From Pseudomonadota bacterium (GTDB lineage Bacteria; Pseudomonadota; Gammaproteobacteria; Burkholderiales; Rhodocyclaceae): a stretch of DNA of 64,000 nucleotides. The translations under genes and the position numbers were made by a program. Positions 1 to 64,000 of this stretch are shown piece by piece. The first letter of the stretch is position 1, and every line of letters starts with the position of its first letter. The DNA is taken from positions 186,001 to 250,000 of the forward strand of contig JAGTRS010000006.1 of NCBI GenBank assembly GCA_018262195.1. The letters run 5' to 3'. The notes below the pieces were generated by a model that was not told the DNA's origin, ran no database searches, and saw only the letters and a list, made by a program, of their open reading frames with translations.

Positions 1-2835
1 GCCGAGGAACATGGAATCGGTCAACTTGACGTCAAACTCGAGGGAGTCGGCATCGACCGCACCCACGTTGACCTGTGTCTCTGACAGCCTCGAATTATCA
101 CCATCTTCGCCAAAACTCAGGATATTGGAGCTCAGCAGCGAATCCGTTCCAGCCATCGGGTTGACAATCGTCTGGGCCATCAGCGAGTCGGTATCTACGG
201 AACCGCCATTGACTGACGGAGCTTCGGTCGAATCCTGGTCGTTCATCGTGATACCAGGCTCACCTTCTGCGCCAACCCAGGTACCCAGGCCAACATCAAG
301 GTCTGCGTTGGTATCAGCGGCCGACGGCATCACCAAGGTTCCTTCCGGAGAAAAGTCCGGGGTCGAGGCAGTAGCTTGCTCAGGCTCCAGCAACGGCTGC
401 GCGGCAACATCAAGGTCAAAATCCACCCCTGCCGCGAGATCACCGAAGACACCCTGGTCATTGACGACCGTCGCGACAATCTCCTGCTCCTGCACCTGGT
501 TGCCAAGGTCGAAATCAAGCGCGTTGGACTCAATGCTTGCGGGCGCTTCAAGATCCGCATCTTCGGGCAAGGCCTCGGTCGCGCTCTTGATCTCGGGAGC
601 AATCGTCTGTTCGCCAAGATCAAAATCGAGCGTCATGGCATCAGAACTCAATGCCATCTCATCAACCGCGGGAACTTCTTCAGCTTGCGGCTCCTGAGCC
701 TCAGTCTCCTTCGGCAGGACCATCGTATCCCGCTCGAAACCATCGGACAGCGCGATTTCCGGTAGCGGTTCAGGCTCTCCTGCGAGCGGCGGCAGTTCTT
801 CCGGCACTTCGTCCGGCAACTCCAGCGCCACAACGGAGGCGGCTACCAGCGTTGCGGCAGCACTATCCGACGCACGCGAACCGGAATACAGTGGATTATT
901 TGGATCAAGACCGACGCCCAAAGCGGCAACCTTTTCCCAGTCAGGGCCAACACCGGCAGTCTGCGCATACAATTCGCTGGCCAGGGTTTCAAACTGTTTC
1001 AGGCTGCGCCGGTTGGCGTAGATCTCAAGCAATTTGGCGTGAATAGCGGTCCGCTGCGGATCCTTCTGCAGCGCCTCGAGAAGAATTTCTTCCGCCTGGG
1101 TATCGCGACCATACGCCATATAGACGTCTGCCTCGGCCACTGGATCGACTTCATCGGTGTCGATGGTTCCCGGACCCGTCTGGCTGAATTCGCCAGTTTG
1201 CGGCGGTGTATTCCCCGTATCGACACTCTGCCCACCGGTCATCCGGAAGACGGAATTGGGGCCAAGACTGGATGGCATCGGCGCAGCCGTCGTTTCCAAC
1301 GCTGAACTCTGCGAACGACGGCGCCTGAGCAGGAAATAGCCAGCCAGCAAGGCCAGAATACCGCCACCAGCAACAAGAGGAAGCGGATCGTCAAGCAACG
1401 ATTCCTCGGCGACCGGCGCAGGTACTGGCGCAGGCGGCGGAGTCACCACCTTCGGCTTCTCGTCAGCCTTGGGTGCTTCTGGCGGCTTCGGCGGCTCCAC
1501 CGGTTTGACCGGTTCGACAGGCTTGGCCTCTTCGACCACCTTTGGCGGCTCGACAGGCTTTGGAGGCTCCTCAACCTTGGGTGCCGGCTTGGCTGCCTCG
1601 GCTGGCTTCGGCGGTTCAACAGGCTTGGCTGCCTCAGGCGCCTTGGGTTCTTCCTTCTTGACTGGCGGCTGTTGAAGTTCAGCCAGCTTCTGATTCTTCA
1701 TTTCCAAGAGCTTCTGCAGCTCATTGACATTCTTTTCAAGCGTCGCCATCCGATCCTGCGCTTCCTTGAGCGCCTTATCCTTGGCTACCTGATCTGCAAC
1801 TTCAGCCGCCTTCGCTGCGGCCGCTCCCTTGGCAGCAGCATCGGTACGTGCCACCTTGACCTGATCCTTGGACTGCTCGGCAGGCGCGGCCTTTTCTTCT
1901 ACCTTGGCAGTAATCTTGCCGGAACTGACCTGGGCGCCAGCGCTTTCATCCTTGGCTGGCGTCTTGGCGGTGGATGCTGCCAGCTTCTGGCGATAGGCAT
2001 TCCAGTCAGCTGCCTGGGCCACATAAATCTTCCTGGCTTCAGCCGGAGAAACAGCCTCGACTGAAGACTTTTCCGGGATATTCAGAATGGCGCCTGACTT
2101 CAGGCGGTTAACGTTCTGTCCGATAAAGGCATCCGGATTGCTCTGGAACAAGCCAATCAGCATCTGCTCAAGCGACACACCGTCGTACTTTGACTCGTCG
2201 GCAATCTTGCGCAGCGTTTCACCCTGCCGAACAACCCGTGTTCCGTTACTTTCCGCAGCCTTCTTCGGCTCGGCGGCGACCTTGGGCGCAGGAGCAGGCG
2301 CAGGACGCGCTGCTGCAGCCTTGAGTGGTGCCGGCCTGTCTTCAGCCGCCCCACCACCACGTACAGTTTCGACAATCCGCGCCTCCGCCACCTGGCGTGA
2401 GGCCTGGGTAGCGGCAATTTCTGGTGGATCAAGCAAGAAGGTGTATTCCCGGACAAGACGACCTGCCGGCCAGTTCAACTCGACAAGAAAGTCGAGGAAA
2501 GGCTCATTGATCGGTTTGGCCGATGACACCTTGACTACGGATTGTCCATTGGCGCGTTTTTCAACCGAAAAACGGAGATCGAGAAGGACGGTGGTGAAAT
2601 CGACCCCAGCCTGCTTGAATGCATCCTGCGGAGCAAGACGGGCAGTCATCCCGGCCAACTCATCCTTGGTCGCGCCGATATCGAGTTCAGCCCGCAAAGG
2701 CTGCCCCAACGCGGATAGCACGGTCAATTTGCCTAGCCCAGCAGCCTCGGCAAACCATGGTGCAAACGACATGCATGATGCGACGGCAAGGGCAGCCGCA
2801 CGCTTTTTGAACTTGGTGTGATTAGTTTCGTTCAC
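1..2835 (-). CDS. fimV: FimV/HubP-type polar hub protein (partial, C-terminus beyond window)
   Basis: FimV-family proteins are inner-membrane peptidoglycan-binding scaffolds needed for type IV pilus function and polar organisation. The visible 945 codons show an N-terminal signal sequence (about residues 1-32), a beta-domain, and a LysM domain at about 198-250 (VRQGETLRKIADESKYDG). A coiled coil follows near 358-385, then a long Pro/Ala/Lys/Glu-rich linker and one membrane segment at about 483-500 followed by RRRR. The acidic cytoplasmic part carries the FimV hallmark DPVAEADVYMAYGRDTQAEE near 565. The reading frame is still open at base 1, so the C-terminal TPR-like domain is missing. The start is taken as GTG at 2835, which has only a weak ribosome site. 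No neighbouring pilus genes are seen. Confidence 0.85.
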   Translation of the reverse strand, partial: MNETNHTKFKKRAAALAVASCMSFAPWFAEAAGLGKLTVLSALGQPLRAELDIGATKDELAGMTARLAPQDAFKQAGVDFTTVLLDLRFSVEKRANGQSVVKVSSAKPINEPFLDFLVELNWPAGRLVREYTFLLDPPEIAATQASRQVAEARIVETVRGGGAAEDRPAPLKAAAARPAPAPAPKVAAEPKKAAESNGTRVVRQGETLRKIADESKYDGVSLEQMLIGLFQSNPDAFIGQNVNRLKSGAILNIPEKSSVEAVSPAEARKIYVAQAADWNAYRQKLAASTAKTPAKDESAGAQVSSGKITAKVEEKAAPAEQSKDQVKVARTDAAAKGAAAAKAAEVADQVAKDKALKEAQDRMATLEKNVNELQKLLEMKNQKLAELQQPPVKKEEPKAPEAAKPVEPPKPAEAAKPAPKVEEPPKPVEPPKVVEEAKPVEPVKPVEPPKPPEAPKADEKPKVVTPPPAPVPAPVAEESLLDDPLPLVAGGGILALLAGYFLLRRRRSQSSALETTAAPMPSSLGPNSVFRMTGGQSVDTGNTPPQTGEFSQTGPGTIDTDEVDPVAEADVYMAYGRDTQAEEILLEALQKDPQRTAIHAKLLEIYANRRSLKQFETLASELYAQTAGVGPDWEKVAALGVGLDPNNPLYSGSRASDSAAATLVAASVVALELPDEVPEELPPLAGEPEPLPEIALSDGFERDTMVLPKETEAQEPQAEEVPAVDEMALSSDAMTLDFDLGEQTIAPEIKSATEALPEDADLEAPASIESNALDFDLGNQVQEQEIVATVVNDQGVFGDLAAGVDFDLDVAAQPLLEPEQATASTPDFSPEGTLVMPSAADTNADLDVGLGTWVGAEGEPGITMNDQDSTEAPSVNGGSVDTDSLMAQTIVNPMAGTDSLLSSNILSFGEDGDNSRLSETQVNVGAVDADSLEFDVKLTDSMFLG

Positions 2836-2943
2836 AGCGAAACCCTGAGTGTGGAATTTGGGACTTTCAAATTAACATCATGTACTTAGCAATGCAAGCT
2901 AAACAAGCTTCTGATTAGTTGCCTTTTTGCATATTCCCAACAA

Positions 2944-2976
2944 ATAAAAACCGGGGCCGCAGCCCCGGTTTTTATT
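2944..2976. terminator. bidirectional intrinsic terminator downstream of asd
   Basis: A GC-rich hairpin (ACCGGGGC - loop - GCCCCGGT) is flanked by A and T runs on both sides. It lies 16 bases after the asd stop, between asd and the 5' region of fimV, and should end the leu-asd transcript. Confidence 0.85.
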
Positions 2977-2991
2977 TGCCTGAAATACCGA

Positions 2992-4125
2992 TCAGGCATC
3001 AAGCAGGATGCGCAGCATGCGACGCAGCGGCTCGGCCGCACCCCACAGCAGTTGGTCGCCGCAGGTGAAGGCCGCCAGGTATTCCGGCCCCATGGCCATC
3101 TTGTGCAGGCGGCCGACCGGCACGGTCAGCGTACCGGTCACGGCAGCAGGCGTCAGCTCGCGCTCGGAGATCTCGCGATCGTTCGGCACAACCTTGGCCC
3201 ACGGGTTGGCCTTGGCCAGCATGTCGCTGATTTCGTCGAGCGGAACATCCTTCTTCAGCTTGATGGTCAGTGCCTGGCTGTGGCAGCGCATGGCACCAAT
3301 ACGAACGCACAGCCCATCGATCGGAATGGAACCCGGCGAACGGAAGGCCGGACGACCGAGGATCTTGTTGCACTCGGCGCCGCCCTTCCATTCTTCCTTG
3401 GACTGACCGCCGTCGACCGGCACATCAATCCACGGAATAAGGGAACCAGCCAGCGGGGTATTGCGGAAGTTCTTCTTCGGGAAGGCATCCGAACGAATGG
3501 TCTCGGCCACCTTGCGGTCGATGTCGAGAATGGCCGAAGCCGGATCAGCCAGCAGATCGGCCACCGATGAATGGATAGCCCCCATCTGGGAGATCAGTTC
3601 ACGCATGTTCTGCGCGCCAGCCCCCGAAGCGGCCTGATAAGTCATGGACGTGGCCCATTCGATCAGGTCGTTCTGGAACAAACCGCCGAGACCCATCAAC
3701 ATCAGGGAAACCGTGCAGTTGCCGCCGATCCAGTTCTTGCCACCCTTGGCCAGCGAGTCCTTGATCACGTTCATGTTGACCGGGTCGAGCACGATCACGG
3801 CGTCATCGGCCATGCGCAGCGCCGAGGCGGCATCAATCCAGTGGCCGTTCCAACCGGCAGCGCGCAGCTTCGGGAAGACTTCCTTGGTGTAATCACCACC
3901 TTGGCAGGTAATGATGATTTCGCAAGCTTTCAGGGCGTCGATCGAAGATGCATCCTGCAACGGCAGGGAAGCTTCCTTGCCGCCGAATACCGGCGCCTTG
4001 CCACCTGCGGCAGAGGTCGAAAAATACACCGGATCGATGTGGGCGAAGTCGCCCTCTTCCACCATGCGCTGCATGAGGACCGAACCAACCATACCGCGCC
4101 AACCAATCAGACCAACCTTCTTCAT
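2992..4125 (-). CDS. asd: aspartate-semialdehyde dehydrogenase
   Basis: This 377-aa enzyme reduces aspartyl phosphate to aspartate semialdehyde with NADPH, the branch-point step to lysine, threonine, methionine and diaminopimelate. The N-terminal nucleotide fold ([18 protein letters not shown]) and the catalytic cysteine context GGNCTVS (Cys137) are visible. Length and sequence match the gamma/beta-proteobacterial type. The ATG at 4125 is preceded by GGAGAGTGATGTC. It lies 33 bases after leuB on the same strand, a common betaproteobacterial leuCDB-asd arrangement, and a strong terminator follows. Confidence 0.96.
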
Positions 4126-4158
4126 GACATCACTCTCCGTGAAAAATCTGTGCTCTTT

Positions 4159-5211
4159 TTACAGCGCCGCCAGCACGGCGTCGCCCATTTCCCTGGTACC
4201 GACCTTGTTCGTGCCACGCTCGTAAATATCACCGGTGCGATAACCTTGCGCCAAAACCTTTTTGACTGCGTTTTCGATACGAAGTGCCTGCTCTTCGAGA
4301 GCGAATGTATAACGCAGCATCATTGCAGCCGAAAGGATGGTCGCCAGCGGATTGGCAACGCCCTGGCCAGCGATATCCGGCGCCGAACCATGTGACGGCT
4401 CGTAGAGGCCCTTGTTCTTGTCGTCCAGCGAGGCGGACGGCAGCATGCCAATCGAACCGGTCAACATCGAAGCTTCGTCGGACAGGATGTCGCCGAACAT
4501 GTTGCCGGTGACCATCACATCAAACTGCTTCGGGGCCTTGACCAGTTGCATGGCGGCGTTGTCGACCAGCATGTGGCTGAGTTCGACATCCGGGTAGTCG
4601 TGGGCGATCTCGATCATCACATCGCGCCAGAGTTGCGTGCATTCCAGCACGTTCATCTTGTCGACCGAGCACAGCTTCTTGTTGCGCTTTTGTGCCGCCT
4701 GGAAGGCGACATGGCCAATGCGGCGGATTTCGGATTCGCTGTAAACCATGGTGTTGAAGCCGACGCGTTCGCCGTTTTCCTCACGCACGCCGCGTGGCTG
4801 GCCGAAGTAAATGTCGCCGGTCAGCTCGCGGATGATCAGGATGTCCAGCCCGGCCACAACTTCCGGCTTCAACGTCGAAGCATTGGCCAATTCCGGGTAA
4901 AGAATGGCCGGCCGCAGGTTGGCGAACAGGTTCAGATCCTTGCGGATACCCAGCAGGCCGCGCTCCGGGCGCTGCTCGCGCGGCAGCGTATCCCACTTCG
5001 GGCCGCCAACGGCACCGAGCAGCACGGCATCAGCGGCGCGGGCCAGCTTTTGGGTGGCTTCCGGATAGGGGTTGCCGGTCGCATCGACCGCGCCACCACC
5101 AAGCAAAGCCTCTTCCATCTCGAACTTCAGATCGAGAGAATTCAGAACACGCACCGCCTGGGCGGTAATTTCAGGACCGATGCCGTCACCCGGCAGAACA
5201 CAAATCTTCAT
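4159..5211 (-). CDS. leuB: 3-isopropylmalate dehydrogenase
   Basis: LeuB oxidatively decarboxylates 3-isopropylmalate in leucine synthesis using NAD+. The 350-aa product starts [15 protein letters not shown], a textbook isocitrate/isopropylmalate dehydrogenase start. It contains the metal- and NAD-binding stretches [17 protein letters not shown] and [18 protein letters not shown]. It sits 12 bases after leuD, so it is probably part of the same transcript. Confidence 0.97.
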
Positions 5212-5223
5212 TTTTATTCCTTG

Positions 5224-5862
5224 TCAGGAGAACAGCCAGGGCTGATCAACACGGCGCTTGGCCTCAAATTCACGGATTTTTTCTGCGTGACGCAGGGTCA
5301 GGCCGATGTCGTCCCAGCCATTGAGCATGCATTCCTTGCGGAAAGCGTCAATCTGGAACGGGATACCATGCCCGTCCGGACGAACCACCGCCTGAGCTGC
5401 GAGATCGACCACCAGCTTGTAGCCCGGCGTCGCCTCGACCTGCTTGAACAGCGCCTCGATTTCTGCGGCCGGCAGCACGATCGGCAGGATGCCATTCTTG
5501 AAACAGTTGTTGAAAAAGATATCGGCAAAAGACTCGGCGATGATCGCCTTGAAACCGAAATCGAGCAGCGCCCACGGCGCATGCTCGCGCGAACTGCCGC
5601 AGCCAAAGTTGGCACGCGTCAGCAGCACCTCGGCGCCCTGATAACGCGGCTGGTTGAGCACGAAGTTCGGATTCTTCGGCCGACCGGAATTATCCTGCCC
5701 GGGTTGACCAACATCCATGTAGCGCCATTCATCGAAGGCGTTCGGGCCAAAGCCGGAACGCTTGATCGACTTCAGGAACTGCTTCGGAATGATCGCATCG
5801 GTATCGACGTTACTACGATCGAGCGGAGCAACCAGACCTTCCAGACGAACAAACTTTTCCAT
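5224..5862 (-). CDS. leuD: 3-isopropylmalate dehydratase small subunit
   Basis: LeuD (212 aa) is the swivel-domain subunit of isopropylmalate isomerase and pairs with LeuC. The start [20 protein letters not shown] and the core [20 protein letters not shown] are diagnostic. I place the start at ATG 5862, where it overlaps the stop of the upstream small lipoprotein gene as TAATG. The frame is open further upstream, but that extension has no similarity to LeuD and would overlap the lipoprotein. The TAATG junction suggests translational coupling. Confidence 0.96.
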
Positions 5863-6077
5863 TAATTCACCACCTTCTGCACGGCCTCGCCACCCTTCTT
5901 CAGGGTTTCGCCGACCACTTCGCCAGTCTTGTTCAACGCACCGCCTACCGCTTCTCCACCTTTCTGGAGCGCTTCTCCGGTTTTCTCGGCACCGATCGCG
6001 ACGTCTTTCTTGACGCCTTGCGCGGTGTTGCATCCGGCAAAGACCAGGGCCAGCAGCAGCATTGAAATCGAACGCAT
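5862..6077 (-). CDS. small entericidin-like lipoprotein between leuC and leuD
   Basis: This small protein of 71 aa is counted from the ATG at 6077; ATG 6083 and GTG 6086 are alternatives. It has a short hydrophobic signal ending in the lipobox LVFAGC, followed by an alanine/glycine/lysine-rich tail of imperfect repeats ([20 protein letters not shown]). The layout resembles entericidin A/B-family lipoproteins, so it is probably lipidated and membrane-anchored. It sits 3-12 bases after leuC and overlaps leuD by one base (TAATG), so it is embedded in the leucine operon. Its role is unknown, and a link to leucine synthesis is not shown by the sequence. Confidence 0.8.
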
Positions 6078-6089
6078 GACCATCACCGC

Positions 6090-7496
6090 TTACAGGACGT
6101 CGCGAACATCCGCAAAACGACCAGCAATCGCCGCTGCCGCTGCCATCGCTGGGCTGACCAGATGAGTACGCCCACCGGGGCCCTGACGGCCTTCGAAGTT
6201 TCGGTTGGACGTTGAAGCGCAACGCTCTCCCGGCTCCAGACGATCGGCGTTCATGGCCAGGCACATCGAGCAACCGGGTTCGCGCCATTCAAAACCAGCC
6301 GCAATGAACACCTTGTCCAGCCCCTCAGCTTCTGCCTGCCGCTTGACCAGCCCGGAGCCTGGCACTGCCAGTGCCAGCTTGACGTTGGCAGCGATGTGAC
6401 GTCCCTCGAGCACCGAGGCAGCTTCGCGCAAGTCCTCGATACGAGAATTGGTGCACGAACCAATGAACACCTTGTCGATAGCGATCTGGCTAATCGGCGT
6501 GTTCGGATTCAAACCCATGTATTGCAGCGCCCGCTCCATGCCCTCGCGCTTGACCGGATCGGCTTCCTTGGCCGGATCGGGAACAATGGCATCAATTGAT
6601 ACGACCATCTCGGGAGACGTACCCCAAGTCACCTGCGGACGAATGTCTTCGGCCTTCAGGGTAACGATGCGGTCAAACTGGGCGCCGGCATCGGAATGCA
6701 GGGTGCGCCAGTAGGCAACGGCCCGATCCCAGCTATCGCCAACCGGCGAGAAAGGACGACCCTTCAGGTAATTGATCGTCGTGTCGTCAACCGCCACGAA
6801 GCCCAGGCGAGCACCGCCTTCGATGGCCATGTTGCACAGGGTCATGCGACCTTCCATCGACAAGCCACGAATGGCGCTGCCGCCGAATTCGATGGCGTAG
6901 CCCGTGCCACCGGCTGTGCCGATGGTCCCGATAATGGCCAGAGCCACATCCTTGGCGGTGACACCCTTGCCGAGCTTGCCTTCGACAGCGACCAGCATGG
7001 TCTTGGAGCGCTTCTGCAACAGGCACTGGGTGGCCAGCACATGCTCCACCTCGGAAGTGCCGATACCATGCGCCATGCAGGCAAAGGCGCCATGCGTCGA
7101 CGTATGTGAGTCGCCGCAAACGACTGTCATGCCCGGCAAGGTCGCGCCGTTTTCCGGACCGACTACATGGAGGATGCCCATGCGAGGATCCTTGAACGGG
7201 AAATAGGCCAACGCGCCGACTTCACGAATGTTGGCATCCAGCGTTTCGACCTGCTGACGGGAAATCGGATCCTTGATGCCTTCGTCCCAATGATCGGTCG
7301 GCGTATTGTGATCCGGCGTCGAAACAATCGAGGAAACGCGCCACGGCTTGCGGCCAGCCAGCTTCAGGCCTTCAAAAGCCTGCGGGCTGGTCACTTCATG
7401 GATGAGGTGACGATCAATATAGAGAAGCGCCGTGCCATCAGCTTCCTGATGCACAACGTGGTTCTCCCAGAGCTTGTCGTAAAGGGTCTTCGACAT
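6090..7496 (-). CDS. leuC: 3-isopropylmalate dehydratase large subunit
   Basis: LeuC (468 aa) carries the [4Fe-4S] cluster of isopropylmalate isomerase, an aconitase-family enzyme converting 2- to 3-isopropylmalate. Cluster ligand regions [10 protein letters not shown] and [11 protein letters not shown] are present, as are [20 protein letters not shown] and the N-terminal [15 protein letters not shown]. It is the first leucine gene of the run leuC-lipoprotein-leuD-leuB-asd. Only 30 bases separate it from the upstream MFS gene, so a promoter must lie within the end of that gene or the two are co-transcribed. Confidence 0.97.
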
Positions 7497-7526
7497 GGAA
7501 CTTTTAGTGAGCCGTAAAGCGTTGAA

Positions 7527-8714
7527 TTATTGCACAGGATCGCTGGTTTTTGCCCGTTCCGGGGCATCAAGCACCGCATTGCCGCCAACCCAGCCCCAGA
7601 TCAAAATCAAACCAATCAGTGCGAATACCGAGCCAAGCGTAAAAGTCCAGCCCGACCCCAGCCACTCCCAGGTTCGCCCGCTGATCAAGGCACCAAGCAG
7701 GCCACCGGCACCAAAGGACAAGCTGGAATAAAGCGCCTGCCCGCGCCCCTGAGCCTTGCCTGGAAACCATTGATTGACGGCTGCAATCGAAGAAGCGTGA
7801 TAGGCGCCAAAGGTCAGGCCATGCAACAACTGGACGAAGATCATGACCGCTGCAGACTCGACGCCCCAGCCCATCAACAAAAACCTTAAGACTGCTGCGG
7901 CAAAGCAGGCGAGCAAAATGACGCGCAATGAAAAATGTTTCGACAGACGGGCCATGAACATGAACACAACGATCTCCGCGACCACACCGAGCGACCAGAG
8001 CAAGCCAACCTCTGTCTTGGAGTAGCCATGTGCATCGAGGTGGATCGAGTAGAAAACATAGAACGCCCCGTGCGCCGCCGACATGGCAAAACAAGCCGCC
8101 ATCAGCGCCACGACCTTGGGCTGCCGGAGAATGTCGCCAATCGGCTGAGCGTCCCGAGCATGCGGGATTGGTGGCGCCTCAGGCAAGGTCAGCGCATAGA
8201 CGAGGATGCCAACCAGAATCACCCAGCACACCCAGAGCACAGCGACCGGCGGAGCCACGTCAAGCAAAGCACCCGTCGCCATGACGGCGGCGATGAAACC
8301 TATTGAACCCCATAGACGAATACGACTGTAACGACCGCGCTCTTCGCGCAGATGATCAAAAGTCAGCGTCTCGACCAACGGGAGCGCTGCGCTCCAGAAG
8401 AATGCCAAAACAGCCATCGCAACCAGCATGGCGGGCAATTTGTCGAGCCAAAAGAATGCGGTGAACCCAGCCAGCCCGATGGCACCCGCCAGGCGAATGA
8501 TCGCTACGCGCTGACCAAAATGATCAGCCAGCCAGCCCCACAGATTTGGGCCAAACAGGCGCATCAACTGCATCTGCGACATCAACAGACCGATGTCCCA
8601 GGCAGAAAAATTCAGGGATTGGAGATAGAGCCCAAAGTAGGGCGAGAACGCGCCAATGAAGGCGAAGTAGAAAAAGTAGTAGCCCGAAAGGCGCCAGTAA
8701 GGCAGTGCATGCAT
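7527..8714 (-). CDS. MFS transporter, HcaT/nucleoside:H+ symporter-like
   Basis: This 395-aa membrane protein has about 12 hydrophobic segments. Its N-terminus (YWRLSGYYFFYFAFIGAFSP) and the motif QLMRLFGPNLWGWLADHFGQ resemble the phenylpropionate-permease (PPP/HcaT) branch of the major facilitator superfamily. The substrate cannot be told from the sequence. It lies between the YdcH-like gene and leuC on the same strand, with short gaps on both sides. Confidence 0.8.
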   Translation of the reverse strand: MHALPYWRLSGYYFFYFAFIGAFSPYFGLYLQSLNFSAWDIGLLMSQMQLMRLFGPNLWGWLADHFGQRVAIIRLAGAIGLAGFTAFFWLDKLPAMLVAMAVLAFFWSAALPLVETLTFDHLREERGRYSRIRLWGSIGFIAAVMATGALLDVAPPVAVLWVCWVILVGILVYALTLPEAPPIPHARDAQPIGDILRQPKVVALMAACFAMSAAHGAFYVFYSIHLDAHGYSKTEVGLLWSLGVVAEIVVFMFMARLSKHFSLRVILLACFAAAVLRFLLMGWGVESAAVMIFVQLLHGLTFGAYHASSIAAVNQWFPGKAQGRGQALYSSLSFGAGGLLGALISGRTWEWLGSGWTFTLGSVFALIGLILIWGWVGGNAVLDAPERAKTSDPVQ

Positions 8715-8754
8715 CCGGCGATTTTACCGGATGCAGCGTCAGGCAAAGGCGCTA

Positions 8755-9021
8755 TCAGGCCTTGACGGATTGCTGGCCGGCACGGAAGGCAAGCAGCAAA
8801 TGGTAGATCTCATCCTTCAGCTTGACGCGCTGCTTCTTCATGTCTTCGATGGTGAAGTCAGCAACCGGCATGTCGTGCTCTTCCAGATCCTCGACCTTGC
8901 CGGTCAGGCGATTATAGGAAGCGAACTGCCGGGCAAAATAGGCATTGCCGGACTTGAGCGCATCAATCCCGTCCTTGAATTCCGGAAACTCCTGATACAG
9001 ATCGTGGTGATCAACTTGCAT
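8755..9021 (-). CDS. YdcH-like DUF465 family protein
   Basis: This 88-aa, highly charged, largely helical protein contains a central LTGKVEDLEEHDMPV and the tail MKKQRVKLKDEIYHLL, the pattern of the DUF465/YdcH family, whose function is unknown. The start is ATG 9021, chosen because a good ribosome site (GGGAGAG) lies eight bases upstream. The frame is open to 9210 but that would overlap aroC. It is 40 bases upstream of the MFS gene and 53 after aroC. Confidence 0.82.
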   Translation of the reverse strand: MQVDHHDLYQEFPEFKDGIDALKSGNAYFARQFASYNRLTGKVEDLEEHDMPVADFTIEDMKKQRVKLKDEIYHLLLAFRAGQQSVKA

Positions 9022-9074
9022 ATTTTCTCTCCCTATTGCATTGACCTGCCGCCAACGCGGCAAAAACAGAAATA

Positions 9075-10175
9075 TTACGCGATTTTCCCGGCAATGCGCG
9101 GCGTAGCACACACCACATCGCCGCACTGCGCACGATGACGCAAGGCGTGATCCATCAGAACCAGAGCCAGCATCGCTTCGGCAATCGGTGTCGCACGAAT
9201 ACCGACACAAGGATCGTGGCGTCCTTCGGTGGCGACCTCAATAGCCTCGCCCTGGCGATTGATAGATCGCCGCGCCTGAGCGATTGACGAAGTCGGCTTG
9301 ATTGCCATATTGACGATGATGTCCTGGCCCGTTGAAATGCCACCAAGCACACCGCCAGCATGGTTGGTCGCGAAGCCCTGCGGCGTCATTTCATCGCCAT
9401 GCTCACTGCCTTTCTGGGCCACTGAATCAAAACCGGCGCCGATTTCGATACCCTTGACGGCATTGATGCCCATCATCGCGTAGGCAATCTCGGCATCAAG
9501 CCGGTCGTAAACCGGCTCGCCCCAGCCCGGCGGAACACCGGTAGCGCTCACGGTAATCTTGGCCCCCACGGAGTCCAGCGACTTGCGCAGGTTATCCATA
9601 TAAGCCTCCAACTCCGGCACGATGGCGGCATTAGGCGCAAAGAAGGCGTTGTCGTCGATATCGTTCGCCGAAACAAAAGGAATCTCGATCGGACCAAGGG
9701 CGCTCATCCAGCCGCGAATCGTCACCCCGAAACGTTCGTGCAGCCATTTGCGGGCGATTGCCCCGGCAGCAACCCGCACCGCCGTCTCGCGAGCCGATGA
9801 ACGGCCACCACCTCGATAGTCCCGGAATCCATACTTCTGGGTGTAGGCGTAGTCGGCATGTCCCGGACGGAAAGTATCGGCAATGTTGCCGTAATCCTTG
9901 CTACGCTGATCCTGGTTGCGGATCAACAGCCCGATCGGCGTACCGGTCGTCTTGCCTTCGAAAACGCCAGACAGAATTTCAACCGTATCCGGTTCGCGAC
10001 GCTGCGTTACATGACGTGAAGTACCCGGCTTGCGGCGATCCAGTTCAGCCTGGATATCCGCCTCGCATAACGACAGGCCCGGCGGACAGCCATCGACCAC
10101 GCACCCGATGGCCGGGCCATGCGATTCACCAAAAGAAGTAACAGTAAATAAAGTACCAAAGGTATTGCCGGACAT
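9075..10175 (-). CDS. aroC: chorismate synthase
   Basis: AroC (366 aa) converts EPSP to chorismate with reduced FMN in the last shikimate-pathway step. Family signatures visible are [21 protein letters not shown] near residues 10-29, [17 protein letters not shown] near 130, and RRSINRQGE in the C-terminal third. The start at ATG 10175 gives the normal family N-terminus [20 protein letters not shown]. Confidence 0.97.
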
Positions 10176-10253
10176 GGACTGAGCTTGATTCTAATCAGGG
10201 CCTGCAGTTTAACACGTCGCGAAATCCTGCCGTTTCGCCGCGCAAGGCAGAAT

Positions 10254-10277
10254 GAAAAAGGGCGGCCATCGCCGCCC
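10254..10277 (-). terminator. intrinsic terminator of the CBS-domain gene
   Basis: On the minus strand GGGCGGC-GATG-GCCGCCC is followed by TTTTTC. It lies 20 bases after the CBS-domain gene stop and separates that gene from aroC. Confidence 0.8.
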
Positions 10278-10297
10278 CTGTCCGAACCGCTACGGAA

Positions 10298-10747
10298 TCA
10301 AGAAGCAGGCGTTTCGCCCGGCCAGTTCTTGATATAGCTCTTCAGCATTTTGTTCTCGAAGCTCTGCTCCTCCAGAACCGCCTTGGCCACATCGAGGAAG
10401 GAAATGACCCCCATCAGTGTCTCGCCATCGACCACAGGCAGATAACGGGAGCGCTTCTCGATCATCAGGCGACGCAGATCGTTGGCTTCCATATCAGGAA
10501 AGGCTGTCACCGGGTTAGCCACCATGACATCACCCACCGTCATGCCATCCGGACTCGAAGCATGCTGCTTCAGGGCCAGAAGAACTTCACGGAAGGTCAG
10601 CATACCGACCATCTTTCCGGCGTCCATGACCACCAATGAGCCGACATCAAGATCCGCCATGGAGTCGATGGCGACAGCCAAGGATTGCTGTGGCGTCACC
10701 GTAAACAGCGTGCCGCCCTTGACGCGAAGGATTTCCCGAACCTGCAT
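10298..10747 (-). CDS. tandem CBS-domain protein
   Basis: This 149-aa protein is made of two CBS motifs (about 8-65 and 75-130), the adenosine-nucleotide-sensing module. VGSLVVMDAGKMVGMLTFREVL and RYLPVVDGETLMGVISFLDV are the two repeat cores. No other domain is fused. It is monocistronic, with a terminator behind it. Such stand-alone CBS pairs often act as energy-state sensors, but the partner here is unknown. Confidence 0.85.
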   Translation of the reverse strand: MQVREILRVKGGTLFTVTPQQSLAVAIDSMADLDVGSLVVMDAGKMVGMLTFREVLLALKQHASSPDGMTVGDVMVANPVTAFPDMEANDLRRLMIEKRSRYLPVVDGETLMGVISFLDVAKAVLEEQSFENKMLKSYIKNWPGETPAS

Positions 10748-11017
10748 CGCTTTCTCCAGAATTACGATTGTTTGACCGCATTGATCTTAGAGCATCCGCA
10801 GGAAATCTGGAAGAACAATGGCACCACTCGCATCAGGTGCGGTCAAACCCATAGTCATGAAAATCCATGACAAAAAATATTTACGTATTTAACAAATTTA
10901 ACGGAGTTATCACTTGCGCAACGTCATAGGCATATATATACTTTGGCGTATTACCTAAGTCATACCTCGCTAGGATGCTTGGGTAACCTTATTACACTAG
11001 CGTATGGAGAATGGATG

Positions 11018-11323
11018 ATGAGCACTGTAAAGACCATCGAGAAAATCGACGCCCGCGAAATCCGTCGCAAACTTGGCCTCAACCAGCAACAATTCTGGTC
11101 CACGCTGGGCGTTACCCAGAGCGGCGGTTCCCGCTATGAAAGCGGTCGCAGCATGCCGAAGCCCGTGCGCGAACTGCTTCGCCTGGTCCACGTTGAGCAG
11201 GTTGACATCAAGAGCATCAAGCGTGACGACTGGGAAGTGGTCGAGTATCTGAAGTCGCAGGAACCGGAACTGTTCAAGTCCCTGAAAAAATCGGCTCGCA
11301 GCCACGCAAAAAAAGCGGCCTGA
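11018..11323 (+). CDS. helix-turn-helix DNA-binding protein
   Basis: This 101-aa protein has an XRE/HigA-like HTH (REIRRKLGLNQQQFWSTLGV, then SGGSRYESGRSMP) at about residues 13-50 and a lysine-rich tail (KKSARSHAKKAA). ATG 11018 is chosen over ATG 11015 because GGAGA then lies at normal spacing. The upstream 260 bases are AT-rich and contain an inverted repeat, TTACCTAAG/CTTGGGTAA, at 10951-10986, a possible autoregulatory operator. No toxin gene is adjacent, so an antitoxin role is not supported. Confidence 0.8.
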   Translation: MSTVKTIEKIDAREIRRKLGLNQQQFWSTLGVTQSGGSRYESGRSMPKPVRELLRLVHVEQVDIKSIKRDDWEVVEYLKSQEPELFKSLKKSARSHAKKAA

Positions 11324-11353
11324 TTTTTGCCCGGACAGGGGCATCAACCGCGA

Positions 11354-11400
11354 AAACGGGCATCACGGGGATACAGAAACCCGGATGCCCGTTTCTTTTT
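11354..11400 (+). terminator. intrinsic terminator of the HTH gene, overlapping the end of the radical SAM gene
   Basis: An 11-bp stem AAACGGGCATC/GATGCCCGTTT with a 19-base loop is followed by TTTCTTTTT. It serves the plus-strand HTH gene. The last codons of the converging radical SAM gene lie inside the hairpin. Confidence 0.7.
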
Positions 11401-12199
11401 CTATCTGCTTGCCGAAATCAGTTAATTCGAGTTCAGACAGCGCGCTCAGACGCGACGCCGCCGGCTGCAGCGATGGCCTGGCCAAACCATAGAGATGTAT
11501 CCCAGCCAGTTTTCCGGCCAGCGGTCGCAGAAAATCACAATAGGCCATTCGTGATTCGGCCGAAGGTGCCATGCCATCCAACGCAAACCAGCAGGTCTGA
11601 ACCCAAGTCGGGGCAAGGCCGGCACAAGTCTCCAGGTTTTTCGCCGTCTTTTCTGGAATGCTGGGAACACCATTGATTTCAGCCACCTCGCTCGCCATGG
11701 CGCGATCCACTTTGAACCAGACCTCGCCACCGAGTTTCGCCAGATGCCGAATACCGGATTGAACATCAGCGCGATGCATCAGGCTGCCGTTGGTGATCAG
11801 CCGAACCACCAACTTCCCGACCTGGCCGAATCTGTTCAAGACATCACCGACTCTCGCTACTGCATCAGCAAATTCAGCCGCGCTGGTCGGTTCGCCATTT
11901 CCGGAAAATGCCACGTCCATCAGACGGCGCGCCTCCGGAGGAACCTGTCGTTGCATGAAGTCGCCATGCAAGACATCGCCAAGGAAAGCAGCCAACTCGG
12001 TTTCCAGACGATCCAGATCAATTGGTGGAGGGCCGCCTCGCGTCAGGTTTTCGACCTGACAATACAGACACGCCCAGTTGCACGCATTGTTGGGATTGAG
12101 ATTGATGCCGATCGACACCCCACCGGCGCGGCGAGACACGACAGGGTAGACGTAGAGCAAACCGGCACTATCCCGGCGGTGATCATCGATGGAGAGCAT
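11363..12199 (-). CDS. radical SAM protein of unknown substrate
   Basis: This 278-aa protein contains the radical SAM [4Fe-4S] motif CNWACLYC (Cx3Cx2C) near residues 40-47, preceded by GGVSIGINLNPNN, and the SAM-binding GNGEPTSA near 98. It resembles the wyosine-type/COG0731 Fe-S oxidoreductase group found widely in betaproteobacteria. It is not QueE, which has different spacing and size. It is divergent from queD with a 44-bp gap, so a link to pterin or deazapurine chemistry is possible but not shown. Confidence 0.78.
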   Translation of the reverse strand: MLSIDDHRRDSAGLLYVYPVVSRRAGGVSIGINLNPNNACNWACLYCQVENLTRGGPPPIDLDRLETELAAFLGDVLHGDFMQRQVPPEARRLMDVAFSGNGEPTSAAEFADAVARVGDVLNRFGQVGKLVVRLITNGSLMHRADVQSGIRHLAKLGGEVWFKVDRAMASEVAEINGVPSIPEKTAKNLETCAGLAPTWVQTCWFALDGMAPSAESRMAYCDFLRPLAGKLAGIHLYGLARPSLQPAASRLSALSELELTDFGKQIEKETGIRVSVSP

Positions 12200-12243
12200 G
12201 GCGCATTGTATAATCCGCGACCGCCTTGTCGAGCAATACGCCC

Positions 12244-12696
12244 ATGTTGATTACCCGCCGCCTCGAATTCGATGCCGGGCACCGCATCCCTGACCACAAA
12301 AGCCAGTGCCGCCATCTGCACGGGCATCGCTACGCCATCGAAATCACGCTGTCAGGCAGCGTTATCGTCAAAGCCGGCGATGCTGCAAATGGCATGGTGA
12401 TGGATTTCTCGCAGGTTAAGGATCTGGCCAACAGCCACTTGGTCAATGAATGGGACCACGCCTTCCTCGCCTACGCCGGCGACAAAGCCATCGTCGAGTT
12501 CCTGTCCTCGCTCCCCGGCCACAAAACGGTCATTCTTGATCGCGTGCCGACTGCTGAAAATCTGGCCAGAATTGCCTTCGAACGCCTTGATGCGGTTTAT
12601 CGGGACACCTATGGCAACCACCTGCAACTTGAGCAGGTCAGACTCTACGAAACGCCCAACTGCTGGGCCGATGCTTTACGCACCAAGCTGGATTGA
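12244..12696 (+). CDS. queD: 6-carboxytetrahydropterin synthase (QueD/PTPS family)
   Basis: This 150-aa PTPS-fold enzyme acts in queuosine precursor synthesis, turning dihydroneopterin triphosphate into carboxytetrahydropterin. The catalytic cysteine and zinc histidines are in FDAGHRIPDHKSQCRHLHGH, and WDHAFL and the C-terminal VRLYETPNCWADA match the family. ATG 12244 is preferred to the upstream TTG 12226 because family members begin at this point. A TATAAT at 12209-12214 could be the -10 element, with no good -35. Confidence 0.9.
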   Translation: MLITRRLEFDAGHRIPDHKSQCRHLHGHRYAIEITLSGSVIVKAGDAANGMVMDFSQVKDLANSHLVNEWDHAFLAYAGDKAIVEFLSSLPGHKTVILDRVPTAENLARIAFERLDAVYRDTYGNHLQLEQVRLYETPNCWADALRTKLD

Positions 12697-12765
12697 GCCG
12701 AAAAACATCTCCCTCTATACTGCTGGAATAGAGCAAAGGCATCACCGATGCCCGAGGAGCGTGAG

Positions 12766-12831
12766 ATGCAGAACAAGCCCGCTGATAAACGCGGAACAGC
12801 CTCACCCAAACGGGGCACCGGATCACCATGA
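12766..12831 (+). CDS. possible 21-aa coupled leader peptide upstream of the patatin gene
   Basis: This short frame starts at ATG 12766 behind a strong GAGGAG (an in-frame ATG at 12748 would give 27 aa). It is very basic and ends with a TGA that overlaps the patatin ATG (ATGA). The patatin gene has no obvious ribosome site of its own, so coupling through this frame is plausible. There is no recognisable family. Confidence 0.3.
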   Translation: MQNKPADKRGTASPKRGTGSP

Positions 12832-13976
12832 AACAGCCCTCCGGCAACATCCCCAATACAGCGCTGGTGCTAACCGGTGGTGGCGCACGGGCAGCCTACC
12901 AGGTGGGGGTTTTGCTGGCTGTCGCCAAGCTCTCCACCAATCGACGCCAAAACCCTTTTCCCATTCTCTGCGGCACCTCGGCCGGAGCGATCAATGCAAC
13001 CGGCATTGCTTGCCTGGCTGATAATTTCGGGAAGGCAGTCTCTGTCCTTGCTTCCTTCTGGCGCAACATGCACGCGGGTGACATCTACCGTGCAGACCCT
13101 CTGGGCATCGGTCTTTCAGGCGCGCGCTGGCTTTCAACACTGACCATGGGCTGGCTGATCCGCAACCCGCCGCGCTCACTGCTCGACAATGCGCCCCTCC
13201 GCGAATTATTAAGCCGGCACCTCGACTTCCGTGGCATTGAACGCTCCATCGCCAATGGCGCCCTGCACGCGCTGAGCATTTCGGCCTCCGGCTACGAGTC
13301 AGGCGACAACATCAACTTCTTTCAAGGCAACCCCGACGCCCAACCATGGCGCCGCGTCCAGCGTATTGGCATCCGCGCGGAAATCGGGGTCGATCACCTG
13401 CTCGCCTCAAGTGCCATACCATTCATTTTTCCGGCCACCAAAATCCATCGGGAGTACTTCGGCGACGGGTCAATGCGTCAATTGGCACCGATCTCTCCGG
13501 CGATCCATCTCGGTGCCGAACGAGTCCTGATCGTCGGCGCCGGCCGCAAGAACGAACATCAGGAAAGACGACGCGTAGATGGCCATCCCTCGCTGGCACA
13601 AATCGCCGGGCATGCCCTATCCAGCATCTTTCTCGACAGTCTGGCCGTTGATATTGAACGGATGCAGCGAATCAACCGTACGCTGGCCGCAATCCCCCCC
13701 GAAACAAGAAAAGCCAGCGATATTCCGCTTCGCCCTATCCGCACCTTGATCATCTCGCCATCCGAACGTCTGGAGCGAATCGCTGCCGAACACGCCAACG
13801 CTCTGCCTTGGGCGATGAAGATGATGCTCGGCGGAATCGGCGGCATGAACCGCCGCAACGGCACGCTGACCAGCTACCTCCTGTTCGAGAAACCATATAC
13901 GCGAGCGCTGATTGATCTGGGCTATGCCGACACGCTGGCTCGCTCACAGGAAGTCGGTGATTTCCTGGATCTCTAG
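12828..13976 (+). CDS. patatin-like phospholipase
   Basis: This 382-aa Ser-Asp dyad lipase has an oxyanion loop VLTGGGARAAYQVGVL near residues 12-27, a nucleophile elbow GTSAGAIN near 52-59, and the dyad aspartate in GDGSMRQLAPIS. No signal peptide is seen, so it is probably cytoplasmic or membrane-associated. It is related to the DUF3336-free bacterial patatins. Its substrate is unknown. The start overlaps a tiny upstream frame as ATGA. Confidence 0.88.
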   Translation: MKQPSGNIPNTALVLTGGGARAAYQVGVLLAVAKLSTNRRQNPFPILCGTSAGAINATGIACLADNFGKAVSVLASFWRNMHAGDIYRADPLGIGLSGARWLSTLTMGWLIRNPPRSLLDNAPLRELLSRHLDFRGIERSIANGALHALSISASGYESGDNINFFQGNPDAQPWRRVQRIGIRAEIGVDHLLASSAIPFIFPATKIHREYFGDGSMRQLAPISPAIHLGAERVLIVGAGRKNEHQERRRVDGHPSLAQIAGHALSSIFLDSLAVDIERMQRINRTLAAIPPETRKASDIPLRPIRTLIISPSERLERIAAEHANALPWAMKMMLGGIGGMNRRNGTLTSYLLFEKPYTRALIDLGYADTLARSQEVGDFLDL

Positions 13977-14074
13977 AAGAAAAGAGCAAGGAGTTGGCCG
14001 AAGCATGACAGCTTGGTAAGTTGACTCGTCAAATTGAAACTATCCGCCAATCCCACCTCAGAAAAAACCGCACC

Positions 14075-14410
14075 ATGGAACAATACCTCCCGGAAGATCA
14101 CCCCGACATGATCCGAATCGTCCAAGCCGCACATCACGACATCAGGCCGCAAGCGACAAAGACGCAAACGAACTCATTAGCAAACGCACTCTCCATGGCC
14201 TTGGGTACCACGGCAGGCAGTGGCGAAGATCTGGAAAATATCGAATTCCTGATCCATGTCCTGTCTGTAAATCGCGCCTCCGGAGCAATCGAAGATGACG
14301 TCTTCGAACAATTACTGCAACAGATCAAGACAAAGGATGGCCGGGCCGAGCTAACTGCACGATTCACCCAGGAACTTGAAGCCGAACATGGGTATGAAGA
14401 TGACGAATGA
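14075..14410 (+). CDS. hypothetical acidic protein
   Basis: This is a 111-aa protein if started at ATG 14075; a TTG at 14021 would add 18 residues. It is acidic (tail EAEHGYEDDE), probably helical, and has no membrane segment or motif I recognise. Support comes from plausible amino-acid use and a long hairpin directly after the stop. Neither candidate start has a strong ribosome site. Confidence 0.5.
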   Translation: MEQYLPEDHPDMIRIVQAAHHDIRPQATKTQTNSLANALSMALGTTAGSGEDLENIEFLIHVLSVNRASGAIEDDVFEQLLQQIKTKDGRAELTARFTQELEAEHGYEDDE

Positions 14411-14456
14411 AAATGGGATCACCGACCTGGGCGACAAGCAGGTGCCAATCCCATTT
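14411..14456 (+). terminator. hairpin after the hypothetical gene, likely terminator
   Basis: AAATGGGAT and ATCCCATTT form a 9-bp outer stem around an inner ACCTG/CAGGT stem, immediately after the stop codon at 14408-14410. There is no long T run, so termination strength is uncertain. Confidence 0.5.
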
Positions 14457-14583
14457 CGATTTCGGCGCAAATGCCTGCAGCAGGCTTAATCAGAGCATCT
14501 CACTACGTATCATCGAAAACAATGGGTGAGATGATGGGTGGAAGATTCTAACCACCCGAAATCCCTTGCAGAATAAGGGATTT

Positions 14584-14671
14584 TGGCGGGTCCGGTGAGA
14601 TTCGAACTCACGATGCTTTTCAGCACGCCGGTTTTCAAGACCGGTGCATTCAACCGCTCTGCCACAGACCC
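14584..14671 (-). tRNA. tRNA-Ser (anticodon TGA)
   Basis: The minus strand folds as a class II tRNA. It has a 7-bp acceptor stem (GGGTCTG/CGGACCC with one G-T pair), a D-arm, an anticodon stem around CTTGAAA (anticodon TGA), a long variable arm (GTGCTGAAAAGCAT), GTTCGAATC in the T-loop, and an encoded CCA. The length is 88 nt including CCA. Confidence 0.97.
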
Positions 14672-14798
14672 AATGGGCGCGCATGATACCACAATCATCA
14701 TCCGCTCTATCCAGCGGGAGCAGCGATGAATAATTGAAACTTAGGTCATGCTCCGTTAGTCTTAGCATTTGTATAAACAACACGAGGGAGTTTCCCGC

Positions 14799-15491
14799 AT
14801 GAATACCAACTTCGAGATTGCCAACCAAGGCTCTTCGGGGCTCGCACTGCAGCAGAACCGCGTTCTGCGCAACACCTACATGCTACTCGGCCTGTCCATG
14901 GTGCCGACGGTCATCGGCGCACTGGTTGGCATCCAGATGGAATTCAGCTTCCTGGCGGGTAGTCCGTTCATGGCGTTCCTGCTCTTCCTGGGCATCGCCT
15001 GGGGCTTCATGTGGGGCATCGAAAAGAACAAGGACAGCGGCTTGGGCGTTGCGCTGCTGCTCGGCTTCACGTTCTTCATGGGCCTGATGCTGTCGCGCAT
15101 CCTGCAGGTCGCGCTTGGGTTCTCCAACGGCGGATCAATGATCGCCATGGCGGCAGGCGGTACGGGCGCGGTGTTCTTCACGATGTCGACTATTGCAGCC
15201 GTCAGCAAGCGTGATTTCACCGGCATGGGCAAGTTCCTCTTTGTCGGCATGATCGTTGTGTTGCTGGCTGCCGTTGCCAACATCTTCTTCCAGATTCCCG
15301 CGCTGTCGCTGACCATAGCAGTCGCTGTCGTCGGCATCTTCTCGGCCTATATCCTGTACGACATCAGCCGTATCGTTCAGGGCGGCGAGACCAACTACGT
15401 CAGCGCAACTCTCGCGGTCTACCTGGACGTCTACAACGTTTTCGTCAGCCTGCTGCAACTGATCATGGCCTTCACCGGCGAGCGCGACTAA
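14799..15491 (+). CDS. Bax inhibitor-1/YccA family membrane protein
   Basis: This 230-aa protein has seven hydrophobic segments and the BI-1 pattern, with MNTNFEIAN at the start, NTYMLLGLSMVPT as the first segment, and the C-terminal SAYILYDISRIVQGGETNYV with the conserved acidic pore residues. BI-1 proteins are proposed Ca2+/H+-linked channels, and in bacteria YccA modulates FtsH. ATG 14799 is preceded by CGAGGGAG. A bidirectional terminator follows. Confidence 0.92.
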   Translation: MNTNFEIANQGSSGLALQQNRVLRNTYMLLGLSMVPTVIGALVGIQMEFSFLAGSPFMAFLLFLGIAWGFMWGIEKNKDSGLGVALLLGFTFFMGLMLSRILQVALGFSNGGSMIAMAAGGTGAVFFTMSTIAAVSKRDFTGMGKFLFVGMIVVLLAAVANIFFQIPALSLTIAVAVVGIFSAYILYDISRIVQGGETNYVSATLAVYLDVYNVFVSLLQLIMAFTGERD

Positions 15492-15506
15492 CCGCGAACG
15501 GCATAG

Positions 15507-15532
15507 CAAAAAGGCGGCCAAGGCCGCCTTTT
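15507..15532. terminator. bidirectional terminator between the BI-1 gene and rlmD
   Basis: AAAAAGGCGGCC-AA-GGCCGCCTTTTT is a compact symmetrical hairpin. It lies between two converging genes and ends both. Confidence 0.88.
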
Positions 15533-15556
15533 TCACGCTCTATCGAAACGTACAAA

Positions 15557-16861
15557 TCAGGGTCGTTCAAAAACAGCAATCGACTCGACGTGCGCGGTGT
15601 GCGGAAACATGTTGACCGCCCCGGCCGTCACAAAACGATACGCCTTTTCCACCACCAGCACCGCCGCATCGCGGGCGAGCGTTCCAGGATTGCAGGACAC
15701 GTAGACAATCCGTTGCGGCGCATCCTTGCCGATTGCCCGGACCAGCTCAACCGCTCCCTCGCGCGGGGGATCAATCAGCATTTTGTCGAAATGACCGAGA
15801 GCTGCCAGTGATTCCTCGGTACACTCGAACAGATTGGCAACGCCAAATTCAACGTAACTAGCCAATCCATTTGCCTTGGCACTCTGCTGCCCTCGCCTGA
15901 CCAACCCTGCACTTCCCTCGACGCCAACGACCATCGCACCCGATCTGGCAATCGGCAACGTGAAATTTCCCAAGCCGCAAAACATGTCAGCAATTCGCTC
16001 CCCTGGCTGAGGATCAAGCAGGCGAAGCGCACGGCGAACCATCACACGGTTAACGGCATGGTTGACCTGGGTGAAATCGGTTGGCTTGAAATCGAGCTCC
16101 AGACCAAACTCCGGCAGGGTGTACGACAGACGAGGCCCGGTTTGCGGACAAAAGCGATAGACCGTATCCGGCCCCTTCGGCTGCAAGTAGAAAACGATGT
16201 TGTGACGGTCGGCAAAATCACGCAGCAAGCGCTCGTCGGCACTGCTCAGCGGATCGAGAATGCGCAAAAGCAGCGCGGTGCAGTGCTCGCCCACGGCGAC
16301 TTCAACTTCGCGTATGCGCTCGGCTATCGACAAAGCGCCAAACAACTCACGCATCGGCATCAGCAAGGCCGAGACATGCGGCGGCAAAATGACGCAACTC
16401 CGGATATCGGCGATGTAACTGCTGCGCCACTCATGAAATCCGATCAGCATGCCACCGCTTTTTGAAACACGGCGGACGGCAAGACGGGCCCGATGCCGGT
16501 AACCCCAAGGAGTTCCCTGGATTGGTGGCAACATGGTTTCCGGACGAATGCGTCCAATGTGCCAGAGACTATCCTCCAGCACCCGCTGCTTGGCCGCAAC
16601 CTGTGCCGAGGGCTCCATGTGCTGCATGGCGCAACCGCCACAGATGCCGAAATGTGGGCAGCGCGGCTCAACGCGAGCATTCGATGGTTTCAGAACACTG
16701 ACCAGATGCGCCAGCTCAAATTTCGACTTTCTTCGGAAACTGGCGTACTCAACCGTTTCTCCAGGCAAGGCGCCATCAACAAAAATGGCCTTGCCCTCCT
16801 GACGAGTGACGCCCCGCGCCTCATGGTCCAGCGAATCGATAATCCCGATGGGCACGGTCAA
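15557..16861 (-). CDS. rlmD: 23S rRNA (uracil-1939) C5-methyltransferase
   Basis: This 434-aa SAM-dependent RNA methyltransferase is of the RumA type. An N-terminal TRAM-like domain precedes the [4Fe-4S] cysteines in [15 protein letters not shown] near residues 67-81. The SAM site is [14 protein letters not shown] and the catalytic motif is [12 protein letters not shown] near 385-396. Length is usual for the family. It converges on the BI-1 gene and is divergent from the DUF7931 gene, a neighbourhood common in betaproteobacteria. Confidence 0.94.
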
Positions 16862-16905
16862 CTCCGAAAAAGCGCGAATTCTATCAATCGGTTACACTAA
16901 GCGCC

Positions 16906-17382
16906 ATGGCTCGCGAACTGATCACCTCCTGGGCAGACTATCAGACGGCAATCGACCGGCTACTGGCCATTGCCTGCCACAAAATCCGAATTTACGACGA
17001 AGATCTGTCTTCCCTGAAACTCGAAGCGGAACCTCGCCTGGTCAACATCAAGCGTGTTCTACAAGCCGGACAGGGCGATGCTCTGCAGATAGCCCTCCGT
17101 AATGCATCGCCAATTCGTCAGCAGCACCCAACATTCCTCAAGCTGCTGAGCACCTATGGACACCTCGCAGCAGTGCAGGAAACTCCACCTCAGCTCGCAC
17201 ACCTGCGGGACAGCATGATTCTTGTCGATGACAAGTACGCGTTGATCCGTTTCGAACGCGACCTGCCCCGCAGCAAATTTCTGATCGATGAGATCGACGA
17301 AATGCGTCCATATCTGACCCGTTTTCGTGAAATCTGGACAGAGGGCGGTGAAAGCGTGACCAACACCACCTTGGGGCTCTGA
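16906..17382 (+). CDS. DUF7931-type hypothetical protein
   Basis: This 158-aa soluble protein has no signal. Features include ITSWADYQTAIDRLLA and a tail FLIDEIDEMRPYLTRFREIW. It resembles a conserved betaproteobacterial family found next to rlmD, sometimes loosely annotated as acetyltransferase-related. No GNAT motif is visible. It is divergent from rlmD with a 44-bp gap. Confidence 0.75.
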   Translation: MARELITSWADYQTAIDRLLAIACHKIRIYDEDLSSLKLEAEPRLVNIKRVLQAGQGDALQIALRNASPIRQQHPTFLKLLSTYGHLAAVQETPPQLAHLRDSMILVDDKYALIRFERDLPRSKFLIDEIDEMRPYLTRFREIWTEGGESVTNTTLGL

Positions 17383-17439
17383 TACGCAATTGCCATGATG
17401 CAAAGCAACAACCGGCGCCCAATCCGAACAATATATTGA

Positions 17440-17472
17440 TATAATCTTGGACTGATCAGGTAGCTCCTGATC
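17440..17472 (+). promoter_or_regulatory. putative promoter and 5' inverted repeat of the Met-rich lipoprotein gene
   Basis: A perfect TATAAT (17440-17445) is followed by GATCAGG-TAGCT-CCTGATC (17454-17472), which would lie at the very start of the transcript. A second small dyad (CTGAATAATCAG) follows. The -35 region is weak. The structured leader could stabilise the mRNA or bind a regulator. Confidence 0.45.
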
Positions 17473-17517
17473 TCTGAATAATCAGATTATGTAGGTTCTT
17501 GTCGATAAGGAAATTCC

Positions 17518-17817
17518 ATGAATAAGTCTATTCTCGTTGCTGCTCTGATCGCTGTTGCTCTGTCCGCTTGTGGTAAGAAGGAAGAACCGGCTGCTGCCGC
17601 TCCGGCTCCGGCTCCGGCTGCTGCCGCTCCTGCTGCTCAACCGGCTGGCATGGCTGGCATGACCGGCATGGAAGCCGCCAAGCCGGCTGAACAAGCTGGT
17701 ATGGCTGGCATGCAAGGCATGGCCGCTCCGCAAGCTGGTATGGCTGGCATGGAAGCCGCCAAGCCTGCCGAGCAAGCTGGCATGGCTGGCATGACCGGCA
17801 TGGAAGCCAAGAAGTAA
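17518..17817 (+). CDS. methionine-rich repeat lipoprotein
   Basis: This 99-aa protein has a signal peptide with lipobox ALSAC (Cys19), a KKEE spacer, an Ala/Pro linker, and then repeats of the type AGMAGMTGMEAAKPAEQ that place methionines every third residue. Spaced Met motifs bind Cu(I)/Ag(I) in other proteins, so periplasmic copper handling is possible, but nothing nearby supports it. The DNA repeats are near-identical, so repeat number may vary. It is probably highly expressed, with a strong -10, an AAGGAAA ribosome site and a strong terminator. Confidence 0.85.
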   Translation: MNKSILVAALIAVALSACGKKEEPAAAAPAPAPAAAAPAAQPAGMAGMTGMEAAKPAEQAGMAGMQGMAAPQAGMAGMEAAKPAEQAGMAGMTGMEAKK

Positions 17818-17834
17818 TCCTTCTTGCTTTCAAG

Positions 17835-17863
17835 AAAAACGGGGCTTCGGCCCCGTTTTTTAT
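17835..17863. terminator. bidirectional terminator after the lipoprotein gene
   Basis: AAAACGGGGC-TTCG-GCCCCGTTTTTT, a UUCG-capped hairpin, lies between the lipoprotein gene and the converging MBL gene. Confidence 0.9.
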
Positions 17864-17880
17864 TGCCTCTCAGATACCGC

Positions 17881-18648
17881 CTAAGCCAGGCTACGCCAAT
17901 CGAAGCCCTGATCCGGAGTGGCCACTCCAACCCAATCTTTTGAGCGCCCCAAAGTCTCACTAATCAGGCTCACAACCAGTTCCGGCAAATTATTGCGCTC
18001 GCTCAAATGCGCCGCAACCAGATGCTGGAGATTTGAGCAGTCTATTAATTTCAGAAACCTGGCAGCTGCCAAGTTTTCCAAATGTCCGTAGCGACCGGCG
18101 ATACGTCGCTTGAGAGATGTCGGATAGGCCGAGCGCTCAAGCATCCCGGCATCGTGATTGAATTCAAGGACCAGTCCGGCGCAGCCAGACAATACGTCGC
18201 AGACGTGTGGTGTCGTTTCACCAATATCGGTCAATACGCCGAGACGGGTTCCAGCACCGGAAAATACATACTGAACAGGCTCTCGGGCGTCATGCGGAAC
18301 AGGAAACGGCAACACCTCCAATTCCCCGACGCTGAAGGGCCGATGGCTATCGATGATGCGCAGATCAAGGCCGGCATCGTTCTCCCGACAGCCGCCCCAG
18401 GTACCATGGGTCATCCATATCGGAAGCCCGAATTTACGGGCCATCCTGAAAACGCCCCCAACATGGTCGCCATGTTCATGCGTCACAAGAATACCTGCCA
18501 GATCGGCAGGTTGCCGGCCCAGACGCTGCAGCCGGGTTACGGTGTCCCGCAACCCGAAGCCACAGTCGAGCATCAGGCAGGTTGCCTCATGCTCGACGAG
18601 CAGCGCATTGCCTGCGCTGCCACTGCCGAGCGAGGCAAAACGGATCAC
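17881..18648 (-). CDS. MBL-fold metallohydrolase (YycJ/WalJ-like)
   Basis: This 255-aa metallo-beta-lactamase-fold protein has the Zn motif THEHGDHVGG near residues 55-64 and the N-terminus MIRFASLGSGSAGNALLVEH, typical of the YycJ group of putative nucleases. The start overlaps the bamC stop by four bases (ATGA), making it the third gene of dapA-bamC-mbl. Confidence 0.85.
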   Translation of the reverse strand: MIRFASLGSGSAGNALLVEHEATCLMLDCGFGLRDTVTRLQRLGRQPADLAGILVTHEHGDHVGGVFRMARKFGLPIWMTHGTWGGCRENDAGLDLRIIDSHRPFSVGELEVLPFPVPHDAREPVQYVFSGAGTRLGVLTDIGETTPHVCDVLSGCAGLVLEFNHDAGMLERSAYPTSLKRRIAGRYGHLENLAAARFLKLIDCSNLQHLVAAHLSERNNLPELVVSLISETLGRSKDWVGVATPDQGFDWRSLA

Positions 18649-19769
18649 TGCAACTGCTGAAGGAGCAGGCTGAGGATCTTCTTTGCAGTTTCTGACTTGT
18701 CGGTACCGCCCTCGCTGGACAGAACCTTGACAACGCTTTGCTGGCCATCTTCGCTGACGTAGATGCGGTATTGCACCTTGGAACTCGCCGGCTCGGCGCT
18801 CTTCCAGAATGCCAGCTTGGACAGGAAGCCATCGTCCTTCTTGCGGTTATCGACTTCTGGATCGACGTAACGCACGAAGTACAGGCCACGCGAACGGTCG
18901 CGATCTTCGACGGTAAAGCCGACGCGATCCAGCGCCAGGCCAACCCGACGCCAGGTTCGGTCAAAGCGCTCGAAAACTTCCAGCGTTCCGGCGCCGTCAT
19001 CCGATTTGGCCAGCTTGGCGCGCGGCTCGGCCTTGGCGGCGGCGAGCGAAACTTCGGCACGCTTTTCTTCGGAACCCAGGCGCACCATCAGGCGACGCAG
19101 CATTTCGGCTTCCAGTTCCGGATCAGAGGCCCGTGGCTGCCAGCGTGTGTCATCCTTGGCCGATGAGGTATAGACCTCCTCCATAGCACGATGGCTGACA
19201 AAAATATCGGTAGTTCCCGGCGTCGAACCTGGCTCGAAACGCGTACGGAACTTGTCCCGCTCCCCCGTTGAATAGAGGGAGTCAAGCAGGCGACCCAAGG
19301 TATTGCGAATGAAATCCTGGCCGATCTTGGCCCGGTTTTCGGCCCAGTCGGTTTCCATCACACCCGCTTCCGGGCGTTCAACGGCGATGATGAAGCCGGT
19401 TTCCTGCCAGAAATCCTTGACCGTATCCCACAGCTTGTCCGCCGGAACGGCAACGACCAGCCAGCGCTGGTTACCGGAGCGTTCGACGCGAACCTTGTCG
19501 ACCTCTGGCAACACCGTAGAATTCTGCGCCTGAGCCTGGGGCGTCCGGTCGGCACTGTAGGCCGAGAAGGTTGCACTGCCCTTGCCAACCGCATCAGGCA
19601 CCAGATATCGGTCATCACGGGTGATCTGGGTTAGGTCCGGAGGGACTTCAAGGGTCGGCGCCTTGCCAGCCGACTTGTATTCGATCTTGCGCGAATCAGG
19701 AAGAATGCTGCATCCGGCCAGCGCTATGGCCAACAGGGAAAGGGCGAGGCCGGAAAGCCGACGATTCAT
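18645..19769 (-). CDS. bamC: outer membrane protein assembly factor BamC
   Basis: BamC is a lipoprotein of the beta-barrel assembly machine. The 374-aa product has a lipoprotein signal ending LAGCSILP, then the unstructured segment with IEYKSAGKAPTLEVPPDL that contacts BamD, then two helix-grip domains. It lies 16 bases after dapA, the gene order also found in gammaproteobacteria. Length is close to the usual 340-375. Confidence 0.92.
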   Translation of the reverse strand: MNRRLSGLALSLLAIALAGCSILPDSRKIEYKSAGKAPTLEVPPDLTQITRDDRYLVPDAVGKGSATFSAYSADRTPQAQAQNSTVLPEVDKVRVERSGNQRWLVVAVPADKLWDTVKDFWQETGFIIAVERPEAGVMETDWAENRAKIGQDFIRNTLGRLLDSLYSTGERDKFRTRFEPGSTPGTTDIFVSHRAMEEVYTSSAKDDTRWQPRASDPELEAEMLRRLMVRLGSEEKRAEVSLAAAKAEPRAKLAKSDDGAGTLEVFERFDRTWRRVGLALDRVGFTVEDRDRSRGLYFVRYVDPEVDNRKKDDGFLSKLAFWKSAEPASSKVQYRIYVSEDGQQSVVKVLSSEGGTDKSETAKKILSLLLQQLQ

Positions 19770-19784
19770 GTTTTCTTTACTCCG

Positions 19785-20663
19785 TCAGGCGACGAGGCCG
19801 GCCTGGCGCAGCGCAGCCAGGACACGTGGTTGATTGGCTTCGGAAAGCGTGGTCAGGGGCAGGCGGATACCATTGGGCATCATGCCCATCTTGTGCACAG
19901 CCCACTTGACCGGAATCGGATTGGCTTCGCAGAACAGATCGCGATGCAAGGCGAGCACCTTGAAGTGAATTTCGCGTGCCTTGGCGATGTTGCCGCTGGC
20001 AGCCGCGACACACATCTCATGCATCAGGCGCGGCGCCACATTGGCGGTCACCGAGATGTCACCGTGGAAGCCGAGACTGATCGTCGCCACGGCCGTCATG
20101 TCGTCACCGGTGTAAAGTGCAAAATCCTTCGGGGCGCGGGCGATCAGATCGCAGGCCCGATCGATGTTGCCGGTCGCATCCTTAACACCGACGATGCCCG
20201 GCACTTCAGCCAGACGCAGGATAGTGTCATTGGACATGTCGGCCACGGTACGGCCCGGTACGTTGTAAAGCAGTACCGGCAGCTCCACCGCCTCGGCAAT
20301 CGCCTTGAAGTGGCGATAGAGGCCTTCCTGGGTCGGCTTGTTGTAATAGGGCACGACTGACAGCGCCAAGTTGGCACCCGCCTTCTTGGCGAACTCGGTC
20401 AGCTCGATGGCTTCGGCCGTCGAATTGGCACCGGTACCAGCGATGACCGGGATACGGCCGGCGATGTGATCAACGGCGACCTTGATCAGTTCGCAATGCT
20501 CCTCGACGTTGACCGTCGGTGACTCACCGGTCGTGCCGACCACCACGATGGCATCTGTGCCTTCCTGGACATGGAAGTCGAGCAGGTTGCGAAAGGAGTT
20601 CAAATCGAGGCTGCCATCCTCATGCATGGGCGTAACGATGGCGACAATGGATCCGGTAATCAT
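19785..20663 (-). CDS. dapA: 4-hydroxy-tetrahydrodipicolinate synthase
   Basis: DapA (292 aa) condenses pyruvate and aspartate semialdehyde, the first committed lysine/diaminopimelate step. The start is [32 protein letters not shown] and the catalytic regions [14 protein letters not shown] and LYNVPGRTV are present, with the Schiff-base lysine in [12 protein letters not shown] 20663 is chosen because it matches the family; the frame is open 17 codons upstream. Confidence 0.96.
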
Positions 20664-20741
20664 GGCCTGTATATGAAGAAAGTAATCTGTCGATTGTAAC
20701 TGAAGGCTATTCACCGCGGAAAGGCGCTTGGTAACAGTTTG

Positions 20742-21713
20742 TTATTTTTCCGACATCCAATGAAGCAAGCCACGACCGACCCACATTTTGCCACCCGGCA
20801 AAAGCAGTTCCGGATGCCGATCCGGTGCTGCTGACCGCAGTTGCCGGGCAAACTCATCAAGTCGGGTCGCCACCGGCACCTGCCACCCCAAGATGCGCAA
20901 GCGATAACGCAACAGATTTTTCAGACGCGGCAACGAAAGCATTCGCGTTTCCGACATGCGTGCCGCCCCCCCTTCGCGAATCCGTTGCCAGTCCAGTTCG
21001 GCCAGCTCATCCAGCAAACCGGCCGCCTCGCCAAAATTTGCCGCGGCCTGCGCCAGCGACGCTTCAGCCGAAGGAAAACGCATGGTCAGCGAGGTCATGG
21101 CCTTATGGCGGAGAAAATTGCGCGTCAAGGAGATGTCGGCATTGCTTTCGTCATCAATCCAGGCCAATCCGGCGGATGTGGCATACGCTTCGATTTCCGG
21201 ACGCGAGCTATCGAGAAGCGGCCGGAGCAGATGCAAGCGGCCGAATTGTCTTTCCGCCGGCATTCCGGCGGCACCGGTCACCCCTGAGCCACGCAGCAGG
21301 TTGAACAACACGGTTTCTGCCTGATCGCCACGGTGATGACCTAGCAACAAGCAGTCTGCAGACATCTCGGCAAAGACCTCATAGCGCGCCTTGCGTGCCG
21401 CCGCCTCCAGTCCCTGCCCGGAAGCAGTATCCACGCAGACGTGGCGAATGACGAGCGGAACGTCCAGCCTGGCGCAATAGTCGGCGCAAAACTGCCCCCA
21501 GGCATCGGCATTCGGCGAAAGTCCATGATGGACATGGATGGCCTCTAACCGCCCGGCGAATCCCAATCGGGTCAGCAGATGCAACAGGACGACAGAGTCG
21601 CAACCACCTGACAGCCCTACCGCAAGGCGCTCATCCGGTGCGAGCCGTGCGGCGAGAAATGAGCCGACCCGTGCCGGCAGGTCAGCTGACAGCCTGTTCC
21701 TTGAAGCGGCCAT
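20742..21713 (-). CDS. tilS: tRNA(Ile)-lysidine synthase
   Basis: TilS modifies C34 of tRNA-Ile(CAU) to lysidine. The N-terminal ATP-pyrophosphatase loop [12 protein letters not shown] (residues 33-44) and the tRNA contact region [21 protein letters not shown] are present. At 323 aa it is shorter than the E. coli enzyme (about 430), so much of the C-terminal extension is reduced. The ATG at 21713 lies 32 bases inside the accA 3' end; no later Met precedes the P-loop. Confidence 0.92.
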
Positions 21714-22650
21714 AGCTCATCAGCCGCTCGTAGCGCGTTGCCAGCAATTCGGCAGTTGACAGCCCGGAAAGCTGCTTCAGCGCGTCCTGCAAGGCTTTCT
21801 TGAGGTTTTGTGCCATAGCTGCATGGTCGCGATGCGCGCCACCAAGTGGCTCATTAACGATCCTGTCGATCAGCCCCAGGGTTTTCAGGCGTTGTGCTGT
21901 GATACCCATCGTTTCGGCCGCTTCCGGAGCCCTCTCGGCACTCTTCCAGAGAATCGAAGCGCAGCCTTCCGGCGAAATTACCGAGTAGGTCGAGTACTGC
22001 AGCATTTGCACGGTGTCGCCGACAGCAATGGCCAGCGCACCACCGGAACCGCCTTCACCGATGATGGTGACGATGACCGGCACTTTCAGCTCAGCCATTA
22101 CATACAGATTGCGACCAATCGCCTCGGACTGACCTCGTTCTTCGGCATCGATACCCGGATATGCACCCGGGGTGTCGACGAAGGTCATCACCGGAAGGCC
22201 GAACTTCTCGGCCAGCTTCATCAGGCGCAAGGCCTTGCGGTAGCCTTCGGGACGCGGCATGCCGAAGTTGCGATAAATCTTTTCCTTGGTATCGCGCCCC
22301 TTCTGGTGGCCAATCACCATGACTGGCTGGCCATTGAAGCGCGCAAGGCCGCCGACGATGGCATGATCATCAGCAAAGGCACGGTCGCCGTGCAACTCTT
22401 CGAAATCGGTAAAAATCAGCGAGAGGTAATCCAGCGTGTAAGGACGCTGCGGATGACGGGCTACCTGGGAGATCTGCCACGGTGTCAGCTTGGCGTAGAT
22501 ATCCTTGGTCAGTTGGCCACTCTTCTTTTCCAGACGATCGATCTCTTCGGAGATGTCGACGGCGGAATCATCCTGGACGAAGCGCAGCTCTTCGATCTTG
22601 GCTTCAAGATCGGCAATGGATTGTTCGAAGTCGAGGAAGCTTGTTTTCAT
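21682..22650 (-). CDS. accA: acetyl-CoA carboxylase carboxyltransferase subunit alpha
   Basis: AccA (322 aa) is half of the carboxyltransferase that makes malonyl-CoA for fatty-acid synthesis. [49 protein letters not shown] and [17 protein letters not shown] are family landmarks. ATG 22650 is the conserved start. It overlaps tilS downstream and follows the glycosylase gene by 59 bases. Confidence 0.96.
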
Positions 22651-22709
22651 GGACTGCTCGTTTGCTAAGTTGGGGCGCATTTTACCCCAAAGGCAGAAAG
22701 GCTACTGAC

Positions 22710-23327
22710 TCAGTACTCGACCGGCACCGGATCAAGGCTGCGCCACAGATACCAGGTTGCGACGGAACGCCACGGCCGCCAGCGTTCGCCAAACGCAGCC
22801 AGCGTCTTGCGCGGCTGTTTTTCACCCTTGAAATAGCGATCGTTCACAGCGCGCTGCAGACCAATATCGTCGAGAGGAAATACATCCGGACGCATCAGGT
22901 TGAAGATCAGGAACATCTCGGCCGTCCATCGCCCGATACCTCGGACCGCGACCAATTCGGTAATGATCGCTTCATCATCCAGCGTGCTCCAGGCAGATGG
23001 ATCCAGCTGCCCACTGGAAAAATGCCCCGCAAGATCACACAGATATTCGACTTTCCGCTTCGACAAGCCGCACCCCGTCAAGCCGCTTTCGCCAAGCGCC
23101 AGGATGCGCTCTGGCGCAACGCTGCCAACCTGCGCCAGAAAACGCCCCCAAACCGAATCGGCCGCCTTGACCGAGATCTGTTGGCCAACAATGGACCGGG
23201 CAAGCGTCGCAAATGGATCGCCGCGCGAAACAAGCGACAAACCGGCAAAGCGCTCGACCAGCTCGGCCATCAAAGCATCTTGGTGCGACAAGTCGCTGAT
23301 CGCTTGGGTCCAGTAATCGGGAGGCAT
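22710..23327 (-). CDS. DNA-3-methyladenine glycosylase (AlkA/HhH family)
   Basis: This 205-aa base-excision glycosylase has an HhH-GPD fold, with ATLARSIVGQQISVKAA, the hairpin VAVRGIGRWTAEMFLIF and the catalytic Asp in PLDDIGLQRAV. It lacks the N-terminal regulatory domain of Ada-AlkA fusions. I chose ATG 23327, but the bases just upstream read TATAATCAGCCC, so this ATG would be nearly leaderless if that is the -10. An upstream in-frame TTG at 23360 is the alternative. Confidence 0.85.
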   Translation of the reverse strand: MPPDYWTQAISDLSHQDALMAELVERFAGLSLVSRGDPFATLARSIVGQQISVKAADSVWGRFLAQVGSVAPERILALGESGLTGCGLSKRKVEYLCDLAGHFSSGQLDPSAWSTLDDEAIITELVAVRGIGRWTAEMFLIFNLMRPDVFPLDDIGLQRAVNDRYFKGEKQPRKTLAAFGERWRPWRSVATWYLWRSLDPVPVEY

Positions 23328-23445
23328 GGGCTGATTATACGGTGGCGCAATCCAGGACAAATTTCAAAGAGATATTTGGCTTCCAGCCAAGACTCACTAT
23401 GACAAGTTTGTTAATATCACCAAAAAACAAACCAGAGAACACGCG

Positions 23446-24615
23446 ATGAATCACTCGGACCCCGTTTTCGTCCAGCCGCTTCTCGGCGCTGATGATGCAT
23501 GGGCCGGCTACAAGGTCGAGTCAGCCCCTGGCACCAACGACAAAATCCTCACCCGGCTCTGCGCCTCGCCGCAACTCGCCGAATTCGATCAGCGGCTCCC
23601 GTGGTTCCTTCCGGCATCGAATAATTGCAGCGGGTCGACACACCTCGGCGAGCGCCTGGTAAGCGTTTTCCCGGCACAACCCGCCCCGGAAAGCCAGGAA
23701 AGCCTCAAGCAACTGGAAGCCCGGCTCCGCCAGTGCAACAGCAAGGTTGGACTCATCGCGTCAGCGAACAGCAAACTGCCGGCAACGGGCACTTGGGATT
23801 TTTTGTTGATCGGCGCCAGCCACGCACGCTGTTTACCGCCCTATACGCTGCTTGGCATGGCCAGCCGCACCACGATCGTAGCCACTGATGTGCATTCCCA
23901 CGGGGATCGCGACTGGATGCTGAGCAATGCCTGCACACTATGCACCAGCGAATTTCTGCTAACTCGCTCGGCAAGCAACAGCAAGGCCGACATTACCCGA
24001 CTCAAGCTACTCAAATTGCTGACCTTGATCGATGGCGACGCCGACACCGGCGCTCTCGAAACCATCTTTCGGGAAGAAGCAAAGCTGTCGTACAGCCTGC
24101 TCCGGCTGGTCAATTCAGCGGCACTTGCCCCGCGCAGTCCGATCGTCAGTTTCGCCCAGGCAATCAACCTGCTTGGTCGCCGTCAGTTGCAGCGTTGGCT
24201 ACAGTTGCTGGTCTACTCGGATCCGAACAACGGACAACATCCGACGCCACTGCTCCAGAAAGCCGCCTCACGCGGCCGTATCCTCGAATTGCTGGTGAGA
24301 CAACTGGAACCGGCGCTCGAGAATCCAGAAGACACGGCATTCATGATCGGCACCTTCTCGCTGCTCGACGTCCTGCTAAACATGTCCATCTCGGACATCC
24401 TGCATCAATTGCCGCTGCCACCTTTCATCCACAATGCGCTGGCAGCACATGACGGACCACTGGGCACATTGCTCAGCGTGATGGACGCTGCCGACAAGAA
24501 TGATTTGAAGCTGGCCGCAACGCTGCTCGAGAAACTCGGCATTGACGCCGAAACCTATCTTGACACTCAACTAGACGCCTACAGTTGGGCGGCAAAAATC
24601 CGACCGGCAGCCTGA
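23446..24615 (+). CDS. HDOD-domain protein with divergent EAL-like N-terminus
   Basis: In this 389-aa protein residues about 195-385 form an HDOD domain (IFREEAKLSYSLLRLVNSAA, SFAQAINLLGRRQLQRWLQLL), the shortened HD-like fold of YuxH-type signalling proteins. The N-terminal half occupies the place of the EAL domain but shows no EAL catalytic residues, so cyclic-di-GMP hydrolysis is not expected. A second HDOD gene lies 0.75 kb downstream. Confidence 0.8.
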   Translation: MNHSDPVFVQPLLGADDAWAGYKVESAPGTNDKILTRLCASPQLAEFDQRLPWFLPASNNCSGSTHLGERLVSVFPAQPAPESQESLKQLEARLRQCNSKVGLIASANSKLPATGTWDFLLIGASHARCLPPYTLLGMASRTTIVATDVHSHGDRDWMLSNACTLCTSEFLLTRSASNSKADITRLKLLKLLTLIDGDADTGALETIFREEAKLSYSLLRLVNSAALAPRSPIVSFAQAINLLGRRQLQRWLQLLVYSDPNNGQHPTPLLQKAASRGRILELLVRQLEPALENPEDTAFMIGTFSLLDVLLNMSISDILHQLPLPPFIHNALAAHDGPLGTLLSVMDAADKNDLKLAATLLEKLGIDAETYLDTQLDAYSWAAKIRPAA

Positions 24616-25257
24616 TCAGCCGAAACGCCCGCTGAGGAAGGGGTTGTATTTGCGTTCTTCGCCAAAGGTCGACATCGGGCCATGGCCGGGAATGAATTCG
24701 ACATCATCGCCCAGCGGGAAGAGCTGTTCCTTGATCGAACGGATCAGCGTGTCGTGATCGCCGCGCGGGAAATCGGTTCGACCGATCGAGCCCTGGAACA
24801 GCACATCGCCGACCTGGGCCAGCCGACTGGGGGCATGATAAAAAACGACATGACCTGGCGTGTGGCCGGGACAGAGCAAAACATCGAGCTCGACGTCGCC
24901 AAAAGTCACCTTGTCGCCTGCCCTCAACCAACGAGTCGGCTCGAAACTCCGGACATTCGGAAAGCCGAACATCTTGCTCTGTTGCGGCATGCCCTCGATC
25001 CAGAAGCGATCTTCCTCATTCGGCCCTTCGATCGCGACACCCGTCTGCTCTGCCAGTGCCGCCACACCGCCCGCATGATCGATATGGCCATGGGTGACGA
25101 GGATCTTGGCCAACGTCAGCTTTTCATCCTCGAGCAGGTGCAGAATGCGTTCGATGTCGCCACCCGGGTCGATGACGACCGCCTGGCGGGTGTTCTCGCA
25201 CCAGAAAACAGTGCAGTTCTGTTCAAAAGGGGTAACCGGAACGATGGCGTAGCGCAT
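24616..25257 (-). CDS. MBL-fold hydrolase, glyoxalase II-like (YcbL type)
   Basis: This 213-aa protein has the motif THGHIDHAGG near residues 55-64, CPGHTPGHVVF, VGDVLFQGSIGRTDFP and a final FIPGHGPMS. This is the complete di-metal ligand set of short type II glyoxalases such as YcbL. Hydrolysis of S-lactoylglutathione or a similar thioester is likely. It converges directly on the HDOD gene with no gap. Confidence 0.85.
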   Translation of the reverse strand: MRYAIVPVTPFEQNCTVFWCENTRQAVVIDPGGDIERILHLLEDEKLTLAKILVTHGHIDHAGGVAALAEQTGVAIEGPNEEDRFWIEGMPQQSKMFGFPNVRSFEPTRWLRAGDKVTFGDVELDVLLCPGHTPGHVVFYHAPSRLAQVGDVLFQGSIGRTDFPRGDHDTLIRSIKEQLFPLGDDVEFIPGHGPMSTFGEERKYNPFLSGRFG

Positions 25258-25378
25258 GGCAATAAGGGAAATGTTTGATCGCCAACGATTATCGCATGGC
25301 CCTGCCCTTGCCCGGCACCGCCCGCCCCCTTAAACTCCCGCAGATAGAAGCGAAATCAATTTGAAGGGCCACTACGCC

Positions 25379-26236
25379 ATGCTTGACCACCCGCTACCGG
25401 ACATTGATGCCTGGACACTGCTGTTCAGCAACAACGGGCTGCCTGTCCTGCGCGTCACCAAGCGGCGACTCGAAGAAATGCGTGCCGACCTCGACCGCGT
25501 CGACGCCCGCGAACTGGCCCGCCTGATCCTGCAGGACCCGATCATGACGGTTCGGGTGCTCTCCTACATCCAGCCCATGCGCGGCCGCTCCTTGCAACGA
25601 GACATTACGACCATTGCCAGCGCGGTGATGATGGCCGGGATAGAACCGTTCTTCAACCGCTTCAGCGAGTTGTTCACCATCGAAGATCAGCTCAAGGAAG
25701 CCGGCCCGCAAGCCCTTCTCGGCGTCCTGCAGATTATTCGCCGCGCCCAGCGCGCCGCAGACTATGCCCAGGAATGGGCTATCTGGCGCCACGACATCAA
25801 TATGGAAGAGGTGCGCATCGCCGCACTGCTGCATGACCTGGCCGAAATCCTGGTGTGGTGCTCTGCGCCACAGCTGGGGCTGAACATTCTTGAGCAGCAG
25901 AAGGCCAATCCGACGATGCGCAGTGCAGATGCCCAGAAACACACGCTGGGCTTCACCTTCTTCGAAATCCAGCACGAACTCTGTCGCGTCTGGCACTTGC
26001 CCGAACTGCTGCAGGCACTGATCGATGATGACCACGCAGATAGTCCGCGGGTCAAGAATGCCACCCTTGCTGTCCGCCTGGCGCGGCATTCATCGCATGG
26101 CTGGAACGATCCGGCGCTTCCCGACGATTACAAGGATATTGGCTTGCTGCTCAACATTACGCCGGAGGCCGTTCGCCAACGCCTTGGCCTGGAGCCGATG
26201 CCGGCCCGAGAGGCTGACGGCCAAGGGAACGACTAG
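25379..26236 (+). CDS. HDOD-domain signalling protein
   Basis: This 285-aa protein is almost entirely HDOD domain (ARLILQDPIMTVRVLSYIQ near 50-70, then AALLHDLAEILVWC near 155). ATG 25379 is chosen because the GAAGGG at 25363-25368 gives ribosome-site spacing; the TTG at 25361 is unlikely. Stand-alone HDOD proteins usually act in two-component or cyclic-di-GMP pathways, but the partner is unknown. Its stop overlaps the stop of a small converging frame. Confidence 0.82.
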   Translation: MLDHPLPDIDAWTLLFSNNGLPVLRVTKRRLEEMRADLDRVDARELARLILQDPIMTVRVLSYIQPMRGRSLQRDITTIASAVMMAGIEPFFNRFSELFTIEDQLKEAGPQALLGVLQIIRRAQRAADYAQEWAIWRHDINMEEVRIAALLHDLAEILVWCSAPQLGLNILEQQKANPTMRSADAQKHTLGFTFFEIQHELCRVWHLPELLQALIDDDHADSPRVKNATLAVRLARHSSHGWNDPALPDDYKDIGLLLNITPEAVRQRLGLEPMPAREADGQGND

Positions 26237-26367
26237 CCACAGTAACGCAGATTGGCCCAGTCGATCAGCAACTCGGGGGATTGATAGGCCATGAAGATCA
26301 GGGCCAGCAGCAATAGCGCCAGGGCCACGCCCACCCCACCAAGAAACCAGCGCCAGTGCGGCTTCAA
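26233..26367 (-). CDS. 44-aa single-pass membrane protein coupled to the MFS gene
   Basis: This small frame starts at TTG 26367, overlapping the MFS stop codon (TTGA). The product begins LKPHWRWFLGGVGVALALLL and continues as one hydrophobic segment (about residues 9-28), ending SPELLIDWANLRYCG. A positive N-terminus before the membrane helix suggests N-in topology. The overlapping start and clear membrane segment argue for a real gene, possibly a transporter accessory. The non-ATG start lowers certainty. Confidence 0.5.
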   Translation of the reverse strand: MKPHWRWFLGGVGVALALLLLALIFMAYQSPELLIDWANLRYCG

Positions 26368-27572
26368 CTCGTTAACCCCAGGCGAGCCAGCGGTTTTTCA
26401 TTGATCGGCCAGGAACAGATCGTCGCCAGCACAGACAGTCCGATCGAGAGCGACCAGGCCAGCGAATAGGAACCGGTCTCGTCGAAAATCCTGCCGCCCA
26501 GCCATGCCCCCAGAAAACTGCCCAGCTGGTGACCAAGGAAGATGACGCCGGTCAGCATCGACATGTAGCGCAACCCGAAAATCTGGGCGACCAACCCGTT
26601 GGTCAATGGCACCGTGCCCAGCCAAAGCAGACCGATCACCGCGGCAAAAGTCCAGGCAACGGCAGTCGTCAGGGGAACCAGCATGAAAATCAGAATGGCC
26701 ACGGCACGCAAGCCGTAGATCAGCACCAGCAGGTTTTTCTTGCTTGATCGCCCGCCCCCCCAGCCGAAGATGAATGAGCCGAAAACGTTGAACAGGCCGA
26801 TCAGCGCCACAGCCGTCATGCCAACATTGGCCGACATGCCTGAATCGACCAGATAGGACGGCAGATGCAACATGATGAAGGCGGTCTGGAAGCCGCAGAC
26901 AAAATATCCCCAGAACAGGTAATGAAAGCTGCGTTCGCCGCTTGCTTCGCGCAGCGCCTCCGTCACCGACTGGCCGGCGCCCGCTGAGGGCTTGTGGCCA
27001 TCGGCCATGGCATAGGCCAGCGGCGCAATCAGCCCGACGCCGCAAGCCAGCAAGACCAGGGCGCTCTGCCAGCCATAGGTGGAGATCAGCATCTGCCCGA
27101 TCGGTAACACGGCGAACTGGCCAAGCGAGCCGCCAGCACTCGCGATACCAAGCGCGAGGCTGCGCTTTTCCGGTGTCGTGTGCCGCCCGATGACGCCCAT
27201 GATCACGGCAAAGGTCGTCCCCGACAGGCCGAGGCCAATCAGGACGCCGGCCGAAAGATCAAGGCTGAGCGGCGTGCCGGCCTGCGACATCAGGACCAGG
27301 CCGATCACATAGAGCACTGCCGCACCAACCACCGTACGCCCCGCGCCATGGCGGTCGGCAATGGCTCCGGCAAAGGGCGAGGCCAGTCCCCAGACCAGAT
27401 TCTGGATGGCGAAGGCGAAGGAGTAGGTTTCGCGGCTCCAGCCATGATCGGTCGTCATCGGCTGCAGGAAGAGTCCCGCCGTATGGCGAACCCCCATCGA
27501 CAAGGTCAGGATGATGCAGCCGACCGTCAGGATGATCAGCGGGGTGCGCCAGCCAGCGTTGCTCGTGTTCAT
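26364..27572 (-). CDS. MFS transporter (oxalate/formate or monocarboxylate type)
   Basis: This 402-aa protein has 12 predicted membrane segments. DHGWSRETYSFAFAIQNLVWG near residues 42-62 and the inter-helix motif GAIADRHGAGRTV resemble the OFA/monocarboxylate porter group. The substrate is unknown. It is transcribed with the 44-aa membrane protein and follows uup on the opposite side with no shared transcript evident. Confidence 0.8.
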   Translation of the reverse strand: MNTSNAGWRTPLIILTVGCIILTLSMGVRHTAGLFLQPMTTDHGWSRETYSFAFAIQNLVWGLASPFAGAIADRHGAGRTVVGAAVLYVIGLVLMSQAGTPLSLDLSAGVLIGLGLSGTTFAVIMGVIGRHTTPEKRSLALGIASAGGSLGQFAVLPIGQMLISTYGWQSALVLLACGVGLIAPLAYAMADGHKPSAGAGQSVTEALREASGERSFHYLFWGYFVCGFQTAFIMLHLPSYLVDSGMSANVGMTAVALIGLFNVFGSFIFGWGGGRSSKKNLLVLIYGLRAVAILIFMLVPLTTAVAWTFAAVIGLLWLGTVPLTNGLVAQIFGLRYMSMLTGVIFLGHQLGSFLGAWLGGRIFDETGSYSLAWSLSIGLSVLATICSWPINEKPLARLGLTS

Positions 27573-27608
27573 ATCGGCTTCCTAGAATTGGCTGTTTGAG
27601 CGTCGGAC

Positions 27609-29549
27609 TTACGCCGGGTTCCCGGCGCGTGCCTCAAGCAACTCCCAGCGTTCGAGCAGCACCATCAGTTCGTCGTCGATGGCGGTCAGCCGCTCGGATG
27701 CCTTTTGCGCAGCCGACGGATCCGACTGGTAGAGGGAGGCATCAGCGAGACGCTTGCCCAGTTCAGCCTGCTCAGCTTCCAGCCCGGCGATTTTGCCTGG
27801 TAGCTCCTCTAATTCACGCTGCTCTTTCCACGACAGTTTCTCGCCTTTCGCCTTGGGCGGCTCAGCGGCCTTGACGGGCTCTGCTGCCTTGGCAGTTGGC
27901 TTGGGCTCTGCCTTGACCTTCGGCGTTTCCTTGGCCACGCTGGCCTTGTAGGTCGCCCAGTCGGTGTAACCACCGGCGTATTCCTTCCAGACGCCATCAC
28001 CTTCGGCGGCGATGGTCTGGGTCACCACGTTGTCGATGAAAGTCCGGTCGTGGCTGACCAGAAACAGCGTGCCTTCGTAGGTCTGCAGCAGCTCTTCAAG
28101 CAATTCCAGCGTTTCGATGTCGAGGTCGTTGGTCGGTTCGTCGAGGACCAGGACATTGGCCGGCTTGGCGAACAGGCGGGCCAGCAACAATCGATTGCGC
28201 TCGCCGCCAGAGAGCGAACTGACCGGCGAACGGGCGCGTTCGGGCGCGAACAGGAAGTCCTCCAGATAGCCGATCACGTGCTTGCGGGCGCCGCCGATAT
28301 CGACCCAGTCCGAGCCCGGAGAAATGACATCAGAGAGCGTCGAATTGGGGTCGAGCTGGGTGCGGAACTGGTCGAAATAGGCGATATCCATTTTCGTACC
28401 TTGGCGCACGATGCCGGAATCCGGCTTGATTTCATCGAGAATCAGGCGGAGCAACGTCGTCTTGCCGGCACCGTTCGGCCCGATCAGGCCGATCTTGTCG
28501 CCGCGCTGAATGCGGGTAGAAAAATCGCGAACAACCGGCTTTTCACCGTAGGATTTGAAGACATGCTCGAGCTCAGCCACCAGTTTGCCGCTCTTGTCGC
28601 CGGAGTCGAGTTGCAGATTGACCTTGCCCATCCGCTCGCGCCGCGCCTGACGTTCAGCCCGCAGTTGATCGAGGCGCTGGACACGGAACACGGCGCGCGT
28701 CCGCCGGGCTTCGACGCCCTTGCGAATCCAGATCTCTTCTTCCTTGAGCAGCTTGTCGGCCCGCGCATTGGCCAGGCCTTCCTCGTGCAGCATGGCCTCC
28801 TTGCGCAGCTGGTAATCCTTGAAACTACCGGGAAAGCTGACCAGCTTGCCGCGATCGAGCTCGACGATGCGCGTGCAGACGCGGTCAAGGAAGGAACGGT
28901 CGTGGGTGATGAAAAACAGCGTGACGCCGGATTCGATCAACAAGTTTTCCAGCCATTCGATGGCGGCAATGTCGAGGTGGTTGGTCGGCTCATCGAGCAG
29001 CAGCACCTCGGGCGCAACCGCCAGGGCCTGAGCCAGCGCCAGACGTTTCTTCTGACCACCGGACAGGCTGCCTACCCTTGCATCGGGGTCCAGCCCGAAA
29101 CGTTCGATGACGCGCTCGGCCTGCGCCTCGTAGGCCCAAGCGCCACGCGATTCCAGTTCGTGCTGCAGCTCGGACATCCGTTCGAGCAAGACGTCGTGAT
29201 CGGCATCGATTTCGCCCAGCTTGTGCGAGACCTCGTGGTATTCCGCGAGCAGCGTCGCGTTTTCGCCCATGCCGGAAATAACCGCCTCGAAGACCGTCGA
29301 TTCGGCATCGAATGGTGGCTCCTGCGGCACATAGCCGACGCGAATTCCGGGCTGCACCCAGACTTCGCCATCATCCAGGCGCCCGCGCCCGCTACCGGCC
29401 GCCATCGCGGCGAGCAGGGAAGATTTTCCGGTACCGTTGCGCCCGATCAGGGCAACCCGCTCGCCCGGATCGAGCAGAAAATCGGCGTGATCGAGGAGCG
29501 GCACGTGGCCGTAGGCAAGGCAGGCGTCAGTCAGTTTTAAATAGGGCAT
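27609..29549 (-). CDS. uup: ABC-F ATPase Uup
   Basis: This 646-aa protein has two ABC cassettes: Walker A GRNGTGKSS and GPNGAGKTT, signatures LSGGQKKRLALAQAL and LSGGERNRLLLARLF, and Walker B LLLDEPTNHLD and LVLDEPTNDLD. There are no membrane segments. The C-terminal extension is Lys/Ala/Pro-rich then coiled coil, the Uup hallmark that binds branched DNA or the ribosome. ATG 29549 is chosen over an upstream in-frame start. A terminator for the upstream chemoreceptor lies just before it. Confidence 0.93.
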   Translation of the reverse strand: MPYLKLTDACLAYGHVPLLDHADFLLDPGERVALIGRNGTGKSSLLAAMAAGSGRGRLDDGEVWVQPGIRVGYVPQEPPFDAESTVFEAVISGMGENATLLAEYHEVSHKLGEIDADHDVLLERMSELQHELESRGAWAYEAQAERVIERFGLDPDARVGSLSGGQKKRLALAQALAVAPEVLLLDEPTNHLDIAAIEWLENLLIESGVTLFFITHDRSFLDRVCTRIVELDRGKLVSFPGSFKDYQLRKEAMLHEEGLANARADKLLKEEEIWIRKGVEARRTRAVFRVQRLDQLRAERQARRERMGKVNLQLDSGDKSGKLVAELEHVFKSYGEKPVVRDFSTRIQRGDKIGLIGPNGAGKTTLLRLILDEIKPDSGIVRQGTKMDIAYFDQFRTQLDPNSTLSDVISPGSDWVDIGGARKHVIGYLEDFLFAPERARSPVSSLSGGERNRLLLARLFAKPANVLVLDEPTNDLDIETLELLEELLQTYEGTLFLVSHDRTFIDNVVTQTIAAEGDGVWKEYAGGYTDWATYKASVAKETPKVKAEPKPTAKAAEPVKAAEPPKAKGEKLSWKEQRELEELPGKIAGLEAEQAELGKRLADASLYQSDPSAAQKASERLTAIDDELMVLLERWELLEARAGNPA

Positions 29550-29558
29550 TGGTCGCAA

Positions 29559-29584
29559 TAAAAACGGCGCCCCGCAAGGCGCCG
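29559..29584 (-). terminator. intrinsic terminator of the chemoreceptor gene
   Basis: On the minus strand CGGCGCC-TTGCGG-GGCGCCG is followed by TTTTTATT, immediately upstream of the uup start. Confidence 0.85.
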
Positions 29585-29622
29585 CGTTGGGAAGAAGCGA
29601 ATTTTATCCGCTTGCAGAACAA

Positions 29623-31665
29623 TCAGGTGGTAAAGCGGCTTAGCTGCGCCTGTAGATCGTTCGCCATGCGTTGCAGATTCTGCGCCCGCTCGCTGTTGCG
29701 GACAGCACGGCTGTTGCTGCCCTCGGCGGCCTGGGCAATGTTTTCCACCAGGCGGGCGATTTCCTGGCTGGCCGAACTCTGTTCGCGTGTGCTGTCGGCA
29801 ATTCCATGAACGACGTCGACTGTCTGCTGTGCCCGCTGGTCGATGATCTCCAGCGAGTCACCAGCTTGACGGGCCATGCCGACACTGCCGCTCATGTTGG
29901 TGCTGACATCCTGCATGCGCTGGACGGCCCGGCCAGTCTCTTCCAGGATGGCATTGACGGTTGTGGAAATCTCCTGCGTCGAAACGGAAGTCCGCTCGGC
30001 CAGCTTGCGCACTTCGTCAGCCACCACAGCGAAACCGCGCCCCTGCTCACCCGCCCGGGCTGCCTCAATGGCGGCATTGAGCGCCAGCAGATTGGTCTGA
30101 TCGGCAATTTCGCGAATCACGCCGACGACACTGGAAATCTGCTTGGAGCGCTCACCGAGCGACTGAATCAGCACCGCCGATTCGTTGATATCGCCAGCCA
30201 CCCGCTCCAGTTCGGTCATTGCACGGTACACCACCTCTCGGCCCGAACCGGTGACCGTCTTGGCATCGGCGGAAATCTGAGCCGCCTGATTGGCGTTATC
30301 GGCGACATGCGTAATGCTGACCGACAGCTCCTCGACCGAAGCCGCAATCCCCGAGGCCGAAACGGAAGCCTGCTCTGAAGCGGCAAGGGCCGAACTGGCG
30401 GCATCCTGCAACTCGCCAGCAGCGACAGCCACTTGTGAAGAAGAGTTGGAAACGCCACGCACCAGACTGCGCATGCTTTCAGCCATATGGTTGAAGGCCG
30501 TGGCGATGGCATGCACTTCATTGCGACTGCCGGGCTCAGCACCCTGCACAACGGTACGCAGGTCGCCCTGACTGATACGTTCCACATCCAGCACCATTTG
30601 CCCGAGCGAGCGCAGGCGGGAACTGACCAGGAAATAGACCAGCATTGCCAGCACAAGGGCCGCCACGATACTGATGACGATCAGCAGATTGCGCAAGGCA
30701 CGGCTTTCTTCGAGATATTCGTCCAGCCAGCTACCGGTTCCAACTGTCCATCCCCAAGCTTGTGAGGTCGCGGCGTACACGATCTTTTCGCGCGAAGCAC
30801 CGCTGGTGTCAGCCATCGAGTAACGGAAGAGTCCATTTTTCCGCTCCAGCACCTGACGAAGTATTCCGCGAGTCGCCTCAGGAATGTCGATCTCGCCTAT
30901 CTGCTGCTCCTGGAATTTCGGGTGCATGACAAATTCGCCGATGCCCTTTTCGTTGGTTGGACGGACGATATACACGTAGCCTGTCTTGCCGGCGACCAGT
31001 GCGCCGAACTGATCACGGATGCGCTTGAGTTCCTTGTCGAGGGAAATCCGTACCGAATAGGCCAGCCACGGCTTGCCATCAGCACCCTTCACTTGTTTGA
31101 CGGTGCTGAAGTTGTACTTGCCGCCCCGAATGGCCAGCCCCTGATAATCCTCACCACCCAGCACCGCCTTGGTCACCGGGTCGCCATCCGGAAGTGGCAC
31201 GCCGTTCATGGCTTTGCCATCCTTGTCCTTGAGCAAGGTCGCCAGGCGATAAACCTTGTTGTCGCGCACGATCAAGAATGCCGCATCGCTGCCGGTCAGG
31301 TCACGAAACCCCTTGAGCAGCCGATCATTGCCATTGAGGATTTCACTGCCGAGTTTGACCGCAGGCAAATCGACTTCACCAGTCCTGACCAGACCAACCC
31401 CGGCTTCAGGCATATTGCCAATGTATTTCCGGAAGAACTGCGACTCTTCATCGCCACGCACCTTGACCGCATCGAAAACCGAGTCGAGCATGCCGGCCAT
31501 CAACTTTGCCTCGTGCTCCAGATTGGCCTCGGCCACTGCGATCGCGGCGCTATCGGCCTTGTTCTGTACGATCAGGGTCATCACCGAAAAAACAACGACC
31601 AATGCTGCAACAGTCGCCAGGATGAGTTGTTGAGCTATTGGACGCCGCGCGAAACCACCGACCAT
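29623..31665 (-). CDS. methyl-accepting chemotaxis protein with Cache sensor domain
   Basis: This 680-aa transmembrane chemoreceptor has TM1 at about 15-35, a large periplasmic double-Cache region (about 40-325, with [19 protein letters not shown]), TM2 at about 330-350, a HAMP domain and a signalling domain with the conserved tip [20 protein letters not shown]. No CheB/CheR pentapeptide is seen at the C-terminus (ending QAQLSRFTT). The ligand is unknown; Cache receptors often bind small carboxylates or amino acids. Confidence 0.93.
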
Positions 31666-31750
31666 GGCATTTCTCCCCTCTTTATTTATATAAGCGTTTC
31701 AGAATCTATCACAACGCCGCCACCGACAGTACAATGCGGACCTCCGGCGC

Positions 31751-31825
31751 GTCTCCATAGTTAAATGGATATAACGGCTCCCTCCTAAGGAGCAGTTCCT
31801 GGTTCGATTCCGGGTGGGGACGCCA
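31751..31825 (+). tRNA. tRNA-Arg (anticodon CCT)
   Basis: The acceptor stem is GTCTCCA/TGGGGAC (one G-T pair), with a D-arm (TAGTTAAATGGATATAA), an anticodon stem-loop GCTCC-CTCCTAA-GGAGC (anticodon CCT), GTTCGATTC in the T-arm and an encoded CCA. The 75-nt length is normal. Confidence 0.96.
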
Positions 31826-31852
31826 CCTTCCCTGGCCAATCCGCACAGAGCC

Positions 31853-32629
31853 ATGCGCCCCAAAAGAAAAAGCACTCAGCACTCTGTCGACATCAGCGAA
31901 GAAGCTGGCGTACGCCATTTGCACTTCGGTTCCGACTGGATACAGGGTGCCATGCGCATTGCCCGTCCGTGGTCGCTGGAACTGGCTTACACCCGCGAAA
32001 TGATGGCCGGGCTCTTGCTCCGCCCCCAGCCGCACTGGCCTCGCCAGGCACTGCTGATCGGACTCGGTGCCGGCTCGCTGGCCAAATACATTTATCGTTA
32101 CTTGCCCGAGTGCCGAATTACCGTGGTCGAAATCAATCCGCAGGTTGAATTCATTGCCCGGCAATATTTCAAGTTGCCGGACGATCCGCTACGCCTCGAT
32201 GTGACCATCGGCTGCGGCGCCGACTTCATGCTGGGCGGTAACCGCCGCTTCGACATGATCCTGATCGACGGCTACGATCCGGAAGGACGGGCTGGCGTGC
32301 TCGACACGGAACCGTTCTACCAGGCCTGTCGTAGCCGACTTAGCGACGACGGTCTGTGCGGGTTTAACCTGCTCGGGTGGAACAGAGGCTTTCAGGGTAG
32401 CGTCGAACGCATCCGAAGCGCCTTCGACAGCCGAGTCGCCGTTTTCCCTTCCTGCGACAGCGGCAATACCATCGCCTTCGCCACCGGAGGCAATCCGGTC
32501 GATGTATCACTGGAGGAAATGCGTCAACGTGCCACGCAATTGAAAAAAGACACGCGCCTTGATTTGTTGCCGACGATCAGCCGGATACAGTTCGCGTATC
32601 CCTTGCCGGATGGGCGTCTTCGCATCTGA
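31853..32629 (+). CDS. spermidine synthase-like methyltransferase-fold protein
   Basis: This 258-aa protein has a Rossmann SAM/dcSAM site, LLIGLGAGSLAKYIYRYLPE, then VVEINPQVEFIARQYF and the acidic motif LIDGYDPEG. This is the spermine/spermidine synthase fold without the usual N-terminal beta-domain, so polyamine activity is unproven. ATG 31853 starts 28 bases after the tRNA-Arg gene, and the two may share a transcript. Confidence 0.8.
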   Translation: MRPKRKSTQHSVDISEEAGVRHLHFGSDWIQGAMRIARPWSLELAYTREMMAGLLLRPQPHWPRQALLIGLGAGSLAKYIYRYLPECRITVVEINPQVEFIARQYFKLPDDPLRLDVTIGCGADFMLGGNRRFDMILIDGYDPEGRAGVLDTEPFYQACRSRLSDDGLCGFNLLGWNRGFQGSVERIRSAFDSRVAVFPSCDSGNTIAFATGGNPVDVSLEEMRQRATQLKKDTRLDLLPTISRIQFAYPLPDGRLRI

Positions 32630-32771
32630 TCGCTTGTATTTCTTGTTTTTTTCGGTTTTTGAACTAAAAACAGATTATCCCCACCCATAACGACGACAAG
32701 GCGGATCCAAGAAAAATAACCAGCAGGCATCTCTGACCTGCCTCCTATTTTTCCAATTGAAGGAGGATCCG

Positions 32772-33041
32772 ATGTTGTCGATACAAGACGTTCTGGACTA
32801 CTGCGATCTCGATCGCGGTGAAATCGAGGCGATTGCCGAACACGAGCACATTCCCGTCACCATTGCGGCCGAATTGAGCGAAACGCTGTTGTGCACACCG
32901 GAAGGAGTTTGCCAGTTGCACGTGATGTTTCTCGAAAACATGCAGCATGCACTTGATGGCGGTCATTTTGAACACGTCAAGGAATTGGCTGCGGCTTACG
33001 AACATCTGCAACGCACGCATCCATTACCGAGCCAGCACTAG
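32772..33041 (+). CDS. hypothetical small protein
   Basis: This 89-aa acidic protein begins MLSIQDVLDYCDLDRGEIEA and ends with a helical stretch (LAAAYEHLQRTHPLPSQH). A near-perfect AGGAGG ribosome site at 32761-32766 fixes ATG 32772. The residues IQDVLDYCDLDRGEIEAIAE look like a short winged or HTH-like helix pair, but no family is recognised. It converges on narL with a 9-bp gap. Confidence 0.75.
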   Translation: MLSIQDVLDYCDLDRGEIEAIAEHEHIPVTIAAELSETLLCTPEGVCQLHVMFLENMQHALDGGHFEHVKELAAAYEHLQRTHPLPSQH

Positions 33042-33050
33042 CGTTTCTGC

Positions 33051-33716
33051 CTAGATGTGCCGTCCGTGTCCGTAACCATTTTCAACAGCGTAGAGCGCCA
33101 CCTGGACACGGCTGCTCATGTTCAGCTTCTTGAAGATATTCTGAACATGAATCTTGACCGTGCTCTCGGCCAGATCGAGCTTGCGGGCGATTTCCTTGTT
33201 GCTCTCGCCTTGGGCAAGTGAGGCAAGGATGTCACGTTCGCGCGGCGAGAAACGATCCCGCTCGACCGCTGCCGTCTCGGCCTTGGGTGGATTGCGCACC
33301 CCCTGGATCAACTTGGCCGTCATTTGCTGGGAGACAACAGACTCGCCTTGAGCGGCACGACGAATGGCGTCGACCAAGGTATCGGTCTCGATGTTCTTCA
33401 GCAAATAGCCGCTGGCACCGGCGCGCAGGGCATCCATCAAATCCTGGGCATCCTCGGAAACGGTCAGCATCAGCACATTGACCTCGGGCATTTCCTCGCT
33501 GATGACCTTGACGGCCTCCAGCCCGGAAACGCCCGGCATATGCAGATCGAGCAAGGCAACGTCCGGCTTCAGCGAGCGAACGCGCTTGATTCCTTCCAGT
33601 CCGTCACCCGCCTCGCCGACCACCTCAAAATCATCGTTTCGCTGCAGCAGCGACTTGATACCGCTGCGGAACAGCGTGTGATCGTCGACCAACAGCACCC
33701 TTATTTTCTCGCTCAT
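33051..33716 (-). CDS. narL: NarL-type response regulator
   Basis: This 221-aa two-component regulator has a receiver domain (RVLLVDDHTLFRSG; phospho-Asp in ALLDLHMPGVSG near 55) and a LuxR-type HTH (FSPRERDILASLAQGESNKE; VKIHVQNIFKKL). ATG 33716 follows GGGGGAG at 8-base spacing; GTG 33725 would overlap the kinase gene further. The kinase stop and this ATG are separated by one base, indicating coupling. Location beside nitrate transporter genes supports nitrate/nitrite control. Confidence 0.9.
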   Translation of the reverse strand: MSEKIRVLLVDDHTLFRSGIKSLLQRNDDFEVVGEAGDGLEGIKRVRSLKPDVALLDLHMPGVSGLEAVKVISEEMPEVNVLMLTVSEDAQDLMDALRAGASGYLLKNIETDTLVDAIRRAAQGESVVSQQMTAKLIQGVRNPPKAETAAVERDRFSPRERDILASLAQGESNKEIARKLDLAESTVKIHVQNIFKKLNMSSRVQVALYAVENGYGHGRHI

Positions 33717-33717
33717 A

Positions 33718-35658
33718 TTAGACACTCCCCCTGTTTTCCTTCGGCAAGGTCAATGTAACGCATGATCCTTGGCCTGGCTTTGATGTTATCCGACATTCGC
33801 CACCGATCCGGTGAGCCCGCTCCCGCATGATTTTCAACCCCACATGGCGGTCAGAATGACAATTCGGATCGTTTTGCGGGTCAAAACCGACACCATCGTC
33901 CTCGATCATCACCTTGCTGGTGCCGATTTCCCGATTCACAACAACCCGCACATGACTGGCCTTGGCATGCTTTCGGATATTCGACAGGGATTCCTGCACG
34001 ATATGCATGACTTGGATTTCATCGGAGGGCGCCAGCGGCACGGTCGTCCCAATACGGTCAAACTCGGTCTGGATGCCGGTCTGCCCTTCGAATTTTTCGA
34101 GCGCCGCGTTGATGGCCGAATCGAGGTCGGACTGATGGACGCGGGTCCGGAAATGCACCAGCAGCTCGCGAACATCGTCATAACTTTCCTGGACGCCTTC
34201 GCGCAACTGACCAGCCGTCTGCATGGCCTCGTCAGCCTTGCCCTTGCGCAGCGAATCCTGCAGTAACTGGACCTGGATATTCAGGAAGGCCAGGCCCTGG
34301 GCAATCGAATCGTGCAGCTCCTGAGCCAGCAGGTTGCGCTCCTCGGAGACCGCCAACTCCTTTTCACGGGACTTCAGACGCTGATTTTCAATCGCCACAC
34401 CAAGGTGATGACCAAGTGTTTCAAGCAGGTGGATTTCCTGCTCGGACAGGGCTTGGGGACGGCGGAAATAGAGGTTGTAGACGCCGAGTCGCTGCTTGTC
34501 GTAGAGGATGCTGAACGCCGTCGCGGTCGCGAAACCTTCCCGGATGCAGCTACGCAGACGCATGCCCTCCGGCGGATTGGCTGTGGCAAAAGCAGCCGGC
34601 CGGCTGGTTTGGAATACTTCGCCACACAGGCATTCACCACAATTGAGCTGACCTTCGTTGGCGACGAACTCATCGGAAAGCCCTTCGTAAGTCATCAGGT
34701 AGAGCTTGTCCGTCTGCGGCAAGTACAGCCGCACCGCACCGGCATCGGCACCGAGCGCTGTCTTGATGTGATTGAGGAAGCCCTCGCACAGCGCTTCCAG
34801 CGGGGCTGGCTCACTGAGGAAAGAGGTCGCCGCATACAAGATGCCCAGTTCGCGATTGCGCTGGGCGAGGCGTCGTGTTTCGGCCTCGACACGCTGCTCC
34901 AGCGTACCGTAGGCATCCTCCAGATGTTCCGCCATCTGGTTGAAGCCTGCGGCCAGCCCCCCGAGTTCATCGTCAGTCGTCACCGGGACGCGTACCGTCA
35001 GATCATTTCCCGTCATCCGCCGCATGCCGGCATGCAACACACTGACCGGCCGAATGACCAGGCGCCCAAAGAAGCGGATCAGGATAACGGTACCCAGAAT
35101 CGCCAGCAAAACCAGCGCAGCCTGCACGGTGCGCAGCAGGTTGGTGTCGTAGGCATAGCTACGCTCCATGGCCAGGACCAGTTCGTTGATGCTGCTGACA
35201 AATGGCTCGAGCTCCCGGTCGAAGCGATCAAGCACGGCCGAGCGTTCCTCGTGATCACCTGCCTGATAGCCTTCCAGCAGCGGTTGAATACGCTTCCGCC
35301 ACGACTGTTCGACCTCGTGTAACTTGTCCTGGACTTCAAAGTTCCGGGGTGGAGACAGCGGCCTGAGCGGATCACCCAATTGCAGGTCACGCTGCACCTT
35401 GCCGAAACGTTCGACCTCTTCACTCAATGCAGCAGTCAGACCGGCCACCTGTGTCTCAGCCTCCAGGCCGCGCGCCATCAGATGGCCCAACCGGTAGGTC
35501 CGCATCCGCTGGCTGCCGGCATCATTGATCGCTGCAGCCACCCCTTCCAGTTGCCAGGAAATAAGCAGGGTCAAACCGATGGCCGAGGTCGCAACCAGAA
35601 AAAACACGACCAGCGTACCAACGATTTTTCGCGAGAGTTTGCCCGAGGTGGCGAACAT
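33718..35658 (-). CDS. narX: NarX-type nitrate/nitrite sensor histidine kinase
   Basis: A TM helix at the N-terminus is followed by the periplasmic P-box (INDAGSQRMRTYRLGHLMA), the nitrate-binding signature of NarX/NarQ. Then come TM2, HAMP, a cysteine-bearing GAF-like domain (NCGECLCGEVF), a HisKA_3 dimer domain with the phospho-His in LLAQELHDSIAQGL, and an HATPase. ATG 35658 gives 646 aa; a TTG at 35715 would add 19. A terminator of the transporter operon lies just upstream, so narXL probably has its own promoter. Confidence 0.9.
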   Translation of the reverse strand: MFATSGKLSRKIVGTLVVFFLVATSAIGLTLLISWQLEGVAAAINDAGSQRMRTYRLGHLMARGLEAETQVAGLTAALSEEVERFGKVQRDLQLGDPLRPLSPPRNFEVQDKLHEVEQSWRKRIQPLLEGYQAGDHEERSAVLDRFDRELEPFVSSINELVLAMERSYAYDTNLLRTVQAALVLLAILGTVILIRFFGRLVIRPVSVLHAGMRRMTGNDLTVRVPVTTDDELGGLAAGFNQMAEHLEDAYGTLEQRVEAETRRLAQRNRELGILYAATSFLSEPAPLEALCEGFLNHIKTALGADAGAVRLYLPQTDKLYLMTYEGLSDEFVANEGQLNCGECLCGEVFQTSRPAAFATANPPEGMRLRSCIREGFATATAFSILYDKQRLGVYNLYFRRPQALSEQEIHLLETLGHHLGVAIENQRLKSREKELAVSEERNLLAQELHDSIAQGLAFLNIQVQLLQDSLRKGKADEAMQTAGQLREGVQESYDDVRELLVHFRTRVHQSDLDSAINAALEKFEGQTGIQTEFDRIGTTVPLAPSDEIQVMHIVQESLSNIRKHAKASHVRVVVNREIGTSKVMIEDDGVGFDPQNDPNCHSDRHVGLKIMRERAHRIGGECRITSKPGQGSCVTLTLPKENRGSV

Positions 35659-35726
35659 CCAGATCAGTCCATGACGAAAACCTGAAACCTTAGCCCTGAC
35701 ATTGCAGAAAAGCAAAGAAGATAAAT

Positions 35727-35759
35727 CAAGAAAAAGCCCGCCGGGTTGAGCCGGCGGGC
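35727..35759 (-). terminator. intrinsic terminator of the nitrate ABC transporter operon
   Basis: GCCCGCCGG-CTCAA-CCGGCGGGC (minus strand, allowing one extra C) followed by TTTTTCTTG. It separates nrtD from narX. Confidence 0.88.
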
Positions 35760-35808
35760 GAAAGTCGCTAAGGAGAGAGAGCAGCGACGATGGAAAAGAC
35801 TGGATACC

Positions 35809-36609
35809 TCAGGCTGCAACCTTTTCGACGTGCGCCTGTTTCTCGTAGAGGAACTCGAGCACGGCAGCGCGGTAGTCGATGTAGGCCGGATTGTGGGCCA
35901 ACGTCAGACGGTCACGCGGACGCGGCAGATCGACCTCGAGGATTTCGCCGATGGTTGCCGCCGGACCGTTGGTCATCATCACGATTCGGTCAGAGAGCAG
36001 TACCGCCTCGTCGACATCATGGGTAACCATGACGGTCGTCGCCTTGGTTGCCTCGCAGATCCGCATCAGCTCGTCCTGCAGCTTGGCTCGGGTCAGCGCG
36101 TCTAGGGCACCGAACGGCTCGTCCATCAGCAGCACTTTCGGCTGCATGGAGAGAGCGCGAGCGATGCCGACCCGCTGCTTCATGCCACCGGAGATTTCGT
36201 TCGGATACTTGGCGCTCGCGTGGTCCAGGCCAACCAGGTTGATGGCAGCAGCAGTGCGCTCCTTCAGCTTAGCCTTGCCTTCCTTGTCGCCAAAAACCCG
36301 TTCGACGGCCAAATAGACGTTTTCGAAACAGGTCAGCCAGGGCAGCAGGCTGTGGTTCTGGAAGACCACCGCCCGCTCCGGGCCTGGGCCGGCAATTTCG
36401 CGATCTTCCAGCAGCAGAACCCCGGTGGTCGGCTTGGTCAGGCCGGCAATCAGGTTCAGCAGCGTCGATTTGCCGCAACCGGAGTGGCCAATCAGCGCGA
36501 TGAACTCGCCCTGCTTGATGGTCAGGTCGATGTCACGCAGTGCCACGAACTTGCCCTTCTTGGTATCGAAGGTCTGACCCACACGTTGAACTTGTACGAA
36601 TTTTTCCAT
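35809..36609 (-). CDS. nrtD: nitrate ABC transporter ATP-binding protein
   Basis: This 266-aa ABC ATPase has Walker A GHSGCGKST, Q-loop region VVFQNHSLLPWLTCFENVYL, signature ISGGMKQRVGIARALSM and Walker B VLLMDEPFGALDAL. The sequence matches the NrtD/NrtC-N/SsuB-TauB group. It lacks the fused substrate-binding-like domain of NrtC, so it resembles NrtD. It lies 14 bases after the permease gene and ends the operon. Confidence 0.92.
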   Translation of the reverse strand: MEKFVQVQRVGQTFDTKKGKFVALRDIDLTIKQGEFIALIGHSGCGKSTLLNLIAGLTKPTTGVLLLEDREIAGPGPERAVVFQNHSLLPWLTCFENVYLAVERVFGDKEGKAKLKERTAAAINLVGLDHASAKYPNEISGGMKQRVGIARALSMQPKVLLMDEPFGALDALTRAKLQDELMRICEATKATTVMVTHDVDEAVLLSDRIVMMTNGPAATIGEILEVDLPRPRDRLTLAHNPAYIDYRAAVLEFLYEKQAHVEKVAA

Positions 36610-36623
36610 GATGTGCTCCCGGA

Positions 36624-37562
36624 TCAGGCGGATTCTTTGGTCAGCTTCTTGGCCAGCAGGATCAGCGCCTGCTCGAGGATCAGGCCGACGATGCCGATGA
36701 CGAAGATGGCGATGATGATGTGTTCGACCTTCAGGTTATTCCACTCATCCCACACCCAGAAGCCGATACCGACGCCGCCGGTCAGCATTTCGGCAGCAAC
36801 GATGACCAGCCAGGCGGTGCCGATGGACAGGCGGATGCCGGTCAGCATGTAGGGCAGCACGGCCGGGAAGAGGATCTTGGTGACGACTTTCCACTCGGAC
36901 AGCGCCAGCACGCGGGCAACGTTGAGATAATCCTGCGGCACGCGCTGGACGCCTTGCGCCGTATTCATGATCATCGGCCAGATTGAGCAGATGAAGATGG
37001 TGTAGGTCGCCGCCGGGTCAGCCTTCTTGAAGACCAGCAGACCGATCGGCAGCCAAGCCAGCGGCGAAACCGGACGCAGCAGGCTGATGATCGGGTTGAT
37101 CATCGCCGACAGGAAAGCCGAGCGGCCGAGAATGAAACCGAGCGGAATACCGACCAGCGCTGCGAAACCAAAGCCGATGCCGACGCGTTGCAACGAGGAC
37201 AACACATTCCAGCCGATGCCCTGGTCGTTCGGGCCGTTGCGATAGAACGGATCGGCGAACAGTACGGAGGCGGCATCCCAGGTTTGTATCGGACCGGGAA
37301 TGCTGCCGCCCTTCATGGTGGCGATGTACCAGATACCGATCAGCACCACCATGCCCAATACCGGCGGCAAGACAGCGCGGCCAAAGTTGGCCAGTTTCTC
37401 CGCGAACGGCGTGCCAGGCTCGACGGCCGGCAGGGTTGCAGTTTTTTCCATTTTCGTTTCCTTGGCTGGCTCGGCAGCGATTTCCGCGACCGGCTGGCTG
37501 CTTATGTTCCGGCTTGCCGGCTTTTCAAGGCCGAACTCACCGCTCATCGTCATTGCGCTCAT
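36624..37562 (-). CDS. nrtB: nitrate ABC transporter permease
   Basis: This 312-aa permease starts at ATG 37562, behind GGAGAACGAC. The first 80 residues are a charged cytoplasmic extension (MSAMTMSGEFGLEKP...), then about six membrane helices. The EAA-type loop falls near ILFPAVLPYMLTGIRLSIGT. It matches the NrtB family. Reading upstream of 37562 in frame gives only Arg/Ser/Pro-rich non-coding-like sequence. Confidence 0.92.
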   Translation of the reverse strand: MSAMTMSGEFGLEKPASRNISSQPVAEIAAEPAKETKMEKTATLPAVEPGTPFAEKLANFGRAVLPPVLGMVVLIGIWYIATMKGGSIPGPIQTWDAASVLFADPFYRNGPNDQGIGWNVLSSLQRVGIGFGFAALVGIPLGFILGRSAFLSAMINPIISLLRPVSPLAWLPIGLLVFKKADPAATYTIFICSIWPMIMNTAQGVQRVPQDYLNVARVLALSEWKVVTKILFPAVLPYMLTGIRLSIGTAWLVIVAAEMLTGGVGIGFWVWDEWNNLKVEHIIIAIFVIGIVGLILEQALILLAKKLTKESA

Positions 37563-37626
37563 GTCGTTCTCCAGAGGGTTGCACCGCCTCCGCCGAAGCG
37601 GAGACGATGGCGACTCAATCGACTGA

Positions 37627-38904
37627 TCAGGCCTTGATCTTGAAGCTGTCGGCGTACTTGGCCGGGTCCTTGCCGTCCCAGACCACACCGTCGATCAGCT
37701 TGTGGCTGCGCATGTCGCTCTTTGGCAGCGCAACACCGGCAGCGGTGGCGCCCTGCTTGTAGATATCGACGCGGTTGACCTGCTTGGCAACGGCCAGGTA
37801 ATCCGGGTGGCTCTTCAGCAAACCCCAGCGCTTGTGCTGAGTCAGGAACCAAATGCCGTCGCTGAGGTAGGGGAAATTGACCGTACCTTCGTTGAAGAAC
37901 TTCATGCAGTTCTTGTCATCCCAGCTCTTGCCCAGACCATTCTGGTAACGGCCGAGCATGCGGGCAACGATGACTTCGGTGTCGGTATTGACATAGGACT
38001 TGCTGGCAATGGTTTCAGCCGTCTTCTGCTTGTTGGCGATGGAGGCGTCGATCCACTTGCCGGCATCAAGAATCGCCGCGACGACGGCACGGGCCGTGTT
38101 CGGGTTTTGCTTGACCCAGTCGGCTGTGGTGCCGAGCACCTTTTCCGGGTGGTCGGTCCAGATATCCTGCGTCGTCGTAGCGGTGAAGCCGATGTTGTCC
38201 ATGATGGCGCGGTTGTTCCAAGGCTCGCCAACACAGAAACCATCCATGTTGCCGACACGCATGTTGGCGACCATCTGCGGTGGCGGCACGGTGATGGTCT
38301 TGACGTCCTTCAGGGGATTGATGCCCTGAGAAGCCAGCCAGTAGTACAGCCACATGGCGTGGGTGCCGGTCGGGAAGGTCTGGGCGAAGGTGTATTCGCG
38401 CTCCTTCTTGGCAATCAACTTGGCCAGGCTGGCGCCATCGGTGGCGCCCTTGTCCTTGAGCTGGTTGGAGAGTGTGATGGCCTGACCGTTGTGATTCAGG
38501 TTCATCAGCACATTCATGTCCTTCTTCGGACCGCCGACACCGAGTTGCACGCCGTAGATGAGGCCGTACAAGACGTGGGCGGCGTCGAGTTCGCCATTGA
38601 CCAGCTTGTCGCGCACCGAAGCCCACGAGGCTTCCTTGGTCGGGATGATCTTGATGCCGTATTTCTCATCGAACTTCATGACCGAAGCCATGACGACGGA
38701 GGCGCAGTCGGTGAGCGGGATGAAGCCGATACGGACTTCCTTCTTTTCGGGGGCGTCGGAACCAGCGGCCCAGGCACCGCTGCGAACGCCGGGAGGGACC
38801 ATGGCCATCAGAGAGGCTCCCAGTGCAGTTGAAACGAAATCACGACGTGAAAAGCTCGGCTTGTCAGCGACGACTTCCGGTGAGGCCAGTTTCTTGTCTT
38901 CCAT
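37627..38904 (-). CDS. nrtA: nitrate-binding ABC transporter periplasmic protein
   Basis: This 425-aa substrate-binding protein begins with a twin-arginine signal (SFSRRDFVSTALGASL near residues 17-32). The mature part has VRIGFIPLTDCASVVMA, HVLYGLIYGVQLG and FCVGEPWNNRA, typical of NrtA/CmpA nitrate/bicarbonate-binding proteins. It is the first gene of nrtABD. Its 140-nt leader carries hairpins and a terminator, and a sigma-54 promoter lies upstream. NasS is the regulatory NrtA paralogue, but an exported protein like this cannot serve as cytoplasmic NasS. Confidence 0.93.
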   Translation of the reverse strand: MEDKKLASPEVVADKPSFSRRDFVSTALGASLMAMVPPGVRSGAWAAGSDAPEKKEVRIGFIPLTDCASVVMASVMKFDEKYGIKIIPTKEASWASVRDKLVNGELDAAHVLYGLIYGVQLGVGGPKKDMNVLMNLNHNGQAITLSNQLKDKGATDGASLAKLIAKKEREYTFAQTFPTGTHAMWLYYWLASQGINPLKDVKTITVPPPQMVANMRVGNMDGFCVGEPWNNRAIMDNIGFTATTTQDIWTDHPEKVLGTTADWVKQNPNTARAVVAAILDAGKWIDASIANKQKTAETIASKSYVNTDTEVIVARMLGRYQNGLGKSWDDKNCMKFFNEGTVNFPYLSDGIWFLTQHKRWGLLKSHPDYLAVAKQVNRVDIYKQGATAAGVALPKSDMRSHKLIDGVVWDGKDPAKYADSFKIKA

Positions 38905-38930
38905 TGCTTGCTCCTTGATTGCGAGAATCT

Positions 38931-38986
38931 AAAAACAAAATGGGCGTCTCATCCTGGCCGCCGGTTGGCAGCTCGGATGGACGCCC
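38931..38986 (-). terminator. leader attenuator upstream of nrtA
   Basis: In the nrtA leader GGGCGTC.ATCC pairs with GGAT..GACGCCC around a 20-base loop and is followed by ATTTTGTTTTT. It is an intrinsic terminator sitting 27 bases before the nrtA ATG, so it should block transcription unless antitermination occurs. Confidence 0.8.
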
Positions 38987-38994
38987 TTGTCCTT

Positions 38995-39036
38995 GAATCG
39001 GCTTTCGCTCGACTCTCGCCCGGCCGCCATTGACCG
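38995..39036 (-). promoter_or_regulatory. ANTAR-binding tandem hairpins in the nrtA leader RNA
   Basis: Reading the minus strand, hairpin 1 is CGGUC-AAUGGC-GGCCG (39036-39021). It has a six-base loop with A at position 1 and G at 4. After a 5-base linker, hairpin 2 is GAGUCG-AGCGAAAGC-CGAUUC (39015-38995), whose loop also has A1 and G4 but is longer. Paired hexaloops with A1/G4 are the known NasR/NasT recognition element. The attenuator follows 8 bases later. Confidence 0.65.
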
Positions 39037-39055
39037 TGCGTTTTGATAGGACTAT

Positions 39056-39071
39056 TGCAATGGCCGTGCCA
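39056..39071 (-). promoter_or_regulatory. sigma-54 promoter of nrtABD
   Basis: The minus strand reads TGGCACG-GCCA-TTGCA, a full match to the RpoN consensus with GG and GC separated by 10 bases. Initiation is predicted near 39045, giving a leader of about 140 nt. Confidence 0.85.
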
Positions 39072-39072
39072 G

Positions 39073-39108
39073 GTGTAGTTATTTGGAACTAGTTCCAAAT
39101 AACTACAC
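39073..39108. repeat. 36-bp perfect palindrome upstream of nrtA
   Basis: GTGTAGTTATTTGGAACT is followed directly by its exact reverse complement, with no spacer. It abuts the -24 box of the nrtA sigma-54 promoter. The central AACTAGTT and A/T-rich flanks recur in a 26-bp near-palindrome upstream of narK (47745-47770). There is no T run, so it is more likely an operator than a terminator of nasT. Confidence 0.8.
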
Positions 39109-39160
39109 TGTTTTCAATGACTTGGGATTTGTTTTTCCCGACCAGTCAGGCCGGAACCGA

Positions 39161-39177
39161 TGCACCGTTGCAGTGCA
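39161..39177. promoter_or_regulatory. NtrC-like binding site upstream of nrtA
   Basis: TGCACCGTTGCAGTGCA matches the NtrC dyad pattern GCAC-N7-GTGC with symmetric TGCA ends. It lies about 90 bp upstream of the -24 element, a usual enhancer distance. Confidence 0.65.
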
Positions 39178-39200
39178 GCATGGCTTTTTATCGCACAGGT

Positions 39201-39776
39201 TTAGAGCAGCACCCGCGCCATATCGATCACATCGCGCGCCACCTTGGCCATCGACTGACCACGTTCCATCGCCAGCTTGCGCATGGCGTGATACGCCGCA
39301 TCCTCATCGAGGCCACGGGCTTTCATCAGAACACCCTTGGCCTTGTCGACCAGCTTGCGGTCGGAAAGCTTCTTGGAAATGTCATCGAGTTCACGGCGCA
39401 AAGCCTGCGTATCTTCAAAACGCGCCCGCGCCACTTCGACGATCGGCTTGATCCGCTTTGAATCGAGACCATCGACAATATAGGCTGAAACCCCCGCTTT
39501 AACGGCGTCGCGTATGGTTTCCTGGCCATCTTCCTGGGTAAAAATCACCACCGGACGCGGCATGTCCTTGTTCATCGCCGCCAGATTTTCGAGGGTATCG
39601 CGGCTCGGGCTGTCGGTATCGATCAGGATCACATCGGGCTGCAGCCTTTCGACTTCTGCCGTCAGATTTTCGGAGCCGGCCAGAATGGCAGCGACTTGAT
39701 AACCGGCAAGCGCCAGCCCGGCACAAATTTCGCCTGCACGAGAACGGGATTCGTCAATAACAAGTACGGTAAGCAT
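39201..39776 (-). CDS. nasT: ANTAR-domain antiterminator, NasT type
   Basis: This 191-aa protein has a receiver-like domain (MLTVLVIDESRSRAGEI; VILIDTDSPSRDTLENL) and a C-terminal ANTAR three-helix domain (KKLSDRKLVDKAKGVLMKAR; AYHAMRKLAMERGQSMAKVA). ANTAR proteins bind paired hexaloop hairpins in leader RNA and prevent termination. Matching leaders occur before nrtA, narK and nirB here. No cytoplasmic NasS sensor gene is adjacent. It lies 17 bases after the chelatase gene on the same strand. Confidence 0.9.
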   Translation of the reverse strand: MLTVLVIDESRSRAGEICAGLALAGYQVAAILAGSENLTAEVERLQPDVILIDTDSPSRDTLENLAAMNKDMPRPVVIFTQEDGQETIRDAVKAGVSAYIVDGLDSKRIKPIVEVARARFEDTQALRRELDDISKKLSDRKLVDKAKGVLMKARGLDEDAAYHAMRKLAMERGQSMAKVARDVIDMARVLL

Positions 39777-39793
39777 GACCTTTATCTAGCAAG

Positions 39794-40165
39794 CTACAGG
39801 CCAGCCACCTCCAGCGCCGCCGTCGCCATCGCCTGAACCACCAGTTCGTGCTCGCCGATGGCGTTGCCCAATGAAAACTCCACGCTGGGGTACTTGGCTC
39901 GCAACGCCTCAATCATCTCCGGCGTTTCCTTCTTCAAATGCCCGCCGCGGGCAACGAACATCGGCATCACCACGATCTTGTCCGCCCCCTGCGCAATCAG
40001 TTCAGCTGCTCGCTCCGGTAGCGTCGGAGCCATGAACTCAAGAAAAGCCAGCTCGACCGGTACGGTCCTCATTTGCTGGCGAATGGCGGCCTGTACACGA
40101 CGCATGGGATTGGCCCATTCCGGGTCACGAGCGCCGTGGGCGAAGAGGATGAGGGCTGTGGTCAT
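39794..40165 (-). CDS. cbiX: short CbiX/SirB-type sirohydrochlorin chelatase
   Basis: This 123-aa single-domain chelatase-fold protein is half the length of class II chelatases. It has the metal-site histidine in LILFAHGARDPEWANP and a second site in PMFVARGGHLKKETP. It probably inserts iron into sirohydrochlorin to make siroheme, the cofactor of NirB encoded 12 kb away. ATG 40165 is chosen over TTG 40171. It appears co-transcribed with nasT. Confidence 0.85.
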   Translation of the reverse strand: MTTALILFAHGARDPEWANPMRRVQAAIRQQMRTVPVELAFLEFMAPTLPERAAELIAQGADKIVVMPMFVARGGHLKKETPEMIEALRAKYPSVEFSLGNAIGEHELVVQAMATAALEVAGL

Positions 40166-40383
40166 TGTCAATCACTTAAAGGGTGTACATGGCGTCTGGG
40201 AGCTTGTTGGCCGGCATCTTACCTGTCTGTCAGCCCGAATATCGGCGAGGGTGCGCAAAATCGCCAGAACATCGTCACGGAAAAGACATATCCCGGAACA
40301 AGAGATTACTCATTTAATAATAAATAGAATAAAGTTAATAAATATATTTCGATGCGCCAACCATGGAGCGAGCCGAGGTAAGA

Positions 40384-43266
40384 ATGCCTGTCTCATTGAT
40401 TCGCCAATTCCGCGTGTTTGGCCTGCTGCTTCTTTTAACAGGCATGTCCGGCTTCCTTGCTGCAGCCGTCGTTGGCGAACGAACCACAAACGTCATCCAT
40501 GTCGTCACTGATGACAACTACCCTCCCTATTTGTTCCGGAACTCGGCGGGCGAACCAGAAGGCTATCTCGTCGATTACTGGCGGCTCTGGGAACAGAAAA
40601 ACGGTACCAAAATCAAGTTGACCGCTACAAACTGGGCAGAGGCTCAGCAGATGGTCAAGGATGGCCGCGCGGATGTGATCGACATGATTTACCGCACGCC
40701 CCCACGTGAACCTTACTACGACTTCTCATCCCCCTATGATGTCCTGCCTGTGGCCATCTACAGCCATGCCACGATTTCCGGCATCAGCGGTGTGACGACA
40801 CTGCACGGCTTTGAGGTCGGGGTGCAGGCGGGTGACGCTTGTATCGACAAACTGGCCGAAAATGGGATCACCAATCTGCGCGTTTACCCGAATTACGCTG
40901 CGCTGATTGCGGCTGCGCAGAATGCCGAGATCAAGGTGTTCTGCCTCGACGAACATCCGGCCAATTTCTATCTTTACAAGGCCAATGCCGAAAAGCTATT
41001 CCTGAAAGCCTTCGAGCTTTATCAAGGTCAGTTCCATCGAGCCGTCCGCAAAGGCAATCTCGAAATATTGAAGGTTGTCGAACAGGGTATGCAGGCGATC
41101 AGCGCCGATGAAGAGGCCGCGCTACGCAAGAAATGGTTCGGCACGCCACTCGACCTCGGCACCTATGGACGTTATGTCGGCTGGGGAGTTCTCGTTGCGT
41201 TGTTGCTTGGCACCGTCATGCTGCTCTGGAACCTGACGTTGCGCCGACAGGTTGCCGGCAAAACCGAGACACTCAAGCAGGCCTTGCAGGATTTACAGGA
41301 AGCCCACCGGGTCACACAAAAGACTCAGGAAAACCTGGCCGCGACCCTTCAGGCGATTCCCGATCTGCTCTTCGAGCTCGATGCCGAGGATCGCTACATC
41401 GATGTCTTTGCCAGCCAGGAAGCGCTGCTGGCAAGTCCGAAGGAATACCTGATCGGCAAGCGAGTCGATGAAATACTGCCTGGCGATGCAGCACGGATCG
41501 CCCAGGCCGCAATCGCCGGGGCCATCGAAAACGGCAGCGATTACGGCCGGACGATCTGCCTGGAAATCGGCGACAAGGAGAATTGGTTCGAACTATCGGC
41601 AACGCGAAAAGCGCCGGAGGCGGATGGCAGCTTCCACGTCATGGTGCTGTCCCGCGACATCACCCAGCGCAGGGAAGCCGAGCAGGCTTTGCTCAAGGCA
41701 AAGGAGGAATCGCTCCTGGCAGAGCGGGACAAGCATTTCCGCACCATCTTTGATGCCGCCCCCGTAGCGCTTTCCTTTGTGAAAGGCGATGAAATATCAC
41801 TGGTCAACCGGCGCTTTGTGGAAATCTTCGGTTATCAGGAAAGCGACATTTCCAGCCTCGATGCCTGGTGGCAGAACGCCTACCCGGACCCGGCCTATCG
41901 CAAATGGGTCCAGGACACCTGGCAATGCGCCATCGAACGTGCCAGCCAGACCGGAGGCATGGTTGAAAGTCTCGAATATCGCGTTACCTGCAAGGATGGC
42001 CGGGAATTGACCCTGCTCATTGGTGGCCAGATGGTCGATGGAGGCCTGATCGCCACCTTCACCGACATATCTCCGTTGAAGGCTGCTGAAACAGCCATGA
42101 AGCATGCCAAGGAAGTGGCCGATGCGGCCAATGCCGCGAAGAGCACCTTCCTGGCCAACATGAGCCACGAAATCCGCACACCCATGAATGCCGTACTCGG
42201 CTACGCCCATTTGCTCGGAAAAACGCCGTTGCTGCCGGAACAGACCGAACGCCTGGAAAAAATCGAGGAGGCCGGCAAGCATCTGCTCTCCATCATCAAC
42301 GACATCCTCGATATTTCAAAGATTGAGGCCGGCAAGCTGGTTCTTGAACAAACCACCTTCCCGCTCAGCGCCGTCATCGACCATGTCGGCTCGCTTGTTG
42401 CCGAAAGTGCCAAAGCCAAGGGACTATCGATAGCCATCGATTACGACGACGTACCACCAGTATTGCATGGCGACCCAACCCGACTGCGCCAGGCCCTGCT
42501 CAATTTCGCCAGCAATGCCGTGAAATTTACCGAGCACGGCGGCATCACGCTACGTGCCCGGCTGCTCGAACAACAGGGCGAGCACTTGCTGGTGCGCTTC
42601 GAGGTTCAGGATACCGGTATCGGTATTCCAGCCGAGAGCTGCGAGGGCCTCTTCCAGGCCTTCAAACAGGTCGATGCCTCGACCACGCGCAAGTACGGTG
42701 GCACCGGCCTCGGGCTGGCCATCACCCATCGCCTTGCCCACCTGATGGGCGGCGAGACGGGGCTGAATAGCCAGTTGGGCGTCGGTAGCACCTTCTGGTT
42801 CACGGCGCGGCTCGAAGCCGGCAAGACACCGATCTCTGAAGAAATGCCCACGTTGTCAGCCCCAGAAAGAGAAATCCGGCTCCACCACGCTGGCACCCGA
42901 ATCCTGCTCGTCGAGGACGACCTGATGAATCAGGAAATCGCCTGTGAATTGCTCAGCGAAACCGGCCTGGACGTCGACATCGCCGAAAACGGCCGGCAGG
43001 CCGTGGCCAAGGCCGCCAGTACCAATTACGCATTGATCCTGATGGACATGCAGATGCCAGAGATGGGCGGCGTTGAGGCCACGACCATCATCCGCACCAT
43101 ACCTGACCGCACCTGGACGCCGATTATCGCGATGACGGCCAATGCTTTCGACGAAGACCGCGAGCGCTGCATCGAGGCTGGCATGAGCGACTTCATCGCC
43201 AAGCCGGTCAATCCGGATATCCTCTATCAAACCCTTGCCAAGTGGCTCTCCGCTCCCAGGCGTTGA
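40384..43266 (+). CDS. hybrid sensor histidine kinase with periplasmic solute-binding domain
   Basis: This 960-aa protein starts at ATG 40384, behind GAGGTAAGA. Domain order: signal/TM (about 8-30), SBP_bac_3-like sensor (about 40-260, [20 protein letters not shown]), TM near 270-290, two PAS domains (about 320-570), HisKA with the phospho-His in [20 protein letters not shown], HATPase ([15 protein letters not shown]), and a C-terminal receiver (VEDDLMNQE; Asp in [14 protein letters not shown]). This is the EvgS/BvgS-like layout. No response regulator is adjacent; its ligand is unknown but it sits inside the nitrate island. Confidence 0.93.
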
Positions 43267-43333
43267 TCACCGAGGCGGCATTTCATTATTTGAGCCATTT
43301 CCAGCCAGGCCAAAAGCATCTGCCGCAAAGGGG

Positions 43334-44527
43334 TCAGACCGGCTTTTTCTGCCACGCCAGCAAGACCAGCGTCAGCAGGCAAAAACCAGCCCCGGCGTAA
43401 AAGGTAAAAGCCGCACCATAAACATCCCACAGCAAACCGGCGCAGATGCTAGCCAGCAACATCGCCAGACCACTGACCAGATTGAAGAATCCAAAGGCAG
43501 TTCCGCGCAAGTCAGCCGGCGCCGTATCGGCCACCATCGTGGCCAGCAGCCCCTGCGTCATGCCGAGGTGGATGCCCCATAGCGCCACACCAGAGAGCAC
43601 CACAGCCCAATGTGAACTGCTGGCCAGTACGAGATCCGCCGCAATCAGCACGACTAGTCCAATAGCCAGCAGCCTGGTGTGGCTGACGCGGTCCGACAGC
43701 TTGCCGAACGGGTAGGCCGACAGCGAATAAACGATATTCATGGCGACCATGACCAGCGGAATCAGCGCCAGCGCCATGCCCCCCTGCTGCGCCCGCAGCA
43801 CCAGGAAGGCTTCGCTGAAGCGGGCCAGCGTGAACAACCCGCCCACCGCGACGACCCACCAGTAGGGCGAACCGAGGCGCACCAGATTGGCCCGGCTGAT
43901 CGGGTTGCGCCGCACCGCCTGCGCCGGCCGATCAGGCTCCTGGACGCCAAAGACCAGCAATGCCACGGCGAGCAGGCCGGGAATGACCGCCACCCAGAAT
44001 ACCGCCCGAAAATCGTCGTTCCACAGCAGCATCAACCCCACCGCCAGCAGCGGTCCGACAAATGCCCCGACGGTATCGAGCGACTGGCGCAGGCCAAAGG
44101 CGGCACCACGCAGTTCGGGCGGTGCAATGTCGGCAACCAGCGCATCGCGCGGCGCACCGCGAATGCCTTTGCCAATGCGATCGGTCAGCCGGGCGGTCAG
44201 CACCAACCCGGTACTCGAAGCCAGCGCGAACACCGGCTTGGTCAGGGCGCCAAGCGCATAGCCAAACACCGCCAACCCCTTGCGCCTGCCAAGGTAATCG
44301 CTGAGCGCCCCGGAAAACACCTTGACGATCAAGGCCGTCGCTTCCGCCAACCCTTCGATCAACCCGACCACCAAGGCACTCGCCCCCAGCGTGCCAACCA
44401 TGAACAGCGGCAGCAGGCTGTGGATCATCTCGGAGGATACATCCATCAACAAACTGACGAAGCCGAGCATCCAGATGCCGCGGGGCATTTGGGCCGGCTT
44501 CGGTGCGCTGTGCTTGGTATCAGTCAT
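43334..44527 (-). CDS. MFS transporter
   Basis: This 397-aa protein starts at ATG 44527 (MTDTKHSAPKPAQMPRGIWM) and has 12 hydrophobic segments. MFS motif A appears as GALSDYLGRRKGLAVFGYAL and RIGKGIRGAPRDALVADIAP is characteristic of a drug/metabolite branch of unknown substrate. It follows the first phosphatase-kinase gene by 60 bases and could be on the narK transcript. It converges on the hybrid kinase. Confidence 0.8.
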   Translation of the reverse strand: MTDTKHSAPKPAQMPRGIWMLGFVSLLMDVSSEMIHSLLPLFMVGTLGASALVVGLIEGLAEATALIVKVFSGALSDYLGRRKGLAVFGYALGALTKPVFALASSTGLVLTARLTDRIGKGIRGAPRDALVADIAPPELRGAAFGLRQSLDTVGAFVGPLLAVGLMLLWNDDFRAVFWVAVIPGLLAVALLVFGVQEPDRPAQAVRRNPISRANLVRLGSPYWWVVAVGGLFTLARFSEAFLVLRAQQGGMALALIPLVMVAMNIVYSLSAYPFGKLSDRVSHTRLLAIGLVVLIAADLVLASSSHWAVVLSGVALWGIHLGMTQGLLATMVADTAPADLRGTAFGFFNLVSGLAMLLASICAGLLWDVYGAAFTFYAGAGFCLLTLVLLAWQKKPV

Positions 44528-44587
44528 GGGCACAAAGGAATCGCTGAAAAACAAAGCCGCAGCTTAAGCGATCCCCTTGGCCGATGA

Positions 44588-46276
44588 CTATCGCAATAAT
44601 TTCAGTAACAACACCAGGTTGATGGCAAGCGAGATGGCTGCAATGCCTTTCCAGAAGCGCAGCGGATTGCGCTGCGCCAGCGGCTGCCGACTTGGCGCCG
44701 CAATGGGTCGGGTCGCTCCGCGTTCCAGGGGGAGCAGGAATTCCTCGGCCGTTTCGAAACGGTCCTTGGCCTCCCTGGCTACCGCCTTGAGCAGGATGTT
44801 TTCGAGCCAGCCGGGGATTTCCGGCCGCCAGCGGGTCGGGCGAGCCGGTTCGCCAAACTTTGGCGTCTGGAAGGGTTCGATTTCGCCGTATGGGTATTTG
44901 CGGGTTAGCAGGTGATAGAGCGTGACACCGGCGGCGTAGAGGTCGTAGCCGGGTTGTGGCTCCGGATTCTCGAACAGTTCAGGCGCCATGTAGGAGGGCG
45001 TGCCGGCGTGGCCGATCGGATCACCGGCCTTGCGTTCGGCCAGACTGACGGCGACCCCCAGATCGAGGATGCGCAGCACGCCGTCCTGCCCGAGGTGAAT
45101 GTTGTCCGGCTTGATGTCGCGATGCACGATGTCGAGCCGATGCAGGCTGGCGATGGCCTTGAGCAGCGCCACGCCATGGCGCACCACCTCGCCGACCGGG
45201 AAATGCTGGTCGCCATCAAGACGGGCTTGCAGGGTTGCACCGGCATGCCAGGTCATCAGGTAATACAGACAACTGCGCTGCTCCGCCGGCACGACTTGCG
45301 GAAAGAAAGGCGAAACGACGCGGCGAGCGCGCCACTCCTCCATCAGCAGGGCCGCGGTCGCATCGGTATCGCCCTCCATGCCCGGCTGCAGGGTTTTGAG
45401 GACCAATTGCTGGCCATTGCGCGGATTCCTGACGCGATAAAGCAGGGTCTCCCGGGAGTCGTGCAGGATATCCTCGACGACCAAGCCATCCAGTTCGTGG
45501 CCAGGCTTCATGCGGTGCGGCAAAGGCAGGCTGGCCGCTCCCTCCAGACTATCGCGCAGATTGGCTGGCGGCAGGGCCAGCACATCGACCACCACGGCGC
45601 TGGCATTGTCATGCCCGCCGTGGGCAATGGCCAGGCTGGTCAGCGCCGCCGCGGCGCCTTGCGGCTCGGGGTGATCAAGCAGTACCTCAGCCATCAAGGC
45701 ATCGGGCAATACGCCCCAGACGCCATCGGAAACCAGCAGGAAACGGTCGCTGACCGCCAGTTCGCCATCGGTGAAATCCATCAGCACGCGCGGATCGAGG
45801 CCGATGGCCCGCGACAGCACATTGTTCAGCTCCGGGTGCTCCCAGGTGTGATCGACCGTCAGTTGATGCAGGCGCCCTTCCTGAAACCGGTAGATGCGCG
45901 AATCGCCGATGTGCGCGGTGTAGAAGCGCCGGCCGCGTAAAACCACGACCGACAACGTCGTTGCCATGCCCGCCAGTTCGGCGTTGCGGCTACCCTCGGC
46001 GATGACCCAGCGATTCAACGCCGTCGATACCGTCTCGATGGCCCGCGGCACGCCCCAGGTATCCGGCGTTGCAAAGTAGTCGGCGAGCAGGCCGCGCACC
46101 GTGTATTCAGCCGCCTCGCGCCCGCCCTTGTGGCCGCCGATCCCGTCGGCCACGGCAGCGATGATTCCCTTGTTTTCGAGGTCCTGCCCCTCCGGCGTCG
46201 CAACGCCGCAGAAATCCTCGTTCCGCTCGCGCGGCCCGGTCAGGGAGGAATGTCCGAGATCAAATTTAAGGGGCAT
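44588..46276 (-). CDS. bifunctional PP2C phosphatase-Ser/Thr kinase (narK-linked)
   Basis: This 562-aa fusion has an N-terminal PP2C domain (about 1-235) with GPRERNEDF, AAVADGIGGHKGG, AHIGDSRIYRF, LLVSDGVWGV and GGHDNASAV, a complete metal-site set. The C-terminal Hanks kinase (about 265-520) has HRDIKPDNIHLG and SYMAPELFE, but DLG replaces DFG (ILDLGVAVS). A final membrane helix (about 540-560) would anchor it facing the cytoplasm. It follows narK by 84 bases. A PP2C-kinase beside the nitrate transporter gene is also known in Pseudomonas nitrate clusters. The target is unknown. Confidence 0.92.
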   Translation of the reverse strand: MPLKFDLGHSSLTGPRERNEDFCGVATPEGQDLENKGIIAAVADGIGGHKGGREAAEYTVRGLLADYFATPDTWGVPRAIETVSTALNRWVIAEGSRNAELAGMATTLSVVVLRGRRFYTAHIGDSRIYRFQEGRLHQLTVDHTWEHPELNNVLSRAIGLDPRVLMDFTDGELAVSDRFLLVSDGVWGVLPDALMAEVLLDHPEPQGAAAALTSLAIAHGGHDNASAVVVDVLALPPANLRDSLEGAASLPLPHRMKPGHELDGLVVEDILHDSRETLLYRVRNPRNGQQLVLKTLQPGMEGDTDATAALLMEEWRARRVVSPFFPQVVPAEQRSCLYYLMTWHAGATLQARLDGDQHFPVGEVVRHGVALLKAIASLHRLDIVHRDIKPDNIHLGQDGVLRILDLGVAVSLAERKAGDPIGHAGTPSYMAPELFENPEPQPGYDLYAAGVTLYHLLTRKYPYGEIEPFQTPKFGEPARPTRWRPEIPGWLENILLKAVAREAKDRFETAEEFLLPLERGATRPIAAPSRQPLAQRNPLRFWKGIAAISLAINLVLLLKLLR

Positions 46277-46289
46277 TTTTCAGGATCCA

Positions 46290-46340
46290 GGATCGAGATA
46301 CGAGGATCGAGCCGGCAGGCTTCTACTCGATCCTCGATCC
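46290..46340. repeat. inverted repeat between narK and the phosphatase-kinase gene
   Basis: CGAGGATCGAG (46301-46311) and CTCGATCCTCG (46326-46336) form an 11-bp perfect stem with a 14-base loop, with partial GGAT/ATCC extension. GGATCGAG is repeated within the arm. It could be a processing or stabilising hairpin that lowers kinase expression relative to the transporter. There is no T run. Confidence 0.55.
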
Positions 46341-46360
46341 TATCAGCTAACAGCGGCCTT

Positions 46361-47575
46361 TCAGATCTTGGCCGCCGTCAGGTGACTGGCGCCCCAGGTC
46401 GTGCGCCAGCGGGTCTTGACGCCGGTCAAACCGATCAGGGCAAAGACTGCCAGCGCGGCAAAGATCATGAAGCCAGCCTGGTAGCTGCCGGTGAGCTGCT
46501 TGGAGTAGCCGAGGCTGGAGGCCAGGTAGAAGCCACCGACCCCGCCGGCCATGCCGACCAGGCCGGTCATCACGCCGATTTCCTTCTTGAAGCGCTGCGG
46601 CACCAGCTGGAACACTGCGCCATTACCCATGCCGAGGGCAAGCATGGCACAGACGAAAGCAGCCAGCGCCATCCAGGCTTCCGGCAGGCCGAAGCTGACG
46701 ATGGACAGGAAGATCGCCGCAAACACATACATCACCGACAGCGATTTGACGCCGCCGATGCGATCAGCCACGTTGCCACCGATCGGGCGAACCAGCGAAC
46801 CGGCAAATACACAGCCGGCAGTGAAGTAGCCAGCCATCTTCGGATCAAGGCCGTACTGGGTGTTGAAGTAGATGACCAGCGAGGAAGCCAGGCCAACAAA
46901 ACCGCCAAAGGTGACCGAGTAGAAGAACATGAACCACCAGGCATCCTTGTCCTTCAGCACTTTCATGTATTCGGCCAGCGTCTTGGGCGGCGGCGCATCC
47001 GGCGCGTCCTTGGCCATGAAGATGAAGGCGATCAGCACGATGACCAAGGGAATCAGCACGACGCCGAAGACATTGACCCAGCCAAAGGCAGCAGCCAGAC
47101 CCGGGGCGAACAAGGCGGCGAGCGCCGTTCCGGAGTTGCCGGCACCCGCAATCCCCATCGCTGTACCCTGATGTTCAGCAGGATACCAGCGCGATGCCAG
47201 CGGCAGCGCGGCAGCGAAGGAAGCACCGGCGACACCAAGAAAGAGGCCGAGAACCAGCACTTCAGCGTAGGAATGCACGCCGATCTGCCAGGCGTAGAGC
47301 ATGGTGGCGATAACCACGACCTGCCCGATGATCGCTGCCTTCTTTGGCGACAGGCGATCAACCAGGATGCCCATGATGATGCGGAGCAGCGCACCAGCCA
47401 GCACCGGGGTGGCCACCATCATGCCCTTTTCGGCATGCGACAGACCGAGATCCTTGGCGATGCTGATGCCCAGAGGGCCGAGCAGCACCCAGACCATGAA
47501 GGCGAGGTCGAAATAGAGGAAGGCCGCCAGAAGCGTTGGGGTATGGCCGGCCTGGAGGAATGATTTCTTGTCCAT
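46361..47575 (-). CDS. NarK/NasA-family nitrate/nitrite transporter
   Basis: This 404-aa MFS protein has 12 helices and nitrate-porter signatures: GNSGTALAALFAPGLAAAFG (first NS motif) and GMAGGVGGFYLASSLGYSKQ (second). It matches the single-domain NasA/NarK assimilatory type. ATG 47575 is chosen; the in-frame upstream region is leader RNA, not protein. It is controlled by a sigma-54 promoter and a structured leader with an attenuator. Confidence 0.92.
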   Translation of the reverse strand: MDKKSFLQAGHTPTLLAAFLYFDLAFMVWVLLGPLGISIAKDLGLSHAEKGMMVATPVLAGALLRIIMGILVDRLSPKKAAIIGQVVVIATMLYAWQIGVHSYAEVLVLGLFLGVAGASFAAALPLASRWYPAEHQGTAMGIAGAGNSGTALAALFAPGLAAAFGWVNVFGVVLIPLVIVLIAFIFMAKDAPDAPPPKTLAEYMKVLKDKDAWWFMFFYSVTFGGFVGLASSLVIYFNTQYGLDPKMAGYFTAGCVFAGSLVRPIGGNVADRIGGVKSLSVMYVFAAIFLSIVSFGLPEAWMALAAFVCAMLALGMGNGAVFQLVPQRFKKEIGVMTGLVGMAGGVGGFYLASSLGYSKQLTGSYQAGFMIFAALAVFALIGLTGVKTRWRTTWGASHLTAAKI

Positions 47576-47596
47576 GGGATGGTCTCGTAAGGGCTG

Positions 47597-47626
47597 AAAA
47601 AATCGGGAGACGACCGAAGCCGTCCG
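47597..47626 (-). terminator. leader attenuator upstream of narK
   Basis: GACGGC-UUCG-GUCGUC (47624-47609) then UCCCGAUUUUUU. The UCUCCCGA 3' part can also pair with UCGGGGGG further upstream, giving a longer nested stem that would compete with ANTAR hairpin 1. It lies 22 bases before the narK ATG. Confidence 0.65.
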
Positions 47627-47640
47627 AAATGGGTGCGCAC

Positions 47641-47676
47641 GTGAATCCGTTATCACCCCCCGACGCCCTTGCCGGG
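47641..47676 (-). promoter_or_regulatory. ANTAR-binding tandem hairpins in the narK leader RNA
   Basis: Hairpin 1 is CCCGGC-AAGGGC-GUCGGG (47676-47659), a 6-bp stem (one G-U pair) with a hexaloop having A1 and G4. Hairpin 2, two bases later, is GUGA-U-AACGGA-U-UCAC (47656-47641), hexaloop AACGGA with A1 and G4 closed by a U-U mismatch. The attenuator follows. Confidence 0.65.
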
Positions 47677-47698
47677 AAATGCGCGATACATCCCTATT

Positions 47699-47714
47699 AG
47701 CAACCCCCATGCCA
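47699..47714 (-). promoter_or_regulatory. sigma-54 promoter of narK
   Basis: The minus strand reads TGGCATG-GGGG-TTGCT, with GG and GC 10 bases apart. Predicted start is near 47688, giving a leader of about 113 nt. The 428-bp gap between narK and the next gene also holds the palindrome and NtrC-like site; nothing else is evident in 47798-48004. Confidence 0.8.
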
Positions 47715-47744
47715 ATTTTTAAACCGCTGATTTAATGCATTTTT

Positions 47745-47770
47745 GTTAAAAATAACTAGTTCTTTTTAAC
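47745..47770. repeat. 26-bp near-palindrome upstream of narK
   Basis: GTTAAAAATAACTAGTTC followed by TTTTTAAC is symmetric about AACT/AGTT except for one mismatched pair. It shares the AACTAGTT core and flanking A/T tracts with the 36-bp palindrome before nrtA. It lies about 31 bp upstream of the -24 box. Confidence 0.65.
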
Positions 47771-47780
47771 TATGGCGCCA

Positions 47781-47797
47781 TGCACCAATGCTGCGCA
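47781..47797. promoter_or_regulatory. imperfect NtrC-like site upstream of narK
   Basis: TGCACCAATGCTGCGCA keeps the left half TGCACCA and differs from GCAC-N7-GTGC by one base in the right half. It lies about 68 bp upstream of the -24 element. Confidence 0.45.
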
Positions 47798-48004
47798 TCG
47801 CCCTCCTCCAAGGTGCGTATTTTGGTAGCCCACCGGTCAAATCGATTGAATCGACTTATCCAGTACGAAGCGCGACAGTGATCAGGCGACCGAAGCGGGC
47901 TGCCATTCCAGCATGCATATCGCGTATGCTTTCAATAGCCTCTCAACAGCCAACCTGTCCCCCCAAACACCTGCTGAACACCGCGCATTCCTGTCTCTTG
48001 CCCG

Positions 48005-48496
48005 ATGAGCCTCATACCGCCCCTTCCCGTCAATACGCTCTCGATCGAGAACCTTCAGCAATTCCCGGTCTGGCGCTATCTGCAGGATGATGAAGGCGGG
48101 GAAGGTACCGACGAATCATTCGTCACCCCGGCCGAAGAAGCGCCGCCCAGCGGGGTATATGGCAGCTACGTCGTATTCGCCACCTTCTTGCTGCACGGTG
48201 GCGATGAACTCCCCGGTGCAGTACAACTCGACCTGCTGGGCTCGAAACGGCAATTCACACCCATCCTGATCCACGCCGCCGGCAAATGCCTGGACCCGCT
48301 GGCGGCGGACATTGCCAGCCGCTTGACCCGCCTGCGCAAAGTGCCAGGCGGCCCGCCGGTTCGATGGACTCTCGACATCACCCTGCCCGGCGACAAAGCA
48401 CCTGCCTCCGGGCGCATCGCCAGATCCCGGGCGCTAAAGGCGCTCGGCCTGCTGGCGCAACTCGTATCACTTTTCTTTACGCCGCGCGGCCGATGA
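48005..48496 (+). CDS. hypothetical protein
   Basis: This 163-aa protein starts MSLIPPLPVNTLSIENLQQF and contains GVYGSYVVFATFLLHGGDEL, then a Pro/Gly-rich middle and a C-terminal helix (ALGLLAQLVSLFFTPRGR). It looks like a beta-rich soluble protein. No family is recognised. It is divergent from narK and may form a pair with the next gene, 40 bases on. Confidence 0.65.
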   Translation: MSLIPPLPVNTLSIENLQQFPVWRYLQDDEGGEGTDESFVTPAEEAPPSGVYGSYVVFATFLLHGGDELPGAVQLDLLGSKRQFTPILIHAAGKCLDPLAADIASRLTRLRKVPGGPPVRWTLDITLPGDKAPASGRIARSRALKALGLLAQLVSLFFTPRGR

Positions 48497-48536
48497 ACAT
48501 AGGCGCCCCGACCTTCATCCGAGCGAGACTCCGAAC

Positions 48537-49196
48537 ATGATGCGCAAAATTCATCGCGTTGCCCTGGCAGCCCGGCTCAAGCCCCTGCTCGCAGCACTGG
48601 AGCCGGCTTTTCAGCTTGCCAAGGCCGATGTCGCCAAGGCCCTCGACACGGAACGGCGCTTCACGTTTTGCGCCGACTATGCGGCCGGCAAGGCATTCCT
48701 GCTTTTTCATCCCGCCGCGACCGCCGGCGACGACTACTTCACCGTCGAAGCCGCGTGGATAGCCGAGCTAGTCGCGACGGAAACGCTGAATGCCCCGGCA
48801 CTGCAGATGGCCACCCTGTGCCCATGGAAGGACTGCACGCCTGAAGAGATGGCCCGCCGGCCAAGCTGGCGGCTGCGCATCGACGATCTCTGGACAGACT
48901 CACCTGATACCTACCGGGGCTCATTCCAGTTCTCCACGGCATCGTCCCGCTACTGCGAGCAGATGTTTTCCTCACAACAGTTCCCGACCCTGCAAGCCAG
49001 GGAAGACCATGCGTTTGCCCTGCTTCAGGCGTGCGTGGCAGAAGAAAAGGCGCTGTCCGACGAGCAGGCAATCCAGGAGTTATTACCGGCAATCAGCCTC
49101 TGTCACGCAGCCATCGTTTCGGCAGCCCTGCCCTATTTTCGCCTTGCCAATGAAGGGCAAGGAGCGCCAGACCGCACCTCGAAACAGGCCAACTGA
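48537..49196 (+). CDS. hypothetical protein
   Basis: This 219-aa soluble, alpha-helical protein starts MMRKIHRVALAARLKPLLAA; the second ATG at 48540 is an alternative. It has Cys in CADYAAGK, CPWKDCTPEEM and CEQMF but no recognised metal motif. It is probably co-transcribed with the preceding gene. It sits between the two halves of the nitrate island on the opposite strand. The function is unknown. Confidence 0.65.
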   Translation: MMRKIHRVALAARLKPLLAALEPAFQLAKADVAKALDTERRFTFCADYAAGKAFLLFHPAATAGDDYFTVEAAWIAELVATETLNAPALQMATLCPWKDCTPEEMARRPSWRLRIDDLWTDSPDTYRGSFQFSTASSRYCEQMFSSQQFPTLQAREDHAFALLQACVAEEKALSDEQAIQELLPAISLCHAAIVSAALPYFRLANEGQGAPDRTSKQAN

Positions 49197-49281
49197 GCGA
49201 AACTTCCCATGACGCTTCGCGACAAGTAGCTGAACAGCTGTCAGACCCTTGCCACCGGCACGCTGCTATCGCCCCGCCGCC

Positions 49282-49713
49282 TTAAACGGTATCGGGACCA
49301 ATCACAATCTCGGCCGGCGCGTGCTGGATCTGGTATTCGACCATCCGGATCGCCGTCAGGATGTCGGTCTTGCGCTGGCTGCAGACGTACTTGTCAGCTT
49401 CGGAAAAAACTGTCCGCAGACGGCGCTTCTCGGCATCGCCGAACAGGCGGCCGTTGGCTATGGCCAGCAGCATGTCCTGGTTGCCGCTGTAGAAATTGAT
49501 CGAGCGCCTGTCCTTGTTGATGTAGGCCAGCGCCAGGGCCACATTGAAGACGCCGGCGACCGAGGCGACATGGAAGTTGTTCCACTCCCCGGTGGCCAGG
49601 AGAAGCGAGAGATGAAGGTGCGGAATCAGCATGATGTGCACTTCTTCCGGTTCGCTGATGCCGAAGTCGGCACCGAGCAGGCGATTGATTTTGCGTTGGC
49701 CTGTATAAGACAT
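49282..49713 (-). CDS. unknown protein downstream of the second phosphatase-kinase
   Basis: This 143-aa soluble protein starts MSYTGQRKINRLLGADFGIS at ATG 49713, 28 bases after the kinase stop, and is probably co-transcribed. Predicted helical features include HLHLSLLLATGEWNNFHVAS and NVALALAYINKDRRSINFYS, somewhat TPR-like. No signal or membrane segment is seen. I do not recognise a family. Position suggests a partner or substrate of the phosphatase-kinase. Confidence 0.75.
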   Translation of the reverse strand: MSYTGQRKINRLLGADFGISEPEEVHIMLIPHLHLSLLLATGEWNNFHVASVAGVFNVALALAYINKDRRSINFYSGNQDMLLAIANGRLFGDAEKRRLRTVFSEADKYVCSQRKTDILTAIRMVEYQIQHAPAEIVIGPDTV

Positions 49714-49741
49714 GGGTAGTTTGTTCGAGAGGGCTGTTGGG

Positions 49742-51469
49742 TCAGTGCAGACGGACGACGCTGACCAGAATGAGCGACAGCATGAGCACGAAGGACACAC
49801 TTTTCCAGAAAATGACCGGGTTGCGCTCGATCAGCGGCGGCTTGGTCTTGTTGAGAAACTCGCGGTTGGGGTGGTGCAGGTCGAAGATGAACTCCGACAG
49901 CTCCTCGTGGCGCGCCAGGGGGTCAGGTTCGACCGCCTTGCGAATGGCGTCGTCGATCCAGGCCGGGATTTCGCGCTCCTCGCTGAGTACGCTCTTGTAG
50001 GCCAGTTTTTTCTGCGCCGCCTTGGTGCGTGACTTGGGCACCAGCGTACCGTAGGGAAAATCGCCGGAGAGCATCTGGTAGGCGATGACGCCAAGCGAGT
50101 AGATGTCGGAACGCTGCGTGCCCTGCTCGCCGAGGAAGTACTCCGGCGCCGCATAGAGCGCCGCACCGAGCAGGTTGATCTGCTCGATCGGCGTGTCGAC
50201 CTCCTCCAGCCCGGCGACGCGGGTGGCGCCGAAATCGATGATCTTCACCGTGCCGGTGGTGTCGATCATAATGTTGTCCGGCTTCAGGTCCTGATAGACC
50301 ATTTCCAGCCGGTGAAAAGCCTGCAGTCCCTTGGCGACCTGCTCCAGGATGCCGCGCACGGTCGGCAGATCGGGCTTGGGATTGTCGATCAGCCATTGCG
50401 ACAGCGTCTGGCCCTCGATGTATTCGGTGACGACGTAGATGCTCTGGCGCTGCCGCGTCTGGGCGCAGGGCTTGAGCACATGCGCGCTGTTGATGCGGCG
50501 GGCGATCCACTCTTCGAGCAGGAAGCGTTCGAGTGCCGCCGGGTTGGCCTGCATGTCGACGGATGGGGTCTTGATGACGACGCGCTCGCCGCTGTCTTTA
50601 TCGACGGCCAGATAAATGTGGCTGCGGGCGCTGCGCTTGATGACGCGGACGATCTGGAAACCCTCGAACTCGTCGCGTGCTTCGAGTTGCGGCGGGCACG
50701 GCAGGTCGGAAAGCTGGCGGAATACCTCGTTGGCTTCCGGGTCCGGCAGTTCGTCGATACGGATCAACTGGATGGTTAGGTTGTCGCCGCTGCCGCGCTG
50801 CAGGGCTTCGTCGGCAATCGCTTTCGCTGCCGCGTCGAGGTCGGTGCCGGCGGCGATGGCGGCTTGGACAAAGGCGGCGTCGGTGTATTCGTATACGCCA
50901 TCGGTGGCCAACACCAGCAGGTCGCCGACCGCCACCTGCACCTGCACGTAGTCGATCTCGACCTTGCGGTCCATGCCCAGCGCCCGCGCCAGATAGCTTT
51001 GCTGCGACGACACCCAGACCCGGTGATCCTCGGTCAGTTGCGTGAATTCGCTGCCGCGCAGGCGGTAGATCCGCGCGTCCCCAATGTGAAAAAGGTGCGC
51101 CGTCGTGGACTTGATGACCAGCCCGCTGAAGGTGCAGACGTAGCCGCGCTCGCGGTCGTAGCGATGCTGGCTCTGCTGGGTCTGCGAATGCAGCCAGGAA
51201 TTGGTCGCCGTCAGCACATGCTCGCCGGACTTCTTGACCGACCAGGCATCGGAGGTGCAGTAATAGTCCTCAAGAAAGCCGGTCACCGCCGACTGCGCCG
51301 CCTCCTGGCTGACCTGGCTGCTGCTGATGCCATCGGCCAGCGCCACGGCAATGCCCTTGGCCGACAGTTGCGGCTCACGCGGGATGCACACCCCGTGGAA
51401 ATCCTGGTTCAGTTCCTTCTTGCCCCTGTCGGAATACTGCCCGACGGCAACGCGCAGATGACGGCTCAT
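49742..51469 (-). CDS. bifunctional PP2C phosphatase-Ser/Thr kinase (nir-linked)
   Basis: This 575-aa paralogue of the narK-linked fusion has PP2C (about 1-240) with KKELNQDFHG, VALADGISSS, FHIGDARIYRL, LLVLATDGVYE and GSGDNLTIQ. The kinase (about 270-525) has VIKTP (Lys), YQDLKPDNIMID (HRD changed to YQD), IIDFGATRVAG and YAAPEYFLG. A C-terminal membrane helix (about 550-572) follows KPPLIERNPVIFWKS; both paralogues share RNP.xFWK before this helix. It lies behind a terminator that ends nirBD and the channel gene. Confidence 0.92.
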   Translation of the reverse strand: MSRHLRVAVGQYSDRGKKELNQDFHGVCIPREPQLSAKGIAVALADGISSSQVSQEAAQSAVTGFLEDYYCTSDAWSVKKSGEHVLTATNSWLHSQTQQSQHRYDRERGYVCTFSGLVIKSTTAHLFHIGDARIYRLRGSEFTQLTEDHRVWVSSQQSYLARALGMDRKVEIDYVQVQVAVGDLLVLATDGVYEYTDAAFVQAAIAAGTDLDAAAKAIADEALQRGSGDNLTIQLIRIDELPDPEANEVFRQLSDLPCPPQLEARDEFEGFQIVRVIKRSARSHIYLAVDKDSGERVVIKTPSVDMQANPAALERFLLEEWIARRINSAHVLKPCAQTRQRQSIYVVTEYIEGQTLSQWLIDNPKPDLPTVRGILEQVAKGLQAFHRLEMVYQDLKPDNIMIDTTGTVKIIDFGATRVAGLEEVDTPIEQINLLGAALYAAPEYFLGEQGTQRSDIYSLGVIAYQMLSGDFPYGTLVPKSRTKAAQKKLAYKSVLSEEREIPAWIDDAIRKAVEPDPLARHEELSEFIFDLHHPNREFLNKTKPPLIERNPVIFWKSVSFVLMLSLILVSVVRLH

Positions 51470-51508
51470 GACAACCTATCCCCCGATGGAATCTGTGTTC
51501 CATTGCGC

Positions 51509-51530
51509 AGACTGGCCTCAAGGCCAGTCT
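51509..51530. repeat. inverted repeat upstream of the nir-linked phosphatase-kinase
   Basis: AGACTGGCCT-CA-AGGCCAGTCT, a perfect 10-bp dyad, lies about 40 bp before the kinase ATG at 51469. It may be an operator or an RNA hairpin. With the terminator just upstream it suggests the kinase gene has separate regulation. Confidence 0.55.
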
Positions 51531-51563
51531 GCTGCGGTCAACCGGAAGTTCCGGCCAAAATCG

Positions 51564-51592
51564 AAAAAGCCCCCGAGCGACGGCTGGGGGCT
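51564..51592 (-). terminator. intrinsic terminator after the formate/nitrite channel gene
   Basis: AGCCCCC-AGCCGTCGCTC-GGGGGCT followed by TTTTCGATTTT on the minus strand, 21 bases after the channel stop. Confidence 0.8.
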
Positions 51593-51612
51593 CAGGCTTG
51601 CAGTGGAATGAA

Positions 51613-52425
51613 TCAGGCTGCCTTGCGCTTCGGTGCGGTGCGCACGTGGGTCGAGTACATCGTCAGGCCGACGAACAGCAAACCACCGACGAGATTGCCG
51701 GCAACGGTCGGCAGTTCGTTCCAGACGAAGTAGTCGTAGAGCGTGAAATTGCCACCGAGCATCAGGCCGGACGGGAACAGGAACATGTTCACGATGGAGT
51801 GTTCGAAACCCATGTAGAAGAAGACCATGATCGGCATCCACATGGCGACGACCTTGCCGGTGACGTTGGTGCAGATCATGGCGCAGACGACGCCGGTCGA
51901 CACCATCCAGTTGCACAGCACGCCGCGAATGAACAGCGTCAGCATGCCAGCCGCGCCGTGGGCCGAATAACCGACCGTCCGGCCTTCGCCGATGGTGCCG
52001 ATCTTCTGGGCAACGGCATTGGGTGCCTCGGTGAAACCGAAGGTCCAGATGATGGCCATCATCACTGCGACGGTCAGCGCACCGGCGAAGTTGCCGGTGA
52101 AAACCAGGCCCCAGTTGCGCAGGATGCCATTCATCGTGACGCCCGGACGCTTGTCGATCAGGGCCAGCGGGCACAGCGTGAAAACGCCGGTCAAGAGGTC
52201 GAAGCCGAGCAGGTAAAGCAGGATGAAGCCAACCGGGAACAACATCGCACCGACCAGCGGCTGGCCGGTCTGGACGGTGACGGTGACCGCGAAGGCCGCG
52301 GCGAGCGACAGGATGGCGCCGGCCATGTAGGCGCGGATCAGGGTGTCGCGGGTGGACATGAAGACTTTTGATTCGCCGGCATCGATCATTTTGGTGACGA
52401 ATTCGGTAGGTGCCAGATAGGCCAT
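51613..52425 (-). CDS. nirC: formate/nitrite transporter family channel
   Basis: This 270-aa, six-helix FNT protein starts MAYLAPTEFVTKMIDAGESK. It has family motifs FILLYLLGFDLLTGVFT, the NWMVSTGVV region and GFEHSIVNMFLFP (conserved pore His). Its place behind nirBD points to nitrite, so NirC is the likely role. It is separated from nirD by 129 bases containing two hairpins. Confidence 0.9.
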   Translation of the reverse strand: MAYLAPTEFVTKMIDAGESKVFMSTRDTLIRAYMAGAILSLAAAFAVTVTVQTGQPLVGAMLFPVGFILLYLLGFDLLTGVFTLCPLALIDKRPGVTMNGILRNWGLVFTGNFAGALTVAVMMAIIWTFGFTEAPNAVAQKIGTIGEGRTVGYSAHGAAGMLTLFIRGVLCNWMVSTGVVCAMICTNVTGKVVAMWMPIMVFFYMGFEHSIVNMFLFPSGLMLGGNFTLYDYFVWNELPTVAGNLVGGLLFVGLTMYSTHVRTAPKRKAA

Positions 52426-52492
52426 GGTGGTTCCTTTTCGGATATTGATTGTTTTGAAAGCGCCCGGATCAGAGTCAAGACCGGGGTGCCTG

Positions 52493-52536
52493 AATCCCAC
52501 CATTGGGATTGGCCGGGCCGGCGACGCTGCCGGCCC
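52493..52536. repeat. two adjacent intercistronic hairpins between nirD and the channel gene
   Basis: AATCCCA-CCAT-TGGGATT (52493-52510) and GGGCCGGC-GACGCT-GCCGGCCC (52515-52536) are perfect dyads without T runs. They probably act in mRNA processing or stability rather than termination. Confidence 0.6.
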
Positions 52537-52554
52537 TTGTAATGCATCGGTCGC

Positions 52555-52866
52555 TCAGGCGGCCATGAAGACTTCGCCGTTTTCGACTTTGACTTCGAAG
52601 GTTTTGCAGCCGCCGACGTCCGGCGCCACGGCCTTGCCATCGTCAAGACCGATATTCCAGCCGTGCAGCGGGCAGGTGACGCGCTTGCCGTGAACGATCC
52701 CCTGCGACAGCGGGCCACCCTTATGCGGGCATTTGTCGTGCATGGCAAAGACTTCGTCGTCCGAGGTTCGGAAGACGGCGATCTTGCCGCGCTCCGGCCA
52801 ATGCACGACGCGCGAACCGAGTTGCGGGATGTCTTCCAGCTTGCAGATCAGTTTCCAGTTGCTCAT
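52555..52866 (-). CDS. nirD: assimilatory nitrite reductase small subunit
   Basis: This 103-aa Rieske-like protein has the [2Fe-2S] ligands CPHKGG and CPLHGW both present (about residues 45-50 and 65-70). ATG 52866 gives the family start MSNWKLICKLEDIPQLGSRV. It lies 23 bases after nirB and partners the NirB catalytic chain in ammonium-forming nitrite reduction. Confidence 0.94.
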   Translation of the reverse strand: MSNWKLICKLEDIPQLGSRVVHWPERGKIAVFRTSDDEVFAMHDKCPHKGGPLSQGIVHGKRVTCPLHGWNIGLDDGKAVAPDVGGCKTFEVKVENGEVFMAA

Positions 52867-52889
52867 TTTGTTGTCCTTTTTCCGAATGC

Positions 52890-55334
52890 TCAGGCTTCGA
52901 CCATGATGGGGATGAACTGCTTGATGGCTTCCGGCTCGCGCGAGGTGGCCCACGGGTCCTTGGCATCCTTCAGTGAGTCGAGCAGTGCGGCGTAAAGCGC
53001 CTTGCGGCCTTCTTCATCCTCAAGAATCTTGCCCTTGATGTAATCCATGCCGACGCGTTCGAGGTAGTGGCAGGTACGCTCCAGATACCAGCCTTCGAGG
53101 CGGTAAAGTTGCAGGAAGGCGCCGGAATATTCCATGACGTCTTCGTCGGAGCTGACCTTGCACAGGAACTGGGCGACCTCGGTCTTGATGCCGCCGTTGC
53201 CTGCAATATAGATCTCATAACCGGAATCGACACCGATGATGCCGACGTCCTTGATGCCGGCTTCGGCGCAGTTACGCGGGCAGCCGGAAACGGCGAGTTT
53301 GACCTTGTGCGGCGCGTACATATCGAACAGCATCTTTTCCAGCTTGACGCCCATCGACATGGCCAGCTGCGTGCCGAAGCGGCAGTGCTCGGCACCGACG
53401 CAGGTTTTCACGGTGCGGATCGACTTGCCATAGGCGTGGCCGGAGACCATGCCGGCGGCGTTGAGGTCGGCCCACATTTTCGGCAGGTCTTCCTTCTTGA
53501 CGCCCAACAGGTCGATACGCTGCCCGCCGGTGACTTTCACCGTCGGCACGTTGTACTTCTCGGCGGCATCGGCGATGGCGCGCAGCTCGTTCGGCGTGGT
53601 CAGGCCACCCCACATGCGCGGCACGACCGAGTAGGTGCCGTCCTTCTGGATGTTGGCGTGCGAACGCTCGTTGATGAAGCGCGATTGCGGATCATCCTTG
53701 GCTTCGTGCGGCCAGGTCGAGATCAGGTAGTAGTTCACCGCCGGCCGGCACTTGTCGCAACCGTTCGGCGTCTTCCACTCCAGTGCCTTGAAGACGGCTT
53801 CCTTGGTGATCAGGTGCTGATTCAGGATGGCGTCGCGCACCATCTTGTGCGAGTGCTCGGTGCAGCCGCAGACTGGCTTCTTGTCGGAAGCGGCCGGCGT
53901 GTAGGCGCCACCGATGGTCGAGGCCAGGATCTGCTCGACCAGGCCGGCACAGGAACCACAGGAAGACGCCGCCTTGGTGTGCTTCTTGACCTCGTCCAGC
54001 GTGAAGAGCCCCTTTTCCTTGATGGCCTTGACGATGACACCCTTGGTGATGCCGTTGCAGCCGCAAACCTCGGCGCTGTCGGCCATTTCGGCGGCCTTGC
54101 TGTTGCCGGCATGGCCGACGTCACCGACCAGCGACTGGCCGAAAATCAGCTGGTCGCGGATATCGTGAATGTCGCGGCCATCCTTCAGCAACTGGAAGTA
54201 CCACGGGCCATCGGCCGTATCGCCGTACATGACGCCGCCGACCAGCTTGTTGTCCTTGAGCACCAGCTTCTTGTAGACGCCGCCGTAAGGATCGTTGAGG
54301 ACGATTTCCTCGGTGTCCTCACCGCCCATGTAGTTGCCGGCCGAGAAGAGATCGATGCCGGTCACTTTCAGTTTGGTCGAAGTCACCGAACCGGTGTAGC
54401 GGCCAATGCCGTAGCCGGCCAGATGGTTGGCAGCGACCTTGGCCTGTTCGAACAACGGGGCAACCAGACCATAGGCAATGCCGCGGTGCGTGACACACTC
54501 GCCAACCGCATAAACCTTCGGATCGTAGGTCTGCATGGTGTCGTTAACCACGATGCCGCGGTTGCAATAGATGCCAGAGGACTCAGCCAGCGCGTAGTTA
54601 GGGCGGATGCCGGCGGCCATGACCACCAGATCGGCCGGAATCTGCATGCCGTCCTTGAAGCGGACGGCGGCGACGCGGCCGCTTTCGCCCTGAACGAGCA
54701 TTTCAGTCTGCTTTTGCAACAGGAACTTGAGGCCCTTGTCTTCGAGCGACTTCTGCAGCATCTTGCCGGCAACTTCGTCGAGCTGGCGCTCCAGCAGCCA
54801 CGGGCCAAGGTGCACCACGGTCACATCCATGCCGCGCAGCTTGAGGCCGTTGGCGGCTTCGAGACCGAGCAGGCCGCCGCCGATGACCACCGCGTGCTTG
54901 TGCAGCTTGGCGGCTTCGATCATCTCGTCGGTGTCTTTAATGTCACGGTAGCCGATAACGCCAGGCAGGTCGTTGCCGGGAATCGGCAGCATGAAGGGTG
55001 TCGAGCCGGTAGCGATCAGCAGGCGGTCGTATTCTTCTTCGGTACCGTCTTCGGCAATGACCTTGCGCTTGACGCGGTCGATCGTCTTGATCTGCTTGCC
55101 GGTGTGCAGCTTGATGCCGTTTTCCTTGTACCAGTCGAGTTCGTTGAGAACGATCTCCGAGATGGTCATTTCACCGGCCAGTACGGGTGAAAGGAGAATT
55201 CGGTTGTAGTTGGGGTGCGGCTCGGCGCCGAAGATGGTGATGTCGTAGTGATCAGGCTTGATCTTCAGCAGCTCTTCGACGGTGCGGACACCGGCCATGC
55301 CATTGCCGATCAGGACGAGACGAGGTTTGCTCAT
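52890..55334 (-). CDS. nirB: NADH-dependent assimilatory nitrite reductase large subunit
   Basis: This 814-aa protein reduces nitrite to ammonium. Order: FAD/NAD domain (LVLIGNGMAGVRTVEELL), a BFD-like [2Fe-2S] region (VCGCNGITKG, CGSCAGLV), a second one (VCGCTEHSH, CDKCRP), then the siroheme/[4Fe-4S] domain with TCVGAEHCRFG and SGCPRNCAEAGIKD. ATG 55334 is the conserved start; upstream sequence is leader RNA. It is controlled by a sigma-54 promoter, an NtrC-like site and ANTAR-type hairpins. Confidence 0.96.
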   Translation of the reverse strand: MSKPRLVLIGNGMAGVRTVEELLKIKPDHYDITIFGAEPHPNYNRILLSPVLAGEMTISEIVLNELDWYKENGIKLHTGKQIKTIDRVKRKVIAEDGTEEEYDRLLIATGSTPFMLPIPGNDLPGVIGYRDIKDTDEMIEAAKLHKHAVVIGGGLLGLEAANGLKLRGMDVTVVHLGPWLLERQLDEVAGKMLQKSLEDKGLKFLLQKQTEMLVQGESGRVAAVRFKDGMQIPADLVVMAAGIRPNYALAESSGIYCNRGIVVNDTMQTYDPKVYAVGECVTHRGIAYGLVAPLFEQAKVAANHLAGYGIGRYTGSVTSTKLKVTGIDLFSAGNYMGGEDTEEIVLNDPYGGVYKKLVLKDNKLVGGVMYGDTADGPWYFQLLKDGRDIHDIRDQLIFGQSLVGDVGHAGNSKAAEMADSAEVCGCNGITKGVIVKAIKEKGLFTLDEVKKHTKAASSCGSCAGLVEQILASTIGGAYTPAASDKKPVCGCTEHSHKMVRDAILNQHLITKEAVFKALEWKTPNGCDKCRPAVNYYLISTWPHEAKDDPQSRFINERSHANIQKDGTYSVVPRMWGGLTTPNELRAIADAAEKYNVPTVKVTGGQRIDLLGVKKEDLPKMWADLNAAGMVSGHAYGKSIRTVKTCVGAEHCRFGTQLAMSMGVKLEKMLFDMYAPHKVKLAVSGCPRNCAEAGIKDVGIIGVDSGYEIYIAGNGGIKTEVAQFLCKVSSDEDVMEYSGAFLQLYRLEGWYLERTCHYLERVGMDYIKGKILEDEEGRKALYAALLDSLKDAKDPWATSREPEAIKQFIPIMVEA

Positions 55335-55385
55335 GGTTGACTCCAACGTTGCGCGCACCCAGAGGTGCAAAATTTATTTCAGCGC

Positions 55386-55420
55386 ATGACGTCGTTGCCA
55401 TCGGCTCGCCTTCGTTGGCG
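55386..55420 (-). promoter_or_regulatory. ANTAR-binding tandem hairpins in the nirB leader RNA
   Basis: Hairpin 1 is CGCC-AACGAA-GGCG (55420-55407). After a 5-base linker, hairpin 2 is AUGGC-AACGAC-GUCAU (55401-55386). Both have six-base loops starting AACG, so A1 and G4 are both present, the best match in the window to the ANTAR recognition element. I see no clear T-tract terminator between these and the nirB ATG. The RBS lies in a small GUUG-GAGU-CAAC hairpin. Confidence 0.7.
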
Positions 55421-55447
55421 GGGAATTCGCTGTTCCGATACTGCTAT

Positions 55448-55463
55448 TGCAATCCGCGTGCCA
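55448..55463 (-). promoter_or_regulatory. sigma-54 promoter of nirB
   Basis: The minus strand reads TGGCACG-CGGA-TTGCA with the required 10-base GG-GC spacing. It shares CTATTGCAAT with the nrtA promoter. Predicted start is near 55437, giving a leader of about 103 nt. Nothing else is evident in 55565-55684. Confidence 0.85.
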
Positions 55464-55516
55464 AGCTTCTAATTTATTGATTTATATGGAGTCATTAAAA
55501 ACCACGATGATTTAGC

Positions 55517-55533
55517 CGCACCAAATTCGTGCA
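55517..55533. promoter_or_regulatory. NtrC-like site upstream of nirB
   Basis: CGCACCAAATTCGTGCA has GCAC-N7-GTGC with an A/T centre. Two further GGTGCA half-sites at 55548 and 55559 are exactly 11 bp apart, one helical turn. The site is about 55 bp from the -24 element. Confidence 0.6.
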
Positions 55534-55684
55534 TCAACCGCCTTCCCGGTGCAAGCCGGGTGCATTCATGGCAATCACGGAAGTGGTCTTTTCTGGCTCC
55601 GGAGAAGGTGATTTCCCTCGAAGATTAGCGGCTTCAAACACGGCGAGACCCAGTCAAGCTGAGCCGCGATGCAGTAAGCCGTGA

Positions 55685-56674
55685 TCAGTTTCCGCCAACC
55701 AGCAGGCCCGTCGACTCGACGGCAACGATGGCTTTGGCCTGATTGAAATCCTCGGCATAACCACTGGCAAACAACAGGCAGGCCAGCTGGTTGGCAATCG
55801 GTTTGGGCAGGGGAACCTGCTTGTCGAGAACGCGGCGTATCCACTTTGCCGTGCTGACTGCATCCGACGCTTCAGGAAGATTCGGCAGGGCACGCAGGCT
55901 TTCATGTTCAGCTTCGAACAAGGCATCAACCATGCCGTCGTGGATGAACTCAAGACGCGGGCGGCGCTTCGGGTTGGCAAACGGTTCGCCTTCGGTGCCC
56001 CGGAGCAGCAACCCGCGCTGGTCCCGCGCCACCAGAATGTCGCGCATCAGGTTGAGAAACTCGGGATGGGTTGCCGGCGCTACCATCACTGCATCACCAT
56101 GGAACGGGTTGATCAGCTTGACCAGGCTGTGCGCGCTGTTGCGCACGCCCATCCGGCTGCGCAGGGCCAGCAGATTATGTATGCCGGGACATATGGCGCT
56201 GAGCGGCAGGAAAGCCAGCCCCTTTTCTTCCAATGCTATCTGGGCCTGCGTTGCCGAGGCCATGGGCATGACGCCCAGCTCCCGGAAAACATGCGCCGTC
56301 GTTATCCGCCCGAAGCCTTCGAGCAAGCCATGGACGACGACCGGGACGCCGAAGCGCTGCAGAAGCAGGGCCAGCAGCGGTGTCAGATTGGCTTCCTTGC
56401 GGGCGCCGTTATAGGTCGGCAGCACTACCGGCCGGACACGTCCATGCGGCATTTCGAGCCGATTCGTCCGGTCATCGATGGCCTCCAGGAAGCCAAGCAT
56501 TTCGTCGAGCGACTCACCCTTGACCCGCAGGCCCAGGATGATCGCGCCCATTTCGAGATCCGGAACGCCGCCATCGAGCATTGCCGCGTAAAGCTGCTGT
56601 GCGTCGTCGCGCGGCAGATCACGCGCGCCTTCAGCACCGCGGCCAATCTCCTTGATGTATTGTGCGTAGCTCAA
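55685..56674 (-). CDS. ybiB: YbiB/TrpD2-like DNA-binding protein
   Basis: This 329-aa protein has the anthranilate phosphoribosyltransferase fold: helical N-domain (DDAQQLYAAMLDGGVPDLEM) and VVLPTYNGARKEANLTPLLA in place of the catalytic glycine loop. The phosphoribosyltransferase motif is not intact, so enzymatic TrpD activity is unlikely; YbiB homologues bind nucleic acid. It begins 18 bases after the nitrate reductase gene, as in several betaproteobacteria. Confidence 0.85.
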   Translation of the reverse strand: MSYAQYIKEIGRGAEGARDLPRDDAQQLYAAMLDGGVPDLEMGAIILGLRVKGESLDEMLGFLEAIDDRTNRLEMPHGRVRPVVLPTYNGARKEANLTPLLALLLQRFGVPVVVHGLLEGFGRITTAHVFRELGVMPMASATQAQIALEEKGLAFLPLSAICPGIHNLLALRSRMGVRNSAHSLVKLINPFHGDAVMVAPATHPEFLNLMRDILVARDQRGLLLRGTEGEPFANPKRRPRLEFIHDGMVDALFEAEHESLRALPNLPEASDAVSTAKWIRRVLDKQVPLPKPIANQLACLLFASGYAEDFNQAKAIVAVESTGLLVGGN

Positions 56675-56692
56675 AGTCTCCTCCAGTCGCGA

Positions 56693-59416
56693 TCAGGCTG
56701 CTGCCGCGGTTTTATTGGTTTGCTCGGCGAGCATGCGCTTGATGTCCGGCACGCATGAACCGCAAAAGGTTCCACACTTCAGACTCTGCTGAAGTTTCGG
56801 CAAGTCGGCGCCGTTTTCCAGTTCCTTGCGGATTTGTAGATCACTGACATCGGCACACTTGCAGACGATATTGCGCGGCGCCATGCTGACTGGTGGTTTT
56901 GCCGTTGGTGCCAGAGCGAAGCGAATCAGGCTGGCATCCAGCTCATCTTCCGCCATCGCCTGCTTGAGCCAGGCCTGGGCGACGGTCTCTCCAGCCAGAC
57001 GAACGCCAATCAGGCGCCCATCCTGGGCAATCGCCTTCTTGGCTACCTTGCGGGTCGCGTCGATATAGACGATGGCGCCATCTGATCCTTCCAGACCAAA
57101 TAGGCGATCCAGATCGAGAATTTCCTGCTCACTAATCGGCTGAGCAGTCGCCGCACGAAAAACCACCAACGGACTCTTCCGCCCGTACAGACCGAGCGTC
57201 ACATACGGATAGTCAGCGAGCACAGTACGAGCCTGCTGCAGCAATTCCAGTGCCGCGGATTGGGTGGCACAACGCCGTACCACCGCCAGCGGATAGGGCA
57301 GATCCATTTTGGCGATCTGCACTGCTGCATGCTTGAGTTCCGGTTGCTTGGAATAGGGATCGATGGCGTCACTGGCCAAGGCATTGGCGCCGGGCGTATT
57401 CATGAACTGGCTGCCCCAGTGCATCGGCATCCAGGCCCTGCCCTTGACCAAGCCGGGCCGATCGGTCACCCGAACTACCATTTCGCCGCGACCATTGGTC
57501 ACCTTGGCCAGATCACCGGACTCCAGACCACGGTGCCGCATATCGCATGGATGCATGGCGAGCAACGGCTCGTCCTCAAGGTTGAACAGGCGCGGCACGG
57601 TACCGGTACGGCTCATGCCGTGCCAATGATCACGCATGCGACCGGAGAGCAGGCTGATTGGCAGTTCTGGAGAAAGCGTGTCGGCCGTCGGCTTGTGCTC
57701 GATCGGCACGAAGCGCGCCTTGCCATCGGCGGTTGGGAAGCGTCCATCTTCGTAAAGGCGCACCTTGCCGCCGCTCGCGCCTTCCGGATACGGCCACTGC
57801 TGGGGGCCTTGGGCTTCAAGCAGGGCGTAGGACAAACCGGTGATATCAAGATCGCGGCCACGGGTGCTTTCGCGATGCTCATTAAAGATGGATTCGGCAT
57901 CGGCATAGGGAAACAACCTGTCGGCGCCGGCGTGATCGAGTTTCTTGCCCAGGCAGCGGGCAAAGTCGACCACAATTTCCCAGTCATGGCGCGCTTCCCC
58001 CGGCGCCTTGACCGCAGGCAGGACGCGCGTGATGCAGCGCTCCGAATTGGTCACTGTGCCGTACTTTTCACCCCAGCCACTGGCCGGTAGCAAGAGGTCA
58101 GCATAATCGGCTGTATCGGTATTGCCATAGGCTTCCTGCAGCACTACGTATTCCGCAGCCTGCAACGCCTCCCTTACCGCTGCCTGGTTGGGCAATGACT
58201 GGGCCGGATTGGTACAGGCGATCCAGACCGCCTTGACTTCGCCGGTTTTCAGCGCTTTGAACAAGTCGACCGCGGACTTTCCGGGAGTTGCCGGAACGAA
58301 GGGCACCCCCCAGAAACGCGCCATCTCCGCGCGATGCTCTGGATTGGCGAGATCGCGATGCGCCGACATCAGATTGGACAAACCACCGACTTCGCGTCCG
58401 CCCATGGCGTTCGGCTGCCCGGTCAGGGAAAACGGCCCGGCGCCTGGCTTGCCGATCTGGCCGGTCGCGAGGTGCAAGTGAATGATCCCGGCGTTGTTGT
58501 GCGTACCGTGCGCCGACTGGTTCAAGCCCTGGCAATAGAGCGACAGCGATGCATCGCTACTGCCAAACCAGCGGGCGGCCTGGATGATCGCTTCGGCCGG
58601 AATCCCGCACAGCAAGGCGACCTGCTCCGGCGAGTAACTCCTGGCGATGTCGGCCAGCGCGTCGAAGCCGCTGGTATGGGCATCAATATAGGCCCGGTCG
58701 ACCAGACCTTCGTTGATCAGCACATGCAGCATGCCGTTGAACAGTGCGATATCGCTACCCGGCTTGATCGGCAAATGAAGATCGGCAATCTCGGCACTTT
58801 CCGAGCGACGCGGGTCGGCCACAATGATCTTCAGATCCGGGTTGGCGGCCTTGGCATCTTCGATGTAGCGAAAAACAATCGGATGCGCGACGGCCGGATT
58901 GGCGCCGCTAATGAAAATTACCTTGGCCTGCAGGATGTCGCCGTAACTGCATGGCGGAGCATCAGCACCCAGCGTCTGCTTGTAGCCAGCCACGGCCGAC
59001 GACATGCAAAGACGAGAATTGGTATCGACGTTATTGGTGCCGATCAGGCCTTTGGCCAGCTTGTTAAAGACGTAATAGTCCTCGGTCATCAACTGACCGG
59101 AAATGTAAAAGGCAACCGAGTCAGGGCCATAAGCCCGAATGGTGTGGGCAAAACGCTCAGCCGCTTCATCCAGCGCCGACTCCCAGCTCAGGCGCTGTCC
59201 ACTTTTGCCACGAACAACGCGTTTTTCCGGAAACTGCAGACGATAAGTTGGGGTAACCGTCTGATTCAGGGTCGCGCCTTTAGTGCACAGGCGCCCACGA
59301 TTCGCCGGGTGCTCGGGGTCACCGCGCAAGCCGATAACGGCGCCGTTCTCGGTTTCGATAAGCACGCCGCAGCCGACACCACAGTAGCAGCAGGTAGATT
59401 TAACTTCTGTTCGCAT
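56693..59416 (-). CDS. nasA: assimilatory nitrate reductase catalytic subunit
   Basis: This 907-aa Mo-bis-MGD enzyme has an N-terminal [4Fe-4S] motif TCCYCGVGCGVL...LCTKG (residues 8-46), the molybdopterin domains (LCMSSAVAGYKQTLGADAPP; FISGANPAVAHP; CQGLNQSAHGTHNNAGIIHL), and a C-terminal BFD-like [2Fe-2S] domain (IVCKCADVSD; CGTFCGSCVPDI). The extra C-terminal cluster domain is typical of the bacterial NasA/NarB long form. There is no signal, so it is cytoplasmic. A sigma-54 promoter ends 24 bases before the ATG. Confidence 0.95.
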   Translation of the reverse strand: MRTEVKSTCCYCGVGCGVLIETENGAVIGLRGDPEHPANRGRLCTKGATLNQTVTPTYRLQFPEKRVVRGKSGQRLSWESALDEAAERFAHTIRAYGPDSVAFYISGQLMTEDYYVFNKLAKGLIGTNNVDTNSRLCMSSAVAGYKQTLGADAPPCSYGDILQAKVIFISGANPAVAHPIVFRYIEDAKAANPDLKIIVADPRRSESAEIADLHLPIKPGSDIALFNGMLHVLINEGLVDRAYIDAHTSGFDALADIARSYSPEQVALLCGIPAEAIIQAARWFGSSDASLSLYCQGLNQSAHGTHNNAGIIHLHLATGQIGKPGAGPFSLTGQPNAMGGREVGGLSNLMSAHRDLANPEHRAEMARFWGVPFVPATPGKSAVDLFKALKTGEVKAVWIACTNPAQSLPNQAAVREALQAAEYVVLQEAYGNTDTADYADLLLPASGWGEKYGTVTNSERCITRVLPAVKAPGEARHDWEIVVDFARCLGKKLDHAGADRLFPYADAESIFNEHRESTRGRDLDITGLSYALLEAQGPQQWPYPEGASGGKVRLYEDGRFPTADGKARFVPIEHKPTADTLSPELPISLLSGRMRDHWHGMSRTGTVPRLFNLEDEPLLAMHPCDMRHRGLESGDLAKVTNGRGEMVVRVTDRPGLVKGRAWMPMHWGSQFMNTPGANALASDAIDPYSKQPELKHAAVQIAKMDLPYPLAVVRRCATQSAALELLQQARTVLADYPYVTLGLYGRKSPLVVFRAATAQPISEQEILDLDRLFGLEGSDGAIVYIDATRKVAKKAIAQDGRLIGVRLAGETVAQAWLKQAMAEDELDASLIRFALAPTAKPPVSMAPRNIVCKCADVSDLQIRKELENGADLPKLQQSLKCGTFCGSCVPDIKRMLAEQTNKTAAAA

Positions 59417-59439
59417 GATTTTCCTTCCGGCATGCCATC

Positions 59440-59455
59440 AGCAACAGCCATGCCA
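59440..59455 (-). promoter_or_regulatory. sigma-54 promoter of the assimilatory nitrate reductase gene
   Basis: The minus strand reads TGGCATG-GCTG-TTGCT, with GG and GC 10 bases apart. The predicted start is about 13 bases before the ATG, so there is no room for an ANTAR leader, unlike nrtA, narK and nirB. One GGTGCA half-site lies at 59519-59524. Confidence 0.75.
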
Positions 59456-59479
59456 CCTATAAAAATCATGGGCTTGCAT

Positions 59480-59510
59480 AAAAAAAAAAGAAATCCCTTG
59501 ATGGAATTTC
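59480..59510 (-). terminator. intrinsic terminator of the sspA-sspB transcript
   Basis: GAAATTCC-ATCAA-GGGATTTC followed by nine T residues on the minus strand, 33 bases after the sspB stop. Confidence 0.85.
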
Positions 59511-59543
59511 CCTTTTTTGGTGCATCGAGCGCTACAAGCATCC

Positions 59544-59975
59544 CTATTTGATGCGTTGCAGCTTCGGACGCCCTCCTTCTGGGCGCGGCGGCTCCGGCGG
59601 ATCTTCGGAAACCGCTTCGGAATCGGCCGGTTCGACGAATACCTCGTCGGCCATTGCTTCATCACCATCGACTTCGAAGGCCATCCCGGCGCCGTTTTCC
59701 CGCGAATAAATGGCGGAAATCCGATCAATCGGCACCGACAACTCGCGCGCCACTCCACCGAAGCGGGCCTGGAACTCGACGTATTCGTTCCCGATCTGCA
59801 ATTTGTTGGTCGCAGACGGACCGAGATTCAGAACGATCTGACCTTCACGCACGAACTCTCTCGGAACACGGGTCCGTTCGTCGACTTCGACCGCGATGTG
59901 CGGCGTAAACCCGTTATCGCAACACCACTCCCAAAGAGCGCGTAGCAGATAAGGCTTGGTAGACGGAAGTTCCAT
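59544..59975 (-). CDS. sspB: ClpXP adaptor SspB
   Basis: This 143-aa adaptor delivers ssrA-tagged proteins to ClpXP. The folded part is MELPSTKPYLLRALWEWCCD to about residue 110, with REGQIVLNLGPSATNKLQIG. A flexible acidic/Pro linker ends in the basic ClpX-binding tail GGRPKLQRIK. ATG 59975 is the conserved start, directly after sspA (stop 59978). Confidence 0.93.
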   Translation of the reverse strand: MELPSTKPYLLRALWEWCCDNGFTPHIAVEVDERTRVPREFVREGQIVLNLGPSATNKLQIGNEYVEFQARFGGVARELSVPIDRISAIYSRENGAGMAFEVDGDEAMADEVFVEPADSEAVSEDPPEPPRPEGGRPKLQRIK

Positions 59976-59977
59976 GC

Positions 59978-60574
59978 TTATTTGCGCATTGCCTTTTCGG
60001 AAGGCGTCAGCGCATCGATGAAACCCTGACGACTGAAAATACGCTCGGCGTACTTCATCAGCGGAGCAGCAGCCTTGCCGAGATCGATACCGTAGTGGTC
60101 CAGGCGCCACAGCAACGGGGCGATGGCTACGTCAAGCATGGAAAACTCGTCGCCCAGCATGAACTTCTGCTTATTGAAGATCGGAACGATCTCGGTCAGA
60201 CGCGCCTTGATTTCCTGACGCGCTTTGTCGGCTGTCTTACCGTTCTTTTCGATCACTTCCATGAACGAAAAAATCTCGCGTTCCATGCCAACCAGCAACT
60301 GGCGGGCACGTGCGCGCATGATAGGGTCGGCCGGCATCAGTTGCGGATGCGGGAAGCGCTCATCAATGTACTCATTGATGATGTTCGGTTCGAACAGCAC
60401 GAGATCGCGCTCGACCAGCACCGGCACGCGATTGTGCGGATTGATCGCAGCCATTTCTTCCGGCTTGTTGAACATGTCGACATCGATAACCTGGAAGTCC
60501 ATGCCCTTTTCGAACAGGACAATGCGGCAGCGATGACTAAAGGGGCAGGTAGTACCCGAGTAGAGGTTCATCAT
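59978..60574 (-). CDS. sspA: stringent starvation protein A (GST fold)
   Basis: This 198-aa glutathione-S-transferase-fold, RNA-polymerase-associated protein begins MMNLYSGTTCPFSHRCRIVL and contains NPHNRVPVLVERDLVLFEPN and a C-terminal helical domain with FMLGDEFSMLDVAIAPLLWR. It is encoded after petC and before sspB, the standard order in betaproteobacteria. Confidence 0.93.
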   Translation of the reverse strand: MMNLYSGTTCPFSHRCRIVLFEKGMDFQVIDVDMFNKPEEMAAINPHNRVPVLVERDLVLFEPNIINEYIDERFPHPQLMPADPIMRARARQLLVGMEREIFSFMEVIEKNGKTADKARQEIKARLTEIVPIFNKQKFMLGDEFSMLDVAIAPLLWRLDHYGIDLGKAAAPLMKYAERIFSRQGFIDALTPSEKAMRK

Positions 60575-60657
60575 TTGTGGTAACCCTCAAAATGAGATTC
60601 GGCACCGGGGGCAGGCCGAAGCCAAACCCGCGATGCCGTTAGCTAATCCGTGAAGGA

Positions 60658-61377
60658 TCAGTGAATGTCTTTCCAGTATTCCTTCTTCAGTGCGTAAGCA
60701 ACAACGAAGAGGACTGCCAGGAAGGCCAGAACGAAGAAGCCCAGCGTCCGGCGGAACTCCTGTTGCGGTTCGCCCATCCAGACCATGAAGCCGACCAGAT
60801 CGGAAACCGACTTGTCGAATTCGGCTGGCGGCATCGTGCCCGGAACAGCCAATTCCAGCTTGTGCGTTTCGTGATTCAGCACTTGCTGGCCTTGCAGACC
60901 GTACAGGATGTGCGGCATACCGACATTCTCGAACACCGTGTTGTTCCACCCCGTCGGACGGTTCTCGTCACGATAGAAAGAACGGAGGTAGGTGTAGAGC
61001 CAATCAGCACCGGCTGCGGCATTACCGGCTTCACCGCGAGCACGGGCGACGATGGTCAGATCCGGCGGGGTAGCGCCAAACCACTGCTTCTGCTCATCAG
61101 AACGCGCCGCAACCCGCATCAGCTCACCGATCTTGTCGGACGTGAACATCAGGTTTTCCTTGACCTGCTGCTCGGTCAGACCGAGGTCCAGCAGATTCTT
61201 GTAGCGCAGGTAAGACGCACCGTGGCAATTCAGGCAGTAATTGACGAACAGCTTGGCGCCATTCTGCAAAGCTGCCTTGTCGCTAACGGAGCCCGGCCAC
61301 TTGTCGATGTGGGCCGTGCTGCCGCTGGCAAATGCCATGATCGGCGCGAAGAGCAATGCGATAAGGAATTTTTTCAT
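60658..61377 (-). CDS. petC: cytochrome c1 subunit of the bc1 complex
   Basis: This 239-aa protein has a signal peptide (MKKFLIALLFAPIMAFA), the heme-c motif CLNCH in NYCLNCHGASYLRYK, an axial Met region (MPHILYGLQGQQV; GTMPPAEFD) and a C-terminal membrane anchor (LGFFVLAFLAVLFVVAYALK). ATG 61377 is preferred over ATG 61386 because AGAGG then has normal spacing. It is the third gene of petABC. Confidence 0.95.
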   Translation of the reverse strand: MKKFLIALLFAPIMAFASGSTAHIDKWPGSVSDKAALQNGAKLFVNYCLNCHGASYLRYKNLLDLGLTEQQVKENLMFTSDKIGELMRVAARSDEQKQWFGATPPDLTIVARARGEAGNAAAGADWLYTYLRSFYRDENRPTGWNNTVFENVGMPHILYGLQGQQVLNHETHKLELAVPGTMPPAEFDKSVSDLVGFMVWMGEPQQEFRRTLGFFVLAFLAVLFVVAYALKKEYWKDIH

Positions 61378-61390
61378 TTTAGGCATCCTC

Positions 61391-62692
61391 TCACTTGAAC
61401 GTCACACGGTCGGGAACCGGCTTGAACTTGTCCATCCGGGACCACCAGGGCATAGCAAGGAAGAATCCGAAGTAGAACACCGAACAAATCTGCGAAATCA
61501 GTTCGCCCATCGGAGACGGAGACAGCGTGCCCAGATAACCGAGGATGAAGAAACAGATGACGAAGATGGTCAGCAGGGTCTTGTAGATCGGACCACGGTA
61601 GCGGATCGACTTGACAGGGCTACGATCCAGCCACGGCAGGAAGGCGAAAATCACAACTGAAGCGCCCATTGCTACCACACCCCAGAACTTGGCATCGAGA
61701 CCGAACAGCGGATAGGTAACCGCACGCAGAATCGAGTAGAACGGAGTGAAATACCAGACCGGAGCGATGTGCGGCGGGGTCTTCAGCGGGTCAGCCGGAT
61801 AGAAGTTCGGCGTTTCCAGGAAGTAACCACCACCTTCCGGTGCCCAGAACATGACAGCAGAGAAGACCATCAGGAAGACGATCACGCCGACAATATCCTT
61901 GACCGTGTAGTACGGATGGAACGGAATGCCATCACGCGGAATGCCGTTTTCGTCCTTGTTGGCCTTGATCTCGACACCATCCGGATTGTTCGAACCCGTT
62001 TCGTGCAGCGCGAGAACGTGAGCAGCAACCAGACCGATCAGCACGAGCGGGAAGGCAATCACGTGGAACGAGAAGAAGCGGTTCAGCGTTGCATCACCCA
62101 CCACGAAGTCACCGCGGATAATCAGGGAGAGGTCGCCACCGATAATAGGAATCGCCGAGAACAAATTGACGATAACCTGAGCGCCCCAGTACGACATCTG
62201 GCCCCAAGGCAGCAGATAGCCGAAGAAGGCTTCACCCATCAGGCACAGGAAGATGCCGACACCGAACAACCAGGTCAGTTCACGCGGCTTGCGATAGGAA
62301 CCGTAGAGCAGGCCACGGAACATGTGCAGGTAGACCACAATGAAAAAGGCCGACGCGCCGGTTGAGTGCATGTAGCGAATCAACCAGCCACCCGGCACAT
62401 CACGCATGATGTATTCGACAGAGGCGAAAGCGATCGGCACGCCATTGGCGTTCAGAGCGGCGTCCGGCTTGTAGTGCATGACCAGGAAAATACCGGTAAC
62501 GATCTGGATGACCAGAACCAGTAGCGCCAGCGAGCCGAAGAAATACCAGAAATTGAAATTCTTCGGGGCGTAGTACTCAGATAGATGACCCTTCCACATG
62601 GCGGTCGCAGGGAAGCGGGCATCAACCCACTCCAGCGCGTTACCAGCCAGCGAGCCGTCAGACTTGTATTTTTCGAAATTGCCAGCAGCCAT
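61391..62692 (-). CDS. petB: cytochrome b subunit of the bc1 complex
   Basis: This 433-aa fused cytochrome b has eight membrane helices. Heme-ligand helices are seen at RYMHSTGASAFFIVVYLHMF and SFHVIAFPLVLIGLVAAHVL. The Qo-site PEW loop appears as WAPEGGGYF in place of PEW. It is intact and in the usual position between petA and petC. Confidence 0.95.
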   Translation of the reverse strand: MAAGNFEKYKSDGSLAGNALEWVDARFPATAMWKGHLSEYYAPKNFNFWYFFGSLALLVLVIQIVTGIFLVMHYKPDAALNANGVPIAFASVEYIMRDVPGGWLIRYMHSTGASAFFIVVYLHMFRGLLYGSYRKPRELTWLFGVGIFLCLMGEAFFGYLLPWGQMSYWGAQVIVNLFSAIPIIGGDLSLIIRGDFVVGDATLNRFFSFHVIAFPLVLIGLVAAHVLALHETGSNNPDGVEIKANKDENGIPRDGIPFHPYYTVKDIVGVIVFLMVFSAVMFWAPEGGGYFLETPNFYPADPLKTPPHIAPVWYFTPFYSILRAVTYPLFGLDAKFWGVVAMGASVVIFAFLPWLDRSPVKSIRYRGPIYKTLLTIFVICFFILGYLGTLSPSPMGELISQICSVFYFGFFLAMPWWSRMDKFKPVPDRVTFK

Positions 62693-62695
62693 TTC

Positions 62696-63195
62696 TTATG
62701 CTCCCTTCTTGTCTTCGCCGATCAGGATACGGGTATCGGCGAGATACACGTGCGGCGGCCGCCCGGCATGCCCTCTTCGGCACCCTTCTTGAATTTCTGG
62801 GATGGCGAACAACCAAGGTGCGTACAAATACCGACGACAACCATGATTTCCGGCTTGACTGAACGCGTATCGTTCTTGGCATAGGCCGGCTGCTGATCCT
62901 TTTCCGACTTCGGATCAGCCACGGCATCGGCCAGCTTGGGCAGCGTATCCAGCATCTCTTTGGTACGATTGATGATCCACACCGGCTTGCCCCGCCATTC
63001 GACGGTCATCATCTGACCCGGCTCGAGCTTGCTGATATCAACTTCGACCGGAGCGCCTGCAGCCTTGGCGCGCTCAGATGGAAGCAAGCTGGAGACGAAC
63101 GGCACGAGTGCGGCAACCGCGCCCACCCCGCCCACGGCTGCGGTCGCGACGACCAGACGCCGCCGCCCACAGTCCATTTTTCCTTGATTGCTCAT
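62696..63195 (-). pseudogene. petA: Rieske iron-sulfur subunit of bc1, internally deleted and frameshifted
   Basis: The N-terminus is normal: CGRRRLVVATAAVGGVGAVA (Tat signal and membrane anchor), VEVDISKLEPGQMMTVEWRG, and the first cluster box CTHLGC. After SQKFKKGAEEGMPGG the frame reads RRTCISPIPVS and stops at 62722. In another frame the family C-terminus resumes as PPHVYLADTRILIGEDKKGA, ending at 62696. About 30 residues including the second ligand box (normally CPCHG) are missing near 62753-62765. As given, no [2Fe-2S] cluster could form. The rest of the complex is intact, so an assembly deletion is a serious alternative. Confidence 0.8.
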
Positions 63196-63278
63196 AACGC
63201 TGACCCCTAATGGAATTAGATGGGATAAAAATTAAACGCTAAATTATACTTCATCGGAACCGTCGATAAAAGCCGCTG

Positions 63279-63878
63279 TCACTCCCCGCAGACCTTGCGC
63301 TCACGTAAAGCCTGGGCCAACGTACCGCTATCGACATATTCGAGTTCCCCCCCAACCGGCACACCGCGCGCGATTCTCGTCACACCAATCCCTTTGGGCT
63401 TGAGCATGGCAGTGATGTAATGAGCCGTTGCCTCCCCTTCGTTGGTGTAGTTGGTTGCCAAAATCACTTCCTTGACGACCCCGTCAAGAGCACGATTCAT
63501 CAAACGATCCAACCCCAGCTCCTTGGGCCCGATTCCGTCCAGCGGGGAAATTTTTCCCATCAGAACATAATACATACCCCGATAGGTCAGGGTCTGCTCC
63601 ATCATGTTCATATCAACCGGAGTTTCCACCACACAAAGGAGTTCCGGGTCGCGCCGCGGAGAAGCACAACGTTCGCAAACGTCATCCTCAGTAAAGGTAT
63701 TGCATCGCTGACAGTGACGGATCGCCTGCAATGCATGTAGAACCGCATCACCCAAGCGCTGCGCGCCAGGCCGATCGCGTTGCAACAAGTGGTAAGCCAT
63801 GCGCTGCGCCGATTTCGGCCCGATTCCGGGCAGGCAACGCAGCGCCTCAATCAAAGATTCAAGACCCGAGGGATTCAC
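63279..63878 (-). CDS. recR: recombination mediator RecR
   Basis: This 199-aa protein has HhH ([20 protein letters not shown]), a zinc finger CQRC...CERC (about 56-72) and a TOPRIM domain ([17 protein letters not shown]). It acts with RecF/RecO to load RecA. The start is GTG 63878, five bases after the ybaB stop, the usual ybaB-recR pair. Confidence 0.96.
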
Positions 63879-63882
63879 AGAC

Positions 63883-64000
63883 TCAGAACGGAAGCTTAAA
63901 CCCGGGAGGCAAATTCAGTCCGGAGGTAAAGCCGGACATCTTGTCTTTACTCAACGCCTCACCCCTGCGCACTGCATCATTCAAGGCGGCAGCAATAAGA
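63883..64000 (-). CDS. ybaB: YbaB/EbfC nucleoid-associated protein (3' end only)
   Basis: The last 38 codons are visible, ending with the family tail [19 protein letters not shown]. The 5' part lies beyond the right edge. Identification is helped by recR directly downstream. Confidence 0.85.

Follow-up and report, generated by a model that had tools for sequence, protein, structure and literature searches.

A conserved ANTAR-type leader of nirB in a Rhodocyclaceae bacterium is most likely a ribosome-site switch activated by NasT

In a 64,000-nucleotide stretch of DNA from a Rhodocyclaceae bacterium (the window), the leader of the nitrite reductase gene nirB is, as judged by its conservation, a real ANTAR-type target. 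Release of the ribosome-binding site (RBS) by NasT is its most likely output. We consider it probable that the leader is a NasT-activated ribosome-site switch, i.e., a translational variant of the ANTAR attenuator. In favour of the switch, we observed the motif, its conservation, some covariation, the predicted energetics, and the presence of NasT.

Binding of NasT, dependence on nitrate, and translation as the output are what we infer. The leader would be a two-state RNA switch read by NasT. When active NasT is absent, the loop and 3′ arm of hairpin P2, together with the adjacent strand of P0, would pair with the strand that ends in the nirB Shine-Dalgarno (SD) sequence. The resulting anti-SD helix, with P3 as its apical stem, would lead to poor ribosome binding. 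When nitrate or nitrite is present, NasT would be free to bind, by likeness to known NasT systems. It would grip the A1/G4 loops of P1 and P2 and keep P2 (and P0) closed. Closed P2 would break the anti-SD helix, free the ribosome site, and allow translation of nirB. The nitrogen-limitation signal would enter through the sigma-54 promoter. In this form, the leader would be the usual ANTAR attenuator with an RBS-sequestering helix in place of the terminator. The features are listed in Table 1.

Table 1 Features of the window, with coordinates counted from its first nucleotide
Feature	Coordinates	Strand	Remarks
NtrC-like dyad GCAC-N7-GTGC	55518..55532	.	Pattern match, upstream of nirB promoter
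Sigma-54 promoter TGGCACGCGGATTGCAA	55463-55447	-	Pattern match
P0 5′ strand CAGCG	55428..55432	-	Pairs with 55380-55384; encloses both hexaloop hairpins
P1 hexaloop hairpin CGCC-AACGAA-GGCG	55420-55407	-	Two stem pairs show double changes; paired in 99.2% of cells
P2 hexaloop hairpin AUGGC-AACGAC-GUCAU	55401-55386	-	One G-U pair; 100% of cells paired in 49 leaders
P0 3′ strand CGCUG	55380..55384	-	Partly reused by anti-SD helix
P3 hairpin GCACC-UCUG-GGUGC	55355..55368	-	Apical stem of anti-SD fold
SD-side strand GCGCAACGUUGGAGUC	55354-55339	-	95.9% of cells paired
Shine-Dalgarno GGAG	55344-55341	-	Identical in 49 leaders
nirB, nitrite reductase large subunit, 814 aa	52890..55334 (ATG 55334)	-	Pfam
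nirD-like small subunit	52555..52866	-	Open frame after nirB; presumed nirD-like by position
narK leader	47597..47714	-	Sigma-54 47714-47698; terminator-like hairpin 47625-47608; U6 run
nasT, receiver-like domain + ANTAR	39201-39776	-	PF03861 (3.3e-19) and PF00072
nrtA leader	38931..39071	-	Sigma-54 39071-39055; terminator with U-tract 38940-38931

The sequence-only reading had described a tandem ANTAR-type motif behind a sigma-54 promoter. All of its elements are present, with the right sequences and coordinates, and all lie on the minus strand, which it had left unstated. The tandem six-base-loop hairpins with a short linker that mark an ANTAR-target RNA were found, the linker between P1 and P2 being AGCCG (5 nt) as described, and both loops of the window leader carry A1 and G4. 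Folding of the plus strand of the region gave nothing notable. By the usual spacing rule, transcription of nirB would start about 12 nt beyond the GC of the sigma-54 element, near 55437. Hence, the hairpins lie about 17–51 nt downstream of the predicted start, which bears out the earlier distance of about 17–52 nt. The NtrC-like dyad was found with a presumed consensus, and the pattern occurs three times in the window against 2.4 expected by chance; the dyad is thus supported by its position only. P3 was considered as an NtrC site and dropped because its loop length varies.

Matches to the sigma-54 pattern are rare by chance, the window holding three against 0.09 expected. Each of the three heads a dual-hexaloop leader, namely nrtA (39071), narK (47714), and nirB (55463), with the second narK hexaloop identified by eye. 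Two A1/G4 hexaloops on 4-bp stems, joined by a short linker, are by themselves not rare in the window (3 vs. 1.3, sd 1.2, in Markov shuffles), and the dual hexaloop that separates nirD from nirC (52534-52494) is no more than chance would give. The sigma-54 pattern and a dual hexaloop occurred together in 0 of 40 shuffles. By comparison of leaders across genomes, the reality of the nirB leader motif is settled by conservation. A covariance model of the core found 28 nirB leaders at 52–87 bits in 27 of 36 genus genomes, 22 of these leaders having themselves built the model. The leader core upstream of one nirB match (G030:C8:201148-202368) still scores 82.8 bits; this match (77%) spans residues 2-408 only and contains one in-frame TGA. 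The main alignment consists of 49 distinct nirB leaders, and the named loci with this leader type are mostly titled Dechloromonas, Azonexus, or Azonexaceae/Rhodocyclaceae, with one Accumulibacter. A1 and G4 are present in 49/49 aligned leaders, a figure that for P2 is partly produced by leader selection.

In this genome (assembly 99.78% complete, 9.95% contaminated), the NasT-like protein is the only ANTAR (PF03861) protein found, and it is encoded in the same window as nirB. Among the 60 genomes searched, that of the window included, 42 have an ANTAR protein. In genome G010 (99% complete), no ANTAR protein was found and nirB is still 87% identical; the loop residues and the SD-side strand are both gone from its nirB leader (L023), as observed in this single genome. 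In 23 of 24 genus nirB leaders, which were located via the nirB start and whose 5′ ends were set with a list of loop-like words that fitted L023 too, A1/G4 is kept in both loops, L023 being the exception. The sole ANTAR protein, the kept loops, and their loss in ANTAR-less G010 support the earlier suggestion that NasT probably controls nirB after initiation. Since NasT binding to the leader is inferred, the leader could instead be no NasT target, its conservation being due to another factor or to a constraint at the DNA level. The A1/G4 loops, the compensatory stem changes in P1 and P3, the P3 loop that varies in sequence and length, and the finding of no ANTAR protein other than NasT speak against this, and we regard it as extremely unlikely.

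With its receiver-like domain and ANTAR, NasT resembles the NasT of NasT/NasS nitrate systems, which are also known from Azotobacter. Unlike in those systems, no NasS-like gene was recognised adjoining nasT in the PF13379 search (window 37627-39776). The neighbours of nasT in the window are nrtA, which has a Tat-like leader peptide by eye, and a divergent hybrid kinase. One further strong PF13379 protein is encoded elsewhere in the genome, and both strong ones look exported by eye; the genome also has two weak matches. In seven loci (L093, L094, L097-L100, and L112), nasT begins ~0.8–0.9 kb after nirB, perhaps behind nirD in one operon. NasT may therefore boost its own synthesis via the nirB leader in these loci.

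P0, P3, and the anti-SD strand down to 55339 lie outside the coordinates of the earlier reading. P0 is almost invariant, with 98.4% of cells paired in the 49 leaders. In P3, an A-U pair is changed to G-C in 5/49 leaders, and the loop is variable in sequence (identity 0.50) and length. The SD-side strand common to the aligned nirB leaders is GCGCAACGUUGGAG, and it can pair with the end of the P2 5′ arm, the P2 loop, the P2 3′ arm, and the P0 3′ strand. Its column identity is 0.94, compared with 0.72 for the spacer and 0.64 for the gap between SD and ATG. Two folds are predicted. Fold A comprises P0, P1, P2, and P3 and is 98.6% paired with 13 double-change cells. In fold B, which excludes fold A, the SD-side strand pairs with the P2 loop, with the 3′ arm of that hairpin, and with the 3′ strand of P0. 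As in the classic ANTAR attenuator, P2 is thus mutually exclusive with a downstream helix, here the predicted anti-SD helix.

In the 49 nirB leaders, 95.9% of the 685 cells of the anti-SD helix are paired, and controls in which the strand was slid reached at most 49.2%. Between P2 loop position 6 and the SD side, the pair is C-G in 45, G-C in 2, U-G in 1, and unpaired in 1 leader. Double changes occur at pair 38-96 (one leader) and at pair 45-89 (two leaders, L087 and L150, in which G-C replaces C-G). In L100, an altered loop base and two extra SD-side bases are found, and pairing is maintained. Pair 47-87 is broken in 6/49 leaders and pair 54-82 in 8/48. A P1:SD pairing (CCAACG:CGUUGG) is 98.6% paired yet without covariation. 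It was kept as a possible addition only; L107 might use it, judged by eye.

A group of Thauera narK leaders has the same layout in another sequence. In the genus to which G062 belongs (a genome titled Thauera and carrying L130), 12 of the 20 close narK loci have such a leader. The SD-side sequence of these leaders fits their own P2, e.g., GGC-AA-CGGAGUCAUGCG with CGCAUGACUCUG-GA-GCC, and A1 or G4 is absent from P2 in four of the 12 by reading (L160, L161, L175, and L177). In the combined 61 leaders, the loop position 6 pair is C-G in 45, A-U in 8, G-C in 6, U-G in 1, and unpaired in 1, and the neighbouring pair is A-U in 47, G-C in 8, and unpaired in 6. In the nine core pairs, double changes were counted in 23 cells (5.2 in shuffles). 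The covariation score is 0.219 against 0.122 (sd 0.009), and for both values, none of 500 shuffles was as high. The number of pairs with double changes and the number of pair types in the 61 leaders were no higher than in shuffles (268/500 and 361/500, respectively). In the 49 leaders, the score was reached by 2/500 shuffles, the double-change pair count by 32/500, and the double-change cell count by 35/500. With only the first 24 leaders, covariation fell short of significance (161/500 shuffles reached the score). The changes in these alignments go back to few independent events, and largely to one split between two groups. Covariation of loop position 6 with the SD side is, as far as the aligned leaders go, clear from few cases.

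Energy swaps and shuffles were set aside as support that is weaker than covariation. Mean duplex energies of cognate and swapped pairs are −19.4 vs. −15.0 for nirB and −22.6 vs. −16.6 for Thauera narK (11 of 12 leaders, L160 not being parsed). Non-cognate pairs within the own group are nearly as good (nirB −18.7, Thauera narK −19.8), the cognate pair is better than all swapped ones in just 5/49 nirB and 7/11 Thauera leaders, and 3–4% of shuffled SD segments are equally good.

In the predicted free ensemble of the 49 leaders, the mean probability of the anti-SD helix is 0.86 and that of P2 is 0.05. In five leaders (L022, L091, L092, L107, and L109), the anti-SD helix stays below 0.3. Opening a seven-base stretch at the SD costs a mean of 7.8 kcal/mol, and 3.95 kcal/mol when both hexaloops are held; the SD becomes easier to open by >0.5 kcal/mol in 44/49 leaders. 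With the hexaloops held, the four SD bases are on average only slightly more likely to be unpaired (0.59 vs. 0.51 in the free state), with a higher value in 34/49 leaders. The held (bound) fold costs a mean of 6.2 kcal/mol, and this predicted cost would have to be paid by NasT binding. The window nirB leader folds no better than shuffles (z −0.94 and −1.48). The low helix probability in five leaders, the small gain in unpaired SD bases, the cost of the bound fold, and this unremarkable stability speak against the switch.

As stated earlier on sight of the sequence, no terminator follows the hairpins: no minus-strand intrinsic terminator was found between P2 and nirB. The output had been left as either Rho-dependent or acting on the RBS. 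Comparative evidence favours the RBS, and Rho is less likely. In a Rho model, NasT would govern whether Rho or another factor ends transcription prematurely, within the leader or the first part of nirB, and the alternative fold would be relevant only because untranslated RNA is open to Rho. The lack of an intrinsic terminator in the nirB leader fits this model. A closed RBS would also expose nirB RNA to Rho; hence, such termination may follow from the RBS switch and not compete with it. A pure Rho model leaves the 94% conservation of the SD-side strand and its covariation with the P2 loop unexplained, and we consider it unlikely.

The window nrtA leader, judged by its sequence, is a classic ANTAR attenuator in the same genome, with hexaloops AAUGGC (39031-39026) and AAGGGC (38988-38983). 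Its promoter is directly adjoined, at the −24 element, by an inverted repeat at 39072-39109, which spans 38 bases and forms 17 pairs, all perfect except one G-T. An intrinsic terminator with U-tract is present in 24/24 nrtA rows of the same genus vs. 0/43 nirB rows of the window type, where rows are counted and some genomes enter twice. Thus, the terminator overlapping P2 of the classic attenuator was not found in the nirB leader. The mean pairing of the SD region to the ANTAR motif is 0.73 in nirB rows (>0.5 in 39/43) and 0.005 in nrtA rows. These counts bear on a rival in which antitermination is of the ordinary ANTAR kind, the terminator is weak or has escaped recognition, and SD complementarity does no more than stabilise a terminator-like hairpin. 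In its favour, the P2 loop and 3′ arm that enter the anti-SD helix also take part in the nrtA terminators and in the terminator-like helices seen in nirB leaders of Azospira, Alcaligenaceae, and some Thauera. As the U-tract after the helix was not found in any of the 43 nirB rows and kept in all 24 nrtA rows, we hold this explanation to be very unlikely.

In the terminator form as in the RBS form, the P2 loop and 3′ arm are where the alternative helix begins; hence, the change looks like a swap of the expression platform. By reading, the nirB leaders of Azospira, Alcaligenaceae, and Sheuella carry a terminator with a long U-run. The Thauera nirB leaders L122, L127, L129, and L134 have a terminator-like helix with about four U, and no clear terminator-like helix was seen in L126, L130, and L131. 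The hexaloop finder recognised only 7/23 narK rows and picked a different, disbelieved second loop for the window narK leader, so statements on narK rest on reading and folds. The window narK loops are AAGGGC (47670-47665) and AACGGA (47651-47646, closed by a U-U mismatch, by eye), and the leader may be of a terminator or mixed form. In 11 of 17 folded narK rows (L064-L069, L074, L083, L084, L116, and L151), the predicted fold joins the SD, with CGGAAAA or a like sequence, to the P1 5′ arm/junction, with UUUUCCG or a like sequence. In L065, both sides of this pairing differ and the pairing persists. This form does not apply to the rows L070, L071, L077, L088, and L150 or to the narK leader of the window. 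A search with model R2, using strict filters that lose weak matches, matched 6/399 order genomes, all of one genus. Two fusions of a PP2C phosphatase and a Ser/Thr kinase are encoded at 44588-46276 and 49742-51469, beside narK and nirC.

At Rfam gathering scores, tRNAs were the sole matches in the window, and nine relatives yielded no leader family. The narK RNA family RF03032 matches weakly across the nirB sigma-54 promoter and the P2 hexaloop (14.6 bits, far below the cut-off of 43.2). Hits to it came from 12/120 order genomes, none above cut-off. Of six sub-threshold loci (L192-L197), all five except L194, which was not parsed, combine dual A1/G4 hexaloops with a sigma-54 promoter and a U-tract. 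RF03032 may therefore be a sigma-54 ANTAR attenuator family.

The dual-hexaloop antiterminator is set out by Ramesh et al. 2012 (PMC3369931), who also state that many predicted ANTAR targets are without terminators and that these, some near the RBS, might control translation initiation. With the attenuators EutV/eutP and NasR/nasF described there, the nirB leader shares two A1/G4 hexaloops, exclusion of P2 by a downstream helix, and nitrogen genes as targets. It differs from them in that the downstream helix covers the SD, an intrinsic terminator is lacking, and P0 and P3 are added. The NasT papers on Paracoccus (PMC5424462) and Bradyrhizobium (PMC6759348) describe transcription antitermination by a NasT-type ANTAR protein at leaders of nitrate/nitrite assimilation genes. 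The protein type and target genes agree with our case, as does, for Paracoccus, the nitrogen-limitation (NtrC) input.

PMC8164766 describes ANTAR RNAs at the RBS in actinobacteria and cites translational repression in mycobacteria; PMC8934654 likewise mentions such RNAs or repression. ANTAR control of translation is already known as repression in mycobacteria, and in 2012 a translational output was foreseen for terminator-less targets. The nirB leader would have the output on translation in common with these RNAs. In the mycobacterial type, as outlined in PMC8164766, the dual hairpin contains the RBS or the start codon, and the bound protein represses. By analogy, NasT on the nirB leader might block ribosomes and repress nirB. 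In our leader, the SD (55344-55341) is outside the dual hairpin, ~40 nt beyond the end of P2 (55386), and binding should activate. The predicted free state pairs the SD side, held hexaloops lower the opening cost, and the nrtA leader of the window has the layout of one that NasT activates. Hence, we give next to no credence to repression. Activation by release of the RBS is found in the engineered NmPAL riboptoregulator, in which, according to PMC11381354, a protein on a leader hairpin frees a cis-repressed SD; it differs in being synthetic and in using another aptamer and a light signal. In the open-access literature, we found no report of a natural Proteobacteria ANTAR leader that activates by RBS release.

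Beyond the nirB switch itself, we lean slightly towards the view that NasT has two outputs in one cell, antitermination at nrtA and activation of translation at nirB (in relatives, narK), with the platform swapped gene by gene. The RBS form would be used at nirB of the Azonexus/Dechloromonas type and at narK in Thauera, and several Thauera nirB leaders would be terminator-like with a short U-run. On this view, the hexaloop bases read by NasT would also form part of the ribosome-blocking helix. If true, ANTAR leaders swap expression platforms as riboswitches do. One regulator would run both modes side by side, so that they could be compared in a single bacterium, and nitrite reductase could be gated apart from nitrate uptake.
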